In this document: positions 1-64,000 of the stretch, one piece after another
Numbering within the stretch: position 1 is the stretch's first letter
How the letters are laid out: each line of letters opens with the position of its first letter
Assembly (NCBI RefSeq): GCF_003337735.1
Contig: NZ_QPJY01000001.1
Coordinates: forward strand, 784,175 to 848,174
Source of the DNA: Thioalbus denitrificans
GTDB taxonomy: Bacteria > Pseudomonadota > Gammaproteobacteria > DSM-26407
Direction of reading: 5' to 3'
Length of the DNA: 64,000 nt
Position numbers and translations under genes: made by a program
Notes under the pieces: generated by a model
Database searches by the model: none
What the model was told of the DNA's origin: nothing
What the model saw: only the letters and a program-made list of their open reading frames with translations

Positions 1-1
1 T

Positions 2-652
2 CTGGGCTACTTTCAGCTCATACGGGCGGTGGATGCTTTCGTGGTTTACGATGATGTCAATTACATAAAGGGTGGATGGATAAACAGAAACTTTATTCTT
101 GGTCCGCGTGGCAAGCAGCTTATCACCTTGCAATTGCAGGGTGCGAGCCCAAATAAATTAATTAACACCATACTGATAGGCGGGAGGAATACGAAACTAT
201 TGCGGACTATAAAGCAGACCTATTGTAAAGCGCCATACTTCACCGAAGTATACCCAGTTATTGAAAAAATACTCAACCACAGAGAAATAAATCTGTCCCG
301 CTTCCTTGTTTATCAGTTGCTAACCATATGCGACTATCTAAACATTCAACCAAATTGGTATATCTCATCGTCGTTGAAAAAAAATAGTGTGTTACGCGGC
401 GAGGACAAAGTCCTTGCTATTTGTGCAGAGCTAGGCGCGACGCATTACATCAATCTCCCAGGCGGACAATCACTCTACAAAAAGGACGCGTTCGCCAGTC
501 GCCAGATCCAGCTTTCATTTATAGAACCTAGAGTCTACGCGTATCGGCAATTCGGTGACGAATTTATATCCGGTCTATCTATGGTCGATGTGATGATGTT
601 CAATGATAAAACACAATGCAGGGCCTTGCTCCAGGAGTACGAACTTGTCTGA
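2..652 (+). CDS. WbqC-like family protein, 5' end cut by window
   Basis: The frame is already open at the left edge (residues GYFQLIRAVDAFVVYDDV), so the true start lies outside the window and the GTG at 29 is internal. The run GYFQL, YDDVNYIKGGWINRN and a following GxxQLITLQL-like strand match the WbqC family, which is common in O-antigen and capsule clusters. WbqC proteins are thought to act in nucleotide-sugar or glycan assembly, but the reaction is not firmly known. The stop overlaps the probable TTG start of the aminotransferase gene at 645, so the two are translationally linked. Base composition is AT-rich compared with genes beyond 13 kb. Confidence 0.85.
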   Translation: MGYFQLIRAVDAFVVYDDVNYIKGGWINRNFILGPRGKQLITLQLQGASPNKLINTILIGGRNTKLLRTIKQTYCKAPYFTEVYPVIEKILNHREINLSRFLVYQLLTICDYLNIQPNWYISSSLKKNSVLRGEDKVLAICAELGATHYINLPGGQSLYKKDAFASRQIQLSFIEPRVYAYRQFGDEFISGLSMVDVMMFNDKTQCRALLQEYELV

Positions 653-1625
653 GCGCAAGGCCGACCCGATCGGTGGCTATTTTGAGCTTGAGCTACCAGA
701 TGATAAAGGCCTTCCCCACCACGGTGCAATGAGATTTCAGTCTGCCAGGGCGGCGTTCTTAGCCCTACTGCGCACCGGAACGCCAAAGAAGGTCTGGATG
801 CCGAGATACATCTGCGACGCCATGTTGGCTCCCTTGAGAAATGCGCAAGTCGAGTACCGATGGTATGACCTGACCGAGCAACTGGAAGTCGCTCCAAACG
901 TAAGCATTGATAGCCACGACTGGCTGCTCTATGTGGACTATTTTGGCATTTGCCATAGGAACGTGCGCGAACTGCTTGCGCGCTTTGATCCTGACCAAGT
1001 GGTATTAGATTATTCGCAATCGTTTTTTTCGCCGCTGGTACAGGATGCTTTGGCAACAATATTTTCACCGAGAAAATTTTTCGGAGTGCCTGATGGGGGG
1101 TTATTGCTAGGGCGGTTGCGGGTCCCGTTGCCGGCAATGCGGGATACCGGTTCCTTATCCCGCGCTTCGCATCTCCTCCGACGGCTGGCAGTTTCTCCTG
1201 AGGCAGGGTATCCAGGATTTCTTCGCGCAGAACAAAGCCTAGAAGATTGTGAGCCAAGGCAAATGTCAAAACTTACGGACCGTATTCTTTCCTCCATCAA
1301 TTATCATCGTGTCTCGAATAGGCGGCGAGAGAACTTTTTTTTCCTCCATGAACAGTTGGGCGTGCACAATCACCTGCTATTTGATGCTTCGAATATTGTG
1401 GCGCCCATGTGTTATCCATTCGTGACCCGTGATGCCGGTCTGAGGGAGAGGCTTAGACGAAATAGAATTTTTGTGCCGACCTACTGGCCCGAGGCGGTTG
1501 ACCGGATGGAGGAGCGATCAATAGGAGAAATCATAAAGAATCTAGTCCCTCTGCCCATAGATCAGAGGTACGGAAGAACACAGATGAAAAGACTGGTATC
1601 CGTCGTCCTTGGTGCAAAGACATGA
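645..1625 (+). CDS. DegT/DnrJ/EryC1-type aminotransferase-like protein
   Basis: This is probably a PLP-dependent sugar aminotransferase of the DegT/WecE fold, about 326 residues and short for the family (usually 360-400). SPRKFFGVPDGG at about residues 141-152 resembles the PLP-lysine segment (K144). The aspartate of VVLDYSQS (about 122) fits the residue that contacts the pyridine nitrogen. I prefer the TTG start at 645: it follows an AGGAG at 632-636 and overlaps the upstream stop at 650-652. An upstream in-frame ATG at 603 would give a deeper overlap. Its stop overlaps the ATG of the sulfotransferase by 4 bases. Because the family is divergent here, the substrate is unknown and a non-catalytic role cannot be excluded. 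Confidence 0.7.
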   Translation: MSERKADPIGGYFELELPDDKGLPHHGAMRFQSARAAFLALLRTGTPKKVWMPRYICDAMLAPLRNAQVEYRWYDLTEQLEVAPNVSIDSHDWLLYVDYFGICHRNVRELLARFDPDQVVLDYSQSFFSPLVQDALATIFSPRKFFGVPDGGLLLGRLRVPLPAMRDTGSLSRASHLLRRLAVSPEAGYPGFLRAEQSLEDCEPRQMSKLTDRILSSINYHRVSNRRRENFFFLHEQLGVHNHLLFDASNIVAPMCYPFVTRDAGLRERLRRNRIFVPTYWPEAVDRMEERSIGEIIKNLVPLPIDQRYGRTQMKRLVSVVLGAKT

Positions 1626-2641
1626 ATACAATGCGCGACTCCGCCCTAGGGAGAACAGCAAATTTCGCTCGAAATATGCAATTGGAAACTCTCTTGAAGG
1701 ATATCAATTCATTGCTCTGGGAGAGCGAAAAGACTCTTCTGCGAAATCACAAGCCAGCAAAATGGCCGGTAGTTTTGATAATGGGATCGGCGCGGAGCGG
1801 GACTACTTTGTTACTACAGTGGCTCGCGAACACTGGAGTCATCGCATATCCAACCAATCTTCTATCACGTTTCTACCATGCGCCGATTATTGGCGCAAAG
1901 ATCCAGCTGCTGCTAACAGATGACCGCTACAACTTCAGGGATGAACTGAATGATTTGGGTCAAAAGTGCAACTATGTTTCGGAAAACGGCAAAACAAAAG
2001 GTGTTTTGGCTCCCAACGAATTTTGGTATTTCTGGCGGCGCTTCTTAACGGAACCCTGTCGTGATGTTTGGACAAACGAAGAGATGCGCGAAGGCATGGA
2101 CGCAAAAACCATGGCTGCGGAACTTTATGGAATTATCGATGTGTTCAATAAGCCTTTTGTCACCAAAGGTATGCTATTTAACTATAATATCGAATTGCTC
2201 GATTCTATCTTGGATAAAGTCCTATTTATTCATATGCATCGAGATCCGGTTGAGAATGTCGCTTCTCTTATCGATGCTAGGCGGCGGCAATTGGGAAGCA
2301 GCGACGCCTGGTATTCGTTCAAGATTCCGGAATATGCCCGGTTGTCAGAAATGAACACGATCCAACAAGTGGCCGGGCAAGTGCACTACATTAATCAGGC
2401 GGTGCGTCGGGGTCTAAATAGCGTCGACAACAACCGAAAACTCGTAGTGCAATACAAGGAGTTATGTGATAGGCCGGCTGATGTATTTGAAAGAGTGATG
2501 AAAAAAATTGGGATGGCCAGCATCCAATACAAAGGTCCTGGTCGCTTCGAAAACACACGTGAAGGGGGCGTTAAGAATCGTCGTGAGATTGAAGATGCAC
2601 TGCGGTTCTTTGATCGTGGACTAACCAGTGGTGGATCCTAA
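1622..2641 (+). CDS. Sulfotransferase family protein
   Basis: A predicted PAPS-dependent sulfotransferase of 339 residues. The 5'-phosphosulfate-binding loop is MGSARSGTTLLLQWL (about 54-68). The 3'-phosphate-binding segment is HMHRDPVENVASLIDARR (about 204-221), with the expected Arg and a Ser further on. These motifs are typical of Sulfotransfer_3-like enzymes that sulfate carbohydrates or small molecules. The ATG overlaps the preceding stop (ATGA), which fits one operon. In this glycan cluster the likely acceptor is a sugar of the surface polysaccharide; that is inference. No signal peptide is visible, so it acts in the cytosol. Confidence 0.85.
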   Translation: MNTMRDSALGRTANFARNMQLETLLKDINSLLWESEKTLLRNHKPAKWPVVLIMGSARSGTTLLLQWLANTGVIAYPTNLLSRFYHAPIIGAKIQLLLTDDRYNFRDELNDLGQKCNYVSENGKTKGVLAPNEFWYFWRRFLTEPCRDVWTNEEMREGMDAKTMAAELYGIIDVFNKPFVTKGMLFNYNIELLDSILDKVLFIHMHRDPVENVASLIDARRRQLGSSDAWYSFKIPEYARLSEMNTIQQVAGQVHYINQAVRRGLNSVDNNRKLVVQYKELCDRPADVFERVMKKIGMASIQYKGPGRFENTREGGVKNRREIEDALRFFDRGLTSGGS

Positions 2642-2792
2642 TTGTTGGGGGAGGTTGCTATCAGAGAAAATAACGGAACCCGACGACTGTCGACGAAAAG
2701 AGCAGATTAAAGAGGTGTTATTTAAAGCGGTCGGCAATTTAATGCCTGCCGAAAAGGATTCAGCAAAAGGTTCATGTAATGTCGCTTGGTAA
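2628..2792 (+). CDS. Possible small ORF between sulfotransferase and flippase
   Basis: An open frame of 54 codons starts with GTG at 2628 inside the end of the sulfotransferase and ends 14 bases inside the flippase gene. An alternative TTG start at 2655 lies directly behind a GGGGGAGG purine run. The product is charged and soluble in appearance (SEKITEPDD, RRKEQIKEVLFKAVGNL) and resembles nothing I recognise. It could be a real small protein, a frameshifted C-terminal tail of the sulfotransferase, or chance. It is listed because the 137-base gap otherwise has no content in a tightly packed operon. Confidence 0.2.
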   Translation: MVDPNCWGRLLSEKITEPDDCRRKEQIKEVLFKAVGNLMPAEKDSAKGSCNVAW

Positions 2793-4221
2793 AAAAGCGT
2801 TATCTGGTGCGCTATGGAACTTATTTCAGCGGGCGGGTACGGCTTTAATAGAATTCCTTGTAACGTTAATTCTTGCGCGGTATCTGAGTCCTGGTGAGTT
2901 TGGGTTGCTGGCAATGATGGCGCTGTTCATTGCAATTGCAAACAACGTTATGGACTCAGGTTTCACAGAGGCACTTATACGAAAGTCAGATGTGAAGTCG
3001 GTGGATCTAGATACCGTTTTTTACTCAAATCTTGTTATGGGTATGGTTGCGTACACTATATTGTTTTTCAGTGCACCAATTATTGCGGGCTTTTATCAAG
3101 AAGAAAAATTATTGAATTTAATTCGCGTTACTGGTTTGGTTGTTTTAATTAATGCATCAAGAATGGTCCATGTTGCCATATTGAGTCGAAAATTAAATTT
3201 TAAAAGACAACTGCAAGCAACTATTCCTGCGGTTATTATTTCTGGTGTAGTTGCGGTTACTCTAGCGCAAGCCGGTGTGGGTGCATGGTCGCTTGTTGTG
3301 CAGATGCTTGTGACTGCATTTGTTAGCAGTGGCATTTACTGGCGGTTAAGCATATGGCGCCCCGGTTTTAGGTTTAGGCGAAGTACGTTTCGTGAGTTGT
3401 TTGGATTCGGCTCAAGATTATTTGGAGCTAATTTAAATAACATTGTTTTTGAAAACATTTACGTACTAGTAATAGCGCGAATATTCAGCGCAACGGTCGC
3501 TGGGCATTACTTTTTGGCAGATAAAATTAAGAATATGTTACTACAGTTGCTTGTCGGAACCATGCAGACTGTCATGTATCCAGCCTTTGCAAGCATACAA
3601 AACGAAACTGAAAAATTAAAAAGCGGTTTTCGCCAGATCGTGAAAGTGACAACATTCATATTGTTTCCACTTCTGCTATTTGTGGCAGCTTTGGCAAAAC
3701 CGCTGTTTTCTTTCCTGTTACCAGAAGACTGGTCATCTGCTGCGCCATATTTGCAGTTGCTATGTTTTACGGGCTTGCTTTACCCATTGCATGCGATAAA
3801 TCTAAATGTTTTAAAAGTAAAAGGTCGTTCAGAGCTTATTCTCTATTTGGATATAATAAAAAAATTATTTATGATATTTGTGCTTTTTTTAAGCTACCGT
3901 TTCGGAGTGATAGGAATATTAATAGGGCAGTTTGTAGGTTCAGTAATATCATATGTGCCAAATAGTTACTATTCGTCGCGCTTGATAGGTTACTCAATAA
4001 AGGAGCAGTTGGCTGACATCTATCCATCGCTTCTTCTTTCAGCGGCTATTGCAGGCGCGGTATTCGTGCTTGTTGAATTGTTGCCACTAACATCAGAGTT
4101 GCAGTTGACTATATTGGGGTTGGCGTCTGTGGCTGCATATCTTGGTCTAGCGGTCATGTTTAATATGTCGTCTATGCAGATTGCTGTATCTATATTTGGC
4201 ATAATGCGTATTCAAAAATAG
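2779..4221 (+). CDS. Lipopolysaccharide/polysaccharide flippase (MOP superfamily, WzxC-like)
   Basis: An integral membrane protein of 480 residues with about 12-14 hydrophobic segments. The N-terminus (GALWNLFQRAGTALIEFLV, then LARYLSPGEFGLLAMM) is characteristic of polysaccharide-transporter/Wzx proteins of the MOP superfamily, which flip undecaprenyl-linked glycans across the inner membrane. The ATG at 2779 follows AAAGG at 2766-2770. Codon use is strongly AT-rich, more so than any gene outside the island. A flippase beside glycosyltransferases, a sulfotransferase and an aminotransferase identifies the block as a Wzx-type surface glycan locus. No Wzy polymerase is evident in this window. 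Confidence 0.88.
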   Translation: MSLGKKALSGALWNLFQRAGTALIEFLVTLILARYLSPGEFGLLAMMALFIAIANNVMDSGFTEALIRKSDVKSVDLDTVFYSNLVMGMVAYTILFFSAPIIAGFYQEEKLLNLIRVTGLVVLINASRMVHVAILSRKLNFKRQLQATIPAVIISGVVAVTLAQAGVGAWSLVVQMLVTAFVSSGIYWRLSIWRPGFRFRRSTFRELFGFGSRLFGANLNNIVFENIYVLVIARIFSATVAGHYFLADKIKNMLLQLLVGTMQTVMYPAFASIQNETEKLKSGFRQIVKVTTFILFPLLLFVAALAKPLFSFLLPEDWSSAAPYLQLLCFTGLLYPLHAINLNVLKVKGRSELILYLDIIKKLFMIFVLFLSYRFGVIGILIGQFVGSVISYVPNSYYSSRLIGYSIKEQLADIYPSLLLSAAIAGAVFVLVELLPLTSELQLTILGLASVAAYLGLAVMFNMSSMQIAVSIFGIMRIQK

Positions 4222-4375
4222 AATTGCAATTATACGTTGTATTAAAATGCCAATAATTTTAATGGCTAAACTTATAAATATTGTATTCAATAGCAAAATG
4301 GCCTGCGCCTGTACTATTTTCAGAGTAATTAATTGATGCGCAATGTCTAGAAATATATGAAGGAGAACAAGCGTT

Positions 4376-5344
4376 GTGGCAAACTATTCCTGTGATGTCA
4401 GTGTATGTATAACCTCTTATAACCACGAAGATTATATACGCGACTGTGTCATGAGCGTAATTGCTCAACGCGAGGATGTCTCGTTAGAGGTAATCATCGG
4501 TGACGATTGCTCAAATGACAAAACAAAACAAATTCTGAAAAAACTGAAAACAACATACCCTGATATAATAACAGTGGTGAGACATGAGGCGAACCTCGGG
4601 TATGGTGCATTGAATCTTAGATCCATTCTTCCTCTGACCAGAGGTCGCTATATTGCTCACTTGGATGGAGACGATTTTTGGCTTCCAGGAAAACTTCGTC
4701 AACAAATGCAATACATGGAGAAAAATGATGGATGTGTAGCGGTGTGTACAAATTCATTATGTCTGGACAAAAATGGTGTGGCATTGGGTGTATTCAACAA
4801 TCAGGGAAAAATAAAAAGAATAAGCAGAACATATCTTATGCAATATGGTAATTTCATCAATCATAGTACCCTGCTCTACAAAGCGGAATTGCGTGAGTCA
4901 ATAATACCGCCAGATGGATTGTTCATAGATTATACGCTACTTATGAACTTGGCTTCGCTTGGGGATATTGGATACATAGACAAGATTCTGTCAGTGTACA
5001 GGATAGGTACCGCATCGTCTGTTATTGATAATTTGAACGAGCATGTGCGTTCATTGTACTGGGAGTCAATAAATAAACCGTCTGGTGAAGTGGTTGGTGA
5101 TAGAAATAAGCGGTTGGCATCCGCGGACTTTCTCAGCAAAGTCTTCTATCGATCCATTAAAACGCGCTCAATGGCATTGATGAAAAAATGGTGGCCTATA
5201 GTCTCTGCTGAGCATCGAGAACATAAAGCAAGGCTCACATTGTTGGCCATATCAAATATCCTGATTACTGGAATTCGTCTGTTTTTGTCATTGGTGGCAT
5301 CCCGTATCGGTGGGACTCGCCTTCGAGTTATCTATTGGCGATAA
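4376..5344 (+). CDS. Glycosyltransferase family 2
   Basis: A GT-A-fold glycosyltransferase of 322 residues. The N-terminal domain begins DVSVCITSYNHEDYI. It has a nucleotide-contacting GDDCSNDKT (about 42-50) and a metal-binding DGDD in HLDGDDFW (about 95-102). The start is a GTG at 4376, preceded by a clear AAGGAG. A hydrophobic stretch near the C-terminus (about 285-305) could anchor it at the inner membrane. It sits 154 bases after the flippase and 6 bases before the methyltransferase gene, so it is probably co-transcribed with the latter. The donor sugar cannot be read from the sequence. Confidence 0.88.
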   Translation: MANYSCDVSVCITSYNHEDYIRDCVMSVIAQREDVSLEVIIGDDCSNDKTKQILKKLKTTYPDIITVVRHEANLGYGALNLRSILPLTRGRYIAHLDGDDFWLPGKLRQQMQYMEKNDGCVAVCTNSLCLDKNGVALGVFNNQGKIKRISRTYLMQYGNFINHSTLLYKAELRESIIPPDGLFIDYTLLMNLASLGDIGYIDKILSVYRIGTASSVIDNLNEHVRSLYWESINKPSGEVVGDRNKRLASADFLSKVFYRSIKTRSMALMKKWWPIVSAEHREHKARLTLLAISNILITGIRLFLSLVASRIGGTRLRVIYWR

Positions 5345-5350
5345 GGCTAG

Positions 5351-6145
5351 ATGAACAGGATCAACTACAAAAAAGCATTACTTGCTTTGGCATACCGTTT
5401 GGCATGGCCGCGTAATCACAAATGTATTCTTTGTGCGCATTCTTTCTTCAGGTACCTTCCCTATCGAAAAGGTAGCCTGCATTCCGCACCTTTAATGCGC
5501 GCACTTGATGTCGTCGGTAGTGACACTGATCGCTTCAGTTGCCCCTGGTGTGGTTGCCATGATCGCGAACGGCATCTTTACATGTACATGAACGCTAGCG
5601 GTATATTTGATGCGATCACAAATAGAAGCGTGCTACATTTTGCGCCTGAGAGAAGATTGTCAGAGCGTATAGTGTCTGCAGGGCCTGAGAAATACATCAA
5701 ATGCGACTTCATGCCACAGGCGATCGATGTGATGCCTGTGGACATTCTTGATATACCATTCAATGACTGTAGTTTCGACATTCTGATCGCCAATCATGTA
5801 ATGGAGCATGTGGCGGATGATGCCCGTGCCCTAACAGAAATATATCGAGTCTTGAAACCTGGCGGTTACGCAATTCTGCAAACTCCATACAGTTCCAAGT
5901 TGCAAAAAACATGGTCAGACCCAGGTATTGATACGGATGAGTGCCGCTATCAAGCATATGGGCAAGAGGACCACGTTAGGCTCTATGGGCTCGATATATT
6001 CGAGCGATACAAGCTCTCGGGATTGTCATCTTGTGTCAAGTGGCATGACGAACTGCTGGGAGATTTCGATGGGTGGTCTTATGGTGTCAACGAAAATGAA
6101 CCATTCTTTCTATTTATGCGAAAGCAGATGGAGTTCGATCGCTAA
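5351..6145 (+). CDS. Class I SAM-dependent methyltransferase with N-terminal Cys pairs
   Basis: A type-11 methyltransferase of 264 residues. Motif I is degenerate (VLHFAPE, about 94-100). It is followed by an acidic strand (DILDIPFNDCSFDILIANHVMEH, about 131-153) and VLKPGGYAILQTPY (about 168-180). The N-terminal third carries Cys25/Cys28 and Cys64/Cys67/Cys69 (CILC and CPWCGC), a probable zinc knuckle seen in some glycan-cluster methyltransferases. Its stop codon directly abuts the stop of the convergent glycosyltransferase gene (TAA then TTA, 6143-6148) with no spacer. It is the last gene of the forward glycan block. Confidence 0.82.
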   Translation: MNRINYKKALLALAYRLAWPRNHKCILCAHSFFRYLPYRKGSLHSAPLMRALDVVGSDTDRFSCPWCGCHDRERHLYMYMNASGIFDAITNRSVLHFAPERRLSERIVSAGPEKYIKCDFMPQAIDVMPVDILDIPFNDCSFDILIANHVMEHVADDARALTEIYRVLKPGGYAILQTPYSSKLQKTWSDPGIDTDECRYQAYGQEDHVRLYGLDIFERYKLSGLSSCVKWHDELLGDFDGWSYGVNENEPFFLFMRKQMEFDR

Positions 6146-7201
6146 TTACCGTATTTCAGGTAAACCGTAATGCAAAAGCAGTTTTAATTTTCTGGGAAAT
6201 ATTATGAAAACATTTCCGTAAACACGGGGTGTAATGCGACGCAGCCTGTGAATTTTGTGACGTTCTCCATGGAGATGTCGGGCCTGCATGAAAAGGCTCT
6301 GAAATACATTCCAATAAATAACTATAAATAACTTAGCATTACGTTTGAAAAGTGTTAATGAAGCACCTTCAATAGCGAGCAGTATCAAATGCAAAGGTAG
6401 GATCAGGCAGAGTCGCAATAGGGGGCTACACAACACCATTACGAACGTCTTGTTACGTTCAGACAGGCGACGTCGACGGTAGGTCGTTGACAACCCATTG
6501 TCGCTGGCGCGCCCTCCACCAAAGCTGGCTCCCTGGCGATGTCGGTAGTAACTGCCAGCAGTCGTCTGAACCGGATAGCCCGCGAGTCTTGCACGACAAC
6601 AGAGATACATATCCTCTGCAATGGATTCGAACCAATCCGGGAATCCGCCAAGTTCCTTCCATAGCAAGCGTGGCAGCCACATGCAGGCACCGATGACCAT
6701 TGCGACATCGCGTCGTGCAGGGTCAATGTTAGGCACAGGATTGTAAAAGGGGTCGAGGAGGCAGCCGCGGTCAACGACATCATAACTTTCCCAGTCACGT
6801 TGTGGCAGGGTGAGGATGCCTTCGGGCGACTGTGCTTGGGATGCAGTCAGCAGTGTAATCAGTGCATCAGGGGCTAAGGCGGCGTCATTGTTGAGCAGTA
6901 AAACGTACTTTCCACGAGCAGTTTCAACCATCCGATTGTTGCTGATGCAGAACCCGACATTTTCCTGACTTTCGATTACACGAATGTTCGGGTACATGTC
7001 GACCGGATAACGTTCACGCAGCAGGGCGAGGGAACGGTCAGTGGATGCGTCATCGTGAATGATAATCTCGACCGGGATACCGCCAGTCTGTGTTAACAAG
7101 GAGTCTATGCAGTCTGAAAGGACATGCTCACCATTATAGTTAGCGATGCAGATGGAGCAGAGGGGGTGAACCTGCCCGTTCATGCCTGTTGTATCCACCA
7201 T
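6146..7201 (-). CDS. Glycosyltransferase family 2 (rhamnosyltransferase-like)
   Basis: A GT2 enzyme of up to 351 residues. An internal ATG at 7183 would drop six residues. The GT-A core shows LCSICIANYNGEHVL, HDDASTD and the metal site LLLNNDAAL, with a WbbL-like organisation. Hydrophobic segments near residues 265-320 suggest C-terminal membrane association. The start overlaps the end of the upstream epimerase gene by 22 bases, so the pair is translationally coupled in the reverse-strand block. GC content is intermediate between the AT-rich forward block and the chromosome beyond 13 kb. Confidence 0.86.
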   Translation of the reverse strand: MVDTTGMNGQVHPLCSICIANYNGEHVLSDCIDSLLTQTGGIPVEIIIHDDASTDRSLALLRERYPVDMYPNIRVIESQENVGFCISNNRMVETARGKYVLLLNNDAALAPDALITLLTASQAQSPEGILTLPQRDWESYDVVDRGCLLDPFYNPVPNIDPARRDVAMVIGACMWLPRLLWKELGGFPDWFESIAEDMYLCCRARLAGYPVQTTAGSYYRHRQGASFGGGRASDNGLSTTYRRRRLSERNKTFVMVLCSPLLRLCLILPLHLILLAIEGASLTLFKRNAKLFIVIYWNVFQSLFMQARHLHGERHKIHRLRRITPRVYGNVFIIFPRKLKLLLHYGLPEIR

Positions 7202-8103
7202 TGCCAGGTGAACTCGAGTCCGCGCCGCAGGGAAGTTCGCGGCGACCAGTCGTACTCCTGTGACGCTTGGCCGGGGTCAAGGACGACCCGGTTGATGTCG
7301 ACTGTCCTGCCGGTGTCATGGACAATATTCAGCGTTGCGCCTGTAACGTCTCGGATTTCATCTATCAGCGAGTTGAGGCTGACACCGACCCCGCTTGAAG
7401 CATTGAAAATATGGGTGCCGGCAGGTATGGGACGGCCCAGTATGGCGAGGCAGAGCTGGATGAAATCGTCGATGTAGAGGTAATCCCGAACGGAGGTTCC
7501 GTCACCCCACACGGTCAGCGGAATCTGGCTCTTCACACAATCGAGCGCGGTCGGGATGATGCCGAATCCGCTTCTCCTGTTCTGTCCGGGACCATAAAGA
7601 TTGGAGGGGCGCAGTATGACGGCTGACCGCTGGAATTGCATGCAGAAGGCATGGATGAAGTGTTCGGCGGCGGCCTTTCCGGCCCCATAGTAGGACCTCG
7701 GGCGTATGCTGTCCTGCTCGCAGGCGGCGCGACCATTGGTCTCTCCGTAGAGTGTACCCCCCGACGAAAGGTACAGGAGTTCGCAGTGGGGTGCTGACTG
7801 AAGTGCCTCCAGCAAGGCGAGGGTCGGTCGCAGGTTGGCATCCAACTCGGCGATGGGCAGCCCAGCCGTTTGGCCGGGTGTGGATCGGGAGGCGGTGTGG
7901 ATGACTGCACGTGCGCGGCTCAGCAAGGGAGACAATTCTGCCGGGGTGTCGAATGTGCCAGTAACTGTTTCAATAGCAGGGGACAGTTCTGCGGATGGTC
8001 TGCGCACCAGAGCGATGACAGGTACGCCATGTGAGGCAAGAGTCGTCACGAGGTGTCTGCCGACAAATCCGCCGGCGCCTAAGACCAGGACTGCGTCAGC
8101 CAT
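7180..8103 (-). CDS. NAD-dependent epimerase/dehydratase (extended SDR)
   Basis: A nucleotide-sugar-modifying short-chain dehydrogenase of 307 residues. The dinucleotide motif GAGGFVG lies at 9-15. The active site has SS at 113-114 and Y139-x3-K143 in SYYGAGKAAAEHF, followed by LRPSNLYGPGQ, typical of UDP-glucose 4-epimerase and dTDP-sugar dehydratase relatives. The exact substrate is not decidable by eye. It overlaps the GT4 gene upstream by 8 bases and the GT2 gene downstream by 22, forming a tight three-gene reverse operon. It probably supplies the donor sugar used by its neighbours. Confidence 0.86.
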   Translation of the reverse strand: MADAVLVLGAGGFVGRHLVTTLASHGVPVIALVRRPSAELSPAIETVTGTFDTPAELSPLLSRARAVIHTASRSTPGQTAGLPIAELDANLRPTLALLEALQSAPHCELLYLSSGGTLYGETNGRAACEQDSIRPRSYYGAGKAAAEHFIHAFCMQFQRSAVILRPSNLYGPGQNRRSGFGIIPTALDCVKSQIPLTVWGDGTSVRDYLYIDDFIQLCLAILGRPIPAGTHIFNASSGVGVSLNSLIDEIRDVTGATLNIVHDTGRTVDINRVVLDPGQASQEYDWSPRTSLRRGLEFTWQWWIQQA

Positions 8104-9229
8104 ACCGCTTGTCCTCGATCAACTCGTGGTACAGGCTGACATAGCGCGCGGCGCAGTCCTCCCAAGTGCCGAATTCACGGCTTGCCCAGTTCCGGGCGGC
8201 GGTCCCTATCCTGTGGTTGTCAGGCCAGGTCTCAAGTTCTTTGACTCCTTCGCTGAGTTCTTCGGGTTTTCCACACAGCCAGCCGGTTTCGTTGTGAAGA
8301 ATGAGGTCTTCGTGGGCAGGAATGCGTGATGCGATGATGGGCAGACCGGCGGCCATCGCCTCGAGTAGGACCTGCGGTCGCCCCTCAGCATGGCGGCTCA
8401 GTGTAATGAACCCCTGTGCGGTCGGAAACCAGGTCTTGCACAGGTTTTCCGGGTTTTCCGGGCCATGGTAGTGCAGCCAGGGTGGCAGCTTGATGGACTC
8501 CTGCATTGGCCCGAAGAGATGCAATTCGCGGTGTTGACCCTCGAACAATGGTGCGCACCAGTCAAACAGGGGGCCCAGCTTGTCCCGGGTGATGCGGGTA
8601 ACTGCCAGCCATCTTGCAGGGCTCCTGGTCTGGCAGTCGCGCGTGATGGCATACCACATTGGATCGATGCCAAAAGGAACGAACACTACCTTGGCGAGTT
8701 CTGAGAACTGGCTCTTGAGTATGGGTACCATCCAGTCGGCATTCGGGCAGATGATCGTGGGATGGTTATTGAATATCCGCCGGAGCATGGCCCGCATCAT
8801 TGGGAGTTTCAGAAGCAGCATATCCGTGCCGAGGACACTGACAATCAAGGGTTTTCTGTCCGCCGGCAGGGGCAGAGCGTTTTGCAACCAGTTGACATGA
8901 TAAAGATCGACAGATGCTGAACGCTTATATGCCGACCGCAGCATCATAAGCAGCTTGACTGCGCTTATGAATGCGACGCCCTTGTTCGTTCGCAAGAGAT
9001 GTGCGATTCCTCCCTTATGCATCAACTCACTCAGCCAGGCAGACTCCCGAAGGGTGGTGGCTGGATTGATTGCAGTGTGCATGTCGCCAGGTGGTGCCCA
9101 CAGGTTGAGTTCCAGATCGGCTCGTAAGGCCAGGGCATTGCAAAGGTTTCTGATGAATATGCCCTTCCAGTCTTCCGTGCTTGCTGGATAGGTAGTGCTT
9201 ACCATGAGCGCAGTGATTGGTTCGTTCAT
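8096..9229 (-). CDS. Glycosyltransferase family 4
   Basis: A GT-B-fold retaining glycosyltransferase of 377 residues. The N-terminal domain begins TALMVSTTYPASTEDWKGIFIRN. The C-terminal donor-binding half contains the E-x7-E signature EGRPQVLLEAMAAGLP (about 280-295), followed by HNETGWLC, as in family 4. No signal peptide is visible, so it is cytosolic or peripheral. It is the first gene of the three-gene reverse block (GT4, epimerase, GT2). The 71-base gap upstream separates it from the DPM1-like gene, which may share its transcript. Confidence 0.88.
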   Translation of the reverse strand: MNEPITALMVSTTYPASTEDWKGIFIRNLCNALALRADLELNLWAPPGDMHTAINPATTLRESAWLSELMHKGGIAHLLRTNKGVAFISAVKLLMMLRSAYKRSASVDLYHVNWLQNALPLPADRKPLIVSVLGTDMLLLKLPMMRAMLRRIFNNHPTIICPNADWMVPILKSQFSELAKVVFVPFGIDPMWYAITRDCQTRSPARWLAVTRITRDKLGPLFDWCAPLFEGQHRELHLFGPMQESIKLPPWLHYHGPENPENLCKTWFPTAQGFITLSRHAEGRPQVLLEAMAAGLPIIASRIPAHEDLILHNETGWLCGKPEELSEGVKELETWPDNHRIGTAARNWASREFGTWEDCAARYVSLYHELIEDKRYG

Positions 9230-9300
9230 GGTGGTGATCCTTGACTCGGCATCCTGGGCGAAATTATTGATGCTCAGACGGCGGAAGAACGTGCGAGTGG

Positions 9301-10263
9301 TTATTGTTTACTGATCCGGTCAACGGTGGGTCTCTCCACATTGAAATTCCCATTGCGATATGAGGTTTCCGATGTGGTGCGATACATCAGCTGGGTGATT
9401 TGTTCCGACACCAGGCCAATCAGGAATATGGTTACCGAGGCAGTCAGCAGGAACAGCGTTGCCAATGACAAGCGCCCCTGGGTGGCAAATGTGTAGACAT
9501 AGTAGCCAACGCCGAATAGGCCATGTACTGCGGCAACAGGAGCGAAGAGCTTGAGCGGCGAGTAGAGAGTCCCTATGCGGAATATGATGAGCAGGAACCG
9601 AAGTCCGTCCTTCAATGGCTTGATGTGACTGCTGCCTATGCGTTCCGATGCGACGATAGGCACGTAGGCTACGGGGTAGCCGCTGCGAAAAAATGCCATG
9701 GTGCTGGTGGTCGGGTAGGAGAAGCCGTTGGGCAGGAGGTAGAGGAACTGGCGGAACTTCTCGGCCCTTACGGCCCGGAAGCCCGATGTCAGATCGGCGA
9801 TGGGCTGCCCGGTCATGAGGCTCGCCAGACGATTGTAGAAGCGGTTGGCGAGGCCGCGTCCTACGGTTGCCTGGGAGCCCTTCTGCCGTGCGCCCACCAC
9901 CATGTCATAGCCCCTGTCCAGTTTCTCCAGCAGGCGGGGGATATCCGCCGGGTCGTGCTGTCCGTCAGCATCCATGAAGACCAATATGTCGCCTATTGCC
10001 ACCCGGGCGCCGCTCTTGATGGCTGCGCCATTGCCCATGCCGTAAGGGTGGCTGACGACCCTGGCGTCCAAGGCCTCGCACACAGTGGCTGTATCGTCTG
10101 TGGAACCGTCGTCCACGACAATGATCTCCCCTGTGGCCACCACTTCCCGCAGCCTGGGCAGCAGTGTACGCAGAGAGGCGGCCTCATTGCGGGCGGGGAT
10201 TACGATAGACACGCTCAACGCATTGCCTCCATCAGGATAGGGTTTGAGAGTATCCGGATTCAT
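9301..10263 (-). CDS. DPM1/ArnC-like polyprenyl-phosphate glycosyltransferase (GT2)
   Basis: The protein has 320 residues. The catalytic domain carries SIVIPARNEAAS, VVDDGSTDDT (about 49-58) and FMDADGQHD (about 95-103), typical of dolichyl/undecaprenyl-phosphate sugar synthases. Two hydrophobic segments at about 230-250 and 258-280 follow, as in ArnC/GtrB-like enzymes. Such enzymes load a single sugar on undecaprenyl phosphate for use by periplasmic GT-C transferases. That makes the GT-C-like gene 228 bases upstream a plausible partner; this pairing is inference. The intervening 10264-10491 shows no convincing gene. Confidence 0.86.
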   Translation of the reverse strand: MNPDTLKPYPDGGNALSVSIVIPARNEAASLRTLLPRLREVVATGEIIVVDDGSTDDTATVCEALDARVVSHPYGMGNGAAIKSGARVAIGDILVFMDADGQHDPADIPRLLEKLDRGYDMVVGARQKGSQATVGRGLANRFYNRLASLMTGQPIADLTSGFRAVRAEKFRQFLYLLPNGFSYPTTSTMAFFRSGYPVAYVPIVASERIGSSHIKPLKDGLRFLLIIFRIGTLYSPLKLFAPVAAVHGLFGVGYYVYTFATQGRLSLATLFLLTASVTIFLIGLVSEQITQLMYRTTSETSYRNGNFNVERPTVDRISKQ

Positions 10264-10491
10264 AACATGTGGTTAATCATACAGAACTTTGTGCAGAAAG
10301 GTGTGAACGATGCACATGACCGCCTTCGCCCTGGATTCCATTCCGGTCCATGCGTTGGAGATCAAGCCCCGGATGCAGAGGTCGAACGAAATGACGATCG
10401 GTACTAAAGGGCAAGGCCATATGGGTCGACAGCCATGCCGGGACGACGACATTCGTGGACCGTCTGTAGCGCTGGGGTGGCATCCCACCAG

Positions 10492-12471
10492 TTATGGCAG
10501 GTTCGCGGTCACTTCCGGTCGGATGTTGGTTATTTGTTCTTCTTGTGACATTCCGGAGTTTTTTATATCACGAATGTATCGCTCGATTGCGTCCCTGTAG
10601 AGGCTGCTGAGTGGCCAAGGCCGGTTTTGTACTCTTCTCAACGCCGCCTGAAGAAAATCAAGCGCAAGGTCATATCGCTTGGCCGAAATCAGGATATTTG
10701 CGGCGAGGTAATAGGTTCTAATCAAGTCTTTGCTTTTTATTGCGTATTGAATGGACTCCATCGTTTTATTGAGATTTCTGTCATCTGCATAAAGAGTGGA
10801 TTTTGCGATGTATAGATTGTGCATGCTGATCCTGCTTTTATGAAAATTTTCATTTGTAAGCAAGCTGTCAAGCAGGATATGCATGTCCTTGTTGTCAACT
10901 CCTTGGCATTGGTCTGACACTACGCTCTCTGTCATTTGTTGCGCGAGACCAACGGCGCCAAGATTCAGGGGGCTTGTGTTCAGTGCTATTTGTGCGTCTT
11001 TCAGGCCCGTTGGGCTTATGCCTGTAGTCTCTGGGTGCAGGCATTCGTGGTATAGCTGGAGGAGAATTAGGCCGGAATTATTCTTGTCACGGTCCAGGGC
11101 CTCGGAAATGATTCTGCCTGCTTCATTGTATTTGTGTTTAAAGGTAAGTCTGTTTACATAGAATTCAGTGGCGCGAACGGAATCAGGATGTTCATAGAGG
11201 CTGTAGATTGCCAAAGCGTTGGCATCGCCCCAGGTCTTTGCATTGGTGTGAGTGCTGTATGCAAAAACAGATGTTGCCAGAATGACGATAAATATGAAGT
11301 AGGAATTCGAAATATTTCTGGTCGCAAAGACAAGCGAGCTGGCGGTTAATAGGGAAATGCCCATGCCTGGCAAGTAGTTTCTATGCTCGAAATACAGTTC
11401 GAGTGGTATGAATGAAGATTCGAGCAAATGGCCAATGAAAAACCACAGAACACAGAAAGCATACATCGGGGCCCGTTTTCTGAAATAAATGGAAGAGCCC
11501 AGGAGCGCCCCAAGAAAGAGTATTGCCGCAAGAGTGGTCGCCGGCGAAAGTATGCTGTGAGAAATCTCTATGTCGTCATAAAAGATGCTGGAGCTGGTAG
11601 ATGTTGGGATGACTAGGTTGTAGAGAGATAGTATCAATACCCTTGACTGGGTCAGCAGACGCTCCCATATGCTGAAGTCCCTGATCTCATAAGTGACGAG
11701 ATAGCTGGGGATGGCCGACAAGACTTTAATGACAAGAAGAGCGCACGGTAGTATTACAACGATTAGTCTCCATCTCCTGAATGAAGCGGGCTCATCGGTG
11801 CGGTTTGACTGTATGAGGAAATAGTCGATTAATAGAGTCAGTGGGATGCCGAGAACTGCATTCTCTTTCGACAAGACGCCAAGTGACAATAGAAACGGAT
11901 ATATGATCCAGAGTAAAATTGCGGCAGAATATTTTGAGTTGCTGGCGGTCGTTTTTCCATAAACAAAAGCTATCAGGGCGAGTATTACAAACAACGCCGA
12001 GAGGATGGTCATTCGTTGAACGACGTAGAGGACGGTTGAGACATTCAGCGGATGGAGAAGCCAGATCGCAGAACCAAGCAAGGCGACAAGATTTGCGCTC
12101 TTTCTCAGGAACGCAATGTTAGAGTTGCGGCAGATTATTAATAACAGCCACGCCCAGGAAAGGCCTGTAATCAAATGCAGGCACAGGTTGACGTACTTGA
12201 AACTCCAGGCGTCAAACGGGTAATCCTCGGCGGTGAGAATGAAGCTGAGCATGGAGACGGGGCGGCCTGGCAGCCCGGCCTGGTCCGCTCGGCTGAGGGC
12301 GACAGCTATGGGATCGGGAAAATATCTTTTGACCAATTCAAGGGAGGAAAAGTCATCCAAAAGGAACGGGCCGCCCAACCCGATCCAATAAATATATATG
12401 GTGACGAGGCAGACAAAGAAAAGCGATCCGATAAAAACCCTATCCGAAGCGTCTTGCATGGGTGATTGCAT
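10492..12471 (-). CDS. Polytopic GT-C-like membrane protein with C-terminal TPR region, next to pilin
   Basis: The protein has 659 residues. About ten transmembrane segments occupy residues 12-400. A large soluble C-terminal region of helical repeats follows (TPR-like, with alternating small and aromatic positions). A DD pair at residues 39-40 (GPFLLDDFSSL) in the first periplasmic loop, with GRPVSMLSF after it, resembles the catalytic acidic site of GT-C glycosyltransferases such as TMTC/PMT relatives. Genes of this shape are often found beside pilA. A role in glycosylating pilin is inferred from architecture and position. It starts 20 bases beyond the pilA terminator, so read-through or its own promoter is needed. 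Confidence 0.6.
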   Translation of the reverse strand: MQSPMQDASDRVFIGSLFFVCLVTIYIYWIGLGGPFLLDDFSSLELVKRYFPDPIAVALSRADQAGLPGRPVSMLSFILTAEDYPFDAWSFKYVNLCLHLITGLSWAWLLLIICRNSNIAFLRKSANLVALLGSAIWLLHPLNVSTVLYVVQRMTILSALFVILALIAFVYGKTTASNSKYSAAILLWIIYPFLLSLGVLSKENAVLGIPLTLLIDYFLIQSNRTDEPASFRRWRLIVVILPCALLVIKVLSAIPSYLVTYEIRDFSIWERLLTQSRVLILSLYNLVIPTSTSSSIFYDDIEISHSILSPATTLAAILFLGALLGSSIYFRKRAPMYAFCVLWFFIGHLLESSFIPLELYFEHRNYLPGMGISLLTASSLVFATRNISNSYFIFIVILATSVFAYSTHTNAKTWGDANALAIYSLYEHPDSVRATEFYVNRLTFKHKYNEAGRIISEALDRDKNNSGLILLQLYHECLHPETTGISPTGLKDAQIALNTSPLNLGAVGLAQQMTESVVSDQCQGVDNKDMHILLDSLLTNENFHKSRISMHNLYIAKSTLYADDRNLNKTMESIQYAIKSKDLIRTYYLAANILISAKRYDLALDFLQAALRRVQNRPWPLSSLYRDAIERYIRDIKNSGMSQEEQITNIRPEVTANLP

Positions 12472-12490
12472 GGAAGATATTCATACAGCA

Positions 12491-12520
12491 AAAGAAAACG
12501 CCCACCGAAGTGGGCGTTTT
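12491..12520 (-). terminator. Intrinsic terminator of pilA
   Basis: A perfect 11-bp inverted repeat (AAAACGCCCAC / GTGGGCGTTTT) with a 4-base loop at 12495-12520. On the reverse strand it is followed by TTTTCTTTT. It lies 45 bases after the pilin stop and 20 bases before the next reverse-strand gene, so it should make pilA mRNA largely monocistronic. Confidence 0.9.
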
Positions 12521-12564
12521 CATCAACTTGGAACCTTGTTCCTTGTCGCGAAGAACGACACGGA

Positions 12565-13005
12565 TCAGTTGCGGCAGTTGGAGGGGTAATATTTCTGATC
12601 CGCAATAGCGCCGGAGTTGCTGCAGGACCACTCGATATCCTTGCGCGCGGAGTCGCGGGTGCCGGTCAACTGTACCCGGGTCCCGTTGACGGCAGTGTTG
12701 ATGTTGGTCAGGAACACGCCCACGACAGGCTGAGCGGCGTTGCTCCAGGTCATGCCGCTGGTATAGGGGGTGGTGCGTCCCGTATCAATGCCGATTGAGA
12801 CAGAGCTGGCGGCCAGGGTGCCGTTGGTGGAGTAGTACTCGGCTACTGTGGTCTTTGCCTCGGCCAGGGACGCCAGACCCTCGGACACTTTCGAGCGGGC
12901 GATGTAGTCCTGATAGGCCGGGATGGCGATGGCGGCGAGGATGCCGACGATGGCCACCACGATCATGAGTTCGATGAGGGTGAAGCCCTGCTGGGTGCGC
13001 TTCAT
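12565..13005 (-). CDS. pilA: Type IVa major pilin PilA
   Basis: A 146-residue prepilin. A short positive leader, MKRTQQG, is followed by the prepilin peptidase site G7/F8 and the hydrophobic helix [20 protein letters not shown]; the conserved mature Glu5 is residue 12. C128 and C144 near the C-terminus can form the D-region disulfide. Length and layout are those of PilA/fimbrial pilin subunits assembled by the type IV pilus machinery at the inner membrane. A strong AAGGAG precedes the ATG. A sigma54-type promoter lies 80 bases upstream and an intrinsic terminator downstream, as expected for a highly expressed single pilin gene. No pilB/C/D genes are in this window. Confidence 0.95.
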
Positions 13006-13085
13006 GGTGATTCTCCTTGCTGTTCTCTGAGCGGGAAACGATGGTCTTCTTTGTTGCCGGGATGATGCCCTTGTATTCCTGATGA

Positions 13086-13101
13086 AGCAGGATGCATGCC
13101 A
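13086..13101 (-). promoter_or_regulatory. Sigma54 (RpoN) promoter of pilA
   Basis: Read on the reverse strand the site is TGGCATGCATCCTGCT. It has the invariant GG and GC dinucleotides of -24/-12 promoters with the correct spacing (consensus TGGCACG-N4-TTGC). It would start transcription about 70 bases before the pilA ATG. RpoN/PilR control of pilA is well established in other gammaproteobacteria. Confidence 0.8.
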
Positions 13102-13262
13102 GGAAGCATCAATCTAAAGCATTGTCGCTGATTGTTATTGTAAGCAGATGATGTTAGGTGAATATGTAGACTGTCTCACACTCCTGTCAAGACGAGAAAC
13201 CCTCATGTGGGCTGGTTTTTCCCTTCCGGCCAGTAATTGCTCGTGACCTGCAGCGTTAGAAA

Positions 13263-13279
13263 GTGACGCGATGTGTCAC
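13263..13279. promoter_or_regulatory. Dyad, possible operator upstream of Fur-family gene
   Basis: GTGAC-N7-GTCAC is an exact 5-bp inverted repeat in the pilA/fur intergenic space, about 70 bases upstream of the Fur-family start. It could be an operator for either divergent gene. No cognate factor is identified and chance is possible. Confidence 0.25.
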
Positions 13280-13311
13280 CTTGCCTGTCTCCTGATTCCG
13301 CGCTCACGGGA

Positions 13312-13341
13312 TAGACTTTGTCTAAACCGTGTACGTATACT
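13312..13341 (+). promoter_or_regulatory. Candidate promoter of the Fur-family gene
   Basis: TAGACT, an 18-base spacer and TATACT resemble a sigma70 promoter whose -10 box ends only eight bases before the ATG at 13350. The mRNA would then be leaderless or nearly so, which agrees with the absence of a Shine-Dalgarno there. If the longer ATG at 13329 were used, this promoter would be internal. Confidence 0.35.
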
Positions 13342-13349
13342 GTAACACC

Positions 13350-13781
13350 ATGGGAACGTTAACGAATTCACAGCCCGTGCCGGCCCCCGACCTGATGGGG
13401 CTCCTGAGGCACCACGGCATCAACCCCACCCAGCAGCGGCTCGAGATCGCCCAAATTCTGCTCGCACGTCCGCAGCACATGTCGGCGGAGCAGGTGTTGC
13501 TGGAGGTCAACCAGGGCCAGGCCCTGGTTTCGAAGGCGACGGTCTACAACACCCTCGGCCTCTTTGCCCGCAAGGGGCTGGTGCGCGAGGTCATCGTCGA
13601 TCCCTCCAAGGTCTTCTACGACTCCAATGTGAGTGCTCACCAACACTACTTCAATGTGGATACGGGCGAGCTGACCGATATCCCCGGGCACACCATGACC
13701 ATGCCCGGCCTGCCCACGCCACCGGAGGGCACGGAGGCGGTGGCCGTGGATGTCATCGTGCGGGTGCGTAACAAGGACTAG
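13350..13781 (+). CDS. Fur-family transcriptional regulator (Irr/PerR-like, no CxxC)
   Basis: A 143-residue metalloregulator. The winged-helix DNA-binding domain includes PTQQRLEIAQILLARPQHMSAEQVL and the recognition helix SKATVYNTLGLFARKGLV. The dimerisation half has the His-rich metal site SAHQHYFN (about 98-105). The structural-zinc CxxC pairs of classical Fur are absent: the mature protein has no cysteine, as in Irr-like members. I chose ATG 13350 because the upstream ATG at 13329 would add unconserved residues and overlap the -10 box. It is probably an iron- or peroxide-responsive repressor; the regulated genes are unknown. Confidence 0.85.
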   Translation: MGTLTNSQPVPAPDLMGLLRHHGINPTQQRLEIAQILLARPQHMSAEQVLLEVNQGQALVSKATVYNTLGLFARKGLVREVIVDPSKVFYDSNVSAHQHYFNVDTGELTDIPGHTMTMPGLPTPPEGTEAVAVDVIVRVRNKD

Positions 13782-14178
13782 CGGCGAGTTCCTGGTTTCG
13801 GGTATCGAGGAGGTGGCTTCGCTCTGGCGGGTGAGTTGGCAGAGGAATCCGCCCCTCCGGGGTTGGTTCAAGGTCCTCCATTCCCTGCGGCCGTAGGGCT
13901 GGATTCAGCCGGCCGGACGAGGCGCCCTGTTCGATGCTGTTGTGCAGATGAATCTTGCACCTACGAACCGGTGGCCGGTGGCCTGTGGCGCTCATTCCAA
14001 GGCCGGGTTCGTCCGGCCGGATACAGATCTCCGGCAATACACCCCTTCGTGTTCTTCGTGGCTTCGTGGTGAAAGGGCGGACTGGGATCCGGGGAGGGTT
14101 TCAGGTGGCTCCGCGTCATCCGGGGGATGTGGGGTGCGGTGGGTGGACTCTCCATTTGACACTGGGTGTGAACGTGGT
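13782..14178. other. Intergenic region with a 12-bp inverted repeat and an orphan repeat arm
   Basis: No gene is supported here. CCGGCCGGACGA at 13909-13920 is repeated inverted at 14009-14020, enclosing 88 bases. At 14045-14074 there is a lone reverse-type copy of the CACGAAGG-word arm (ending TTCGTGGTGAA) with no partner nearby, probably a solo remnant of the hairpin element family described below. Confidence 0.6.
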
Positions 14179-14207
14179 TTGGTGTTTTCCCAGCCTTACC
14201 TTATACT
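14179..14207 (+). promoter_or_regulatory. Candidate promoter of tRNA-Thr
   Basis: TTGGTG and TATACT are separated by 17 bases and end 12 bases before the tRNA. The -10 is good and the -35 is weak. It is the only sensibly spaced pair upstream of the tRNA. Confidence 0.5.
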
Positions 14208-14219
14208 TTGCGGCCTTGT

Positions 14220-14295
<76 letters not shown>

Positions 14296-14303
14296 GAGAT
14301 TTC

Positions 14304-14336
14304 AAGGGCCTGCGTTACCGCGCAGGCCCTTTTTTC
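14304..14336 (+). terminator. Intrinsic terminator after tRNA-Thr
   Basis: An 11-bp stem AAGGGCCTGCG/CGCAGGCCCTT with a six-base loop is followed by TTTTT. It begins nine bases after the tRNA CCA end. Confidence 0.9.
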
Positions 14337-14582
14337 GTTTTGGCGCGACTGGAATCGCCACGGGGCCGGTCATGTGTGCCGGGCCTACCCAGTCTACCCG
14401 CCCGATGCCCTGTCGCGGCGAGGGCGCCCCTCCCACCAGGCTGTCCGGCTCCCGGGGCTGGGCGCGCCCGGTGGGGGCCCATCCCCAGGCCGACGGCTGT
14501 GCTATGTTGCATGTTGTGCCGCAGCAACCCGGTTGCACGCGGTCCGTCTATGCTCATAGCGAATCCATGAACAGGAGGAATG

Positions 14583-15551
14583 ATGGCGGAGGTTCGTTAC
14601 CAGGACCTGGATTACGGGATCACGGTCATCGATGCGGAGTTCCACCGCCCCGGCGTGGCGGCCAGCTACCTGGTGGTGGAGAGGGGGCGCGCCGCCTTCG
14701 TGGAGACCGGGACGAGCCTGTCGGTGCCCGGCCAGCTGGCGGTGCTGGAGAAGAAAGGGATCCCGCGGGAGAGCGTGGACTACGTCATTCCCACCCACGT
14801 CCATCTCGACCACGCCGGCGGGGCCGGCGAGCTGATGCGCCATCTGCCCGCGGCGCGCCTGGTGATCCATCCCCGGGGCGCGCGCCACATGATCGATCCC
14901 TCGAGGCTCATCGCCGGGGCCGCCGCGGTCTATGGCGAGGAGGCCATCCGGCGCCACTACGGCGAGGTGGTGCCCGTCCCGGCGGAGCGGGTGATGGAGG
15001 CCGGCGAGGGCGATGAGGTGGATCTCAATGGCCGCACCCTGCGCTTCCTCGATACGCCGGGGCACGCCCTCCACCACTTCTGCGTCGTTGACGAGGCGGG
15101 GCGGGGCATCTTCACCGGCGACACATTCGGTATCTCCTACCGGGAGTTCGACAACGAACAGGGCGCCTGGATCTTCCCCACCACCACGCCGGTGCAGTTC
15201 GACCCGCCGGCACTGCATGCCTCCATCGACCGGCTGGTGGCCCAGGGGCTCGACTACATGTACCTGACCCACTATGGTCGGGTGGGTGGGGTCGATCGGC
15301 TGCGACGGCTGCTGCACGAACAGATCGACGGCATGGTGGCGCTGGGCCGGGAGCATGCGGCTGCCGGTGCCCGCCGGAAGGAGCGCCTGATCGGGGGGCT
15401 GATGGAGCAGATGCTGGCGCAGTTAGAGCGCCACGGCTGCACCCTGCCGGTGTCGCGGCGCCGGGAGCTGTTGACGATGGACGTGGAGCTCAACGTCCAG
15501 GGACTTGAGATATGGCTCGATCGCGAAGCGAAGACGGCGGCCTCCGCCTGA
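14583..15551 (+). CDS. MBL-fold metallo-hydrolase
   Basis: A 322-residue metallo-beta-lactamase-fold hydrolase with the dinuclear metal motif THVHLDHAGG (H72, H74, D76, H77). It also has a later HF/VD segment and FTGDTFG, typical of glyoxalase-II, lactonase and related MBL enzymes. The substrate is unknown. Two adjacent ATGs exist (14580, 14583); the second is better spaced from AGGAGG at 14573-14578. The last 40 bases overlap the start of the NfeD gene, suggesting coupled translation. No signal peptide is seen, so it is cytosolic. Confidence 0.85.
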   Translation: MAEVRYQDLDYGITVIDAEFHRPGVAASYLVVERGRAAFVETGTSLSVPGQLAVLEKKGIPRESVDYVIPTHVHLDHAGGAGELMRHLPAARLVIHPRGARHMIDPSRLIAGAAAVYGEEAIRRHYGEVVPVPAERVMEAGEGDEVDLNGRTLRFLDTPGHALHHFCVVDEAGRGIFTGDTFGISYREFDNEQGAWIFPTTTPVQFDPPALHASIDRLVAQGLDYMYLTHYGRVGGVDRLRRLLHEQIDGMVALGREHAAAGARRKERLIGGLMEQMLAQLERHGCTLPVSRRRELLTMDVELNVQGLEIWLDREAKTAASA

Positions 15552-16897
15552 GCGGTGTGTTCTCCGGGCGCGTTGCCGCACGGCTCATGGTGCTGTCGCT
15601 GCTCTTGGGGTTCTGGGGCGCGCAGGCGGCGGGCGGCGGCGGTGTCCTGCGCCTGGAGATCAGCGGCGCCATCGGTCCGGCCACGCTCGAGTACCTGGAG
15701 CAGGGCCTGGAGGAGGCCCGGAGCCGCAATGCAGAGCTCGTGGTCGTGGTGCTCGACACCCCGGGCGGTCTCGACGGGGCCATGCGCGGGATGGTGCAGG
15801 CGATTCTCGCCTCGCCGATACCGGTGGCGGCTTACGTTTCGCCCCAGGGCGCCCGCGCGGCCAGCGCCGGGACCTACCTGATGTACGCCAGCCACGTGGC
15901 GGCCATGGCGCCGGCCACCAATCTCGGCGCCGCCACGCCGGTGCGCATCGGCGGGGTGCCCGGCGGCGATTCCGGTCCGGACGACGGGGACGGCAACGGC
16001 GATGCCATGGAGCGCAAGCTGGTCAACGACGCGGTGGCCTACATCCGCGGACTGGCCGAGCTGCGCGGGCGCAACGCCGACTGGGCCGAGACGGCGGTGC
16101 GGGAGGGGGCCAGCCTGAGTGCGGAGCAGGCGCTGAAGGCGGGTGTCATCGACCGGTTGGCGACCGACCTCCCGGCGCTGCTCAAGAGCCTGGACGGATT
16201 GGTGCTCGACGTGGACGGCCGCGAGGTGACCCTGGCCACGGCCGATGCGCCGGTGACCGTCCTGGAGCCCGACTGGCGCGCCCGGCTGCTCGCTTTCATC
16301 ACTGACCCCAACGTGGCCTACATCCTGCTGCTGGTGGGCATCTACGGGCTCATCTTCGAGTTCGCCAATCCCGGCGGCTTCGCCCCGGGCGTGGTGGGCG
16401 CCATCTGCCTGGTCCTGGCGCTCTACGCCTTCCAGCTCCTGCCCATCAACTATGCCGGCCTGGCGCTCATGCTGCTGGGCATCGCCTTCATGGTGGCCGA
16501 GGCGGTGGTGCCGAGCTTCGGCGCGCTGGGCATCGGCGGCGTGGTCGCCTTCGTGGCGGGGTCGGTGATGCTGCTGGACACGGACGTGCCGGGCTTCGAG
16601 ATCGCCTGGCCCATCATCGGCACCCTGGCGCTGTCCAGCGCGGCGTTCTTCATCCTCGTGGTGGGCATGGCCATCAGGGCCCGGCAGCGCCGGGTGGTGA
16701 GCGGGGCCGAGGAGATGGTCGGCAGTCCCGGCGAGGTGCTGGAGGATTTCGTCGACGGGCATGGCTGGATCCGCGTGCACGGCGAGACCTGGCAGGCCTG
16801 GAGCGGGGTCCCCCTGCGCCGCGGCATGCCGGTGCGGGTCACGGCGCGGGAGGGGCTGCGGCTGAGGGTGGAGCCTTTGCCGGACAAGGAACGGTAG
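15512..16897 (+). CDS. NfeD-family membrane serine protease (ClpP-class)
   Basis: A long-form NfeD of 461 residues. An N-terminal hydrophobic signal/anchor (about 24-41) precedes a ClpP/SppA-like protease domain with DTPGGLDGAMR. The catalytic Ser118 lies in ASAGTY and the probable general-base Lys169 in KLVNDAVAYIR. About five membrane segments (260-395) follow, then a C-terminal OB-like NfeD domain (about 405-458). Long NfeD proteins partner with slipin/stomatin proteins; the slipin gene follows at 17109. In this genome a 122-base inverted-repeat element separates the two. It probably cleaves membrane proteins or regulates membrane quality control together with the slipin. Confidence 0.9.
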   Translation: MARSRSEDGGLRLSGVFSGRVAARLMVLSLLLGFWGAQAAGGGGVLRLEISGAIGPATLEYLEQGLEEARSRNAELVVVVLDTPGGLDGAMRGMVQAILASPIPVAAYVSPQGARAASAGTYLMYASHVAAMAPATNLGAATPVRIGGVPGGDSGPDDGDGNGDAMERKLVNDAVAYIRGLAELRGRNADWAETAVREGASLSAEQALKAGVIDRLATDLPALLKSLDGLVLDVDGREVTLATADAPVTVLEPDWRARLLAFITDPNVAYILLLVGIYGLIFEFANPGGFAPGVVGAICLVLALYAFQLLPINYAGLALMLLGIAFMVAEAVVPSFGALGIGGVVAFVAGSVMLLDTDVPGFEIAWPIIGTLALSSAAFFILVVGMAIRARQRRVVSGAEEMVGSPGEVLEDFVDGHGWIRVHGETWQAWSGVPLRRGMPVRVTAREGLRLRVEPLPDKER

Positions 16898-16910
16898 GCG
16901 GCCCTGCAGG

Positions 16911-17032
16911 CGTAGGATGGGCAAAGGAGCGCAGCGACGTGCCCATCGGCATGGAGGTCGGTGCGGGCGTGATGGGACGCGGCGCCTTGCCCATCCTGCC
17001 GGCTTGGCGTCCCTGGCGCCTTGGCGGTGAAC
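16911..17032. repeat. GATGGGC inverted-repeat element (copy 1) plus GCCAAGG arm
   Basis: The left arm 16911-16948 (CGTAGGATGGGCAAAGGAGC...) pairs with the right arm 16971-17000 (...CTTGCCCATCCTGCC) around about 22 bases. It is followed at 17003-17031 by an arm built of GCCAAGGC-type words ending in GGTGAA. The same two-part arrangement recurs at 48377-48493. It lies between nfeD and the slipin gene. Confidence 0.85.
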
Positions 17033-17108
17033 CGACAACGAGCAGCGCTGGGTGGGCAGGAATCCCTGCCCGTTGCGAACCAGGAAACGGAAGCCGAGGA
17101 GAATGCTC

Positions 17109-17882
17109 ATGATTACCCCTCTCTACGTGATAGTGGGCCTTGTCGTTGCCCTCCTGTTCTACTCCTTCAAGATCCTGCGCGAATACCAGCGCGGCGTGGT
17201 CTTCCTCCTCGGGCGCTTCTGGAAGGTGAAGGGCCCCGGACTGATCATCATCATCCCCTTCATCCAGCAGATGGTGCGGGTGGACCTGCGCACCGTGGTC
17301 ATGGACGTGCCGAGCCAGGATGTCATCTCCCGCGACAACGTGTCGGTGAAGGTGAACGCGGTGATCTACTTCCGCGTCATCGACCCGGAGCGGGCCATCA
17401 TCCAGGTGGAGGACTACTTCGCCGCCACCAGCCAGCTGGCCCAGACCACCCTGAGATCGGTGCTGGGTCAGCACGAGCTGGACGAGATGCTGGCGGAGCG
17501 GGACAAGCTCAACGAGGATGTCCAGCGGATCCTCGACACCCAGACCGACGCCTGGGGCATCAAGGTGGCCAACGTGGAGATCAAGCACGTGGACCTGGAC
17601 GAGAGCATGATCCGGGCCATCGCCAAGCAGGCGGAGGCGGAGCGTGAGCGGCGGGCCAAGATCATCCACGCCGAGGGCGAGATGCAGGCCTCGGCCAAGC
17701 TGCTGGAGGCCGCCGAGGTCCTGTCCCAGAAGCCCCAGGCCATGCAGCTGCGCTACCTGCAGACTCTCTCCGGCATCGCCGGCGAGAAGAGCTCCACCAT
17801 CATCTTCCCGGTCCCCGTGGACACCATCGACACCTTCATCGAGAAGGTGTCGCACGCGGTCCGGCCCCGGGCGGAGAGCTGA
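17109..17882 (+). CDS. Slipin family protein (SPFH/band-7)
   Basis: A 257-residue stomatin/slipin homologue. An N-terminal membrane segment (about 1-20) is followed by the SPFH domain starting [25 protein letters not shown], with [25 protein letters not shown] charged helical region ([22 protein letters not shown]) then mediates oligomerisation. The ATG at 17109 lies eight bases after GAGGA; the ATG at 17103 is too close. Slipins form membrane microdomain scaffolds and are genetically and physically tied to NfeD proteases, here the gene just upstream. Confidence 0.92.
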
Positions 17883-17894
17883 TCGGTTTATTGA

Positions 17895-18222
17895 TTCACC
17901 ACGGAGAAGGACGAAAGGCTGAAGGAAAAGGCAGTTAACCGCAGATTACGCTGATTAACGCAGATTTTCCTGTCATGTTTCCAGACGTTCAGGGTCGATT
18001 GAGGCGCCCCTGGCCGTCGCGGACACTGCCTGGAGAACCCGTTGCGCGTGGTTCATCTCCGGGCCAGTCGGCGTAGGATGGGCAAAGGAGCGCAGCGACG
18101 TGCCCATCGGTGTGGAGGTCCGTGCGGACGTGATGGGCACGCTGCGCTTTGCCCATCCTACGGGCTGCCTTTTTCCTTTCACCTTTCGCCTTTCTTCGTG
18201 TCCTCCGTGCCTTCGTGGTGAA
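17895..18222. repeat. Nested hairpin element with an embedded GATGGGC element (copy 2)
   Basis: The outer arms are TTCACCACGGAGAAGG... at 17895-17930 and the matching ...CCTTCGTGGTGAA ending at 18222. Inside them GGAAAAGGCAG (left) faces CTGCCTTTTTCC (right). A left inner arm GTTAACCGCAGATTACGC (from 17934) has lost its partner. A complete GATGGGC inverted-repeat element occupies 18071-18162 inside the loop. This looks like one element inserted into another. No gene is present between 17883 and 18310. Confidence 0.8.
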
Positions 18223-18310
18223 AATCTGCCTTTTATCAGAAAACTCTGAAATGCCGATGGGTTGCCGTATACTCGGACGCCTGTACCTGCGTTTCCTGGT
18301 GAACTGAGTC

Positions 18311-18973
18311 GTGGATTTTCCCGCCGGCATCGTGGGCGCCCCGTGGAACTGGCTGGGGCACCTCATCTACATCCCGGTTCTGCTCTGGGCCCTGTACCGG
18401 GCGCCCTGGTGGCGTATCCGCCAGGGCGAGGGCCAGCACCTGTTCCTGGGCGCCTGCGCCCTGGCGGTGGTGCTGTGGAGCATCCGCGCCGGCGTGACGC
18501 CCGGGCTCAACTTCCATCTCCTGGGCGCGAGCCTGATCACGCTCATGTTCGGCTGGGAGTTCGCCATCATCATCCTGAGCATCGCCCTGGCGGGCATCAC
18601 CGGCTACGGAAGGGCGGGCTGGGACATGTTCTCCCTCAACGGGGTGATGATGATCCTGCTGCCGGTGCTGGTCAGCTACCGCATCTTCCTGATCGTCGAC
18701 CGGAAGATGCCCAACTTCTTCATCTATGTCCTCGCCTGCGGCTTCTTCGGCGCCGGGCTGACCATCGCGGTCGCCGGCCTGGGCGCCATGCTGGTGCTGT
18801 GGCTGGGCGGGGTCTACAGCATCGATTACCTCGCCAACAACTACCTGCCCTACTTCCCCCTGCTGATGTTTCCCGAGGGGTTCCTCAACGGCTGGCTCAC
18901 GGCGGTGCTGGTGGGCTTCAAGCCCCACTGGATGCGCACTTTCCGCGACGAGCGCTACATTGACGGGAAATAG
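18311..18973 (+). CDS. CbiM-like membrane protein (PF01891-type, ECF metal transporter S component)
   Basis: A polytopic membrane protein of 220 residues with about six helices. NWLGHLIYIPVLLWALYRAPWW, RAGVTPGLNFHLLGASLITLMFGW and FPEGFLNGWL match the energy-coupling CbiM family in its short, stand-alone form found in many gammaproteobacteria. CbiM proteins recognise cobalt or nickel; standalone forms have unproven substrates. The start is a GTG at 18311. The link to the cobalamin genes at 40-51 kb is attractive but only inferred. No riboswitch is visible upstream. Confidence 0.78.
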   Translation: MDFPAGIVGAPWNWLGHLIYIPVLLWALYRAPWWRIRQGEGQHLFLGACALAVVLWSIRAGVTPGLNFHLLGASLITLMFGWEFAIIILSIALAGITGYGRAGWDMFSLNGVMMILLPVLVSYRIFLIVDRKMPNFFIYVLACGFFGAGLTIAVAGLGAMLVLWLGGVYSIDYLANNYLPYFPLLMFPEGFLNGWLTAVLVGFKPHWMRTFRDERYIDGK

Positions 18974-19021
18974 TTGCCGGTTGCCGGGAATCGCGCGGCG
19001 GGTCGCGGAGACGTAGCAGAG

Positions 19022-19153
19022 ACGTAGGATGGGCAAAGGAGCGCAGCGACGTGCCCATCGGTGCGCAGGAGGTGACGGCCACACCGCACCGCGCCCACCC
19101 GACGCCCTTGGAATGCGGCCGTGATGGGCACGCTGCGCTTTACCCATCCTCCG
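19022..19153. repeat. GATGGGC inverted-repeat element (copy 3)
   Basis: The left arm ACGTAGGATGGGCAAAGGAG... (19022-19060) pairs with GATGGGCACGCTGCGCTTTA... (19122-19153). The loop is longer than in other copies. A short run of GTTGCCGG words lies just before it (18974-18990). It fills the convergent space between the CbiM-like gene and nadC. Confidence 0.85.
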
Positions 19154-19169
19154 GACTCGCAACCATCAC

Positions 19170-19994
19170 CTATTCAAACCGCATGGAGAGGTCCACGGCC
19201 CTGACGTCCTTGGTGAGGGCGCCGGTGGAGATGTAGTCCACCCCGGTCTCGGCGATGGCGCGGACGGTGTCCAGGGTGACCCCGCCGGAGGCCTCCAGCT
19301 TCACCCGCCCGGCGGCCTTCTCCACCGCCGCGCGCAGTCCGTCCAGGTCGAAGTTGTCCAGCAGCACGGTATCGGCGCCGGCGCCGACGGCCTCGTCCAG
19401 CTGCCCGAGGGTCTCCACCTCCACTTCCACCGGCCGACCCGGCGCGCTCCTGCGGGCGGCGGCGATGGCGGCGGTGATGGAGCCGCAGGCGGCGATGTGG
19501 TTCTCCTTGATGAGGAAGGCGTCCCAGAGGCCCATGCGGTGGTTGTGGCAGCCGCCGCAGGCCACGGCATATTTCTGGGCCGCGCGCAGGCCGGGGAGGG
19601 TCTTGCGGGTGTCCAGCACCCGCGCACCGGTGCCGGCCACCGCCTCGGCGTAATGGCGGGCGAGGGTGGCTGTGGCGGAGAGGGTCTGGAGCAGGTTGAG
19701 CGCGCTGCGCTCGCCGGTCAGCAGCGCCCGCGCAGGTCCCTCCAGGGTGCAGAGGGTCTGCTCCGGCTGCGCCGCGTCCCCGTCCTCCAGCTCCCAGTCC
19801 ACCCGCACCGTGCCGTCCAGCTGGCGGAAGACCTCGTCGAACCAGGCCCGCCCGCACAGCACCGCCGTCTCGCGGGTGATGACCCGCGCCCGGCCGGCCG
19901 TGCCGGCGGGGATGAGCGCGGCGGTGATGTCGCCGCCGCCCACGTCCTCGGCCAGGGCCCGCGCGACGAGTTCCCGGATGGCTTCCGCTTCCAT
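19170..19994 (-). CDS. nadC: Quinolinate phosphoribosyltransferase (carboxylating)
   Basis: A 274-residue NadC, which converts quinolinate and PRPP to nicotinate mononucleotide in de novo NAD synthesis. Recognisable features are the N-terminal [16 protein letters not shown] and the catalytic core [40 protein letters not shown]. The C-terminal barrel strands include [24 protein letters not shown] and [24 protein letters not shown]. Length is normal for the family. The start lies four bases after the stop of the FKBP gene on the same strand, so both share an operon. Confidence 0.97.
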
Positions 19995-19998
19995 GGGA

Positions 19999-20343
19999 TC
20001 AATCCACCGCCAGCAGTTCCACCTCGAACACCAGCGTGGCGTTGGGCGGAATGACGCCGCCGGCGCCCTGGCGGCCGTAGCCGAGCTGGGGCGGGATGGT
20101 CAGCCTGCGCATGCCGCCCACCTGCATGCCGGCCACCCCCTCGTCCCAGCCGCGAATCACCCGGCCGCCCCCGAGGGGAAAGCTGAAGGGCTCGCCGCGG
20201 TCGCGGCTGGAGTCGAACTGGCGCCCGTCCGTGAGCCAGCCGGTGTAGTGCACGGTGACGCGCTTGCCGGCCTCGGCGGTGGCGCCGTCGCCGGCCTTGA
20301 GGTCCTCGTACTTCAGTCCCGAGTCGGTAATCATCGCGGTCAT
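19999..20343 (-). CDS. FKBP-type peptidyl-prolyl cis-trans isomerase
   Basis: A compact single-domain FKBP of about 114 residues from the ATG at 20343. The reading frame is open further upstream (to 20430), but those residues are not FKBP-like. Diagnostic segments are [40 protein letters not shown] and [12 protein letters not shown] and Y active-site positions are present. No signal peptide, so it is probably a cytosolic folding helper. It is co-transcribed with nadC downstream. Confidence 0.9.
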
Positions 20344-20386
20344 GGTGGAGTTCCCGTATCTGCGGCAATCCGCACAGCATAGCGGA

Positions 20387-20556
20387 GGGGCGATATCCCG
20401 GGCTACTGTTGCCGGGCTCACTCCGGGCATCGGGTCGCGGCGGCATATCGCCCCGCGGCGATGCCGTACGGGCTCCCCGGCCGCTTTGCAGGGCCGAATT
20501 CATTCGGCCGGGCACGGCAGCGGCTGGTGTCGAGTTGTGAGCGGATATCGCCCCGG
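20387..20556. repeat. GGGGCGATATCC inverted repeat element
   Basis: GGGGCGATATCCCGGG at 20387-20402 is inverted at about 20543-20557 (GGATATCGCCCCGG). A third related copy (CATATCGCCCCGCGGCGAT) lies near 20443, and GGCCGAATTCATTCGGCC, a perfect 18-bp palindrome, lies around 20493-20510. It sits between the divergent FKBP and DUF1538 genes. It looks like another intergenic palindromic repeat rather than a gene. Confidence 0.6.
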
Positions 20557-20592
20557 GGGCGGCCCCCGCGCCCGCTGAATGCGTCTCCAGGG

Positions 20593-20609
20593 GTGAAGCA
20601 GTACACTGG
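20593..20609 (+). repeat. 17-base repeat, copy 1
   Basis: GTGAAGCAGTACACTGG is present here and, inverted, at 40468-40484 inside the loop of another repeat element. Exact identity over 17 bases in unrelated intergenic regions marks it as part of a dispersed repeat. Confidence 0.7.
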
Positions 20610-20667
20610 ATCAGGCATATACCAAAATAAGATGCCCGGCCGTGATGGCCGGGGCGGGGCGGGGGTG

Positions 20668-21408
20668 ATGGGCGGAAACCAGCTGCGGGTACTGTTCCGG
20701 TCTCTGGCGGAGAGCGCCAGGGACCTGCTGCCCATCGTGGTGGTGATCGCCGTGTTCCAGCTGGCGCTTCTGCGCCAGCCCATTCCCAACCTGCTGGATC
20801 TGCTGGTTGGCGCACTGCTGGTGCTGCTCGGCCTGACGCTCTTCATCCGCGGCCTGGAGATGGGGCTGTTCCCCATCGGCGAGACCATGGCCTACGCCTT
20901 CGCGCGCAAGGGCAGCCTGTTCTGGCTGCTGCTGTTCGCCTTCGCGCTGGGGTTCGGCACCACGGTGGCGGAGCCGGCGCTCATCGCGGTGGCCGACGAG
21001 GCGGCGAAGATGGCGGCGGCGGACCGGGTCATCGCGAACGACCCCGCGGCGCTGGCGGGCTATGCCAAGGGGCTGCGCTATACCGTGGCCGTGTCGGTGG
21101 GGTTCGCCATCGTCGTGGGCGTGTTCCGCATCATCCGCGGCTGGCCCATCCAGTACCTGATCGTGGGCGGCTACATGGGCGTGGTGATCATGACCATCTT
21201 CGCGCCGAAGGAGATCGTGGGCATCGCCTACGACTCCGGCGGGGTCACCACCTCCACCATCACGGTGCCCCTGGTGACGGCGCTGGGGGTGGGGCTGGCC
21301 TCCTCCATCAAGGGCCGCAATCCCATGGTTGACGGCTTCGGCCTCATCGCCTTCGCCTCGCTCACCCCCATGATCTTCGTCATGGGCTACGGCATGGTGG
21401 TGGGATGA
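20668..21408 (+). CDS. DUF1538 integral membrane protein (first of pair)
   Basis: About 246 residues from ATG 20668; GTG at 20665 is equally possible, and the frame is open upstream. Roughly seven membrane helices carry the family signatures [47 protein letters not shown] and [24 protein letters not shown]1538 proteins are putative transporters or channels of unknown substrate. It overlaps the second DUF1538 gene by four bases (ATGA). Conserved [10 protein letters not shown] and [12 protein letters not shown] probably line the transport path; that is inference. Confidence 0.9.
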
Positions 21409-22193
21409 GCGGCCTGCTCGCCGCGCTGCTCGATACCCTGCGCGATGTGCTGCCCATCGCCGTGGTGGTGTTCGGCTTCCAGCTGCTGGTCATCCGCCGG
21501 CCCATACCCAACCTCAAGCGGGTGCTGCTGGGATTCGTCTACGTGCTGCTGGGGCTGGCCCTGTTCCTGGAGGGGCTGGAGCAGGCCCTGTTCCCCCTGG
21601 GGCGGCTGATGGCCGAGCAGCTCACCGCGCCGGAGTTCATCAGCGGCGGGGCCGAACTGCTGAGCCGGCCCCTGGGGGCCTGGGACTACCGCTGGATCTA
21701 TCTCTTCGCCTTCGCCATCGGCTTCGCCACCACCATCGCCGAGCCGTCGCTCATCGCCGTGGCGCTGAAGGCCCACGAGGTCTCGGGCGGCGCCATCAGC
21801 GTCTGGGGGCTGCGCATCGCCGTGGCCATCGGGGTGGCGGTGGGCATCGCGCTGGGCACCTTCCGCATCGTCACCGGAACGCCCATCCACTGGTACATCA
21901 TCGCCGGCTACGTGGTGGTCATCATCCAGACCCTCTACGCACCCCGGCTCATCATCCCGCTGGCCTACGACTCCGGCGGCGTCACCACCTCCACCGTGAC
22001 GGTGCCGCTGGTGGCGGCGCTGGGGCTGGGCCTGGCCTCCACCGTGCCGGGGCGCAGCCCGCTGGTGGACGGTTTCGGACTCATCGCCTTCGCCAGTCTC
22101 TTTCCCATGATCAGCGTCATGGGCTACGCCCAGCTCAGCCGCTACCTGGGCCGATCCGGTGGTGGTGCAAACAGAAGCAGACAGGGACTCTGA
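21405..22193 (+). CDS. DUF1538 integral membrane protein (second of pair)
   Basis: A 262-residue paralogue of the gene before it, with the same blocks: [52 protein letters not shown] and [21 protein letters not shown]. The paired half-length proteins suggest a heterodimer equivalent to the fused two-domain DUF1538 proteins seen elsewhere. It is followed after 15 bases, with GGAGG-type spacing, by the PII-like gene. Confidence 0.9.
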
Positions 22194-22208
22194 CCCGGAG
22201 GAACGCAC

Positions 22209-22559
22209 ATGCGCTTCAAACTGATCGTGGTGTTCGTTGAGGACGGCAAGACCGAGGCCGTGCTCACGGCGGCCCGTGAGAAGGGGGCCACCGGGGCGAC
22301 GGTCATCAGCAATGCCCGCGGGGAGGGGCTGAACCAGCCCAAGACCTTCTTCGGGCTGAGCCTGGAAACCCAGCGGGACATGGTGCTGCTGCTGGTGGAG
22401 GAGCACCTGGCGCGCAGCATACTGGAGAAGATTGCCGAGGTGGCGGAGTTCGATGAACGGCCCGGCACCGGCATTGCACTGCAGCTGGATGTGGAGGACG
22501 CGGTGGGAGTCGCCCACCAGGTCCGCGAACTCGCTTCCGTGGTAGAGGAACAGATATGA
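22209..22559 (+). CDS. PII-like signalling protein
   Basis: A 116-residue ferredoxin-like protein of the PII superfamily. It has MRFKLIVVFVEDGKTEAVLTAAREKGATGATV, then a short loop GEGLNQPKTFFGLSLETQRDMVLLLV and the C-terminal PGTGIALQLDVEDAVGV. The canonical T-loop with uridylylated Tyr51 is absent, so regulation by GlnD is unlikely; nucleotide binding at the subunit interface remains plausible. Its position between the DUF1538 pair and a CBS protein argues that it gates that membrane complex, as PII-like SbtB or GlnK do for their transporters. The ATG of the next gene overlaps its stop. Confidence 0.82.
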   Translation: MRFKLIVVFVEDGKTEAVLTAAREKGATGATVISNARGEGLNQPKTFFGLSLETQRDMVLLLVEEHLARSILEKIAEVAEFDERPGTGIALQLDVEDAVGVAHQVRELASVVEEQI

Positions 22560-22960
22560 GCCCGAGCAAGCTGGTACAGGTGCGGGACGTGATGAACCCG
22601 CAGGTGGACATGGTGGACGGCATGGCGACCGTGCGCGAGGCCCTGCGGGCGCTCCAGCACGTGGAGAACAAGTGCCTGGTGGTGAAGAAGCGGCACGAGC
22701 ATGACGAGTACGGCATGCTGCTGCTCTCGGACGTGGCCCGCAAGGTGCTGGCCCAGGACCGGGCACCGGACCGGGTCAATGTCTACGAGGTGATGACCAA
22801 GCCCGTGATCAGCGTGGAGCCCGGCATGGACATCCGCTACTGCGCCCGCCTGTTCGACCGCTTCGGGCTGACCCGGGCCCCGGTGGTGGAGTGCGGCGAG
22901 GTGCTGGGCGTGGTCAGCTTCACCGACCTCGTGCTGCGGGGGATGCTGGCCGGGGAGTGA
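22556..22960 (+). CDS. Tandem CBS-domain protein
   Basis: A 134-residue stand-alone CBS pair. The first repeat is VRDVMNPQVDMVDGMATVREALRALQHVENKCLVV and the second VYEVMTKPVISVEPGMDIRYCARLFDRFGLTRAPVV, ending GVVSFTDLVLRG. CBS pairs bind adenosine nucleotides and act as energy sensors. It overlaps the PII-like stop by four bases and closes the four-gene operon. This gives the DUF1538 membrane proteins two candidate nucleotide-sensing regulators. Confidence 0.9.
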   Translation: MSPSKLVQVRDVMNPQVDMVDGMATVREALRALQHVENKCLVVKKRHEHDEYGMLLLSDVARKVLAQDRAPDRVNVYEVMTKPVISVEPGMDIRYCARLFDRFGLTRAPVVECGEVLGVVSFTDLVLRGMLAGE

Positions 22961-23115
22961 TGCGCCTCTGTGTGTGAACGGATTCACAGGCAGGGCGGTT
23001 TTCGGTGTTTCCCCGGCGGCCGTTGTGATGGCAGTCACGACGCATGCAGGGCGCAGCGCCTATATTTGCCACAGTAGCGTGTGGCATCCATATCCAATTG
23101 CCCAGTGTCGTCTGT

Positions 23116-25524
23116 ATGGCCGGTGACAAGATAGTTCCCATTCCGGGCCGGAACGCTCCCAACCAGGCGCGCGGCTCCACGCGCCTCACGGACATGCTGG
23201 TGCGCATGCAGAGCCGCTCTGCCGAGCACCTGACCCGGTTGCTGGAGCGGTTTCTCAACACCTCCGACGACTCCCTCTTTGCCCTGGCCGACAAGTCCGA
23301 GGAGACAGCGGCCCGGGATCTCTACTTCAACGCCATGCGCGAGGTCCGCATCAAGCGCCAGGGGATGCGCAATATCTTCCTCCAGGAGTGGGACCGCAGC
23401 TATCGCCGCTTCCTCACCAATCCCTATGCCCTGGCCGGGGAGCGTAGCCCGGAGGGGGCGTTCAACGTCGATTCCATGAAGCTCATGGACAACGACGAGC
23501 TCGAGGAGGACCTGGCCATCAAGACCATGGAGGGCAAGGCGGAGCAGCACTATGTCCTGCCCCTCACCCACCTGGGTGTCCGCCTCGGCTGGCTGGCCGG
23601 CGATACCAAGCTGGCCGAGGTTCCCACGCCCTTCAGCCCCACGATCGTCTGCAACGCCTTCCGGGCCTGCGCGCGGGGGCTGGAACTGGACATCCGCTCG
23701 CGCCTGGTGGTCTACAAGCTGTTCGAGCACGGCCTGATGGAGGGGTTGGGTGAGCTCTACCAGGAGTTGAACCATCTCCTCGTGGATGCCGGAGTGCTGC
23801 CGGAGCTCAAGACCACCTACCGCGCCAGGAGCCGTCCCGGTGACGAGGCGGGGGGCGCGCGCACCGGCGCGGCGGCCGAGGCGCCGGGCCGGGAGCCGGC
23901 CGGACGGGAAGCCCCCGCGGCGGGGCAGCGGCCGGGCGCCGACCCGGGTGTCGGCCTTTCGGGCAGCGAGGTGTTCGATCTCCTGCGCCGGGTGGAGAGC
24001 CGCATCGGCTCCCTGCCCGGCGGGCCCGGCGGCGGTGGCCTGGCCGTTTCCGAGCAGCCCCGGTTCGGTACCGGTGAGGTGATGCAGGCCCTCTCGGGCA
24101 TCCAGCAGCGAGTCAAGGGCGGGGAGACCTACAGCCTCTCGGACGTGCGTGCCCTGCTCAACAGTCAGCTGCAGTCCCTGGCGCCCGGCGGGCAGACCAG
24201 CATCGGGCGCAGCGAGAGCGAGGCCATCGACGTCATCGGGATGCTGTTCGACTTCATCCTCGACGATCCCAACCTGACGCCGGTGGTGAAGGTTCTGCTC
24301 AGCCGCCTGCAGATCCCGATGATCAAGGTGGCCGTGGTGGACCGCAGCTTCTTCAGCAAGCGGCTGCATCCGGCCCGGCGACTGTTGAATGCCCTGGCCC
24401 AGGCGGGGATGGGGCTGGGCGAGGAGGGCGCCCCGGGTCACGACCAGCTGCTCGGCAAGATCGAGGAGGTGGTCAACCGCGTCCTGCTGGAGTTCGTCGA
24501 TGACGTGGCCATCTTCGCCGGGCTGCTCGAGGACTTCGAGAGCTTCCAGCGCCAGGAGCGCCGGCGCTCGGAGATCATCGAGCAGCGGACCCGGCAGGCC
24601 GAGCAGGGCCGGGCCCGGGCGACGTCCGCCCGCCGTCGCGTGGACGAGGAGATTGGCGCCCGCCTGCGGGGGAAGCGGGTGCCGGAGGTGATCCGGGAGT
24701 TGCTCCAGGACGCCTGGTCACGGGTGCTGTTCATCACCTACCTGCAGGAGGGTCCCGAGAGCGACGCCTGGCGCCGCGGCCTGGAAACCGCCGACCTGCT
24801 GTTCTGGACCCTCGAGCCCAAGGGGGGGTACGAACAGCGCAAGGAGCTCATCGCCACCATTCCGAAGCTGCTGCAGGCCCTGCGGGTGGGGCTCACGAGC
24901 ATCTCCTATGACCCGGTCGCCATGCGCCGCCTGTTCAAGGGGCTCGAGGAGTGCCACATCGGGGCGCTCCGGGTGAGCCGGGGCGAGCCGGCCGCCCCGT
25001 CCGCCGAGGATCGGAGCCAGGCTTTCGGGGTGGTGACGCCCGGCGGCATCGAGGTCCAGGAGTGGGAGGAGCAGTTCTTCGAGCCTGCCTCCACTCAGCC
25101 ACCCGAGGTGAGCAGTCCGGAACCGCAGGCGCCCGCCGCACCCGCCTTCGACGAACAGGGAGAGGCGACAGTCGAGGCCATCGTGGTGGAGGAGCCGGGG
25201 GCCGATCAGCGCTCCGCGATCTTCGCCCCGGAGCCGGCCGAGTACCGGGAGCGGGTGGCGAAACTCGCCGTGGGCGGCTGGGTGGAGTTCCGGGGGCCGG
25301 GCGCTGGCGTGCTGCGGGCCAAGCTTTCCGCCCGAATCCGGGACGATGGGGGCGAACGGCTCCTGTTCGTCAATCGCAGCGGGGTCAAGGTGGCCGAAAA
25401 GGACATCGAGGAACTGGCGCGGGCGCTGCGCCAGGGGCAGCTGGTGTTGCTGGACGACCGGCTGCTGTTCGATCGCGCCCTGGAGGCGGTCATCACCAGC
25501 CTGCAGGATCTCAACCGCTCGTGA
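23116..25524 (+). CDS. DUF1631 family protein
   Basis: A large soluble protein of about 802 residues from ATG 23116. The N-terminal block (LVRMQSRSAEHLTRLLERFLNTSDDSLFALADKS) and the LxHLGxRLGWLAGD-like region match DUF1631. A low-complexity Ala/Gly/Pro linker lies at about 235-300. The C-terminal 100 residues (VGGWVEFRGPGAGVLRAKLSARI, FVNRSGVKVAEKDIEELARALRQG) form a beta-rich domain seen throughout the family and resembling a divergent PilZ domain. Function is not established; cyclic-di-GMP or envelope links have been suggested from context. It is followed by a repeat element, not by an operon partner. Confidence 0.82.
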   Translation: MAGDKIVPIPGRNAPNQARGSTRLTDMLVRMQSRSAEHLTRLLERFLNTSDDSLFALADKSEETAARDLYFNAMREVRIKRQGMRNIFLQEWDRSYRRFLTNPYALAGERSPEGAFNVDSMKLMDNDELEEDLAIKTMEGKAEQHYVLPLTHLGVRLGWLAGDTKLAEVPTPFSPTIVCNAFRACARGLELDIRSRLVVYKLFEHGLMEGLGELYQELNHLLVDAGVLPELKTTYRARSRPGDEAGGARTGAAAEAPGREPAGREAPAAGQRPGADPGVGLSGSEVFDLLRRVESRIGSLPGGPGGGGLAVSEQPRFGTGEVMQALSGIQQRVKGGETYSLSDVRALLNSQLQSLAPGGQTSIGRSESEAIDVIGMLFDFILDDPNLTPVVKVLLSRLQIPMIKVAVVDRSFFSKRLHPARRLLNALAQAGMGLGEEGAPGHDQLLGKIEEVVNRVLLEFVDDVAIFAGLLEDFESFQRQERRRSEIIEQRTRQAEQGRARATSARRRVDEEIGARLRGKRVPEVIRELLQDAWSRVLFITYLQEGPESDAWRRGLETADLLFWTLEPKGGYEQRKELIATIPKLLQALRVGLTSISYDPVAMRRLFKGLEECHIGALRVSRGEPAAPSAEDRSQAFGVVTPGGIEVQEWEEQFFEPASTQPPEVSSPEPQAPAAPAFDEQGEATVEAIVVEEPGADQRSAIFAPEPAEYRERVAKLAVGGWVEFRGPGAGVLRAKLSARIRDDGGERLLFVNRSGVKVAEKDIEELARALRQGQLVLLDDRLLFDRALEAVITSLQDLNRS

Positions 25525-25535
25525 CGGGTTTTCTG

Positions 25536-25800
25536 TTCACCACGAAGGCACGAAGGGCACGAAGAAAGACGAACAACAGTAACCGCAGATTTGCGTGGAT
25601 TGGCACAAATTGGCTGTTCCACTTGGCAGTCTCGGAGTCGAACCACACCCAGAGAGTCTCGATGTCGGCGCCAAGTGAGGAGATGCGATCGCAATCAACT
25701 ATGACCGTGGGAAACAGGACAGAAAAATCAGCGTTAATCCACGTAAATCTGCGGTCAACTGCCTTTGCTTCTTATCTTTCTTCGTGCCCTTCGTGGTGAA
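25536..25800. repeat. Nested hairpin element (type A-B ... B'-A')
   Basis: Outer arms at 25536-25570 and 25777-25800 match as GGGCACGAAGAAAG / CTTTCTTCGTGCCC. Inner arms at 25581-25606 and about 25725-25759 match as CCGCAGATTTGCGTGGATT against its inverse with one mismatch. The unpaired centre is about 118 bases and has no convincing ORF. It fills the convergent space between DUF1631 and the antiporter gene. Confidence 0.88.
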
Positions 25801-25808
25801 TAGCTTCG

Positions 25809-27791
25809 CTACCCGCCGGTCAGGAGCCGGTGTTCCGCCTGCTCCAGCGCCTCCGGGGTGCCGTAGAGCACCAGCACGTCGCCTTCCTGCAGCCGCGTGT
25901 GGGGCTCGGGCTGGGGGCCGCGGATGTCGCCCCGGCGCACCGCGGTGACGGTGACGCCGCTGCGTTCGAGCTCCAGTTCCTCCAGACTCCGGTCCACCGC
26001 GTGGGCGGCGGCGGGCAGGCTCACGGCGTGGAGCCGCTCGCGCGCACCATCCTCGTCCGCCAGCGGGACGGGCTCCAGCCCGGGAAAGAAGCCCCGTAGC
26101 GACTGGTACTGGGCCTGCCGCACCGCCTGGGTCTGGCGCAGGATTCGCGTGACCGGCACCCCGAGCAGCACCAGCAGGTGTCCGGCCAGCAGCAGGCTCG
26201 ATTCCAGCGTTTCCGGGAACACCTCCGTGGCGCCCATGGCCCGCAGCTGATCCAGCTCGGAGGCGTCGCGGGTGCGGACCAGCACCGGCAGCCCGGGCCG
26301 CAGCTGCCGTACCTGCTCCAGAATCTTCATCGCCGAGGCGGTGTCGGCATAGCTCACCACCAGTGCGCCCGCCCGCATCAATCCGGCGGAGAGGAGCATC
26401 TCCCGGCGGGTGGAGTCGCCGTAATGGACCCGCTCGCCGGCGTCCCGGGCCTCCCGCACGCGCAGGGGATCCAGATCCAGGGCCACGTATTCGCGCCCCT
26501 CCTGCTCGAGGAAACGGGCCAGTGCCTGTCCCATGCGGCCGTAGCCGCAGATGATGACCTGCTCCTGGAGCGCCTGGGTGCTCTCGCGCACCTGATCCTC
26601 CATGCGGCTGAAGCCACGACCGTAACTCAGGGCGCAGAACCGCTGTGCGATCACCAGGCTCGACCGGATCAGCACCGGAGCCAGCCCCATGCTGAGCACG
26701 ATGGCCATCAGCAGGGGCTGGCTCTCGGCGGGCTGGTAAAGTCCATAGGCCAGGGCCAGAGAGATGATGACGAAACTGAACTCGCCGCCCTGGGCCAGGG
26801 TCACCCCGGTGCGCAGGGCCACGCCGGTCTCGGTGCCGGCGAGGCGTGCCAGGCCCATGATCAGTCCGGTCTTGAATACCAGGATGACGGCCAGCAGCAA
26901 CAGCATCCAGGGCCAGACCGCGGGCAGCGCGGATAGATCGAAGAGCATGCCCACGGTGACGAAGAACAGGCCCATCAGCACGTCCTGGAAGGGCCGGATG
27001 TCCGCCTCCACCTGGTGGCGGAACTCCGTCTCGGCAATCATCATCCCGGCGATGAAGGCGCCGAGCGCCAGCGACATCCCGGCGGCATGGGTAAGCCAGG
27101 CCGCGCCCAGGGTCACCAGCAGCACGGTGAGCATGAACAGCTCGGCGGAACGTGCCGCCGCCACCTCCCGGAACAGGGGGCGCAGGGCCCAGCGCCCCAC
27201 CGCCAGGAGCAGCGCGAAGACCAGCAGCCCCTTGGCCAGGGTCAGGGTCAGCAGGGCCAGGAGGTCGCCCCCGCCCCCGCTGCCCAGCGCCGGGATAAGG
27301 ATCAGGAACGGCACCACGGCCAGGTCCTGGAACAGCAGCACGGCGATGGACTGGCGGCCGTGGCGGGAATGGATCTCGGTCTGTTCCGCCAGCTGCTTGG
27401 TGACGATGGCGGTGGAGGACATGGCCAGTGCGCCGCCGGTCACGAAGGCCGCCTCCGGGGAGCGTCCCAGCAGCCAGGCGGCCACCCCCACCAGCAGGGT
27501 GGTGATGAGCACCTGGCTGCCGCCGAGCCCGAGGACGGTGCGGCGCATGGCCAGCAGGTGCGGCAGGGAGAACTCCAGGCCGATGGTGAACATCAGGAAC
27601 ACCACCCCGAACTCGGCCAGCAGGCGGGTGTCCTCGGTATCCGGGATCCAGCCGAATCCGTGCGGACCCACGGCCATGCCCACCGCCAGGTAGGCGAGGA
27701 TCGGGGGCAGGTGCAGGCGGCGGAACAGGGCCACCACCAGCACCGCGCTGGCCAGCAGCACCAGCACTTCCAGGAGGATGCCGTAGGTCAT
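25809..27791 (-). CDS. CPA2 monovalent cation:proton antiporter with RCK domain (KefB/YbaL type)
   Basis: A 660-residue protein. About 12 membrane helices (1-385) include LPPILAYLAVGMAVGPHG and FGVVFLMFTIGLEFSLPHL. A TrkA-N domain follows, with the dinucleotide motif CGYGRMGQ (about 412-419) and an acidic residue after the second strand. A TrkA-C domain closes the protein (about 575-655). This architecture is that of KefB/KefC/YbaL potassium or sodium efflux systems, gated by NAD(H) or glutathione adducts. No KefF/KefG ancillary gene is adjacent. The gene is flanked on both sides by nested hairpin elements. Confidence 0.92.
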   Translation of the reverse strand: MTYGILLEVLVLLASAVLVVALFRRLHLPPILAYLAVGMAVGPHGFGWIPDTEDTRLLAEFGVVFLMFTIGLEFSLPHLLAMRRTVLGLGGSQVLITTLLVGVAAWLLGRSPEAAFVTGGALAMSSTAIVTKQLAEQTEIHSRHGRQSIAVLLFQDLAVVPFLILIPALGSGGGGDLLALLTLTLAKGLLVFALLLAVGRWALRPLFREVAAARSAELFMLTVLLVTLGAAWLTHAAGMSLALGAFIAGMMIAETEFRHQVEADIRPFQDVLMGLFFVTVGMLFDLSALPAVWPWMLLLLAVILVFKTGLIMGLARLAGTETGVALRTGVTLAQGGEFSFVIISLALAYGLYQPAESQPLLMAIVLSMGLAPVLIRSSLVIAQRFCALSYGRGFSRMEDQVRESTQALQEQVIICGYGRMGQALARFLEQEGREYVALDLDPLRVREARDAGERVHYGDSTRREMLLSAGLMRAGALVVSYADTASAMKILEQVRQLRPGLPVLVRTRDASELDQLRAMGATEVFPETLESSLLLAGHLLVLLGVPVTRILRQTQAVRQAQYQSLRGFFPGLEPVPLADEDGARERLHAVSLPAAAHAVDRSLEELELERSGVTVTAVRRGDIRGPQPEPHTRLQEGDVLVLYGTPEALEQAEHRLLTGG

Positions 27792-27824
27792 GAGTCTGAT
27801 TATGCCTCACCATGAAGGCACGAA

Positions 27825-28084
27825 CATTCACCACGAAGGCACGAAGGGCACGAAGAACAGGCAACAGGAAGAGTTATCCGCAGATTACGCAGATGACGCA
27901 GATTTCCTTCATGCGGTCTAAAGCGCAGTACTCATTGTTCGGGAGGGGTGCTGCTTGAAGGACCGGGAAAAACCCCGGTCTTGGCTTCCGGTACCGAACC
28001 CGCAATCAGAACAAACAAATCTGCGTAATCTGCGTAATCTGCGGATAAACAGTCTTTGTCTCTGTTCGTGCCTTCGTGGTGGGA
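27825..28084. repeat. Nested hairpin element (type A-B ... B'-A')
   Basis: Outer arms are TTCACCACGAAGGCACGAAG (27828-27847, with a degenerate extra copy from 27805) and TTCGTGCCTTCGTGGTGGGA (28066-28084). Inner arms are TTATCCGCAGATTACGCAGA... (27874-27905) and its inverse (28018-28049). The centre is about 112 bases. It separates the antiporter gene from the EgtB-like gene. Confidence 0.88.
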
Positions 28085-28108
28085 TCCCTTCTGTAGACCG
28101 CAGTGGGT

Positions 28109-29305
28109 CTACTCCGAAGGCGCGAGCACCAGGCGCAGGCCGCTGAAGCCGTGGCGCTGCTGCGGCGCGGCGGGGTGGCGGAAGCTGGCCCGGCGCACGG
28201 CGGGCTGGGCATGGAGCGTCGCGCCCCGCAGCACCCCGGGTTCGCCCTCGAACAGGCGGGGCGAGGGGCTGCCTTCCGGGAACGGGCTGAAGCCGGCGTA
28301 GGGCTGCAGCGTGTTGGCGCACCACTCCCGCACCTGCCAGGGGTCGTCCAGGCTGCCCAGGCGGCAGGCCGCCTCCCACTGGTACTCGTGGGGCAGGCGG
28401 GCGCCGGCGAGTTCCGGCACGGCGTGGCCGGCCCAGGCCGCGAAGGCCTCGGCCTCGTGCCGGCATACCCCCTGGACCGGAGCCTCGGGGGCGAGCGCAT
28501 AGGCGCCGTTGAGCCCGATGCCGAACCACTCGCCCCGGCCGTTGCGGCGCCAGCTGTCCGGCTGCTCCACACCGCTGCCCCGCAGCCACGCCAGGCCGGC
28601 CTCGCTCCACCAGCGGGGCTCGGCGTAGCCGTCCTCCTCCATGAACGCCAGGTACTCGGCGTTGGTGACCGGGCGGACGGCGATGCGGTAGGCGGTCAGC
28701 TCCACCGCCTGGGGCGGCAGCTCGAGGTCGAGGGCGCGGGGATTGTCGGTGCCGCCCACCCGATAGTGGCCCCGGGGAATCTCATGGGTGGCGGTCGCCG
28801 GGCGGGCCGGGCGCAGCGGCTCCGCCACCGGGAACTCGGTCGCCGGCTGTCGCAGCGCCCGCTGGGTCAGCACCATGAGCATCTCCTCGTAGATGAGGGC
28901 CAGGTGCTGCACGAGATAGTGGACCAGGTACTCCCGCTCCAGCAGGGGATGGTCCGGCAGCAGCCCGGGATTGGCCAGCCGCATCAGGGTGTCGTCGAAC
29001 CAGGCCTGCGCCCAGACGAGCAGGTCGTCGCGCCCCGGCAGCTCGCTGCCGCGCCGGGCGACGGGCAGGGGGGCGGGGCCGTAAAGGGGTTCGAGCGGGC
29101 CCACCACGCCCTGCTCGCCCAGCACGCGATCGCGCAGCCAGTAGGCCTCCAGCCAGGCCGCGCGGCCCAGGTACCAGCCGAGGGGCGCGAGATCGGGGTG
29201 GAACTGCTCCCGGCAGTCCGGGTCGCTGACTCCCTCCACGAGGAGCGATATCAGGTTCTGGAGCTGGCTCAGCTGGCCGAGCGTGCTGGCGGAAATGGCG
29301 GGCAT
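28109..29305 (-). CDS. EgtB/SUMF1-like protein lacking the iron triad
   Basis: A 398-residue protein with the two-domain layout of ergothioneine synthase EgtB. An N-terminal DinB-like bundle (DCREQFHPDLAPLGWYLGRAAWLEAYWLRD, about 29-58) precedes a C-terminal formylglycine-enzyme/SUMF1 fold (PRGHYRVGGTD, RPVTNAEYLAFMEEDGY, ARLPHEYQWEAACR, REWCANTLQPY, VLRGATLH). In EgtB three histidines hold iron: one in a GWHLGH-like motif and an HxxxH. Here these read GWYLGR and HLALI, so at least two ligands are missing. It may be a non-catalytic or repurposed member. It is divergently transcribed from the thioredoxin gene at 29517. Confidence 0.75.
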   Translation of the reverse strand: MPAISASTLGQLSQLQNLISLLVEGVSDPDCREQFHPDLAPLGWYLGRAAWLEAYWLRDRVLGEQGVVGPLEPLYGPAPLPVARRGSELPGRDDLLVWAQAWFDDTLMRLANPGLLPDHPLLEREYLVHYLVQHLALIYEEMLMVLTQRALRQPATEFPVAEPLRPARPATATHEIPRGHYRVGGTDNPRALDLELPPQAVELTAYRIAVRPVTNAEYLAFMEEDGYAEPRWWSEAGLAWLRGSGVEQPDSWRRNGRGEWFGIGLNGAYALAPEAPVQGVCRHEAEAFAAWAGHAVPELAGARLPHEYQWEAACRLGSLDDPWQVREWCANTLQPYAGFSPFPEGSPSPRLFEGEPGVLRGATLHAQPAVRRASFRHPAAPQQRHGFSGLRLVLAPSE

Positions 29306-29516
29306 GGGATGAATGCTTCCTGGACTGATACGCTGTGCCTGGGGGTGTCGCGCAAAGCCTGTGGTACGGGCGGACCGGGAGCCTGCCGGGACCGGGTGGA
29401 ACGGCGTCGCGGGGCGGTTCGCTTCCGGTCCATGGGACGGCCGCGGCGGCCGGTACGATGCTTTGCGTTTTCACAACAAACCGGGCAATGGTAGCCTATA
29501 CGCCCCGCGATGGCAC

Positions 29517-29876
29517 ATGCCTTCCATGCCCGATACCGACTTCACAGTCCTCGACGAATTCAACTTCTATTCCACGCTGGCGGATGCCAGCGGGGCGAGC
29601 CTGGTGCTGTTCACCACCCCGGAGTGCGGCGCCTGCCGTGTCTATCGGCGCGCCCTGCACGAAACCCGGGCGCAGGGCGCCGGGTTCAGGGTGTTCGTGG
29701 TGGACGCCGGGAACAGCCTGGCGCTGACCCGTGAATACGAGGTATTCCACCTGCCGGCCCTGTTCCTGTTCCGCGACGGCCACTTCCATGCCCGCGTCGA
29801 TGCCGCCCCCGTCCCCCGGGAGTTGTGCCGGGCCGTGGACGAACGGCTCGGGCACCCGGCCGAGGAGGCGCCCTGA
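29517..29876 (+). CDS. Thioredoxin-fold protein with CxxC
   Basis: About 119 residues. The fold is recognisable from SLVLFTTPECGACRVYRRAL (active site CGAC), VFVVDAGNSLALTREYEVFHLPALFLFRDG, with the cis-Pro in HLPALFLF. No signal peptide, so it is probably cytosolic. ATGs at 29517 and 29526 are both possible. Its stop overlaps the ampD start (TGATG), making it the first gene of a four-gene operon that also ends in a thioredoxin-like gene. It probably donates or monitors thiol redox; the partner is unknown. Confidence 0.85.
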   Translation: MPSMPDTDFTVLDEFNFYSTLADASGASLVLFTTPECGACRVYRRALHETRAQGAGFRVFVVDAGNSLALTREYEVFHLPALFLFRDGHFHARVDAAPVPRELCRAVDERLGHPAEEAP

Positions 29877-30478
29877 TGGAGCTGAGCGTCGACCCGGAAA
29901 CCGGGCTGCTGGCCGCCGCCGGGTACCTTCCCTCGCCCAATTGCGACGCGCGCCCGCCCGATTCGAGCATCGACCTGGTGGTGGTGCACGGCATCAGTCT
30001 GCCGCCGGGGGAGTTCGGCGGCGGACATATCGCCGCGCTGTTCACCAACCGGCTCGACCCGGGGGCGCATCCCTACTTCGCGGAGATCGCCCACCTGCGC
30101 GTCTCGGCCCACCTGCTCATCCGCCGTGACGGCGAGCTGCTGCAGTTCGTGCCCTTTCACCAGCGGGCCTGGCATGCCGGCGTTTCCAGTTTCGAGGGGC
30201 GCAGCGCCTGCAACGACTTCTCCGTGGGGATCGAGCTGGAGGGCGTCGATGATCTCCCCTACGAGCCGGTGCAACTGGAACGGCTCGCCGCGGTCATCCG
30301 GGCGTTGAGCCGTGCCTATCCGGCGATCCGCCTCGATCGCGTGGTGGGGCACAGCGATGTGGCGCCCGGACGCAAGACCGATCCGGGGCCGGCCTTCGAC
30401 TGGCGCCGGCTGCATGCCCTGCTGGAACCGCACCGGCCGGTCCTGGCCCGGGCGACGGACACCAACCCGACGGAATAA
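29876..30478 (+). CDS. ampD: 1,6-anhydro-N-acetylmuramyl-L-alanine amidase AmpD
   Basis: A 200-residue cytosolic zinc amidase that removes the stem peptide from anhydromuropeptides during cell-wall recycling. Zinc ligands and catalytic residues are in place: H38 in VVVHGISLP, E120 in GIELEG, and H159, K167 and D169 in GHSDVAPGRKTDPG. RAWHAG lies at 98-102. Length and motifs match AmpD rather than the membrane-anchored AmiD. The start codon overlaps the preceding stop, and AGGAGG at 29863-29868 serves as its ribosome site. Loss of AmpD function derepresses ampC in other species; no ampC is seen here. Confidence 0.95.
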   Translation: MELSVDPETGLLAAAGYLPSPNCDARPPDSSIDLVVVHGISLPPGEFGGGHIAALFTNRLDPGAHPYFAEIAHLRVSAHLLIRRDGELLQFVPFHQRAWHAGVSSFEGRSACNDFSVGIELEGVDDLPYEPVQLERLAAVIRALSRAYPAIRLDRVVGHSDVAPGRKTDPGPAFDWRRLHALLEPHRPVLARATDTNPTE

Positions 30479-30484
30479 GGATTG

Positions 30485-31105
30485 ATGACCACGACCATCG
30501 ATTTCATCCGCCACGGCGAGCCCGTGGGCGGCAGCCGCTATCGCGGTGGCGGCGTGGACGACCCGCTGAGTGAGAATGGCTGGGCCCAGATGCGGGCGGC
30601 GGTCGGCAACCACCGCCCCTGGCAGGCCATCTACACCTCGCCGCTGGTTCGCTGCCGGGCCTTTGCCGAGGAACTTGCCGCCCGCCATGGCGTGCCGCTG
30701 CGGGTGGATGAGCGCCTGCGCGAGATCGGTTACGGTGAGTGGGAAGGCCGTTCCCATGCCGAGGTGCAGGCCGAGGATCCCGGGCTGCGCAAGCGCCTGT
30801 GGCTCGACCCGGTGGTGTTCATGCCCCCGGGCGCCGAGTCGCTCGAGTCCGCCCGGGCGCGGATGACGGGAACCTGGGAGGATATCCTCGACCAGCATCC
30901 CGGACAGCATGTGCTGGTGGTGGCCCATGCCGGGGTCATCCGCATGCTGCTCAGCCAGATGCTGGGGATGCCCCTGGAGCGGCTGTTCAGCTTCTCCGTC
31001 TCCTACGCGGCCCTCAGCCGGGTGGCCGTGGACGCCATCGACGGCGCGCGCCTGCAGCGCCTGCTGTTCCATGGCGCCAGCCGGCTGCCGGAATCCGCCC
31101 CGTGA
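30485..31105 (+). CDS. Histidine phosphatase family protein (CobC-like)
   Basis: A 206-residue phosphoglycerate-mutase-fold phosphatase. The catalytic RHG lies in IDFIRHGEPVGGSRYRG, the acid/base Glu in REIGYGEWEGRS, and the second His in VAHAGVIRMLL. It is clearly paralogous to the phosphatase inside the cobalamin operon (42506-43114): both begin DxIRHGEPxGGxRxRGxxxDPLSxxGWxQM. Sitting between ampD and a thioredoxin gene, it may have a different substrate or be a second alpha-ribazole-phosphate phosphatase. Its stop overlaps the GTG of the following gene. Confidence 0.85.
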   Translation: MTTTIDFIRHGEPVGGSRYRGGGVDDPLSENGWAQMRAAVGNHRPWQAIYTSPLVRCRAFAEELAARHGVPLRVDERLREIGYGEWEGRSHAEVQAEDPGLRKRLWLDPVVFMPPGAESLESARARMTGTWEDILDQHPGQHVLVVAHAGVIRMLLSQMLGMPLERLFSFSVSYAALSRVAVDAIDGARLQRLLFHGASRLPESAP

Positions 31106-31431
31106 AGCCGGTGATCCCCACTTCGGCGACGGCTCCCGCGGATCGCCCCGCCGCGGCGATCTGGTTCAGTGCGCCCGGCTGCGGTGTCTGCAGTGTCCTT
31201 CGGCCACGGGTCAAGTCGCTGTTCGAGCAGGAGTTTCCGCAGATCCTGTGGCAGGATGTGGATACTGCGGCGCAGCCGGAGGTAGCGGCACAACACCAGG
31301 TTTTCACCATTCCCACACTGCTGGTGTTCCTCGACGGGCGCGAATTTCTGCGCCGGGCGCGCAACTTCAGTCCGGCCGAGGTGCGGGACGCCCTCGCCCG
31401 ACCCTACGGTCTGTTGTTTGGTGATGCGTGA
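31102..31431 (+). CDS. Thioredoxin-like protein
   Basis: About 109 residues from a GTG that overlaps the phosphatase stop (GTGA). AAIWFSAPGCGVCSVLRPRV holds the active-site CGVC, and FTIPTLLVFLDGREFLRRAR carries the cis-Pro segment. No leader peptide. The stop codon lies within the first units of a GTGATGC-type heptamer repeat, so the C-terminal ...FGDA may be partly repeat-derived. Confidence 0.82.
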   Translation: MKPVIPTSATAPADRPAAAIWFSAPGCGVCSVLRPRVKSLFEQEFPQILWQDVDTAAQPEVAAQHQVFTIPTLLVFLDGREFLRRARNFSPAEVRDALARPYGLLFGDA

Positions 31432-31459
31432 GTGCGTCAGTGCGTGATGCGTGATGTGA
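31421..31459. repeat. Degenerate GTGATGC/GTGAGTGC heptamer repeat
   Basis: About five imperfect units (GTGATGC, GTGAGTGC, GTCAGTGC, GTGATGC, GTGATGT) straddle the stop codon of the thioredoxin gene. The same word order, GTGA(A)TGCGTGAGTGCGTGA, begins the arm of the four-helix-bundle element at 35877 and appears at 39110. Confidence 0.75.
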
Positions 31460-31651
31460 GGCACCCGGCCGGGCGGGGCATCGTGCTCCGGCCTCCCGGC
31501 GTGCAGCCAGGATAGCCCTTGTCCCTGGTCTCTTGTCCCGCTATATCCTTATATTCTATTGCGCCGCAAAATGAGTTCCGGCGGACGGTTCGATACAATG
31601 GGAATCAAGTCATTAAGATTTCTTATTCGTACATAAGAACACTTGTTGTTT

Positions 31652-31670
31652 TGGTTTGCCGGTCCAACCA
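31652..31670. promoter_or_regulatory. Dyad upstream of aceE, possible operator
   Basis: TGGTTTGCCGGTCCAACCA is a 19-base dyad with 7 of 9 pairs matching, in the 338-base space before aceE. It is loosely like TTGGT...ACCAA operators of PdhR-type GntR repressors, but the spacing is longer. The AT-rich stretch 31600-31655 before it is the likeliest promoter zone; no clear -35/-10 pair is claimed. Nothing else was recognised in 31460-31769. Confidence 0.3.
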
Positions 31671-31769
31671 GCCGGTTCCGGGCCCATGCGCACCGATTCA
31701 GACCCCGTCCCCGGCACGGCCGGAGGAAGCGGGGCGTTCTGGTGCGGTTCTGATTGAGGATGAGTGCGT

Positions 31770-34445
31770 ATGTCCGTAGTAGCGAACGATATCGACCCCG
31801 TCGAAACCTCGGAATGGGTTGAGGCGATGGAGGCCGTCCTTGAGCGCGAGGGGCCCGAGCGCGCCCACTACCTTCTTGAGCGCCTGGTGGACAAGGCGCG
31901 CCGCTCCGGGGCCTATCTGCCCTATACGGCCAATACCGCCTACCTGAACACCATTCCGGCCGCCCTGGAAGAGCACATTCCGGGGGATCCGGAGATGGAG
32001 CGGCGCATCCGCGCCATCATCCGCTGGAACGCCATGGCCATGGTGGTGCGCGCCAATCGCGAAAGCTCCGAGCTCGGGGGGCACATCGCCACCCACGCCT
32101 CGGCGGCCACCCTCTACGATGTGGGCTACAACTACTTCTTCCACGGGCCGGAGGCGGAGCAGGGCGCCGACCTGGTCTACATCCAGGGCCATGCATCGCC
32201 CGGGGTCTACGCCCGCGCCTTCCTCGAGGGGCGCATCAGCGAGGCGCAGCTGGATCGTTTCCGCCAGGAGGTGGAGCCGGGCGGTCTTTCCTCCTATCCC
32301 CACCCCTGGCTGATGCGGGATTTCTGGCAGTTCCCCACCGTGTCCATGGGGCTCGGTCCGCTGCAGGCCATCTACCAGGCCCGGTTCATGAAATACCTGC
32401 ACAATCGCGGCCTGGCGGACACCAGCCAGCGCAAGGTATGGGCCTTCATGGGCGACGGCGAGATGGATGAGCCGGAGTCCCTGGGGGCCATCTCGCTGGC
32501 CGCCCGCGAGAAGCTCGACAACCTGGTGTTCGTGATCAACTGCAACCTGCAGCGGCTCGACGGCCCGGTGCGCGGCAACGGCAAGATCATCCAGGAGCTG
32601 GAGGCGGGCTTCCGCGGCGCCGGCTGGAATGTCATCAAGGTGATCTGGGGCCGCTACTGGGATCCGCTCATCGCCCGCGACACCCAGGGCATGCTGCTCC
32701 GGCGGATGGAAGAGGCGCTCGACGGCGACTACCAGAAGTACAAGAACCGCGGCGGCGCCTACACCCGCGAGAATTTCTTCGGCAAGTACCCCGAGCTCAA
32801 GGAGATGGTGGCCAACATGTCCGACCAGGACATCTGGCGCCTGAACCGCGGTGGCCACGATCCGCACAAGGTCTATGCCGCCTACGCCGCGGCGGTGAAG
32901 CACAACGGCCAGCCCACGGTGATCCTCGCCAAGACGGTCAAGGGCTACGGCATGGGCGCGGCGGGCGAGGCGGCCAACGTCACCCACTCCCAGAAGAAGA
33001 TGGATTTCGCGGCGCTGAAGCAGTTCCGCGATCGCTTCAACATCCCCGTACCCGACGACCAGCTGGAGCAGGTGCCCTACTACTACCCGGGCGAGGACAG
33101 CCCCGAGATCCGCTACCTGCGGGATCGCCGGGAGCGGCTCGGCGGCTCCCTGCCGGTGCGCCTCAACCAGGCCCCGTCCCTCGAGACTCCCCCGCTGAAG
33201 GCGTTCCAGAGCCAGCTCGACGGCTCCGGCGAGCGGGAGATCTCCACCACCATGGCCTTCGTGCGCATCCTCACCCAGCTGTCCCGGGACAAGGGCATCG
33301 GCAAGAACCTGGTGCCCATCGTGCCCGACGAGGCGCGCACCTTCGGCATGGAGGGGCTGTTCCGCCAGCTCGGCATTTACTCCCACTCCGGCCAGCTCTA
33401 CGAGCCGGAGGACAAGGACCAGCTGATGTGGTACCGGGAGGACAAGGCCGGACAGATCCTCGAGGAGGGCATCACCGAGGACGGCGCCATGGCCTCGTGG
33501 ATGGCCGCCGCCACCGCCTACAGCAGCTACGGGATCAACATGGTCCCCTTCTACATCTTCTACTCCATGTTCGGGTTCCAGCGCGTCGGCGACCTGGCCT
33601 GGGCGGCGGGTGACATGCAGGCGCGCGGCTTCCTCATCGGCGGCACCGCCGGGCGCACCACCCTGGCGGGCGAGGGCCTGCAGCACCAGGACGGCCACAG
33701 CTTCCTGCAGGCGGCCACCATTCCCAACTGCGTGGCCTACGATCCCTGCTACGCCTACGAACTGGCGGTGATCATCCAGGACGGACTGCGGCGCATGTTC
33801 CGCGAGCAGGAGAACGTCTTCTACTACATCACCACCATGAACGAGAACTACGCCCAGCCGGCCATGCCGCAGGGCGTGGAGGAGGGCATCCTCAAGGGCA
33901 TGTACCGGCTCCACGAGGCGCCTGCGCCGAAGGGACGCAAGAAGGCACCGCCGCGGGTGCAGCTGCTGGGTGCCGGCACCATCCTGCGCGAGGTGGAGGC
34001 GGCCGCCGAGCTGCTGGCCGCGGACTTCGGGGTGAGCGCCGACGTGTGGAGTGTCACCAGCTTCAACGAACTGCGCCGTGAAGGGCTGGACGTGGACCGC
34101 TGGAACCTGCTGCACCCCGGCGAAGCCCCGCGCACCTGCCACGTGACGCAGGCGCTCGGCGAGCGTCCCGGCCCGGTGGTGGCCGCCACCGACTACATCA
34201 AGGCCTACGCCGACCAGATCCGCGCCTGGGTCCCGGGCCGCTATGTCGTGCTCGGCACCGACGGCTTCGGCCGTTCCGATACCCGTGCCCATCTGCGCCG
34301 TTTCTTCGAGGTGGATCGCCACTACGTGGTGGTGGCGGCACTGCACGCCCTCGCGGGCGAGGGAACGATTCCCCCGGCGAAGGTGAAAGAGGCCATGGAG
34401 CGCTACGGCATCGACCCGGAGAAGCCCAATCCGGTCACCGTCTGA
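31770..34445 (+). CDS. aceE: Pyruvate dehydrogenase E1, homodimeric type
   Basis: A 891-residue E1 that decarboxylates pyruvate with thiamine diphosphate and reductively acetylates the lipoyl group of E2. The TPP-binding block is MGDGEMDEPES...NLVFVINCNLQRLDGPVRGN (about 227-262). Other conserved stretches include SSELGGHIATHASAATLYDVGYNYFF and LIGGTAGRTTLAGEGLQHQDGHS. The ATG at 31770 is nine bases after GAGGA; a GTG two codons earlier is less likely. Length and single-chain form are those of beta- and gammaproteobacteria. It is the first gene of the pdh operon. Confidence 0.98.
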   Translation: MSVVANDIDPVETSEWVEAMEAVLEREGPERAHYLLERLVDKARRSGAYLPYTANTAYLNTIPAALEEHIPGDPEMERRIRAIIRWNAMAMVVRANRESSELGGHIATHASAATLYDVGYNYFFHGPEAEQGADLVYIQGHASPGVYARAFLEGRISEAQLDRFRQEVEPGGLSSYPHPWLMRDFWQFPTVSMGLGPLQAIYQARFMKYLHNRGLADTSQRKVWAFMGDGEMDEPESLGAISLAAREKLDNLVFVINCNLQRLDGPVRGNGKIIQELEAGFRGAGWNVIKVIWGRYWDPLIARDTQGMLLRRMEEALDGDYQKYKNRGGAYTRENFFGKYPELKEMVANMSDQDIWRLNRGGHDPHKVYAAYAAAVKHNGQPTVILAKTVKGYGMGAAGEAANVTHSQKKMDFAALKQFRDRFNIPVPDDQLEQVPYYYPGEDSPEIRYLRDRRERLGGSLPVRLNQAPSLETPPLKAFQSQLDGSGEREISTTMAFVRILTQLSRDKGIGKNLVPIVPDEARTFGMEGLFRQLGIYSHSGQLYEPEDKDQLMWYREDKAGQILEEGITEDGAMASWMAAATAYSSYGINMVPFYIFYSMFGFQRVGDLAWAAGDMQARGFLIGGTAGRTTLAGEGLQHQDGHSFLQAATIPNCVAYDPCYAYELAVIIQDGLRRMFREQENVFYYITTMNENYAQPAMPQGVEEGILKGMYRLHEAPAPKGRKKAPPRVQLLGAGTILREVEAAAELLAADFGVSADVWSVTSFNELRREGLDVDRWNLLHPGEAPRTCHVTQALGERPGPVVAATDYIKAYADQIRAWVPGRYVVLGTDGFGRSDTRAHLRRFFEVDRHYVVVAALHALAGEGTIPPAKVKEAMERYGIDPEKPNPVTV

Positions 34446-34520
34446 CGGCCCCGGCTTCCGGTCACAGGCAATCGGCAGCGGGGCCGGCGGCGGCCGGCCC
34501 CACGCAGTGGAGGAATACCC

Positions 34521-35873
34521 TTGGGAACCCAGAAAGACGTCTTGATTCCCGACATCGGCGACTTCGCCGATGTGGATGTGATTGAAGTGGTGGTGGCCCC
34601 CGGCGACCGGGTGGATGTCGACGATCCGCTCCTCACCCTGGAGAGCGACAAGGCCTCCATGGACATCCCGGCGCCCTTCGCCGGCGTGGTGAAGGAGGTG
34701 AAGGTCAAGGTGGGCGACAAGGTCTCCGAGGGGGATGTCGCGTTCGTCATCGAGGCCGAGACGGCAGGAGCACAGGTACCCGCCGTGGAGTCGGCGCAGG
34801 CGGCTGTCCCGGCTCCTGAGCCGAAGGCCGTGCCCGCCCCGGAGACCCGTGCCGCGCCTCCGCCTGCCCAGGCGGCAGCGGAATCCATGGCGGAGACGCC
34901 GGCATCGCCCTGGCAGCCGCCGCCCGTGCCCGCCTATCCCGCCATGAGCGAGGTGGCCACGGGGCAGGTTCACGCCAGCCCCTCGGTGCGTCGCTTCGCC
35001 CGTGAGCTGGGGGCGGATCTCGCCAAGGTGACCGGAACCGGGCCCAAGGGGCGCATCCTCAAGGAGGACGTCCAGGGTTTCGTCAAGTACGAGCTTTCCC
35101 GGCCCAAGGCCACCCCCGCCGGCGGCTCCGGGTTCAGCCTGCCGGAGATGCCGGAGGTGGATTTCAGCCGCTTCGGCGAAATCGAGACCCAGCCTCTTTC
35201 GCGCATCAGGAAGATCTCCGGTGCGAACCTGCAGCGCAACTGGATCACCGTTCCCCACGTGACCCAGCACGACGAGGCCGACATCACCGACATGGAGGCC
35301 TTCCGCAAGGCTCAGGGCGAGATCGCGGCCAGGGAGGGTGTGCGCCTGACCCCGCTGGTGTTCCTGATGAAGGCCTGCGTGGCGGCGCTGAAGGCCTACC
35401 CGGACGTGAACAGTTCGCTCGCGCCCGACGGCGAGAACCTGATCCTGAAAAAGTACTTCCATATCGGCGTGGCGGTGGACACCCCCAACGGCCTGGTGGT
35501 GCCGGTGATCCGGGACGTGGACCGGAAGGGGCTCATGGCGCTGGCCCGCGAGCTCGGCGACGTGAGTGCCAAGGCGCGCGAGGGCAAGCTCGGCCCGGCG
35601 GACATGCAGGGCGGCTGCTTCACCATCTCGAGCCTCGGCGGCATCGGGGGAACCCAGTTCACCCCCATCGTCAACGCCCCCGAAGTGGCCATCCTCGGCG
35701 TCTCCCGCGCCGAGATGAAGCCGATCTACGACGGCCAGGGCGGATTCGTGCCGCGGCTGATGCTCCCCCTGTCGCTCTCCTATGACCACCGGGTCATCGA
35801 CGGCGCCGCCGCCGCCCGCTTCACCACCTACCTGCGCCGCTTGCTGGGGGACATCAGGACGTTGTTGCTGTGA
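34521..35873 (+). CDS. aceF: Dihydrolipoamide acetyltransferase (E2 of PDH)
   Basis: A 450-residue E2 core enzyme. One lipoyl domain has the modified lysine K44 in LESDKASMDIP. A long Ala/Pro linker (about 78-145) follows, then a peripheral-subunit-binding domain (VHASPSVRRFARELGADLAKV...GRILKEDV). The catalytic acetyltransferase domain carries SYDHRVIDGA near the C-terminus. The start is a TTG behind GGAGGA. Many gammaproteobacterial AceF proteins have two or three lipoyl domains; this has one. Its TGA stop lies inside the left terminus of the repeat element, so the last codons sit right at the element border. Confidence 0.97.
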   Translation: MGTQKDVLIPDIGDFADVDVIEVVVAPGDRVDVDDPLLTLESDKASMDIPAPFAGVVKEVKVKVGDKVSEGDVAFVIEAETAGAQVPAVESAQAAVPAPEPKAVPAPETRAAPPPAQAAAESMAETPASPWQPPPVPAYPAMSEVATGQVHASPSVRRFARELGADLAKVTGTGPKGRILKEDVQGFVKYELSRPKATPAGGSGFSLPEMPEVDFSRFGEIETQPLSRIRKISGANLQRNWITVPHVTQHDEADITDMEAFRKAQGEIAAREGVRLTPLVFLMKACVAALKAYPDVNSSLAPDGENLILKKYFHIGVAVDTPNGLVVPVIRDVDRKGLMALARELGDVSAKAREGKLGPADMQGGCFTISSLGGIGGTQFTPIVNAPEVAILGVSRAEMKPIYDGQGGFVPRLMLPLSLSYDHRVIDGAAAARFTTYLRRLLGDIRTLLL

Positions 35874-35892
35874 TGGGTGAATGCGTGAGTGC

Positions 35893-36074
35893 GTGATGGG
35901 TGATGGGTGATGGGTGATGGGTGATGGGTGATGGGTGATGGGTGATGGGTGATGAGTGATGGGTGATGAGTGATGAGTGATGGGTGATGGGTGATGGGTG
36001 ATGGGTGATGAGTGATGGGTGATGAGTGATGGGTGATGAGTGATGAGTGATGAGTGATGAGTGATGAGTGATGG
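35893..36074 (+). repeat. 26-copy heptamer tandem repeat GTGATG(G/A)
   Basis: Twenty-six contiguous 7-base units without a single insertion or deletion. Only the last base of each unit varies (G in units 1-8, then mixed, mostly A at the right end). The purity suggests recent slippage expansion and a probable length-polymorphic locus. Confidence 0.97.
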
Positions 36075-36083
36075 GGTGCTCTC

Positions 36084-36461
36084 ATGGATGAGACGAGCAA
36101 CGCATATGGACACAAACGACTTCTGGTGTGGAAGCAATCCATGGAGCTGGTGGTGGCAACCTATGCTGCGACACGCGCCTTTCCGGCAGTTGAGCGTCAT
36201 GGATTGGCCTCACAGATGCAGCGTGCGGCAGTATCCATTCCGAGCAATATCGCAGAAGGATCTGCCAGGGGATCAAAGCGCGATTCGTTGAGGTTTTATG
36301 TCTTTGCCAGGGGAAGCATCGCCGAGCTTGACACCCAGTTCGAGATTGCCAGGAGGCTTGGGTACCTTGACGAAGTAAGGTTTCGCGAGCTGACCTTGAG
36401 GCTGGATCGGATTAGTCGCCTGCTGAACGGCTTGAGGAATGCCCATTCGGCGGGTTCTTGA
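36084..36461 (+). CDS. Four-helix-bundle protein (TIGR02436 / S23-like, Avd-related fold)
   Basis: A 125-residue protein. HKRLLVWKQSMELVVATYAATRAFP, then ERHGLASQMQRAAVSIPSNIAEG, SARGSKRDSLRFYVFARGSIAELDTQ and FEIARRLGYLD match the four-helix-bundle family encoded in 23S rRNA intervening sequences, which is also the fold of the Avd protein of diversity-generating retroelements. These are small basic homopentamers that bind nucleic acid in the studied cases. The ATG lies ten bases beyond the last GTGATGG unit and has no proper Shine-Dalgarno beyond the purine-rich repeat. No reverse transcriptase or template/variable repeat is nearby, so this is not a DGR. Confidence 0.9.
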   Translation: MDETSNAYGHKRLLVWKQSMELVVATYAATRAFPAVERHGLASQMQRAAVSIPSNIAEGSARGSKRDSLRFYVFARGSIAELDTQFEIARRLGYLDEVRFRELTLRLDRISRLLNGLRNAHSAGS

Positions 36462-36548
36462 GAGCCCATCACCCATCACCCATAACGCATCACAGCGATT
36501 TGAGTTTCCACGGCATTCACGCCAACCCAATGACAGGAACAAAGCCGA

Positions 36549-38294
36549 ATGAGCAAGACAGTCGAAATCCGCGTTCCCGACATCGGCAATTTCGAGAACG
36601 TGGATGTGATCGAGGTGCTGGTGGCGCCGGGGGACGCGGTCGAGGCCGAGACCTCGCTCATCACCCTGGAGAGTGACAAGGCCACCATGGATGTCCCGTC
36701 GCCGCAGGCCGGCGTGGTGCGGGAGCTGCATGTGGCGGTGGGCGACAAGGTCTCCACGGGCAGCCTCGTCCTGCTGCTGGAGACTGCGGCCAGTGGCGCG
36801 GCGGTTGCCCAAGCGCCCGCGGCGGCCCCCGAAAAGGCCCCGGCCGCCGCTCCCTCGCCGCAGGCGGCAACCACCGCCGAGGGGGACCTCCATGCCGAGG
36901 TGGTGGTGCTGGGTGCCGGCCCCGGCGGCTACACGGCCGCGTTCCGGGCCGCGGACCTGGGCCTGAAGACCGTGCTGGTGGAGCGCCACGCCCGCCTGGG
37001 CGGGGTGTGCCTCAACGTGGGCTGCATTCCCTCCAAGGCGCTGCTGCACGCGGCGAAGGTCATCGACGAGGCCGCCGAGATGGCGGAGCACGGCATCCGC
37101 TTCGGCGCGCCCGAGGTGGACCTGGACGCCCTGCGCGGCTGGAAGGAGAGCGTGGTGGACCGCCTCACCAAGGGTCTCGGCGGCCTGGCGAAGCAGCGCA
37201 AGGTGACGGTGGTGCAGGGGCGGGCCCGCTTCGCCGCCCCCAACCAGCTGCTGGTGGAGACCGCGGAGGGAGCCCGCCGGATCCTGTTCGACAAGGCCAT
37301 CATCGCCGCCGGTTCGCGCCCGGTCCGGCTGCCGTTCCTGCCCGAGGATCCGCGCATCATCGACTCCACCGGGGCGCTGGCCCTGGCGGATGTGCCGGGG
37401 CGCATGCTGGTCATCGGCGGCGGCATCATCGGCCTGGAGATGGCGACCGTCTATCACGCCCTGGGCGCGGCGGTCTCGGTGGTGGAGCTGCAGGACAGCC
37501 TCATTCCGGGCTGCGACAAGGACCTGGTGACCCCGCTCACCCGGCGGGTGAAGAAGCGCTACGAGAACATCTGGCTGCAGACGAAGGTGACCGCCGTGGA
37601 GGCGCGCGAGGACGGCCTGCACGTGACCTTCGAGGGCGCCCAGGCGCCGGCGGAGCCGCAGCGCTTCGATCGTATCCTGGTGGCGGTGGGGCGCACCCCC
37701 AACGGCCGTGACATCGGCGCCGAGGCCGCCGGCGTGGCGGTGGACGAGCGCGGCTTCATCCCCGTGGACGCGCAGATGCGCACCAACGTGGCGCACATCC
37801 ATGCCATCGGCGACATCGTCGGCAATCCCATGCTGGCCCACAAGGCGAGCCACGAGGGCAAGATTGCCGCCGAGGTATGCGCCGGCCTGAAGAGCCGTTT
37901 CGATGCCCAGGTGATCCCCTCGGTGGCCTACACCGACCCGGAAGTGGCCTGGGTGGGCGTCACCGAGACCGAGGCGAAGGCCGAGGGGCGCAAGGTGGGC
38001 AAGGGCGCCTTCCCCTGGGCCGCCAGCGGCCGCTCCCTGAGCCTGGGGCGCGACGAGGGCCTGACCAAGCTCATCTTCGACGAGGAGACCCACCGGGTCA
38101 TCGGCATGGGCGTGGTGGGCCCCAATGCCGGCGAGCTCATCAGTGAGGGGGCGCTGGCCATCGAGATGGGGGCCGATGCCGCCGACATCGGGCTGACCAT
38201 CCATCCCCACCCGACCCTGTCCGAGAGCGTCATGATGGCCGCCGAGGCCTTCGAGGGCACCCTCACCGACCTCTACCTGCCGAAGAAGAAGTGA
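36549..38294 (+). CDS. lpdA: Dihydrolipoyl dehydrogenase with N-terminal lipoyl domain (E3 of PDH)
   Basis: A 581-residue E3. Residues 1-80 are a lipoyl domain (K44 in [11 protein letters not shown]), then an Ala/Pro linker. The flavoprotein starts at about 115: FAD motif [10 protein letters not shown], redox disulfide C154/C159 in [16 protein letters not shown] motif [19 protein letters not shown], and C-terminal catalytic HPHPTLSE. The lipoyl-fused form is typical of E3 dedicated to pyruvate dehydrogenase in beta- and gammaproteobacteria. It would normally follow aceF closely; here the repeat element adds about 630 bases between them. Confidence 0.97.
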
Positions 38295-38296
38295 TT

Positions 38297-38505
38297 GTTG
38301 ATAGACAGGATTTACAGGATTGACGGGATAGAGACCAAACGCCGTTTATCCGCAGATTACGCAGATTACGCAGATTGAATCCGGAGCCGGGCCGTGTCGG
38401 GCAAGACGTGGCCATCCGATGTCTCACGGTATGAGCGCAATCGATGGCCGAAACGTCTTCAAACATCCTGTAAATCCTGTAAATCCTGTTAATCCTGTCT
38501 ATTCC
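38297..38505. repeat. Hairpin element with AATCCTGT-word arms
   Basis: The left arm at 38297-38329 (GACAGGATTTACAGGATT...) pairs with the right arm 38463-38503 built from AATCCTGTA units. Inside the left arm an ATTACGCAG-word arm (38346-38376) has no surviving partner. It starts three bases after the lpdA stop and ends just before the ribosome site of the next gene. Confidence 0.85.
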
Positions 38506-38527
38506 AGAATTTCATTCCCTGAAGGAG

Positions 38528-39112
38528 ATGCCCGTGAGGAGAGTGCTGGCGGTTGCGTTGATGGCGCTGGGTCTGGCGGGGTGCGGAACGGTGCCCGAGC
38601 GGATGAACGTGGAGCCGCAGCCGGAGCTTTCGAGCGCGGAGATCGGGCGGGAGCAGCCGGTGGCGGTGACCGTGGTGGATCGGCGCGGCGAGACCCCGCT
38701 CGGCAGCTACGAGAGCGTCTACGGCAAGCGGGTCCGGATCGATCTCGAGAACGATCTCACCAGCTCGATCCGCGACCAGGTGGGCGAGGGGATCGCGGCG
38801 CTCGGCTTCATCCCCATGCATGGCGCCGGAGAGGAACTGCCCCGGGGGCTCACCGTGGAGATCCTGCACCTGGAGTACCAGGCCGCCCGCGGCTACGTCT
38901 CCGGGGAGATGACGGTGTGGGCCGAGCTGCGCGGCATCGCCCGCAACGGCGGGGAGACCTACCGGGTCCGCTACCGGATGCGGCAGCACAAGGAGGGACT
39001 GTTCAACCCCGGTTCGCCCGAGAGCCTGCGCCTCATCAACACTACCCTGACCACCGTGCTGGAAGAACTGCTCAAGGACCCGAAGCTGATCGCCGTGCTG
39101 GCGGCGGAGTGA
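38528..39112 (+). CDS. YajG-like lipoprotein
   Basis: A 194-residue predicted outer-membrane lipoprotein: positive N-terminus MPVRRV, hydrophobic stretch and lipobox LAGC (Cys about 18). The mature part (VAVTVVDRRGETPLGSYESVYGKRVRID, LGFIPM, LTVEILHLEYQ) resembles YajG family lipoproteins, which have no settled function. AAGGAG precedes the ATG. The stop is followed directly by GTGAATGCGTGCGTG, the same word that opens the heptamer arms at 31421 and 35877. Confidence 0.78.
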   Translation: MPVRRVLAVALMALGLAGCGTVPERMNVEPQPELSSAEIGREQPVAVTVVDRRGETPLGSYESVYGKRVRIDLENDLTSSIRDQVGEGIAALGFIPMHGAGEELPRGLTVEILHLEYQAARGYVSGEMTVWAELRGIARNGGETYRVRYRMRQHKEGLFNPGSPESLRLINTTLTTVLEELLKDPKLIAVLAAE

Positions 39113-39172
39113 ATGCGTGCGTGTGGCAACTGGTAACCGGCAACTGGCGACTGACCACCGGCACCCGGCACC
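39110..39172 (+). repeat. AACTGGCA-word repeat array
   Basis: Imperfect units of CAACTGGTAACCGG / CAACTGGCGACTGACC / CACCCGGCAC follow the YajG-like stop. A similar array in the same orientation is at 41408-41446 and a short one at 18974. The unit length (about 8 bases) and intergenic position match the other word-built arms. Confidence 0.65.
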
Positions 39173-39253
39173 GTTTTGAGCCGGATCAAGGTGTTTGTGC
39201 GGCCGGCGGGGCAAACTACGCCATTGGTGTCCATCCGCAGGAGAGTCATTCCG

Positions 39254-39715
39254 ATGCAGCGAATCAGCCTTCTGGTGTCCTTGTTCACGTCTCTTCTCAT
39301 CGGCGGGAATGCCGTGGCCTCCACATCCGTGGACCAGGCCGAGCAGCTGTTCGAGCGCTATACGGCGCTGGAACAGGCCTATGATCCGGCCATCCTGGAG
39401 CTCTACGCCGATGATGCCATGGTGACCCGGGTCCAGCTGCTGCCCGACGGGACGCGCAAGGTGAATCAGCTGGAGGGACGCTGGTACAAGGACCTGGTGC
39501 GGCAGATGCTGCCCCGCGCGAAGGTCGAACCGGACACCATCAGCTACAGCCAGATGAGCTTCACCGGGCTGGAGGATGGCCGGGTGGAGGTGCGCGGCAT
39601 GCGCCACTCGGCCCGCCAGGATCGCTATCAGCCCATCCAGATGGTCGTGGGTCCGACGGCCACCGGCGAGTGGCGGATTCTCGAGGAGCGGGTGGTGGTG
39701 GTCCGCGAGGAGTGA
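39254..39715 (+). CDS. Secreted hypothetical protein (NTF2-like size)
   Basis: A 153-residue protein with an N-terminal signal peptide (QRISLLVSLFTSLLIGGNAVAS, cleavage near 23). The mature domain begins VDQAEQLFERYTALEQAYDPAILELYADDAMVTR, which resembles the opening helices of SnoaL/NTF2-like domains, followed by beta strands. The ATG at 39254 is behind GGAGA. It is a probable periplasmic small-ligand or stress protein; no specific function is recognised. It converges with the adenosyltransferase gene, three bases apart. Confidence 0.65.
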   Translation: MQRISLLVSLFTSLLIGGNAVASTSVDQAEQLFERYTALEQAYDPAILELYADDAMVTRVQLLPDGTRKVNQLEGRWYKDLVRQMLPRAKVEPDTISYSQMSFTGLEDGRVEVRGMRHSARQDRYQPIQMVVGPTATGEWRILEERVVVVREE

Positions 39716-39718
39716 GTC

Positions 39719-40294
39719 TCAGCCGTCGCTGCTTTGCCCGGCGTCCCGGCGCCGGTTCTTCTTCCACAGGACGTCGGGTACGCCCGCCGCGGCGTTGAGC
39801 GCCCGGGACAGCACGAACAGCAGGTCCGAGAGGCGGTTGAGATAGGCGATCGCCTCCGGGTTGATGCCGGCCTCCGGCGCCAGCCCCGCCACCAGGCGCT
39901 CGGCGCGGCGGCAGACGGTGCGGGCCAGGTGGCAGGTGGCGGCGGCCGCGGTGCCGCCGGGCAGGATGAACTCCGCGAGCGGCGGCAGTTCGGCATTGAA
40001 GCGATCCAGCACCTGCTCCAGCCAGCCGACGTAGCGCGCGTCGATGGCCACGAACCCGGGCACGCTCAGCTCTCCCCCCAGATCGAACAGATCGTGCTGG
40101 ATGTCGGTCAGGCAGTCGCGGACCGCCTCGGGCACTTCGCCCGCGAGCAGCACGCCGATGACGCTGTTGAGCTCGTCCACCGTGCCGTACGCTTCCACGC
40201 GCGGGTCATCCTTGCGTACCCGGCTGCCGTCGCCGAGGCCGGTGGTGCCCTTGTCGCCGGTGCGGGTGTAGATCTTGGATAGCCGGTAGCCCAT
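39719..40294 (-). CDS. Cob(I)alamin adenosyltransferase, PduO/MMAB type
   Basis: A 191-residue trimeric ATP:cob(I)alamin adenosyltransferase. Signatures are KIYTRTGDKGTTGLGDGSRVRKDDPRVEAYGTVDELNS (ATP-binding N-terminus), IQHDLFDLGGELS and RTVCRRAERLVAGL (conserved RxxxRRAER helix), then LNRLSDLLFVLSRALN. It makes adenosylcobalamin or adenosylates cobinamide before nucleotide-loop assembly. It sits on the opposite strand to the cobU-cobT... operon, separated by a hairpin element, but belongs to the same pathway. Confidence 0.95.
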   Translation of the reverse strand: MGYRLSKIYTRTGDKGTTGLGDGSRVRKDDPRVEAYGTVDELNSVIGVLLAGEVPEAVRDCLTDIQHDLFDLGGELSVPGFVAIDARYVGWLEQVLDRFNAELPPLAEFILPGGTAAAATCHLARTVCRRAERLVAGLAPEAGINPEAIAYLNRLSDLLFVLSRALNAAAGVPDVLWKKNRRRDAGQSSDG

Positions 40295-40377
40295 GGGACA
40301 CGCTCCTCCGGGTTGATGTGCCGCGGAGAGGGACTATCGCCCAGCGCTGCGCCGGGGGCAAGCCCAGCCTGTTTTTT

Positions 40378-40685
40378 TCACCACGAAGGCACGGAGGACA
40401 CGGAGAAAAACAGATAAACCGCAGATTGACGTTGATTGGCGTTGATTTCTCAGGTGTTGAACGAGAACCAGTGTACTGCTTCACTCTTGGAGGAACAGGA
40501 CGGCAACTGGTATGACACTGTGCCTGCCACATGGTGTGGCCTGCTGCCAACGCTGTCCACACCCCGCCGTCCCGGCACCTGCCATGCCCATCTTGTTGTT
40601 CCCAAATAAACGTAAATCAACGTCAATCTGCGGTTAATCCCAATCCTTTCGTTTTTCTCCGTGTCCTTCGTGCCTTCGTGGTGAA
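40378..40685. repeat. Nested hairpin element (type A-B ... B'-A')
   Basis: Outer arms 40378-40410 and 40654-40685 share the private variant GGACACGGAGAAAA / its inverse. Inner arms 40416-40448 and 40604-40636 share GATTGACGTTGATT / AATCAACGTCAATC. Other copies have CACGAAG and ATTACGCAG at those places. The centre of about 155 bases contains the 17-base repeat copy at 40468-40484. It lies between the divergent adenosyltransferase and cobU genes and must contain or flank their promoters. Confidence 0.92.
40468..40484 (-). repeat. 17-base repeat, copy 2
   Basis: The inverse of GTGAAGCAGTACACTGG at 20593-20609. It is in the loop of the hairpin element, which suggests loops can carry foreign repeat material. 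Confidence 0.7.
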
Positions 40686-40790
40686 CAGGTCTTTTGGCGC
40701 TGAAATGTTCGCCCTCACTGGTACGGAGGGGGTGCGCCGGGCGGCGGGGGATGCGATCATGGGCGACCTCGCAAGCGGTGGAGCAGCAGC

Positions 40791-41315
40791 GTGAAGGAAC
40801 TGATCCTGGGTGGGGCCCGCTCGGGCAAGAGCACGCTGGCCGAGCGGCTGGCCCTGGAGAGCGGAATGGAGGTGACCTATCTCGCCACCGCCGCGCCCGC
40901 GGACGGGGAGATGGCCGAGCGGATCGCCCGCCACCGGGCCCGCCGGCCCGGTCACTGGACCCTGGTGGAGGAACCGGTGGCCCTTGCCGCCGCGCTGGCC
41001 CGGCACGCCGCCGGTGGGCGCTGCCTGCTGGTGGACTGCCTGACCCTGTGGCTGACCAACCTGCTGGCCCTGGAGGACGAGGCGCGGCTGGCCGCTGAGC
41101 GCGGGGCCCTGCTGGAGGTCCTGCCCGATCTCCCGGGACGGCTGATCCTGGTGAGCAACGAGGTGGGCCTGGGCATCGTTCCCGTGAACGGTCTGGCACG
41201 CCGGTTCCGCGACGAGGCGGGGTGGCTGCACCAGGCCCTGGCGGCACGCTGCGAACGGGTCGTCTTCACCGCCGCCGGCCTGCCGCTGGTGCTGAAGGGA
41301 CCGCCCCTGGCGTGA
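40791..41315 (+). CDS. cobU: Adenosylcobinamide kinase / adenosylcobinamide-phosphate guanylyltransferase
   Basis: A 174-residue bifunctional enzyme that phosphorylates adenosylcobinamide and then transfers GMP to give AdoCbi-GDP. The P-loop GGARSGKST is at 6-14. VTYLATAAPADGEMAERIARHRARRP, LLVDCLTLWLTNLL and VSNEVGLGIVPVNGLARRFRDEAG are classic CobU/CobP segments. The start is a GTG behind GGTGGAG. It is the first gene of the nucleotide-loop assembly operon. A 144-base gap with a small AACTGG-word array separates it from cobT. Confidence 0.96.
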   Translation: MKELILGGARSGKSTLAERLALESGMEVTYLATAAPADGEMAERIARHRARRPGHWTLVEEPVALAAALARHAAGGRCLLVDCLTLWLTNLLALEDEARLAAERGALLEVLPDLPGRLILVSNEVGLGIVPVNGLARRFRDEAGWLHQALAARCERVVFTAAGLPLVLKGPPLA

Positions 41316-41407
41316 CGCCCGTGGCGGGCACCGGGGGGGCGCGGACCCGGCCCGACTTCCTGTTCCGTCAGCCGCAATCCCGTTGTGCGCACGGCGCATC
41401 CCGCGTT

Positions 41408-41446
41408 CTGGCAACGGGCAACTGATAACTGGTAACTGATAGCCCG
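41408..41446 (+). repeat. AACTGGTA-word repeat array
   Basis: GGCAACGGGCAACTGATAACTGGTAACTGATAG is made of four imperfect 8-9-base units, related to the array at 39110-39172. It ends just upstream of the cobT ribosome site (AAGGAG). Confidence 0.7.
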
Positions 41447-41459
41447 CAAGGAGAATCCG

Positions 41460-42509
41460 TTGACACCGACCTGGCTGGAAGCCCCCGTACACCCCGTCGA
41501 TGAAGCCGCAGCCGCCGCCGCGCAGGCCCGGCAGGCCCGGCTGACCAAGCCTCCGGGCTCCCTCGGCGAGCTGGAAGCGGTCGCGGTGCGCCTGGCGGCG
41601 CTGCAGGGGCGCGAGCGCCCGGCGGCGGAGCGGGTGCGGATGGTGGTCTTCGCCGCCGATCACGGCGTCGCCGCCTCGGGCGTGTCCGCCTTTCCCCAGG
41701 CGGTGACGGTGCAGATGGTGCGCAATTTCGCCGCCGGGGGCGCGGCCATCAGCGTGCTGGCGCGGGCGCTGGGGGCGGAGCTGGAGGTGGTGGACGTGGG
41801 CACCCTGGAGCCGCCGGGGGAACTCCCCGGGCTGGTGAGCGCCCGGGTCGGTCCCGGCACCGCCAACTTCCAGCACCAGGACGCCATGACCCCGGCCCAG
41901 CTCGGCGCCGCCCTGGAGGCCGGCCGGGCCGCGGTGGAGCGCGCCGCGGTGGCGGACTGCCAGCTGTTCATCGGGGGCGAGATGGGCATTGCCAACACCT
42001 CCGCCGCCGCGGCGGTGGCCTGCGCGCTGCTGGCGGAGGATCCTTCCGTCCTGGCCGGCCCCGGCACGGGGCTGGACACGGCGGGGGTGGGTCGGAAAGT
42101 GACTGTGCTGAGGGAGGCGCTGGCGCGCCACGGGGATCTCGCCGCCGCCCCCCTGGAGGCGCTGCGCTGCTTCGGCGGATTCGAGCTGGCCGCCCTGGCC
42201 GGCGCCTTCCTCGCCTGCGCCCAGCGCGGCATCCCGGTGCTGGTGGACGGCTTCATCGCCGGCGTGGCGGCCCTGGTGGTGCAGCGGCTGCGCCCGGAGA
42301 CGACGCCCTGGCTGCTGTTCGGCCATGTCTCCGCCGAGCCCGGCCACCGGCGCGTGCTGGAGGCCCTGGGCGGGCGGCCGCTGCTTGACCTGGGCATGCG
42401 GCTGGGCGAGGGCACGGGAGCGGCGGTGGCCGTGCCGCTGCTGCGCCTCGCCTGCGCCCTGCACAGCGGCATGGCCACCTTTGCCGAGGCCGGGATCGCG
42501 GGGGGGTGA
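41460..42509 (+). CDS. cobT: Nicotinate-nucleotide:dimethylbenzimidazole phosphoribosyltransferase
   Basis: A 349-residue CobT that makes alpha-ribazole phosphate from DMB and NaMN for the lower ligand of B12. Recognised by [60 protein letters not shown] and, near the C-terminus, [10 protein letters not shown], which carries the catalytic glutamate. It starts at a TTG behind AAGGAG. The stop overlaps the GTG of the phosphatase gene. Confidence 0.96.
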
Positions 42510-43114
42510 CCATGGATCGGCAGGATGCGGAAACCACCCTGGATCTCATCCGCCACGGCGAGCCCGAGGGCGGGACCCGCCTGCGCGGCTGGCGGGACGA
42601 TCCCCTGAGCGCCCGGGGCTGGGAGCAGATGTGGGGCACGGTGGGAGAAGCGAATTCCTGGGACGTCATCGTCACCTCGCCCCTATCGCGCTGCGCGGCC
42701 TTCGCCGCGGCCCTGGGGGAGCGGCACGGGCTGCCGGTGGAGATCGAGCCCCGGCTGCGCGAGGTGGGGTTCGGTGACTGGGAGGGACGCATACCCGGCG
42801 AGCTCTATGACGAGGATCCGGACGGGGTGATGGGCTTCTGGACCGATCCCGTCGGTCACCCGGCGCCCGGCGGCGAACCCATCGAGGCCTTTGGTGAGCG
42901 GGTACAGGCGGCCTGGTCCGAGCTGCTGGAGCGGCATGGGGAGCGGCACCTGCTGCTGGTGACCCACGGCGGCGTGATCCGGGTTCTGCTGGGCGGGGTG
43001 CTGGGTGCGCCGCTCTCCCACCTGTTCCGGCTCGAGGTGCCCTATGCCGGGCTCAGCCGGGTACGGGTCAGCGGCGGCCTGCCGCGGGTGGTGTTCCACG
43101 GCGGGCGCCCCTGA
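42506..43114 (+). CDS. cobC: Alpha-ribazole-5'-phosphate phosphatase (CobC, histidine phosphatase)
   Basis: A 202-residue member of the phosphoglycerate mutase family. The catalytic RHG is in [17 protein letters not shown]; the family Glu is in [11 protein letters not shown] and the second His in [11 protein letters not shown]. The location between cobT and cobS supports dephosphorylation of alpha-ribazole phosphate or adenosylcobalamin 5'-phosphate. The GTG at 42506 overlaps the cobT stop; an ATG at 42512 is the alternative. A paralogue is at 30485-31105. Confidence 0.9.
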
Positions 43115-43845
43115 TGGGACGGCTGCTGCTGGCGCTGCAGTTCCTGACCCGGCTGCCGGTCCGGGCACCCTGGCCGGGGAGCCCCGGCGAGCGGGCCGCC
43201 GCCGTGCCCTTCTACCCGCTGGTGGGGCTGTTGCTGGGCCTGCTGCTGGCCGCGCTCCACGGGACGCTCGGCGCCACCGATCCCGGTGTCCAGGCGGCAC
43301 TCCTGCTGGCCGCCTGGGTGCTTCTCACCGGCGCCCTGCACCTGGACGGCCTGGCCGATACGGTGGACGCCTGGGTGGGCGGTCAGGGCGACCGGGCGCG
43401 CACCCTGGCCATCATGAAGGATTCCCGCACCGGTCCCATGGGCGCGACCGCGCTGGGGGTGGTGCTGCTGGCCAAGTTCGCTGCGCTGCAGGCGCTTCTC
43501 GGTGCCGGGAGCTGGGGCGCGGTGGTGCTGGCGCCGGTGGCGGGCCGGGCGCTGCTGGTGGCGGTGCTGCTGTGGCTGCCCTATGTGCGGCCCGGCGGGC
43601 TCGGCGCGGAGCTCGCCGGGCACCTGCCGCGGGAGACGGCCCGGGTGGCCGTGGGTGTGGCGGCCGCCGCGCTGCTATTGGCGGGGTTCGCCGGGCTGTG
43701 GATGCTGGTGGCGGCCACGGCGGTGTTCCTGGGCGCGCGCGCCGCGCTCCTGAGCCGTCTCGGCGGCACCACCGGTGATACGGCCGGGGCCCTGTGCGAA
43801 ATCGGCGAGGCGGCGGTCCTGCTGGCCGCCGCGATGGCGCTGTGA
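43114..43845 (+). CDS. cobS: Adenosylcobinamide-GDP ribazoletransferase (cobalamin synthase)
   Basis: A 243-residue integral membrane enzyme that joins AdoCbi-GDP and alpha-ribazole (phosphate). [10 protein letters not shown] opens the protein and [50 protein letters not shown] holds the conserved acidic DGxAD..D motif and KDSRxGPMG. About six membrane helices. The start overlaps the cobC stop (TGATG) and the stop overlaps the GTG of cbiB. Confidence 0.96.
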
Positions 43846-44786
43846 TCCCGGCGCCGCTGGCGGCGGCGGGGGTCTGTGCCGCCGCCGTGCTGCTGGACCG
43901 GTTCCTGGGCGAGCCGCGGCGCGGGCACCCGCTGGTGGGGTTCGGGCGCCTGGCGGCGGCCATCGAGCGGCGGTTCAATCCCGCCGACTGCCGCGATTCG
44001 CCCCGCGCCCGGACTGCAGGACTGGCGGCGGTTTTCCTGCTGGTGGCGCCCTTCACCCTGCTGGCGGGGCTCGCCGCGCGGGGTGCGGCGGCACCGCTGG
44101 TCGAGGCGCTGCTGCTCTACCTCGCCATCGGCGCCCGCAGCCTGGCCGAGCATGCCCGGGCCGTCGCCACGCCGCTGGCCGCCGGCGACCTGCCCGCCGC
44201 CCGCGCCCGGGTGGCCTGGCTGGTGAGCCGGGAGACAGAGGGTCTGGAGGAAGGGGAGGTGGCCGCGGCGGCCACGGAGTCGGTGCTGGAGAACGGCGCC
44301 GACGCGGTCTTCGCCCCCCTGTTCTGGTACCTGCTGGCCGGCGCCCCGGGGGTGGTGCTGCACCGGCTCGTCAACACCCTGGACGCCATGTGGGGCTACC
44401 GCACCGGGCGCTACCGCCGCTTCGGCTGGGCCGCGGCGCGGCTGGACGACGGCCTCGGCTGGCTGCCGGCCCGCGCCACGGCCCTGACCTACACCGTGCT
44501 CGGGCATGCCCGCACCGCGCTGGCCTGCTGGCGCTGGCAGGCGCCGGCCTGGGAGAGCCCCAACGCCGGGCCGGTGATGGCCGCCGGGGCCGGTGCGCTG
44601 CGGGTGCGCCTCGGCGGTGCGGCCAGTTACCACGGCGAGCGCCGCGTGCGGCCGCGGCTCGGGGCTGGGGAGCCGCCGCGGGCGGCGGACATCGGCCGGG
44701 CCCTGGCGCTGGTGCGGCACGGGATATGGCTGTGGCTGGCCGTGATCCTCGCTGTGGCGTTGGCCGGGGGAGCGGCCGGTGCTTGA
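43842..44786 (+). CDS. cbiB: Adenosylcobinamide-phosphate synthase CbiB/CobD
   Basis: A 314-residue membrane protein that attaches aminopropanol phosphate to adenosylcobyric acid. Typical parts are [66 protein letters not shown] and [27 protein letters not shown] take the GTG at 43842, which overlaps the cobS stop, rather than an earlier in-frame ATG. Its end overlaps the decarboxylase gene by eight bases. In Pseudomonas-type naming this gene is cobD. Confidence 0.94.
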
Positions 44787-45756
44787 GCACGGCGGCCGGG
44801 TACGGGCCGCGGCACGCCGCCACGGGATTCCGGCGCGGGAGTGGCTCGATCTCTCCACCGGCATCAACCCGTGGGGCTACCCGGTGCCGCCGCCACCGGC
44901 GGAGGCGTGGGGCCGGCTGCCGGAGGAGGATGACCTCGAGGCGGTGGCGGCGTCCTGCTACGGCGGCGGCCCGTTGCTGGCGGTGCCCGGCACCCAGGCG
45001 GCCATCCAGCTGTTGCCGCGGCTGCGCCAACCCGGGCGGGTGGCGGTGCTGGCACCGGGCTATGCCGAACATGCCCGGGCCTGGGCCGGGGCGGGCCACC
45101 GGGTGGAGCCGGTGGCCGTCGGCGGGATCGAGGCGGCGTGCGCGCACGTCGAAGTGGCGGTCCTCTGCCGCCCCAACAACCCGGACGGGTTCCTGGCCGG
45201 GCGCGAGGCGCTGCTGGCGTGGGCCGGACGCCTGGCGCACCACGGCGGCTGGCTGGTGGTGGACGAGGCGTTCATGGATCTCCAGCCCGGGGAGAGCCTG
45301 ATCCCGATGGGACCCCGGCCGGGGCTGGTGGTGCTGCGCTCGCCGGGCAAGTTCTTCGGCCTGGCCGGGGCGCGGCTCGGCTTCGTCCACGCCGAAGCGG
45401 AACTGCTGGCCCGGCTCGCCGAGAGCCTGGGGCCCTGGGCGGTGAGCGGCCCGGCCCGCTGGGCCGGGCGCCACGCGCTCGCCGATGCCGCCTGGCAGGA
45501 GCGGATGCGGGCCCGCCTGTCCGCCGCCGGTGCGCGGCTGGCGGCCCTGCTCGCGCGCCACGGCCTGGCGCCGGAGGGCGGCACGCCCCTGTTCCAGTGG
45601 CTGCGCCATCCCGAGGCCGCGGCCATCGCCGAGGCGCTCGCCCGCCGCGCCATCCTCGTGCGCCACTTCCCCGACCACCACGGCCTGCGCTTCGGCCTGC
45701 CCGGCGACGAACCCGGCTGGCAACGCCTCGAAGCGGCCCTGGGTGATGTAACCTGA
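44779..45756 (+). CDS. cobD: L-threonine-O-3-phosphate decarboxylase (aminotransferase class I fold)
   Basis: A 325-residue PLP enzyme that supplies (R)-1-amino-2-propanol phosphate to Cbi[16 protein letters not shown] is the characteristic N-terminus. [31 protein letters not shown] and the PLP lysine in [17 protein letters not shown] follow. This is cobD in Salmonella nomenclature and cobC in Pseudomonas nomenclature. The start is a GTG inside the end of cbiB. The pathway position (decarboxylase beside CbiB) is standard. Confidence 0.93.
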
Positions 45757-45775
45757 TGAATGGAAGAATATTTTA

Positions 45776-45990
45776 TTATCCGCGGATTACGCAGATTACG
45801 CAGATTACGCAGATTACGCAGATTGAGCGAGTATTGCGTGGAGTCCTTTATGGATCTTGCGGCTTCTCCTTTCATGCAGGCCCCGAAAGGCTGGCTTGGG
45901 AGCCGCAAACAGAGCACCTGAATAAAAATCTGCGTAATCTGCGTAATCTGCGGACAAAACTTCTTTTCGTCTTTTATCCTGTCTAATCAG
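45776..45990. repeat. Hairpin element with ATTACGCAG-word arms of unequal length
   Basis: The left arm 45776-45824 has about five ATTACGCAG units (TTATCCGCGGATTACGCAG...). The right arm 45925-45954 has about three. The centre of about 100 bases lacks a gene. An AATCCTGT-type fragment (TTATCCTGTCTAAT, 45974-45987) at the right edge resembles the end of the element at 38505. It fills the convergent space between cobD and cobQ. Confidence 0.88.
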
Positions 45991-47467
45991 TTCTTCTGTA
46001 CGGCATCCCGGTGAGGGCGAACAGGCGGTCGAGATCGAGGTGGGCCTCGGCGGTGTCGGCGAGGCGCTCGATGGCGGCTTCGCGCAGGGCGCGGTAGTCG
46101 GTCTCTTGCGGCGCATCGAGGCCGGCCCAGCGGAGCAGGGCGGCGCCGGCGGCGGGTTCCTCGAACAGGCCGTGGAGATAGGTGCCGAGGATCTGCCCGT
46201 CGGAGGAGAGGGCGCCGTCCGTGCCGCCGCCGTCGAGATGGACGGCCGGTCGCCCCAGCGCCTCCCCGCGGGTCACGCCCTGGTGGATCTCGTAGCCGCT
46301 CACCGGCGGGGCGCCCGGCAGGGCGAGCCGGCCGCGCACCCGGGCCAGGCGCTTTTCCGCCGCCAGGGTGGTCTGCAGGGCCAGCAGGCCTAGTCCCGGC
46401 TGGCTGCCGGGCTCGCCCTCCAGCCCCTGGGGGTCGTGCAGGACGGCGCCCAGCATCTGGAAGCCGCCGCAGATGCCGATGAGCCGGCCGCCGTAGCGCA
46501 GGTGGCGCTGCAGGGCGCGCTCCCAGCCCTGGGCCCGGAGCCAGCGGAGATCGGCCTGCACGCTCTTGGAGCCGGGGAGGACGACCAGGTCCGCCGGCGG
46601 CGGCGTCCGGCCCGGTCCCACCCATTCGAGCCGGACCCGGGGGTGCAGCCGCAGGGGATCGAGATCGGTGTGGTTGCTGATGCGCGGCAGCGCCGGCACC
46701 GCCACCCGCAGGGCGTCCGCCGCCGCATCCGTGGCGGCCGGACGGGCCAGGCTGTCCTCCGCCTCCAGGTGCAGCCCCTGCAGGTAGGGCAGGACGCCGA
46801 ACACCGGTTTTCCGGTCTCCGCCTCCAGCCACCGGAGGCCCGGTTCCAGCAGGGCGGGATCGCCGCGGAAGCGGTTGATGACGAAACCGGCGATGCGCGC
46901 CCGTTCGCTCGCCGAGAGCAGCTGCAGGGTGCCGACGATCTGGGCGAAGACGCCGCCGCGGTCGATGTCCGCCACCAGCACCACCGGGCAGTCCACCGCC
47001 TCGGCGAAGCCCATGTTGGCGATGTCGCCCCGGCGCAGGTTGACCTCCGCCGGGCTGCCCGCGCCCTCTGCCACCAGCGCCTCGAACCCGGCGCCGAGAC
47101 GGGCGTGGGATTCCAGCACCGCGCTGCGGGCAAGGCGCTTGTAGTCGTGGTAGGCGGCGGCCTCGAGGTTGGCATGAACCGCCCGGCCGTGGATGATCAC
47201 CTGGCAGCCGCGCTCGGTGTTGGGTTTCAGCAGCACCGGGTTCATGTCCGTCAGCGGCGCCAGGCCCGCGGCCTGGGCCTGCACCGCCTGGGCCCGGCCG
47301 ATTTCGCCGCCGTCGGCGGTCACCGCGCTGTTGAGCGCCATGTTCTGGGGTTTGAACGGACAGACCCGCACGCCGCGGCGGGCCAGCACCCGGCACAGCG
47401 CCGTCACCAGCAGGCTCTTGCCGGCGTCGGAACTGGTGCCCTGGACCATCAAGGTAGGAGTTTTCAT
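45983..47467 (-). CDS. cobQ: Cobyric acid synthase (glutamine-hydrolysing)
   Basis: A 494-residue amidotransferase that converts adenosylcobyrinic a,c-diamide to cobyric acid (four amidations). The N-terminal dethiobiotin-synthetase-like domain has [21 protein letters not shown]. The C-terminal glutaminase domain has the nucleophile Cys in [11 protein letters not shown] and the His in [23 protein letters not shown] and [16 protein letters not shown] are family blocks. The ATG at 47467 gives the usual N-terminus. It is head-to-head with btuF, with two bases between the start codons. Confidence 0.96.
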
Positions 47468-47469
47468 CG

Positions 47470-48360
47470 ATGTCTGAACTCTGGCGCCTGCTGGCGCTGC
47501 TGCTGATCCTGTGGTTGCAGTCGGCCGCCGCCGCGGCGGTGGCGGTGGTCGACGACAGCGGTGCGCGGGTGGCATTGCCGGAGCCGGCGCGGCGCATCGT
47601 CAGCCTTGCCCCCCATGCCACCGAACTCCTGCTCGCCGCCGGCGCCGGAGGGCGGGTGGTGGGCGTGGTGAGCCACAGCGACTACCCCGCCGCGGCCCGC
47701 GCCCTTCCGCAGGTGGGCGGCTACGAGCGCCTCGACCTGGAGGCGATTCTCGGCCTGGCGCCGGACCTCGTGGTGGCCTGGGAGAGCGGCAATCCCGGCG
47801 CGGAAGTGGAGCGGCTGCGCGCCCTCGGGATCCCCGTCTACGTGACCGAGCTGCGCCGGCTTGAGGACATTCCCGCCACGCTGGAGCGGATCGGCATCCT
47901 CGCCGGCACCCCCGGCGAGGCCGGCACCGCGGCCGCGGCGTTCCGTGACGGCGTGGAGGCGCTCCGCCGCCGCTATGCCGGCCGCTCGCCGGTGCGGGTG
48001 TTCTACCAGATCTGGGACAGCCCGCTGATGACCGTGGGTGGCGATCACCTCATCACCTCGGTCATCGCACTGTGCGGCGGCCGCAACATCTTCGCCGACC
48101 AGGCGGCGCTGGCGCCAGCGGTGGACGTGGAGTCGGTGCTGGTGCGCGATCCGGAGGCCATCGTGGCCAGCGGGATGGCCGCGGAGCGCCCGGAGTGGCT
48201 CGATGGCTGGCGGCGCTGGCCGGGGCTCGGCGCGGTGCGCGAAGAGGCGCTGTTCCTCATCCATCCCGATCTCATCCAGCGCCCCACGCCGCGCATCCTG
48301 GAGGGTGCCGAACAGCTGTGCGCGGACCTCGACCGGGTGCGTGCCCGCCGTGGCGAGTGA
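47470..48360 (+). CDS. btuF: Cobalamin-binding periplasmic protein (BtuF-like)
   Basis: A 296-residue ABC-transporter solute-binding protein of the helical-backbone metal/B12 class. The signal peptide spans residues 1-22 ([16 protein letters not shown]). [53 protein letters not shown] and [27 protein letters not shown] are typical. GGAG at 47457-47460, inside the first codons of cobQ, serves as its ribosome site. No btuC/btuD permease or ATPase is in the window. Context with cobQ, tonB and btuB supports B12 or corrinoid uptake. Confidence 0.9.
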
Positions 48361-48376
48361 TGCAATGAACTCTCAG

Positions 48377-48493
48377 CCGTAGGATGGGCAAGGCGCAGCG
48401 TGCCCATCTCCCATGCGGAACGGGTGATGGGCGCGTCGCTACGCTCCTTCGCCCATCCTGCGACTTGGCGTTCCTGGCGCCTTGGCGGTGAAT
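48377..48493. repeat. GATGGGC inverted-repeat element (copy 4) plus GCCAAGG arm
   Basis: The left arm GTAGGATGGGCAAGGCGCAG... (from 48379) pairs with ...CCTTCGCCCATCCTGC ending about 48462. A GCCAAGGC-word arm ending GGTGAA follows at 48464-48493, the same composite as at 16911-17032. It lies between the convergent btuF and tonB genes. Confidence 0.85.
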
Positions 48494-48512
48494 CCCCTCG
48501 CGGCGGTGTGTC

Positions 48513-49337
48513 TCACCCCTCCGAGAGGCGGTAGATGACCGGGAGGGTGAGATCCAGGGGCGTGCCGGGACGCCGGCCATCCGCCAGCGCCACCGCCGCC
48601 ACCCGCAGCAGGGCGTCGCGGGCGGCGCTGTCGAGCAGGCCGAAGCCGGAGCTGTTCGCCACCTTCACATTCCCGATGCGCCCGTCGGCGTCCACCCGGA
48701 ATGCCAGCACCACCTCTCCCTCCCAGCCGCGGCGGCGCGCCAGCACCGGGTAGCGGAATTCGCCGGCCAGGCGCAGGCGGATGATCCGGCGCACCTCGGC
48801 GGCGAGACCGGGCGCCGGTCCGGGGCCGGCCGGGCCGGCGGCGGTGGGAAGGATCGGCGCCGGTGCCGTTGGGGCGCCGGGCGTGGCCTCTGCCGCCCGG
48901 GTCCCGGCCGGCGGGGGAGGCGCCTGCTGTCCGGCGGTGCGCGTCGATGCCGCTGACCGGGGGCGGGCGGGAGCCGTGGTGCTGCGGGCGGCTCCGGTTT
49001 CGGGGCGCGTTTCCGGTATCCGGGCGGTCCTTGGTTCCGGCATCCGTGGCGGCGTCTCCACACGGGAGGAGGGAGCGGGTCGGGGTGGTTCCGGAGTGGA
49101 TATCCGTGGGGCCGGTTCCGGTTTCGCCACTACCGGCGTCGTGGCTGGTCGCGGCGCCGGACGGGTGAGCTCCACCCTGAGCACGGGGGTGGCGCTGCTT
49201 CCGGGAAGCGGTGCCGGCCCGGCGGGCAGCAGGGCGAGGACGGCGGCATGGAGCGCCAGGGACACGCCCACCGCCAGCGCCACGCCGGGGCGAGGCGCTG
49301 CGTCGAAGTGGGCGGATCCCATGGCGAAGGCCATCAC
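48513..49337 (-). CDS. tonB: Energy transducer TonB
   Basis: A TonB-family protein of about 274 residues. An N-terminal membrane anchor (VALAVGVSLALHAAVLALL, about 23-41) is followed by a long Pro/Ala/Thr-rich periplasmic spacer. The C-terminal TonB domain has LRLAGEFRYPVLARRRGWEGEVVLAFRVDADGRIGNVKVANSSG. It couples the proton-motive force (via ExbB/ExbD, not in this window) to outer-membrane receptors. The start overlaps the btuB stop by four bases, so it appears dedicated to B12 uptake and shares the riboswitch-controlled transcript. Confidence 0.93.
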   Translation of the reverse strand: MMAFAMGSAHFDAAPRPGVALAVGVSLALHAAVLALLPAGPAPLPGSSATPVLRVELTRPAPRPATTPVVAKPEPAPRISTPEPPRPAPSSRVETPPRMPEPRTARIPETRPETGAARSTTAPARPRSAASTRTAGQQAPPPPAGTRAAEATPGAPTAPAPILPTAAGPAGPGPAPGLAAEVRRIIRLRLAGEFRYPVLARRRGWEGEVVLAFRVDADGRIGNVKVANSSGFGLLDSAARDALLRVAAVALADGRRPGTPLDLTLPVIYRLSEG

Positions 49338-51160
49338 TCGGTCCGGTAGGCCACGGAGAGGAACAACTCGCGCCCCGCCGTGTTGTAGTTGGCCGCGCTC
49401 TCGTAGCTCTGGTCGAACAGGTTCTTCACCTGGCCGCTGAGCCGCCAGTGCCGGGCCAGGGCGTAGTCCGCATGCAGGTCCACGCGCCCATAGCCGGCGA
49501 TGCGCCGGGTGTTGGCCCGATCGTCCCAGCGGCCGGACTGGGCGATGAAGCTTCCCCCCAGGCGCCAGCGGGCCAGGTCGCGGTCCAGATCCAGGCGCAG
49601 GGTGCGCGGGGCGCGGCGCGGCAGTTCGTTGCCGGTGTCGGAATCCTCCGCGTCGAGGAGGGTCAACGCGGCCGCGGCATTCCAGTCTCCGAGGCGGGTG
49701 CGGGCGGTGGCTTCCAGGCCGTCGATGCGGGCGCGGCGCAGGTTGGACGGCTGCCAGATGTCGTTGAGCCAGTCCGTGTCGTCACAGTTCACCGCGCAGG
49801 CCCAGTCGATGAGGTTGTCCACCTCCGTGCGGTAGGCGCGCAGGCTCCAGGCGACGGCGCCGCTGCCGTGTGACAGGCCCAGTTCCCAGGTGGCCGACTC
49901 CTCCGGATCCAGGTCGGGGTTGCCGGAATAGGGGTAGTAGAGATCGTTGAAGGTGGGAGCGCGGAAGGCGGTGCCGTAGCCGGCGGTGGCGCGCAGCCCC
50001 CAGGGCAGGTCGAGACCGGCATCGAGGCTGCCGGTGGTGTGGCCGCCGAAGCCGTCGTAGCGGTCGTGGCGCAGGCCCAGCACGAAATCGTAACCCTCGC
50101 CCAGGTACTGGTACTCCACGAAGCCGGCGCGGTCGTCGCGGCGGTCCTCGGCGTAGTCGGTGCTGCCCTCCACGGCATCGCGCAGGAAGTCGAGCCCCAG
50201 GGTGAGCAGCGCACGCTCGGACAGTGTCAGGTCGTTCTGCCAGCCGAGCTGGGTGCGACGGGTCTCGTAACGGTCGCGGAAGGCGCCATCGAGATACTCC
50301 TTCGATTCGTCGCGGCTCTGGCCGGCGCTGAGCGACACCCGCCAGCGGTCCAGCGGGCTGAAGGCGAATTTCCCCCCGAGGCTCTGCTCAACGAAGTCGT
50401 TCTCGTTGGTCCAGCTGCCGTCGTAGTCGTTCTTTCCCCCGGCGCGCAGAAGGTGGGCCTCCACCTCGGCCCCGCCACTGAACCGGTGGCTGATGCGGGC
50501 GGAGAGGGAAGTGTTGCGATAGCCGTCGCGGTCCGGCTCCGCGCCTTTCAGGGCATCGAAACCCTCGGTCCGTTCGTGGGCGGCGGCAAGGCTCCAGCGG
50601 GTCCCGTCCGCTCCTCCCGAGATCCCGGCGCTGAGGTTGCGGGTGTCGTGACTGCCGGCCCCGGCCCGGGCCTCGGCCCGGAAGCCCTCGCTCCCGCGGC
50701 GGGTGAAGATCTGGACCACTCCGCCGATGGCGTCGGAGCCGTAGAGATGGGAGCGCGGACCGCGCACCACCTCGATGCGCTCGATCTGGTCCACCGGGAT
50801 GAACTGCCAGGCCACCTGTCCGAGGGTGGCAGAACCCATGCGTACCCCGTCCACCAGCAGCAGTACATGGCCGGACTCGGTGCCGCGCAGGTAGAGGCTG
50901 GCGGTCTTGCCGGCGCCGCCAGCCACCGTGAAGTCGACTCCCGGCAGGCCGGAGAGCAGCTGCGGTAGATCCCGTGGCTGGCGCCGTTCGATCTCCTCGC
51001 GGGTGATGACGGTTACCGCGGCGAGGGTGTCGTCGGCGGTCTGGGCGGTGCGGGTGGCGGTGACGACCACGGCGTCCAGTGGTTGGGATTCGTTGGCGAT
51101 CGCCGGCAGGCTCGCCAGCAGCAGGGCTCCGGCGAGGGGCCGGCTGAGGGGAAGAGGCAT
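49334..51160 (-). CDS. btuB: TonB-dependent vitamin B12 receptor
   Basis: A 608-residue outer-membrane receptor. It has a signal peptide (1-22), a TonB box region (LDAVVVTATRT, about 28-38), a plug domain (LPQLLSGLPGVDFTVAGGAGKTASLYLRG..., about 62-150) and a 22-strand barrel ending in an aromatic-rich strand (LFLSVAYRTE). The specific resemblance to BtuB and the cobalamin riboswitch upstream make B12 the likely substrate. It forms a two-gene operon with tonB. Confidence 0.94.
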   Translation of the reverse strand: MPLPLSRPLAGALLLASLPAIANESQPLDAVVVTATRTAQTADDTLAAVTVITREEIERRQPRDLPQLLSGLPGVDFTVAGGAGKTASLYLRGTESGHVLLLVDGVRMGSATLGQVAWQFIPVDQIERIEVVRGPRSHLYGSDAIGGVVQIFTRRGSEGFRAEARAGAGSHDTRNLSAGISGGADGTRWSLAAAHERTEGFDALKGAEPDRDGYRNTSLSARISHRFSGGAEVEAHLLRAGGKNDYDGSWTNENDFVEQSLGGKFAFSPLDRWRVSLSAGQSRDESKEYLDGAFRDRYETRRTQLGWQNDLTLSERALLTLGLDFLRDAVEGSTDYAEDRRDDRAGFVEYQYLGEGYDFVLGLRHDRYDGFGGHTTGSLDAGLDLPWGLRATAGYGTAFRAPTFNDLYYPYSGNPDLDPEESATWELGLSHGSGAVAWSLRAYRTEVDNLIDWACAVNCDDTDWLNDIWQPSNLRRARIDGLEATARTRLGDWNAAAALTLLDAEDSDTGNELPRRAPRTLRLDLDRDLARWRLGGSFIAQSGRWDDRANTRRIAGYGRVDLHADYALARHWRLSGQVKNLFDQSYESAANYNTAGRELFLSVAYRTE

Positions 51161-51283
51161 GATTCGCTCCAGTCAGTGCGCGCACCCGCGCAACTTGGTC
51201 GTTGCGGTGCGGCGGAGGAGCGACGGGATGGATGCTGCGGTCCCGCGACGGTCCGCCCCCCGCGGCACCAGCCAGGTTCACCT

Positions 51284-51479
51284 CCAGGCCGGTCTCCGGG
51301 CTGATGAGTGGCGGACTCCTGGAGTCCGCCCGGGCGGGCGCCTTCCCGTGCCGCGGCACAGTGGCATGATGCCCGCCCTCCACTCAAACACCGTTGCGGG
51401 GGCAGCGCTGGATTGACCGCCGGGGCGGGGTACCAGCTTCCCGTTTCATTCCTCGGACGAGCGTCCTCGGAACACCTGG
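51284..51479 (-). promoter_or_regulatory. Cobalamin riboswitch upstream of btuB
   Basis: Read on the reverse strand, the conserved blocks occur in order. They are AGGTGTTCC, AACGGGAAGCTGGT, CAATCCAGCGCTGCCCCCGC followed by AACGGT, GCCACTG, CGGGAAGGCG, GAGTCCGCCACTCATC and the B12 box AGCCCGGAGACCGGCC. Spacing is normal for the AdoCbl/cobalamin class. The 120 bases between it and the btuB ATG hold possible expression-platform stems (for example CGCAAC/GTTGCG near 51190-51215), consistent with translational control. Adenosylcobalamin should repress btuB-tonB. Confidence 0.93.
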
Positions 51480-51550
51480 TAGGAAGGGGTGAATTCTCGG
51501 CCCCGGCGGCGCCGGCGTCAAGCCGCACTTTCCGGTCACACGGGATTGTG

Positions 51551-51827
51551 TTCACCACGAAGGCACGAAGGACACGAAGAGAACAAGGACTAAAAGACTT
51601 GACCGCAGATTTCGCTGATTTACGTTGATTTTTCCGTCCATCACCGGATTGCACGCTGACAATCCTGGTTGCGGTGTTAACAATCGAAAGTGCCGTCGGC
51701 TGGAAACTGGCACTCATGGATTATTCGCGCAACCATCATCCGGGCACGAACAATCTGTGTTAATCAGCGAAATCTGCGGTTAACTGCCTTTTGTGTCGTC
51801 TTCGCGTCCTTCGTGCCTTCGTGGTGA
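51551..51827. repeat. Nested hairpin element (type A-B ... B'-A')
   Basis: Outer arms 51551-51584 (TTCACCACGAAGGCACGAAG...) and 51800-51827. Inner arms 51600-51632 and 51751-51784 share the private variant CCGCAGATTTCGCTGATT with its inverse. The centre is about 118 bases. No gene is supported between the riboswitch and 51840. Confidence 0.9.
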
Positions 51828-51847
51828 ATCCCATGTGGCGTACCCGG

Positions 51848-51875
51848 TTGTCATATTAGATAAATCTAATATACT
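51848..51875 (+). promoter_or_regulatory. Promoter overlapped by a perfect 20-bp palindrome
   Basis: TTGTCA (51848-51853) and TATACT (51870-51875) are spaced by 16 bases. The spacer is the perfect palindrome ATATTAGATAAATCTAATAT (51853-51872), which covers the start of the -10. This is the geometry of a repressor operator. AT-rich palindromes over the -10 are described for ArsR-type sulfur/redox repressors (BigR/YgaV/SqrR) of rhodanese genes; no such regulator gene is nearby. Confidence 0.75.
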
Positions 51876-51909
51876 ATCCTGGCCTAAAGCCCAAGTGACG
51901 GAGTAGGAC

Positions 51910-52251
51910 ATGTTTGGACTGAACATCAAGGAGATCGACGCCCCCGAACTGGCGCAACGCCTCGAGAATGATCACGATCATGTCTGCGTGGTGGATGTGC
52001 GCGAGCCGGTCGAGGTCTCCGCCGGCACCATTCCCGGTGCCGTGCATATTCCCATGCGCTCCATTCCCTGGCATGCCGGGGAACTCGAGCGGGACAAGGA
52101 CCTGGTCATCATCTGCCGCAGTGGCGCGCGCTCGGCGCAGGTGTGCGCTTTCCTGCAGCAGCAGGGTTTCGACAACGTCTACAATCTGCGCGGCGGCCTC
52201 ATCGCCTGGGCCCGCGCCGGCCTCCCGGCAGCCCTGCCCAGGACGGCCTGA
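51910..52251 (+). CDS. Rhodanese-like sulfurtransferase domain protein
   Basis: A single-domain rhodanese of 113 residues. VVDVREPVEVSAGTIPGAVHIPM is the substrate-side CH2-type motif, and the active-site loop CRSGARS carries the persulfide-forming Cys (about 73). Likely a cytosolic thiosulfate or persulfide sulfurtransferase. GGAGTAGG precedes the ATG. It has its own palindrome-controlled promoter. The DsbA-like gene begins about 100 bases later on the same strand, so the two may form a thiol/sulfur-stress transcript. Confidence 0.92.
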   Translation: MFGLNIKEIDAPELAQRLENDHDHVCVVDVREPVEVSAGTIPGAVHIPMRSIPWHAGELERDKDLVIICRSGARSAQVCAFLQQQGFDNVYNLRGGLIAWARAGLPAALPRTA

Positions 52252-52349
52252 CCCCTTCCCCGGGGCAGAGCCGTCACCGGGCCCCCACCGCGCCGCTTTC
52301 CCGCACTACACTAAACTCAACCTGGGCCGCCCCTGACGCGGGAGGAGCG

Positions 52350-52973
52350 ATGGTTGAACGCCCGGAACTGAAGGTCACCGTCTTCTCCGACTACATCTGC
52401 CCCTTCTGCTATGTGGGACATGCGCGCCTGATGCGGCTCGGCGAGGAGTGGAACCTGCGGGTGAACTGGTGCTTCATCGAGTTGCACCCGGAGACGCCCG
52501 TCGCCGGACAGCCGGTGGCCGCCCTGGGCTATCCCGATGCCCAGTGGAACAGGATGCAAGAGAACCTCAAGCGGATGGCTGACGAGGACGGCCTGCCGTT
52601 CAGCGATCCCGGTTTCACCACCAACTCCCGGCGCGCCCTGTTGCTGGCCGAGGCGGCCAAGTCGCTGGGCCGGGAGCGCTTCTACCGCCTGCACGAGGCT
52701 CTCTACCACGCCTGCTTCGTTGCCGGCCGCAATATCGGCGACCCGGAAGTCCTGCGCGGGATCGCCGCGTCCGTCGGGGTGCCTGAGTCCCTGGTCGAGG
52801 CAGCCTGGCGCGAGCCCCGCTACCCGGAACACCTCAGCCACTACCGTGAACTGGCTGCCCGGGTCGCCCTCAGCGGTGTCCCCACCTACCTTTTCGGGCC
52901 ACGCAGGATTACCGGCGCCGTGCCAGTGGCGCGGCTGCGCGAAGCCGCGCGCGCACTCGCCGATACCGCCTGA
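52350..52973 (+). CDS. DsbA-family (FrnE-like) thiol oxidoreductase
   Basis: A 207-residue cytosolic DsbA-fold protein: VTVFSDYICPFCYVGHARL carries the CPFC active site, and GVPTYLFG the cis-Pro loop. WCFIELHPETPVAG and the helical insert (TTNSRRALLLAEAAKSLGRERFYRLHEALYHACF) match the FrnE / 2-hydroxychromene-carboxylate isomerase-like branch. AGGAG precedes the ATG; an upstream extension of the frame lacks family similarity. Possible roles are disulfide or glutathione chemistry in the cytosol. Confidence 0.88.
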   Translation: MVERPELKVTVFSDYICPFCYVGHARLMRLGEEWNLRVNWCFIELHPETPVAGQPVAALGYPDAQWNRMQENLKRMADEDGLPFSDPGFTTNSRRALLLAEAAKSLGRERFYRLHEALYHACFVAGRNIGDPEVLRGIAASVGVPESLVEAAWREPRYPEHLSHYRELAARVALSGVPTYLFGPRRITGAVPVARLREAARALADTA

Positions 52974-53122
52974 TTCCCGCGCGGCGATTCACTTCCTGCC
53001 GCCATTGCGGTCCTTTGCCGGCGGTGCGGTTTGTGCGACGCAGTATCGGCTATTGATCGCCCCCTCCATGGATGTTGCTTGATCCAGATCAATCCTGAAA
53101 TGAGAACTTCATCACAAAAACG

Positions 53123-53152
53123 TTGACCCTGCCGGGCCGGGATGATTAGTAT
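53123..53152 (+). promoter_or_regulatory. Promoter of the small-peptide genes
   Basis: TTGACC and TAGTAT separated by 18 bases lie 78 bases upstream of the first peptide ATG. It is the best sigma70-like match in the 257-base space 52974-53230. Confidence 0.6.
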
Positions 53153-53230
53153 CCGGGGCGTGGGGTTGTCGGCGTGCACCCCGATTCGACTCCACCAACT
53201 CAACGGAAAACTCAACGCAAGGAGGTGAAC

Positions 53231-53350
53231 ATGCTGGGTCTTGGTGATTTGCTCGGTGGTCTGCTTGATACGGTTCTGGGTCTGCTCGGCCCGGTCCTTG
53301 GGCTGGTTCAGGGTCTCCTGGGCAGCCTGCTTGGCGGTCTGCTCGGCTAA
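53231..53350 (+). CDS. 39-residue Gly/Leu-rich hydrophobic peptide
   Basis: The ORF has the strongest ribosome site of the window: AAGGAGGTG at 53219-53227, four bases before the ATG. The peptide (opening MLGLGDLLGGLLDTVLGLLG, closing SLLGGLLG) is almost wholly Leu, Gly and Val, with Asp6 and Asp13 its only charged side chains and Pro21 in the middle. It has no leader or cleavage motif. It could form one membrane-spanning or amphipathic helix with a glycine-zipper face. A similar peptide follows at 53422. No function is recognised; bacteriocin-like, toxin-like or membrane-modulating roles are all possible. Confidence 0.75.
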   Translation: MLGLGDLLGGLLDTVLGLLGPVLGLVQGLLGSLLGGLLG

Positions 53351-53421
53351 GTCCGGACAACCGCAGCTCAACTGCGCATCAGCGCAACATTAAAAACCAT
53401 TGGATAGGGAGTGGCAAAATC

Positions 53422-53547
53422 ATGATTAGCGCTAGCCTGAACCTCGAAGCAATCCTCGGTTCCGTCATCTCCACCGTGACCGGCCTGGTCGGACACGTGC
53501 TGGACCTCGTCGGCGGCCTGCTCGGCTCCGTGATGACCCTGGTGTAA
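53422..53547 (+). CDS. 41-residue hydrophobic peptide, companion of the preceding one
   Basis: It begins MISASLNLEAILGSVISTVT and ends GGLLGSVMTLV. Compared with the first peptide it shares length, hydrophobicity, periodic glycines and the L(V/L)GGLLGS-type C-terminal segment, so the two look like diverged duplicates. Charged residues are Glu9 and Asp28, with His25. GGGAG at 53407-53411 lies ten bases upstream. It is followed by a strong stem-loop. The next genes are a TolC-HlyD-MacB-type exporter. Confidence 0.7.
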   Translation: MISASLNLEAILGSVISTVTGLVGHVLDLVGGLLGSVMTLV

Positions 53548-53565
53548 GGGCTGCTTCGTGCCTTT

Positions 53566-53599
53566 GGCGCCGATCCTCCCTCCCCGGGGGATCGGCGCC
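53566..53599 (+). terminator. Strong stem-loop after the peptide genes
   Basis: An 11-bp perfect stem GGCGCCGATCC/GGATCGGCGCC with a 12-base loop, 18 bases after the second peptide stop. There is no U-run, so it may act as an mRNA 3' stabiliser or partial terminator. In 53600-53841 no gene is supported; a reverse-strand open stretch near 53645-53710 (IRTREEIRSLLRKLG) may be a decayed gene end. Confidence 0.5.
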
Positions 53600-53841
53600 A
53601 TCTCGAAGGATGGCCGGGATCGACCTGGCACAGGGACGGGCATCTCAGTCATCCCCCTCCATCCCGAGTTTCCGCAGCAACGACCGAATTTCCTCACGGG
53701 TGCGGATGGCGACCCGCAGGTCGAGGGCAGGCCGGGTTCATCTCTCCGGAGTCGCCCTCGAGCATGGCGCCGGCGCGCTGCCGCACCTCGATGAACCTTA
53801 CCGGTCCGCTTCAGGGCCCATGATGCCGAGGGTAGCCGCGC

Positions 53842-55308
53842 TTGTTGACGTTCCGGGAATTCTGCACCGCCGGTGATTCATCGAATGCCCTGTCCGTTGG
53901 AGGCACAAAGCGGTTCGCAGTCGCTTGCCTCCTGCTCGTGCCGTTTCTGCTGGCGACCGCCGCGGCCGCAGCCGGGGAGAAGCCCACGGCGCTGCGTCTC
54001 GAGCAGCTCATCGAGATGGCCCTGGCGGAAAACCCGCAGATGGGGGTGGCCCGGGGTGCGTTGAAGGCGGCGGATGCCCGCCTTGGACAGCAGCAGGCGG
54101 GTTACTACCCGAAGATCGCCGTCGAGGGCCGGATCGAGCAGGTCACCCTGAACGCCGCGACTCCGCGCGAATCCCGCTCCTACCTTGATTTCTCCTCCAT
54201 CGACCCCAGCCTGGGCCGGGTCTACGTGGCGAATCCCGACGAGGACATGACCGGCTACACCCGCACCAGCGCGGCGGTCAGCGCCGAGTACATGCTGGTG
54301 GATTTCGGCCGCCGCAACGGGGGGGTGCGTTCCGCCGAGGAGCGTCTCGGCGCCGCCCGCGCCGCGCTGTCGGGCACCGAGAACGAAACGGTCCTGAACG
54401 TGGTCTCCGCCTACTTCAATATCCTCAAGGCGGAGGAACTGGTGGGGGTCGAACGGGAAAGCCGCTCGCGCAAGCGCGAGGCGGTGAAGCTTGCCCGCAC
54501 CCTGCATGAAGCGGGGCGTGGCACGGTAGGGGACGTGGCCCGGGCCGAGGCCGATCTGGGCCAGGCGGAGGTGGAGCTGACCCGGGCCGAGAACGAGCTG
54601 CAGCTCTCGCGCCTGGCCCTGCGGCGGGCCGTGGGGGTGGCGCCCGGCGGGCCGCCGCTGGAGTTGTCGCGCAAGAGCCGCCTGGCCGATCCGGGGCGGC
54701 TGGTATCGGAGCTGGACGCCCTGGTGGAGCGGGCCATCGGCCGCCGGCCGGAGGTGGAGGCCCAGCAGCGCACCATCGCCGCCACCCAGGCCGCGGTGCA
54801 GAAGGAGCGGGCGGAGTACCGGCCCTCGGTCAACCTGTTCGCCAACTACAGCGTCCAGCGCTACGAGGACCAGGATGCCGCCGCCAATTACGGCCTCGGC
54901 GTACAGGTGCGCTGGTCGCTTTTCGACGGCGGGCTGCGCAGCAACCGCGTGGGCGAAACGCGGGCCCAGCTCATCCAGGAGCAGGAGCGTCTGCGCGACC
55001 TCCAGCTGGGCGTGGCCACCGACGTGCGCGATGCCCAGCAGCGCTACCGCGAGGCCAGTGAGCGTCTGCGCCTCACCGGCAAGGTGCTGACCGCCAGCGA
55101 ACTCGATCTCAAGCTCGCCCGCAAGGGCTACAAGGAGGGCATCCGCACCTTCTACGACCTTTCCGTGGCGGAATCGAACTACCGCAATGCCATGGCCCAG
55201 CGGGTGGTCGCGCAGTACGACCTGCAGGGAGCCATCGCCCGCCTGTACTGGTCGCTCGGTTCCATGGACAGTCTCTACGGCGAGGATGCCGGGAGCGTGG
55301 CGCCGTGA
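53842..55308 (+). CDS. TolC-family outer-membrane efflux protein
   Basis: Up to 488 residues; the start is a TTG at 53842 and is uncertain. The signal sequence KRFAVACLLLVPFLLATAAAAA lies at about residues 23-44. The mature protein has the two TolC repeats: LRLEQLIEMALAENPQMGVARGALKAADARLGQQQAGYYPKI, and later VERAIGRRPEVEAQQRTIAATQAAVQKERAEYRPSVNLFANYS, with VRWSLFDGGLRSNRV. It forms the outer-membrane channel of a tripartite pump. The stop overlaps the GTG of the adaptor gene (four bases). Confidence 0.92.
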   Translation: MLTFREFCTAGDSSNALSVGGTKRFAVACLLLVPFLLATAAAAAGEKPTALRLEQLIEMALAENPQMGVARGALKAADARLGQQQAGYYPKIAVEGRIEQVTLNAATPRESRSYLDFSSIDPSLGRVYVANPDEDMTGYTRTSAAVSAEYMLVDFGRRNGGVRSAEERLGAARAALSGTENETVLNVVSAYFNILKAEELVGVERESRSRKREAVKLARTLHEAGRGTVGDVARAEADLGQAEVELTRAENELQLSRLALRRAVGVAPGGPPLELSRKSRLADPGRLVSELDALVERAIGRRPEVEAQQRTIAATQAAVQKERAEYRPSVNLFANYSVQRYEDQDAAANYGLGVQVRWSLFDGGLRSNRVGETRAQLIQEQERLRDLQLGVATDVRDAQQRYREASERLRLTGKVLTASELDLKLARKGYKEGIRTFYDLSVAESNYRNAMAQRVVAQYDLQGAIARLYWSLGSMDSLYGEDAGSVAP

Positions 55309-56504
55309 CGGCAGCCGGCTTCGGCAAGCAGCAGCTGCAACGGTTCGCGGTGTGGTTCCGCGGCCTCTCCTTCGCCGGCCGGGCGGGAACCAGTTTCGGG
55401 GTGCTGTTCGCCCTGCTGGTCATCATTTCCGGCCTTGACGGCGACAGGGGGCCGGGACCGGGCCTGGAGAGCGCGGCCGTGGAGCCGGGAAGCATCCATC
55501 TGGAAGTGCGCGCCACCGGACATCTGCGGGCCCGCGGACAGCTGCCCGTGTTCGCCCAGGTGAGCGGGATCATCCGCGAGGTGCCGGTTGGCTCCTCGGG
55601 CCGGGTCAAGAGCGGCGAGGTGCTGGCCGTGGTGGATGACCAGGACTACCGGCTGGCATTGCAGGAGGCCGAGTCCCAGCGGGTCGCCGCCCAGTCCGAG
55701 ACGGCCGGGGTACGGGCGCGCCTGGTCCAAACCCAGCAGGAGCATGACCGGGCGGAGCGCCTCTATCGCGAGGATCTCATTCCCCGCCAGGAGCTGGAGA
55801 AGGCCGCCGCCGCCCGCCAGGAGCTGGAGGCGCAGCTGGAAATGGCCGAAGCCCGGGTGCAGCAGGCCATGCTGCGGGAGCAGCAGGCGCGGGAGAACCT
55901 GGAGCGCTGCATGGTGCGCAGTCCCATCGAGGGGGTGCTTCTCAGCGTCGGCGCGGAGCCCGGCGAGCCGGTGGCGGGCGTGGGCGGCAAGCCCCTGTTC
56001 CAGCTGGCGCCGAGCCTCGACGCGATCGAGATCCGCGTGGCGGTCACCGAGTCCGACATCGGCAAGGTGCAGATTGGGCAGCCGGTCCGGTTCAGCGTCG
56101 AGGCCTACGGCGGGGAGGAGTTCAGCGGCGAGGTATCGGCCATCCGCCGCGGCGGCGAGGATCGCGGCGGGGTGACCTATTACGAGGTGCTGGTGAGTAC
56201 GGGCAATCCGGGGCACCGGCTCCTGCCGGGGATGACCGCCCAGGTCCGTGTCGATGCCGGGACCCGGGAAGTGGCGCGGCTGATTCCGCTGCGCGCCCTG
56301 CTCTACAACCCCGAGGCGGAGGTGCTGGAGCGCTGGCAGAGCGAGGTGGACCGTATCCGGCAGGCGGGTGACACCCTGGTCTGGGTGGATGGCGAGAGTG
56401 GTGTTCGCCCGGTCGGTGTGCAGCTGGGGGTTCAGGATCGCGAGCACGTGGAGGTGGTGGGCGAATGGTCGGATCCCGAAAGTCAGGTCGTGTATCGCCA
56501 ATGA
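55305..56504 (+). CDS. HlyD/MacA-type periplasmic adaptor (membrane fusion protein)
   Basis: A 399-residue adaptor. An N-terminal membrane anchor (FGVLFALLVIISGL, about 33-46) precedes a lipoyl-like half (VSGIIREVPVGSSGRVKSGEVLAVVDDQDY). A coiled-coil hairpin follows (about 125-205, rich in Glu/Gln/Arg, QQEHDRAERLYREDLIPRQELEKAAAARQELEAQ), then the second lipoyl half (RSPIEGVLLSVGAEPGEPVAG) and a beta-barrel domain. It bridges the inner-membrane ABC complex and TolC. The stop overlaps the ATG of the ATPase gene. Confidence 0.92.
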   Translation: MTAAGFGKQQLQRFAVWFRGLSFAGRAGTSFGVLFALLVIISGLDGDRGPGPGLESAAVEPGSIHLEVRATGHLRARGQLPVFAQVSGIIREVPVGSSGRVKSGEVLAVVDDQDYRLALQEAESQRVAAQSETAGVRARLVQTQQEHDRAERLYREDLIPRQELEKAAAARQELEAQLEMAEARVQQAMLREQQARENLERCMVRSPIEGVLLSVGAEPGEPVAGVGGKPLFQLAPSLDAIEIRVAVTESDIGKVQIGQPVRFSVEAYGGEEFSGEVSAIRRGGEDRGGVTYYEVLVSTGNPGHRLLPGMTAQVRVDAGTREVARLIPLRALLYNPEAEVLERWQSEVDRIRQAGDTLVWVDGESGVRPVGVQLGVQDREHVEVVGEWSDPESQVVYRQ

Positions 56505-57241
56505 GCCGGGCCCGTGGCCCGGTTGCAGCGCTGGAGCTGTGTCAGGTGGCGAAGCGCTTCCGCGTGGGCGATCAGCTGATCGAACCGCTGCGCGGGGTGG
56601 ATCTGGCCATTCATGACCGTGACTACGTCTCCATCATCGGACCCTCGGGCTCCGGAAAGTCGACCCTGCTGCATATCCTCGGCTGTCTCGATCAGCCCGA
56701 TTCCGGGCAAGTGCTGATCGGGGGCGATGACGTGAGCCGGCTCGACGATGCCGCCCTGTCCGCCTTCCGCAGCCGCACCCTGGGGTTCGTGTTCCAGAAA
56801 TTTCACCTGCTGGACCGGATGAGCGCCCTGCGCAACGTGGAACTGCCCCTGGACTACAACCCGGCACTGGACCGCGCCGCGCGCCGGGAGCGGGCCCTGG
56901 CCTGCCTGGCGCAGGTGGGGCTCGCCGATCGTGCCGAGCACCGCCCCCTGCAGCTCTCCGGCGGTCAGCAGCAGCGGGTGGCCATCGCCCGGGCGCTGGT
57001 GAACGAGCCCCGCATCCTCCTGCTCGACGAGCCGACCGGGAACCTGGACCCCGCCACCGGCGCCGAACTGATGGAGTTCATCGACCAGTTGCGCCGGGAG
57101 GCCGGGGTGGCCGTGGTGCTGGTGACCCACGACATGGAGATGGCGCGGCGGGCCGAGCGCGGCTTCCGGCTGGTGGAGGGGCGCCTGGAGCCGGTGGCGG
57201 AGACGGTCCATGCGCTGCCGGCGGGGAGGCTGGCGCTATGA
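56501..57241 (+). CDS. ABC transporter ATP-binding protein (MacB/LolD type)
   Basis: A 246-residue nucleotide-binding protein. Walker A GPSGSGKST (about 47-55), signature LSGGQQQRVAIARAL (about 151-165), Walker B ILLLDEPTGNLD and the switch His in VTHDMEMA. The pattern is that of the MacB/LolD/FtsE subfamily that powers mechanotransmission pumps rather than classic import. It is a separate polypeptide from its permease, unlike E. coli MacB. It overlaps both neighbours by four bases. Confidence 0.95.
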   Translation: MSRARGPVAALELCQVAKRFRVGDQLIEPLRGVDLAIHDRDYVSIIGPSGSGKSTLLHILGCLDQPDSGQVLIGGDDVSRLDDAALSAFRSRTLGFVFQKFHLLDRMSALRNVELPLDYNPALDRAARRERALACLAQVGLADRAEHRPLQLSGGQQQRVAIARALVNEPRILLLDEPTGNLDPATGAELMEFIDQLRREAGVAVVLVTHDMEMARRAERGFRLVEGRLEPVAETVHALPAGRLAL

Positions 57242-58470
57242 CCGCCGCACTCAACCGCTGGCTGCGGGGGCTGCTGGACCTGCTTCTGCTGCTGCAGGAG
57301 CACAAGGTCCGTTCCGGGCTCACCATCCTCGGCATCAGCGTCGGCATCTGGGCCCTGGTGACCCTGCTGGCCGTGGGTATGGGTGCCCGCGAGTACATCC
57401 AGGGACAGGTGGGCAAGCTGGGTACCGACCTGCTGATCGTGACCCCGGGCAACGCCAACGACGTCAGCAGCTATTTAAACCGGGGCGTGCTCGAGAGCCT
57501 GACGCTCGCCGACGTGCGGGCGCTCGAGACCCAGATTCCCGAGCTGGCGCTCGCGGCGCCGGTGGTGCAGGCGCGGGGTGAGCTGAGCTTCCGCGACCGG
57601 CGTGCGGCCGGTACCGTGGTGGGGGCGACACCCGCCTACTTCGCCGCCCGGGACGCGGTTCCGGCACTGGGCCGGGTGCTGACCCCCGCCGACGCCCAGG
57701 CCCAGGCGCCGGTGGCGGTGCTGGGGGAGGAGATGGCCCGCCGGCTGTTCTCCAACCGCAATCCGCTGGGCGAATCCATTCGCTTCAAGGGGTCGGTGCT
57801 GGAGGTGGTGGGGGTCCTGCGCGGAAAGGGCGACAGCAGTCTCGGGCAGGGCCGCGACAGCGAAGTGATCGTGCCGCTGTCCACCATGCAGCATCGCATC
57901 GCCGGTGTGCGGCACGTGCAGATGATCTTCCTCAAGCCGGTCAGTGAAGCGGTGAAGGAGCGGGTGCGGCTGCAGGCGGAACTGGTGCTGCTCACCCAGC
58001 ACACCGCTCTGGCCCAGAACGGACTGCCCTACACGGTCACCGATCTCGGACAGCTCGCCGCCATCGCCGGCAACCTGGTGGGGGCGATGACCGCCCTGCT
58101 GGTGAGCATCGCCGGCGTCTCCCTGGTGGTGGGAGGCATCGGGGTGATGAACGTGATGCTCGCCTCTGTGAGCGAGCGCATCGGCGAGGTGGGCATCCGC
58201 CGCGCGGTGGGCGCAACCCAGCAGCACATCCGCTCCCAGTTCCTGCTCGAGGCCGGTGCACTGACCGTTCTCGGCGGCCTGGTGGGCATCGTTCTCGCCG
58301 CACTCACGGTGGCACTGCTCAGCGGCCTGCTGCCGTGGAATGCCGTCATCGACATCCCGGCCATCCTGGCCGTGCTGGTCGCATCGGGGGCCATCGGGGT
58401 CTTCTTCGGCTATTACCCGGCCCGCAAGGCGGCCAAGCTAACACCCATGGAGGCACTGCGCTATGAATGA
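57238..58470 (+). CDS. ABC transporter permease (MacB-like, FtsX domain)
   Basis: A 410-residue permease. TM1 at about 17-45 (LLLLQEHKVRSGLTILGISVGIWALVTLLAVGMG) is followed by a large periplasmic MacB-PCD domain (about 50-270). Three further helices contain the FtsX core (GNLVGAMTALLVSIAGVSLVVGGIGVMNVMLASVSERIGEVGIRRAVGATQQHI). This architecture defines MacB-type exporters of peptides, lipopeptides, toxins or macrolides from the periplasm. The two hydrophobic peptides encoded upstream are candidate cargo (inference). Confidence 0.95.
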   Translation: MTAALNRWLRGLLDLLLLLQEHKVRSGLTILGISVGIWALVTLLAVGMGAREYIQGQVGKLGTDLLIVTPGNANDVSSYLNRGVLESLTLADVRALETQIPELALAAPVVQARGELSFRDRRAAGTVVGATPAYFAARDAVPALGRVLTPADAQAQAPVAVLGEEMARRLFSNRNPLGESIRFKGSVLEVVGVLRGKGDSSLGQGRDSEVIVPLSTMQHRIAGVRHVQMIFLKPVSEAVKERVRLQAELVLLTQHTALAQNGLPYTVTDLGQLAAIAGNLVGAMTALLVSIAGVSLVVGGIGVMNVMLASVSERIGEVGIRRAVGATQQHIRSQFLLEAGALTVLGGLVGIVLAALTVALLSGLLPWNAVIDIPAILAVLVASGAIGVFFGYYPARKAAKLTPMEALRYE

Positions 58471-58987
58471 GGCTGTCGTGGAGCCCGGTACCGCGACCGG
58501 GCGCGTTCTCGACACCCTGCGGGCCCTGGTGATGTCTCCCCGGTGCCTGTTCGGCGCCATCGACGGGAGCCAGGAGCGCTGGCGTGACTCCCTGCTGCTT
58601 GCCGGCGGGGCGATCATCTGCAACACGGTTCTCAAGTCGGCCATCAGCGGGGAGGTGGGGATGGCCTTGTGGATGGCCGTCTACCTGGTGGTGATGACCG
58701 GTTTCTATACCGGCGTGCTCCACGCCCTGGTGTACGGGCTGCTGGAGAAGGAGCCGGCGCTGCTGACGACCAGCACGGCCGTGAATTACGCCATGGTCAC
58801 GGCCGCATTGCTGTCGGTGCCCTACCTGGGCCCGGTGATGCTGCTGGGCTTCTTCGCCCTCATCTATCTCGCCCTCGACGCCCTGTTCGGGGCCGCGCGC
58901 TGGCGTGCGCTGGTGGTGGTGGGATTGTTCGTCATGACCGGGCTGGTGTTCGAGTCGGCGGCCGCGTTGCTGGGATTCACCGCCTGA
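58463..58987 (+). CDS. Yip1-like small membrane protein
   Basis: A 174-residue protein with about five membrane helices (LLLAGGAIICNTVLKSAI, MALWMAVYLVVMTGFYTGVLHALVYGLL, VNYAMVTAALLSVPYLGPVMLLGFFALIYLALDALF, LVVVGLFVMTGLVFESAAALLG). It starts with RVLDTLRALVMSPRCLFGAI, as in bacterial Yip1-family proteins. It overlaps the permease gene by eight bases and is the last gene of the export operon. It may help assembly, or protect the cell from the exported product; neither is shown. Confidence 0.7.
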   Translation: MNEAVVEPGTATGRVLDTLRALVMSPRCLFGAIDGSQERWRDSLLLAGGAIICNTVLKSAISGEVGMALWMAVYLVVMTGFYTGVLHALVYGLLEKEPALLTTSTAVNYAMVTAALLSVPYLGPVMLLGFFALIYLALDALFGAARWRALVVVGLFVMTGLVFESAAALLGFTA

Positions 58988-59379
58988 GGCGCCGCCCTGG
59001 TGGAGATTCCGCCGGTCTCCCGGGTTGACCGGCGGGGTAACAGCGATCCAGGGATGCGGATCGTGTGCGAGGTGCGTCCACGGGCGTACCAGCCGGGCGG
59101 GTGGGGGCACTCTGCCGGCCCGGTGTCCCGGGCGTTCAGGGATGGGCGCCCGGGGCGCTTCCTTCTCCGGTTATCCGGTGTGTGGGGTTTGGGAGGCTGA
59201 GGGTACGCCGGGCGCATGCGCGGCACACCCGAGGCCTTCGGCCGGACGGGCTCAGGGATGGGCTCCTCCGGCATTTTTTTGCCCCGGGGAAGTGCGGCGG
59301 ACCTTCCTGTCCGCATGTGCGCGTCACGCTCAATGGGATAAGGGGAAACGGTAATCCGCGCCCGCTACTTCAGGTGGCA
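58988..59379. other. Intergenic region with hairpin 59009-59035
   Basis: A 9-bp stem CCGCCGGTC/GACCGGCGG with a nine-base loop (59009-59035) is a possible 3' end of the export operon, without a U-run. A run of seven T at about 59273-59280 follows a GC-rich patch but has no convincing stem. No gene is supported here. Confidence 0.5.
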
Positions 59380-59934
59380 TCAGTGGGTGCTGCGCCGCCC
59401 CAGCTCTTCCAGCAGTGCGGCCACGAACTGTTCTCCCCGCTGGCCCATGCCCCGGGCGAGTACGTCGGGATCCCGTTCGCCGTCCAGCAGCCGGCGCAGG
59501 ATGCCGCCGAGGCGGGCCATGTCGCCGCCGGCCTTCAGCATCTGTTCGGCCATGTCGCCCAATACGCCCAACGCCTGCGTGCTTCCGGTCATCGCCTCGT
59601 GGATCATCTGGGCCATGCCCGCCGCGGCCACGGCCGGATCGGGGCGGGCGTCGGGATCGGGCAGCGTGCTCGGATCCTGCAGACCGCGCATGATGCTGGT
59701 AACGATGATGCTGTCCTCCTCGTCCAGTCCCACCAGCAGCTTGGGGTGGCGCTCGCCGGACAGGATGCGGCGTATCACACCCACCAGGCTGTTCCAGCCG
59801 TTGGCCTCCGAAGCCTGCAGTATCGGCTCGATCTGGGGCATCAGATCACGGTTCTGGCAGGCGCGTACCACATGCCAGATCAGGGCCGCGTGGGCCTGCA
59901 GGATCTGCTGGGTCTTGTCGGGCATGTCACTCAT
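59380..59934 (-). CDS. Hypothetical protein, helical
   Basis: A 184-residue soluble protein with strongly alpha-helical, acidic composition. It contains two similar halves around LVGVIRRILSGERHPKLLVGLDEED and LGGILRRLLDGERDPDVLARGM, which look like an internal duplication of an IRRILSGER-type helix-turn. It has no signal peptide or membrane segment. I do not recognise the family. It is a single gene, convergent to the export operon and divergent from the glutaredoxin gene. Confidence 0.75.
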   Translation of the reverse strand: MSDMPDKTQQILQAHAALIWHVVRACQNRDLMPQIEPILQASEANGWNSLVGVIRRILSGERHPKLLVGLDEEDSIIVTSIMRGLQDPSTLPDPDARPDPAVAAAGMAQMIHEAMTGSTQALGVLGDMAEQMLKAGGDMARLGGILRRLLDGERDPDVLARGMGQRGEQFVAALLEELGRRSTH

Positions 59935-60116
59935 GGGCTGCTCCGGCGGGATGTAGGACGGACACGGGCGAACGTCGCGCGTCGGTTCCGGTGCGGGGAC
60001 CGGGACGCCTGACGATTATACCGGCTGGAGTCCGGGAGCCCATGATAAATGTCTGCGGATACGGACCTTGTGCGCTACACTGCGCCCGTGTCATGTAAGG
60101 CGGGAGCGACCAGGCC

Positions 60117-60356
60117 ATGACCCGTGTGCGGCTCTACACCACCGCCGGCTGCCACCTCTGTGAACAGGCCGCGTCGCTGCTTGCGGCTATGGTCGCGGAG
60201 GGCGGGATCGAGGTCACCGAGCAGGAGATAGCCGCCTCAGCAACACTGTTGGCGCGCTACGGTGACCGGATTCCGGTGGTGTCGCTGGAGGGGAGCGGGG
60301 CGGAGCTCGGCTGGCCGTTCGACGGCGAATCCCTGCGCCGGTTTCTGGGCCGCTAG
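60117..60356 (+). CDS. Glutaredoxin-family protein
   Basis: A 79-residue thioredoxin-fold protein. RVRLYTTAGCHLCEQAASLLAAM carries the CHLC redox pair, and the DRIPVVSLEG segment has the cis-Pro. This short form with GCHLCE is common as a DUF836/YruB-like glutaredoxin in proteobacteria. The distinctive C-terminus GWPFDGESLRRFLGR is also family-typical. Cytosolic; target unknown. Confidence 0.88.
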   Translation: MTRVRLYTTAGCHLCEQAASLLAAMVAEGGIEVTEQEIAASATLLARYGDRIPVVSLEGSGAELGWPFDGESLRRFLGR

Positions 60357-60474
60357 GCAGTTTGGGGATGGAACAAGTTTGACTGCCTGATGTTTCGGCT
60401 TTAAATTTGGGGATAACCATCCGCCGTATAACGATAAATTAACGACGCAGCGGGACATCGCGCTGCCCCACGCC

Positions 60475-61911
60475 ATGGCCATGCAGCCTCCGCGAATCCT
60501 GTTGGTGGACGACTCGGCGACCGATCGGGAGCTTGCGGGACTCGTGCTTGCGCGGGAGCTGCCGGGCGCCGAGATTCTCGCGGTCGGGGACGCCATGTCC
60601 TTCGCCGAGCGCCTGGCCCGGGGTGGATTCGATGCCGCCGTCACCGAGCGCCGCCTGGCCTGGAGCGACGGCCTGCAGGTGGCGGCGACCATTCGCCGGG
60701 TCTATCCCGGTTGCCCGATTCTCCTGTTCTCATCCGCCCAGGATGCGCTGCTGGAAGGTCAGCGCGCGGGTCTCGATGATGTCCTGCCGAAAGACAGCTC
60801 CGGCTACCTGCGCCTGCCGGGTGCCCTGCAGCGCTGCCTGGAGCGGCGCGGCGACACCGGTTCCGCCGAAGTCCTGCTCGGCAGCCTGCCGGTCGGCGTT
60901 GTGGCCCTCGATCATGATGGAAACATCCTGCGGACCAACCCGGAGGCGGTGCGCCTGCTGGGTGCCGACAACAGCGAAGCCCTGGTGGGCGACGACCTGG
61001 GGCTGCGCCTCGACCCGGCCGTACGCGACACGTTGTCCAGGGCGCTGGCGGGAGACGGTGTCCTGCGGGGCGAGGAGGTGCGACTGCAGCGCCTGGATGG
61101 TGGAATGGGGTGGGCACGCCTGGGTCTCAGCCCCCTGCCGGGCCAGCGCGGACAATACCAGGCAACGCTCGAGGACATCGGCAGCTACAAGCGCCGGGAG
61201 CAGGAACTGGCGCGGGAGACCTCCGAACTGGGGCGGGCGAACACCGAGCTCGAGCGCTTCGCCTACGTGGCCTCCCACGATCTCCAGCAACCCCTCGGGC
61301 TCATCACCCGCTATGCGAGACTGTTCCTGGAGCGTTTCGGAGCGGGGCTGGAGGAAGAGGGACAGCGCTACCTTGAGCACGTCCTGGACAGCGGTTCCCG
61401 GCTCCAGGAACTGGTGGACGACCTGTTGGCCTATGCCCGGATCGGCACCCAGGGACGACCCTTCGAGCCGGTGGATTTCGGCGCGGCCGTGGATGAGGCG
61501 GCGGCCAACCTGGAGGCGGAGATCACCGCCGATGATGCGGGTTTCAGCCGTGACGAGCTGCCCACGCTCAAGGCCGACCGGGGCCAGGTCGTGCAGCTGT
61601 TCCAGAATCTCATCGGCAATGCCTTGAAGTTCCGATCAAGCGAACCGCTCCGGATCCGGATCAGCGCCGATCGCCAGGGGGATGATTGGCGTTTCGCCAT
61701 TCAGGACAACGGCATCGGTATCGAGGCGGAGCATGGCGAACGGATCTTCGGCATGTTCCAGCGCCTGCATACCGGCGAGGAGTACCCCGGCACCGGCATC
61801 GGGCTGGCCATCTGCAAGAGTATCGTGGAACGGCATGGAGGCCGCATCTGGGTGGAGTCGCGTCCGGGCGCGGGCTCCACGTTCTACTTCACCATCCCGG
61901 CGCAGGCGTGA
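60475..61911 (+). CDS. Sensor histidine kinase with N-terminal pseudo-receiver and PAS
   Basis: A 478-residue protein. Residues 7-125 are a receiver-like domain (ILLVDDSATDREL, FSSAQDALLEGQRAGLDDVLPKDS). The phosphoacceptor Asp is replaced by Glu58 (AAVTERRLAWSDG), so it probably cannot be phosphorylated normally. A PAS domain (about 135-240) precedes HisKA with His268 in FAYVASHDLQQPLGLITRYARLFL. The HATPase follows: NLIGNALKFR, DNGIGI, GTGIGLAICKSIVERHGG. The ASHDLQQP box is typical of bacteriophytochrome-type kinases. It is followed 18 bases later by the GGDEF/EAL gene. Confidence 0.92.
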   Translation: MAMQPPRILLVDDSATDRELAGLVLARELPGAEILAVGDAMSFAERLARGGFDAAVTERRLAWSDGLQVAATIRRVYPGCPILLFSSAQDALLEGQRAGLDDVLPKDSSGYLRLPGALQRCLERRGDTGSAEVLLGSLPVGVVALDHDGNILRTNPEAVRLLGADNSEALVGDDLGLRLDPAVRDTLSRALAGDGVLRGEEVRLQRLDGGMGWARLGLSPLPGQRGQYQATLEDIGSYKRREQELARETSELGRANTELERFAYVASHDLQQPLGLITRYARLFLERFGAGLEEEGQRYLEHVLDSGSRLQELVDDLLAYARIGTQGRPFEPVDFGAAVDEAAANLEAEITADDAGFSRDELPTLKADRGQVVQLFQNLIGNALKFRSSEPLRIRISADRQGDDWRFAIQDNGIGIEAEHGERIFGMFQRLHTGEEYPGTGIGLAICKSIVERHGGRIWVESRPGAGSTFYFTIPAQA

Positions 61912-61929
61912 CCGTGGGGAGGCGATTGC

Positions 61930-64000
61930 ATGGGTGAGTTCGAGGGCAAACGATTGCATCTGTTGCTCGTCGAGGACCAGCCGGCGGAGGTGGAGCTGAT
62001 CGAGGCCATGCTCGCCGGCCACCGCGACCCCGAGTTCCACATCGAGCATCACGACAATCTGGCGGGGGGGCTGAAGCGGCTGCGCAGCGGCGGCATCGAC
62101 CTGGTGCTGCTGGACCTCTGCCTGCCCGACAGTGCCGGGCTGGAGACCTTCCAGCGGCTGCATACCCAGGCGTCCTCGGTGCCGATCATCCTGATGACCA
62201 ACCTGGACGACGAGGATCTGGCCGCCCGCGCCGTTCGCGAAGGCGCCCAGGACTACCTCATCAAGCGCCGGGTGGATACCGGTCTGCTGGTCCGCTCCAT
62301 CCGCTATGCCCTGGAGCGCCAGCTCTCCGAGGAGGCGCTGCGGCAGAGCGAGGAGCGCTACGCGCTGGCGGTGCGCGGCGCCAACGACGGTGTCTGGGAC
62401 TGGAACATGATCACCGACGAGGTCTACTACTCGCCGCGCTGGAAGGCCATCCTCGGCCATGCCGAGACCGATATCGGCAGCCGCCCGGACGAATGGCTCA
62501 CCCGCATCCACCACGACGATTTCCAGGATTTCAACCATGCCCTCCAGGCCCACCTGACCGGAGAGACCGAGCAGTTCGCCCACGAATACCGGCTGCGGCA
62601 CCAGGCCGGGCACTTCATCTGGGTTCTCAGCCGGGGCCTCGCGGTCCGCAACATCCACGGCGAGCTGCAGCGCATGGCCGGGTCGCTGACCGACATCACC
62701 GCGCGCAAGGCGGCGGAGGAACAGCTGATCCACGATGCGCTGCATGACGCACTGACCGGCCTGCCCAACCGGGCCCTGCTGCTCGATCGCCTGGATCAGG
62801 CGCTGAAACAGCTGCGCAGCCGCGGCAACAGCGGTTTCGCCGTCCTGTTCCTGGACCTGGATCGGTTCAAGAACGTCAACGACAGCCTGGGGCACAACGT
62901 CGGCGACCAGCTGCTGGTGGAGTTCGCGCAGCGACTCAGCGCCCTGCTGCGGCCGGGCGACACGGTGGCACGGCTCGGGGGCGACGAATTCGCCCTGCTC
63001 ATCTCCGACATCGAACATATCGGACAGGTCACCGCGGTGGCGAAACGCATCCTGGAGCTGTCCCGTGACCGGTTCCAGATCGCCGGCCACGAGGTCTTCA
63101 CCACGGCCAGCGTCGGCATCGCCATGGGTTCCCGTGTCTACCAGGGGCCGGAGGAGATCCTGCGCGATGCCGATATCGCCATGTACCGGGCCAAGGGCGC
63201 GGGCAAGGCCCGCTACGAGGTCTTCGATCGCCAGATGCACCAGCGGGTGGTGGAGCTGCTGCGCCTGGAGACCGACCTGCGCCGGGCGGTGGAGCGGGGC
63301 GAGTTCGCCATGCACTACCAGCCCATCGTCTCGCTGGACGAGGGCAAACTGGTGGGTTTCGAGGGGCTGATCCGCTGGCACCACCCCCTCCGGGGCATGG
63401 TGGGCCCGGAGTCATTCATCCCCGCCGCCGAGGAGACCGGGCTGATAGTTCCCATGGGCTGGTGGACCATCCGGGAGACCTGCCGCCAGACCCGGCAGTG
63501 GCAGCGCGAGTTTCCCAACCGCGCGCCGCTGAGCATCAGCGTCAACGTCTCCGGACGCCTGTTCAAGCAACCGGACATGGTGACGCGACTGGAGCGGATC
63601 CTGGACGAAACCGGGCTCTCCCCCGACTCGCTGCGGATCGAGATCACCGAGAGCGTGCTGCTGGATCATGCCGAGGAGGCGATGGAGAAGCTCTCGGGCC
63701 TGCGCAACCTGGGCGTGGGTCTGCACGTGGACGATTTCGGCACCGGCTACTCCTCCCTGAGCTACCTGCAGAAGTTCGCCTACGACTCGCTGAAGATCGA
63801 CCGCAGCTTTGTCAGCGATATCGAGCAGACCAAGGGTTCCGGCGCCATCGTGCAGACCATCATCGCCCTGGGGCAGATGCTGGGCATGAATATCATCGCC
63901 GAGGGTGTGGAAACGCCGGTGCAGCTCAGGCGGCTGCAGGAGCTGCAGTGTCCCCAGGTGCAGGGCTTCTGGTTCTCACGCCCCCTGGATGCCGCCGGTG
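61930..64000 (+). CDS. Response regulator with PAS, GGDEF and EAL domains, 3' end cut by window
   Basis: At least 690 residues; the gene runs off the right edge. In order: a receiver domain (LLLVEDQPAEVELIEAM; phosphoacceptor in LVLLDLCLPDSAG; MTNLDDEDL; LIKRR), a PAS/PAC (about 142-265), a GGDEF domain with intact RLGGDEF (350-354), and an EAL domain. The EAL motif reads E478-G-L. The remaining phosphodiesterase residues seen are present (SVNVSG, EITES, VDDFGTGYSSL, KIDRSFV, AEGVET). It is likely able to make and/or degrade c-di-GMP under control of the upstream kinase. Confidence 0.93.
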   Translation, partial: MGEFEGKRLHLLLVEDQPAEVELIEAMLAGHRDPEFHIEHHDNLAGGLKRLRSGGIDLVLLDLCLPDSAGLETFQRLHTQASSVPIILMTNLDDEDLAARAVREGAQDYLIKRRVDTGLLVRSIRYALERQLSEEALRQSEERYALAVRGANDGVWDWNMITDEVYYSPRWKAILGHAETDIGSRPDEWLTRIHHDDFQDFNHALQAHLTGETEQFAHEYRLRHQAGHFIWVLSRGLAVRNIHGELQRMAGSLTDITARKAAEEQLIHDALHDALTGLPNRALLLDRLDQALKQLRSRGNSGFAVLFLDLDRFKNVNDSLGHNVGDQLLVEFAQRLSALLRPGDTVARLGGDEFALLISDIEHIGQVTAVAKRILELSRDRFQIAGHEVFTTASVGIAMGSRVYQGPEEILRDADIAMYRAKGAGKARYEVFDRQMHQRVVELLRLETDLRRAVERGEFAMHYQPIVSLDEGKLVGFEGLIRWHHPLRGMVGPESFIPAAEETGLIVPMGWWTIRETCRQTRQWQREFPNRAPLSISVNVSGRLFKQPDMVTRLERILDETGLSPDSLRIEITESVLLDHAEEAMEKLSGLRNLGVGLHVDDFGTGYSSLSYLQKFAYDSLKIDRSFVSDIEQTKGSGAIVQTIIALGQMLGMNIIAEGVETPVQLRRLQELQCPQVQGFWFSRPLDAAG

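Follow-up and report, generated by a model that had tools for sequence, protein, structure and literature searches.

The PF05635 family is named after open reading frames that lie within the intervening sequences (IVSs) of 23S rRNA. According to Warrier et al. (2016, PMC4990558), the 23S IVS of Coxiella burnetii has heptameric direct repeats of variable number ahead of the start of the S23p ORF, and its terminal inverted repeats form a 28-bp stem that RNase III cleaves in vitro. Heptamers have also been published as intergenic repeats, namely GGGAATC in Xanthomonas and GGGGA(C/T)T in Nostoc (PMC4692102) and TAACTGA in the Beggiatoaceae (PMC4679880). Bacteria are known to have an excess of heptamer repeats, which was put down to polymerase slippage (PMC4692102); the ideas put forward in the two papers involve slippage, G-quadruplexes or regulation and no gene partner is named. 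The homology between IVP, the PF05635-type protein encoded at the locus studied here, and the DGR accessory protein Avd was noted in PMC10053308.

The window analysed here (the whole stretch of 64,000 nucleotides) derives from Thioalbus denitrificans. Its heptamer locus resembles the 23S rRNA IVSs in that a gene of the same family lies in the middle, inverted repeats form the ends and heptamers precede the start codon, but it is located between aceF and lpd and not inside an rRNA gene, and its arms are long and near-pure heptamer arrays. With the repeats of Xanthomonas, Nostoc and the Beggiatoaceae it shares tandem intergenic units of 7 bases that vary in length and are sometimes inverted; in contrast to those, the arrays here flank PF05635 genes. 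REP/RAYT and MITE-type repeats likewise combine a small gene and flanking palindromes with many gene-less palindromes in the genome, but in the present case there is no transposase, the arms consist of tandem heptamers whose sequence is free, and no target duplication was seen. IVP has the same fold as Avd (4dwl, 8ub7; TM-score about 0.75), which is part of an RNA-binding DGR complex, whereas the sequence identity between the two is 7-11% and this genome has no reverse transcriptase (RT). Our literature search retrieved no paper that links heptamer arrays to PF05635, a novelty that is provisional, as most subscription papers were outside its reach.

Anatomy of the aceF-lpd locus

The 26-fold array is not a stand-alone VNTR but belongs to a small element, in which the IVP gene lies between two inverted heptamer arrays that form its arms (Table 1). 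The 26 units (a count that may depend on the assembly if this is based on short reads, since 182 bp of near-perfect repeat exceeds a short read) are contiguous, in register and free of indels, and they vary only at base 7, which is G in units 1-8, mixed in mid-array, A in units 21-25 and G in unit 26. The unbroken register, the variation at base 7, and the G-rich aceF side and A-rich gene side are as described in the initial annotation. TRF called the array at 35870-36075 with 29.1 copies (score 310). A genome search with three consecutive GTGATG units gave 61 placements versus 0 for the pattern read backwards, and the array is far beyond chance. The opposite arm comprises about four CCCATCA units, of which two are perfect and the others have a mismatch, in line with the four units reported earlier; what had been missed is that the arms form an inverted pair, a structure that is general to the PF05635 family.

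Table 1. Features of the element and its host genes, in window coordinates
Feature	Position	Strand	Basis
aceF, upstream host gene	34521..35873	+	ORF and lipoyl/acyltransferase sequence
Three imperfect units GTGATGG GTGAATGC GTGAGTGC, start of the 5' arm	35870..35892	+	sequence; same kinds of units in the congener G001
5' arm, 26 x GTGATGR	35893..36074	+	TRF; G001 has 7 units there
PF05635 / TIGR02436 gene (IVP, 125 aa)	36084..36461	+	Pfam and TIGR02436 matches; model
3' arm, ~4 inverted units (CCCATCA on the + strand)	36465..36493	-	sequence, TRF; predicted RNA pairing with the 5' arm
lpd, downstream host gene	36549..38294	+	ORF

The stop codon of aceF (TGA, 35871-35873) lies inside the first imperfect unit of the 5' arm. 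In the sense direction the array contains TGA in all three frames and is therefore untranslatable; in the antisense direction it is open in all three. The earlier expectation that copy changes would shift a translated frame is thus irrelevant, and a frame-shift or phase-variation reading of the array was rejected on the same ground. A minus-strand ORF of 1500 aa (31698-36200), which runs antisense across aceE, aceF and the array, is an artefact, because CATCACY has no stop in any frame. The gene cluster also contains, 5' of aceE (31421-31456), a short and degenerate array of GTGATGC.

In the predicted RNA fold the arms CCCATCACCCATCACC and GGTGATGGGTGATGGG are paired (z -2.7), and the ORF is thus surrounded by stem-capable terminal inverted repeats, as in the 23S rRNA IVSs. 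Against a full stem at this locus speaks the fact that 26 units face only four, which leaves most of the 5' arm without a 3' partner. A scan of the region revealed no sigma-70-like promoter, and an Rfam search gave no match above threshold.

IVP scores well over the curated cut-offs of PF05635 (120.6 bits, cut-off 33.8, E=4e-35) and TIGR02436 (115.8 bits, cut-off 24, E=1e-33) and its model is a four-helix bundle (pLDDT 92.6), so that by profile and fold it is a member of the family and the four-helix assignment of the initial annotation holds. Among solved structures, 2gsc and 2rld of the same family come closest, followed by Avd. Homologues were found in none of 50,697 phage records and in 23 plasmid records, mostly cyanobacterial. 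The Calothrix plasmids were considered as a case of arm-only transposition and rejected, the IVP gene being located in a block common to two plasmids and adjoining an integrase gene.

In the congener G001 the aceF-lpd site holds the same gene, with 7 units versus 26 here, and the suggestion that the copy number is variable is borne out. The IVP gene and its 3' flank differ from G001 at 1/465 positions, against 6.7% for aceF and 4.3% for lpd; this local dip in divergence fits a recent exchange or conversion of the element, although strong constraint may also account for it. At two other IVP sites of the genome, G001 has neither an IVP gene nor a heptamer array and contains other short repeats instead; at its cbbQ-cbbO-like and ahcY-metF sites (L160, L163) these are inverted repeats built on GGCGCCAAG. 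The sites are filled differently in G001, as if the gaps attract different short-repeat elements.

The genome encodes four PF05635 genes, with heptamers near each and a different unit each time: GGTGGCC, ACACGGA (in an array ~190 bp away from its gene), GTGAGGG (in short, imperfect arms) and GTGATGR. For the GTGATG unit, to which the count applies, there are in addition 15 gene-less array loci, 10 of them palindromic (opposite-strand units within 80 nt). The spacer between the inverted heptamers of gene-less arrays (L020, L022, L024, L019) often reads GGGA..AACGGC or similar, which may be a core that is conserved among such arrays. Nine-base arrays, CGCAGATTA and ATCCTGTAA, are found at 27879-27904 / 28018-28043, 45781-45824 / 45927-45952, 38351-38376 and 38465-38498, twice as inverted pairs ~100-150 nt apart with no gene between them; these are a second class of short-tandem palindromes in the same genome.

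Inverted heptamer arrays recur at PF05635 loci across phyla

The plan of a G-rich heptamer array, an IVP gene and an inverted C-rich heptamer array is recurrent in PF05635 loci across phyla. In a first set of 80 loci from many phyla, picked by a conserved motif, the flanks (250 bp adjoining the gene) were compared with other segments of the same loci. Runs of period 7 were found in 28/155 flanks (vs 1.5% of the control segments) and runs of period 14 in 35/155 (vs 1.0%), with no comparable enrichment for other periods; in a second set, period 7 was present in 48/136 flanks. In 45/77 loci the pairing of inverted arms equalled or exceeded the 99th percentile for mismatched locus pairs (p=5e-23), and in the combined set 81/124 loci had inverted arms tight to the gene versus 0/124 inverted control pairs, 800 bp away, at the same score; as gene starts were called heuristically and some arms are blurred, these arm counts are probably conservative. 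Among the 40 loci with a clear unit in both arms, 32 had 5' and 3' units that agreed as reverse complements in 6-7 of the 7 bases, compared to ~5% of mismatched pairs. The heptamer is thus alike within a locus and different between loci. The arms end at a median of 15 nt before the start codon and begin again 12 nt after the stop, and the 5'-arm unit is strand-asymmetric in composition (G 40%, C 10%). A stem is not universal, since ~29% of the loci are without significant paired arms and in ~10-13% the arms are direct and not inverted.

In 60 flanks of ParE-toxin genes from relatives there was no array, whatever the period, compared to period 7 in 17/34 flanks of IVP genes, and background sampling of two IVP genomes yielded 0 and 1 arrays per ~0.1 Mb each; the low background implies that the link between IVP and heptamers does not simply reflect repeat-rich genomes. 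The heptamer tracks the protein only among close relatives (below 70% identity the rank correlation is 0.12), and fixed-sequence recognition by each IVP is therefore not established. Two further lines of evidence were set aside: RNA duplex energies were uninformative, GC-rich distant flanks scoring nearly as high as the arms, and we make no claim on stop codons in the 5'-arm unit (40/73 vs 31 expected), as the opposite strand is enriched too. The nuclease-like GxxExxY genes (PF13366; L182, L183, L175, L184) in relatives showed period-8/9 arrays in 4/32 flanks and period 7 in none, perhaps a parallel pairing of gene and repeat with another unit length, albeit in a small sample.

Elements of this plan mostly sit between neighbouring genes. 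Where both neighbours are co-directional, 85 elements are in sense and 2 in antisense orientation, and the gap on either side of the element is about the size of an arm, which fits an element that lives in transcripts. PF05635 elements in 23S rRNA, as placed from their flanking sequence (L040, L240/L241), have the same kind of arms. We conclude that the rRNA IVSs and the operon elements are of one kind; by analogy, the operon elements may also be processed like the rRNA IVSs.

Filled and empty sites

In one other genus (61 genomes), sites with and without the element were compared. At nuoC|nuoD, 25 of the 30 loci read are empty: the two genes are separated by a few bases, and heptamers are absent. 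Three others contain an IVP gene and arms (two of AGTAGTG type, one of GAATGGT type), and two (L266, L278) hold unrelated small ORFs without repeats, from which it follows that this junction in an essential operon accepts other insertions. A site next to an acyl-CoA dehydrogenase gene is filled with GGCAGTA-armed elements in 12 cases, empty in 17 and occupied by a gene-less palindromic heptamer array in one (L310). Arms and gene come and go together, because the empty sites are without heptamers and the filled sites have both. The orthologous arms at the latter site range from 2 to 11 and from 1 to 15 units, with the ORF intact in 12/12 and a dN/dS of 0.07 that indicates strong purifying selection: a conserved protein sits between fast-changing arms. 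On the tree of the flanks, presence of IVP changed at least 5 times. Neither a target-site duplication nor a clean excision scar was seen at these sites, filled and empty sisters differ in their intergenic sequence, and recombination of the flanks may explain part of the turnover.

Origin and possible role of the arms

The array is probably the 5' arm of a compact IVS-type element that was inserted between aceF and lpd and whose arms pair in the transcript. Such an element would be co-transcribed with the host operon, and its arms would pair in the RNA, by which the IVP gene would come to lie in a loop that is folded away or cut out (by RNase III in the rRNA case); this folding or excision would make the insertion tolerable. 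Arm length would drift through slippage, and the Avd-like IVP may bind its own arms or stem and help to maintain or spread the element.

That the locus is a mobile element proper, where IVP and a host factor recognise the arms and move the arm-gene-arm unit and where gene-less palindromic arrays are non-autonomous copies, is a serious possibility, if short of an even chance. The unit-like presence and absence, the gene-less palindrome at a shared site (L310) together with the palindromic form of most gene-less GTGATG arrays, and the patchy distribution of IVP among phyla, with closest relatives that are ~50% identical and belong to different phyla, all point in this direction. On the other hand, no element was observed to transpose to a new site, the element has diverged about as much as its flanks at the acyl-CoA dehydrogenase site, and the heptamer follows the protein weakly. 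Of the mobilising enzymes, RT was searched for: PF00078 had no match in this genome (G000, 99.7% complete), and G140, G160, G041 and G038 likewise have no RT; RT-driven retrohoming as in DGRs was rejected for its lack in these genomes.

It is unlikely that the arms are functionless products of slippage, the gene having inserted into slippage-prone DNA or the palindromes of an insertion having expanded: the wide variation in arm length and purity and the published attribution of the heptamer excess to slippage (PMC4692102) would agree with this, but the arrays are specific to PF05635 and to period 7/14 and absent around ParE, empty sites are without heptamers, the unit is strand-asymmetric and the same plan recurs across phyla with unrelated heptamers. 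Less likely still is a contingency-locus VNTR, in which slippage in the leader alters expression of the downstream gene, the role suggested in the initial annotation. The array does lie directly before the start codon and differs in copy number between related species, but inverted arrays flank the gene on both sides, the heptamer changes from locus to locus and offers no fixed regulatory site, and the repeat is untranslatable and without a promoter-like match.

Beyond the IVS-type element at this locus, we tentatively propose that PF05635 genes with paired heptamer arrays form one class of IVS-like elements, small and probably mobile, that is present domain-wide in protein operons. The heptamers would be the cis substrate of the Avd-like protein, the gene-less palindromic arrays would be relics or non-autonomous copies, and the class would account for part of the bacterial heptamer excess. 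The strong link between the repeats and PF05635 ties together the function of the IVP/S23 proteins, the origin of the rRNA IVSs and the excess of seven-base repeats in bacteria, and it opens direct tests, namely of binding of the protein to its own heptamer and of removal of the stem from mRNA. It also warns against taking every heptamer array near a gene for a phase-variation switch.
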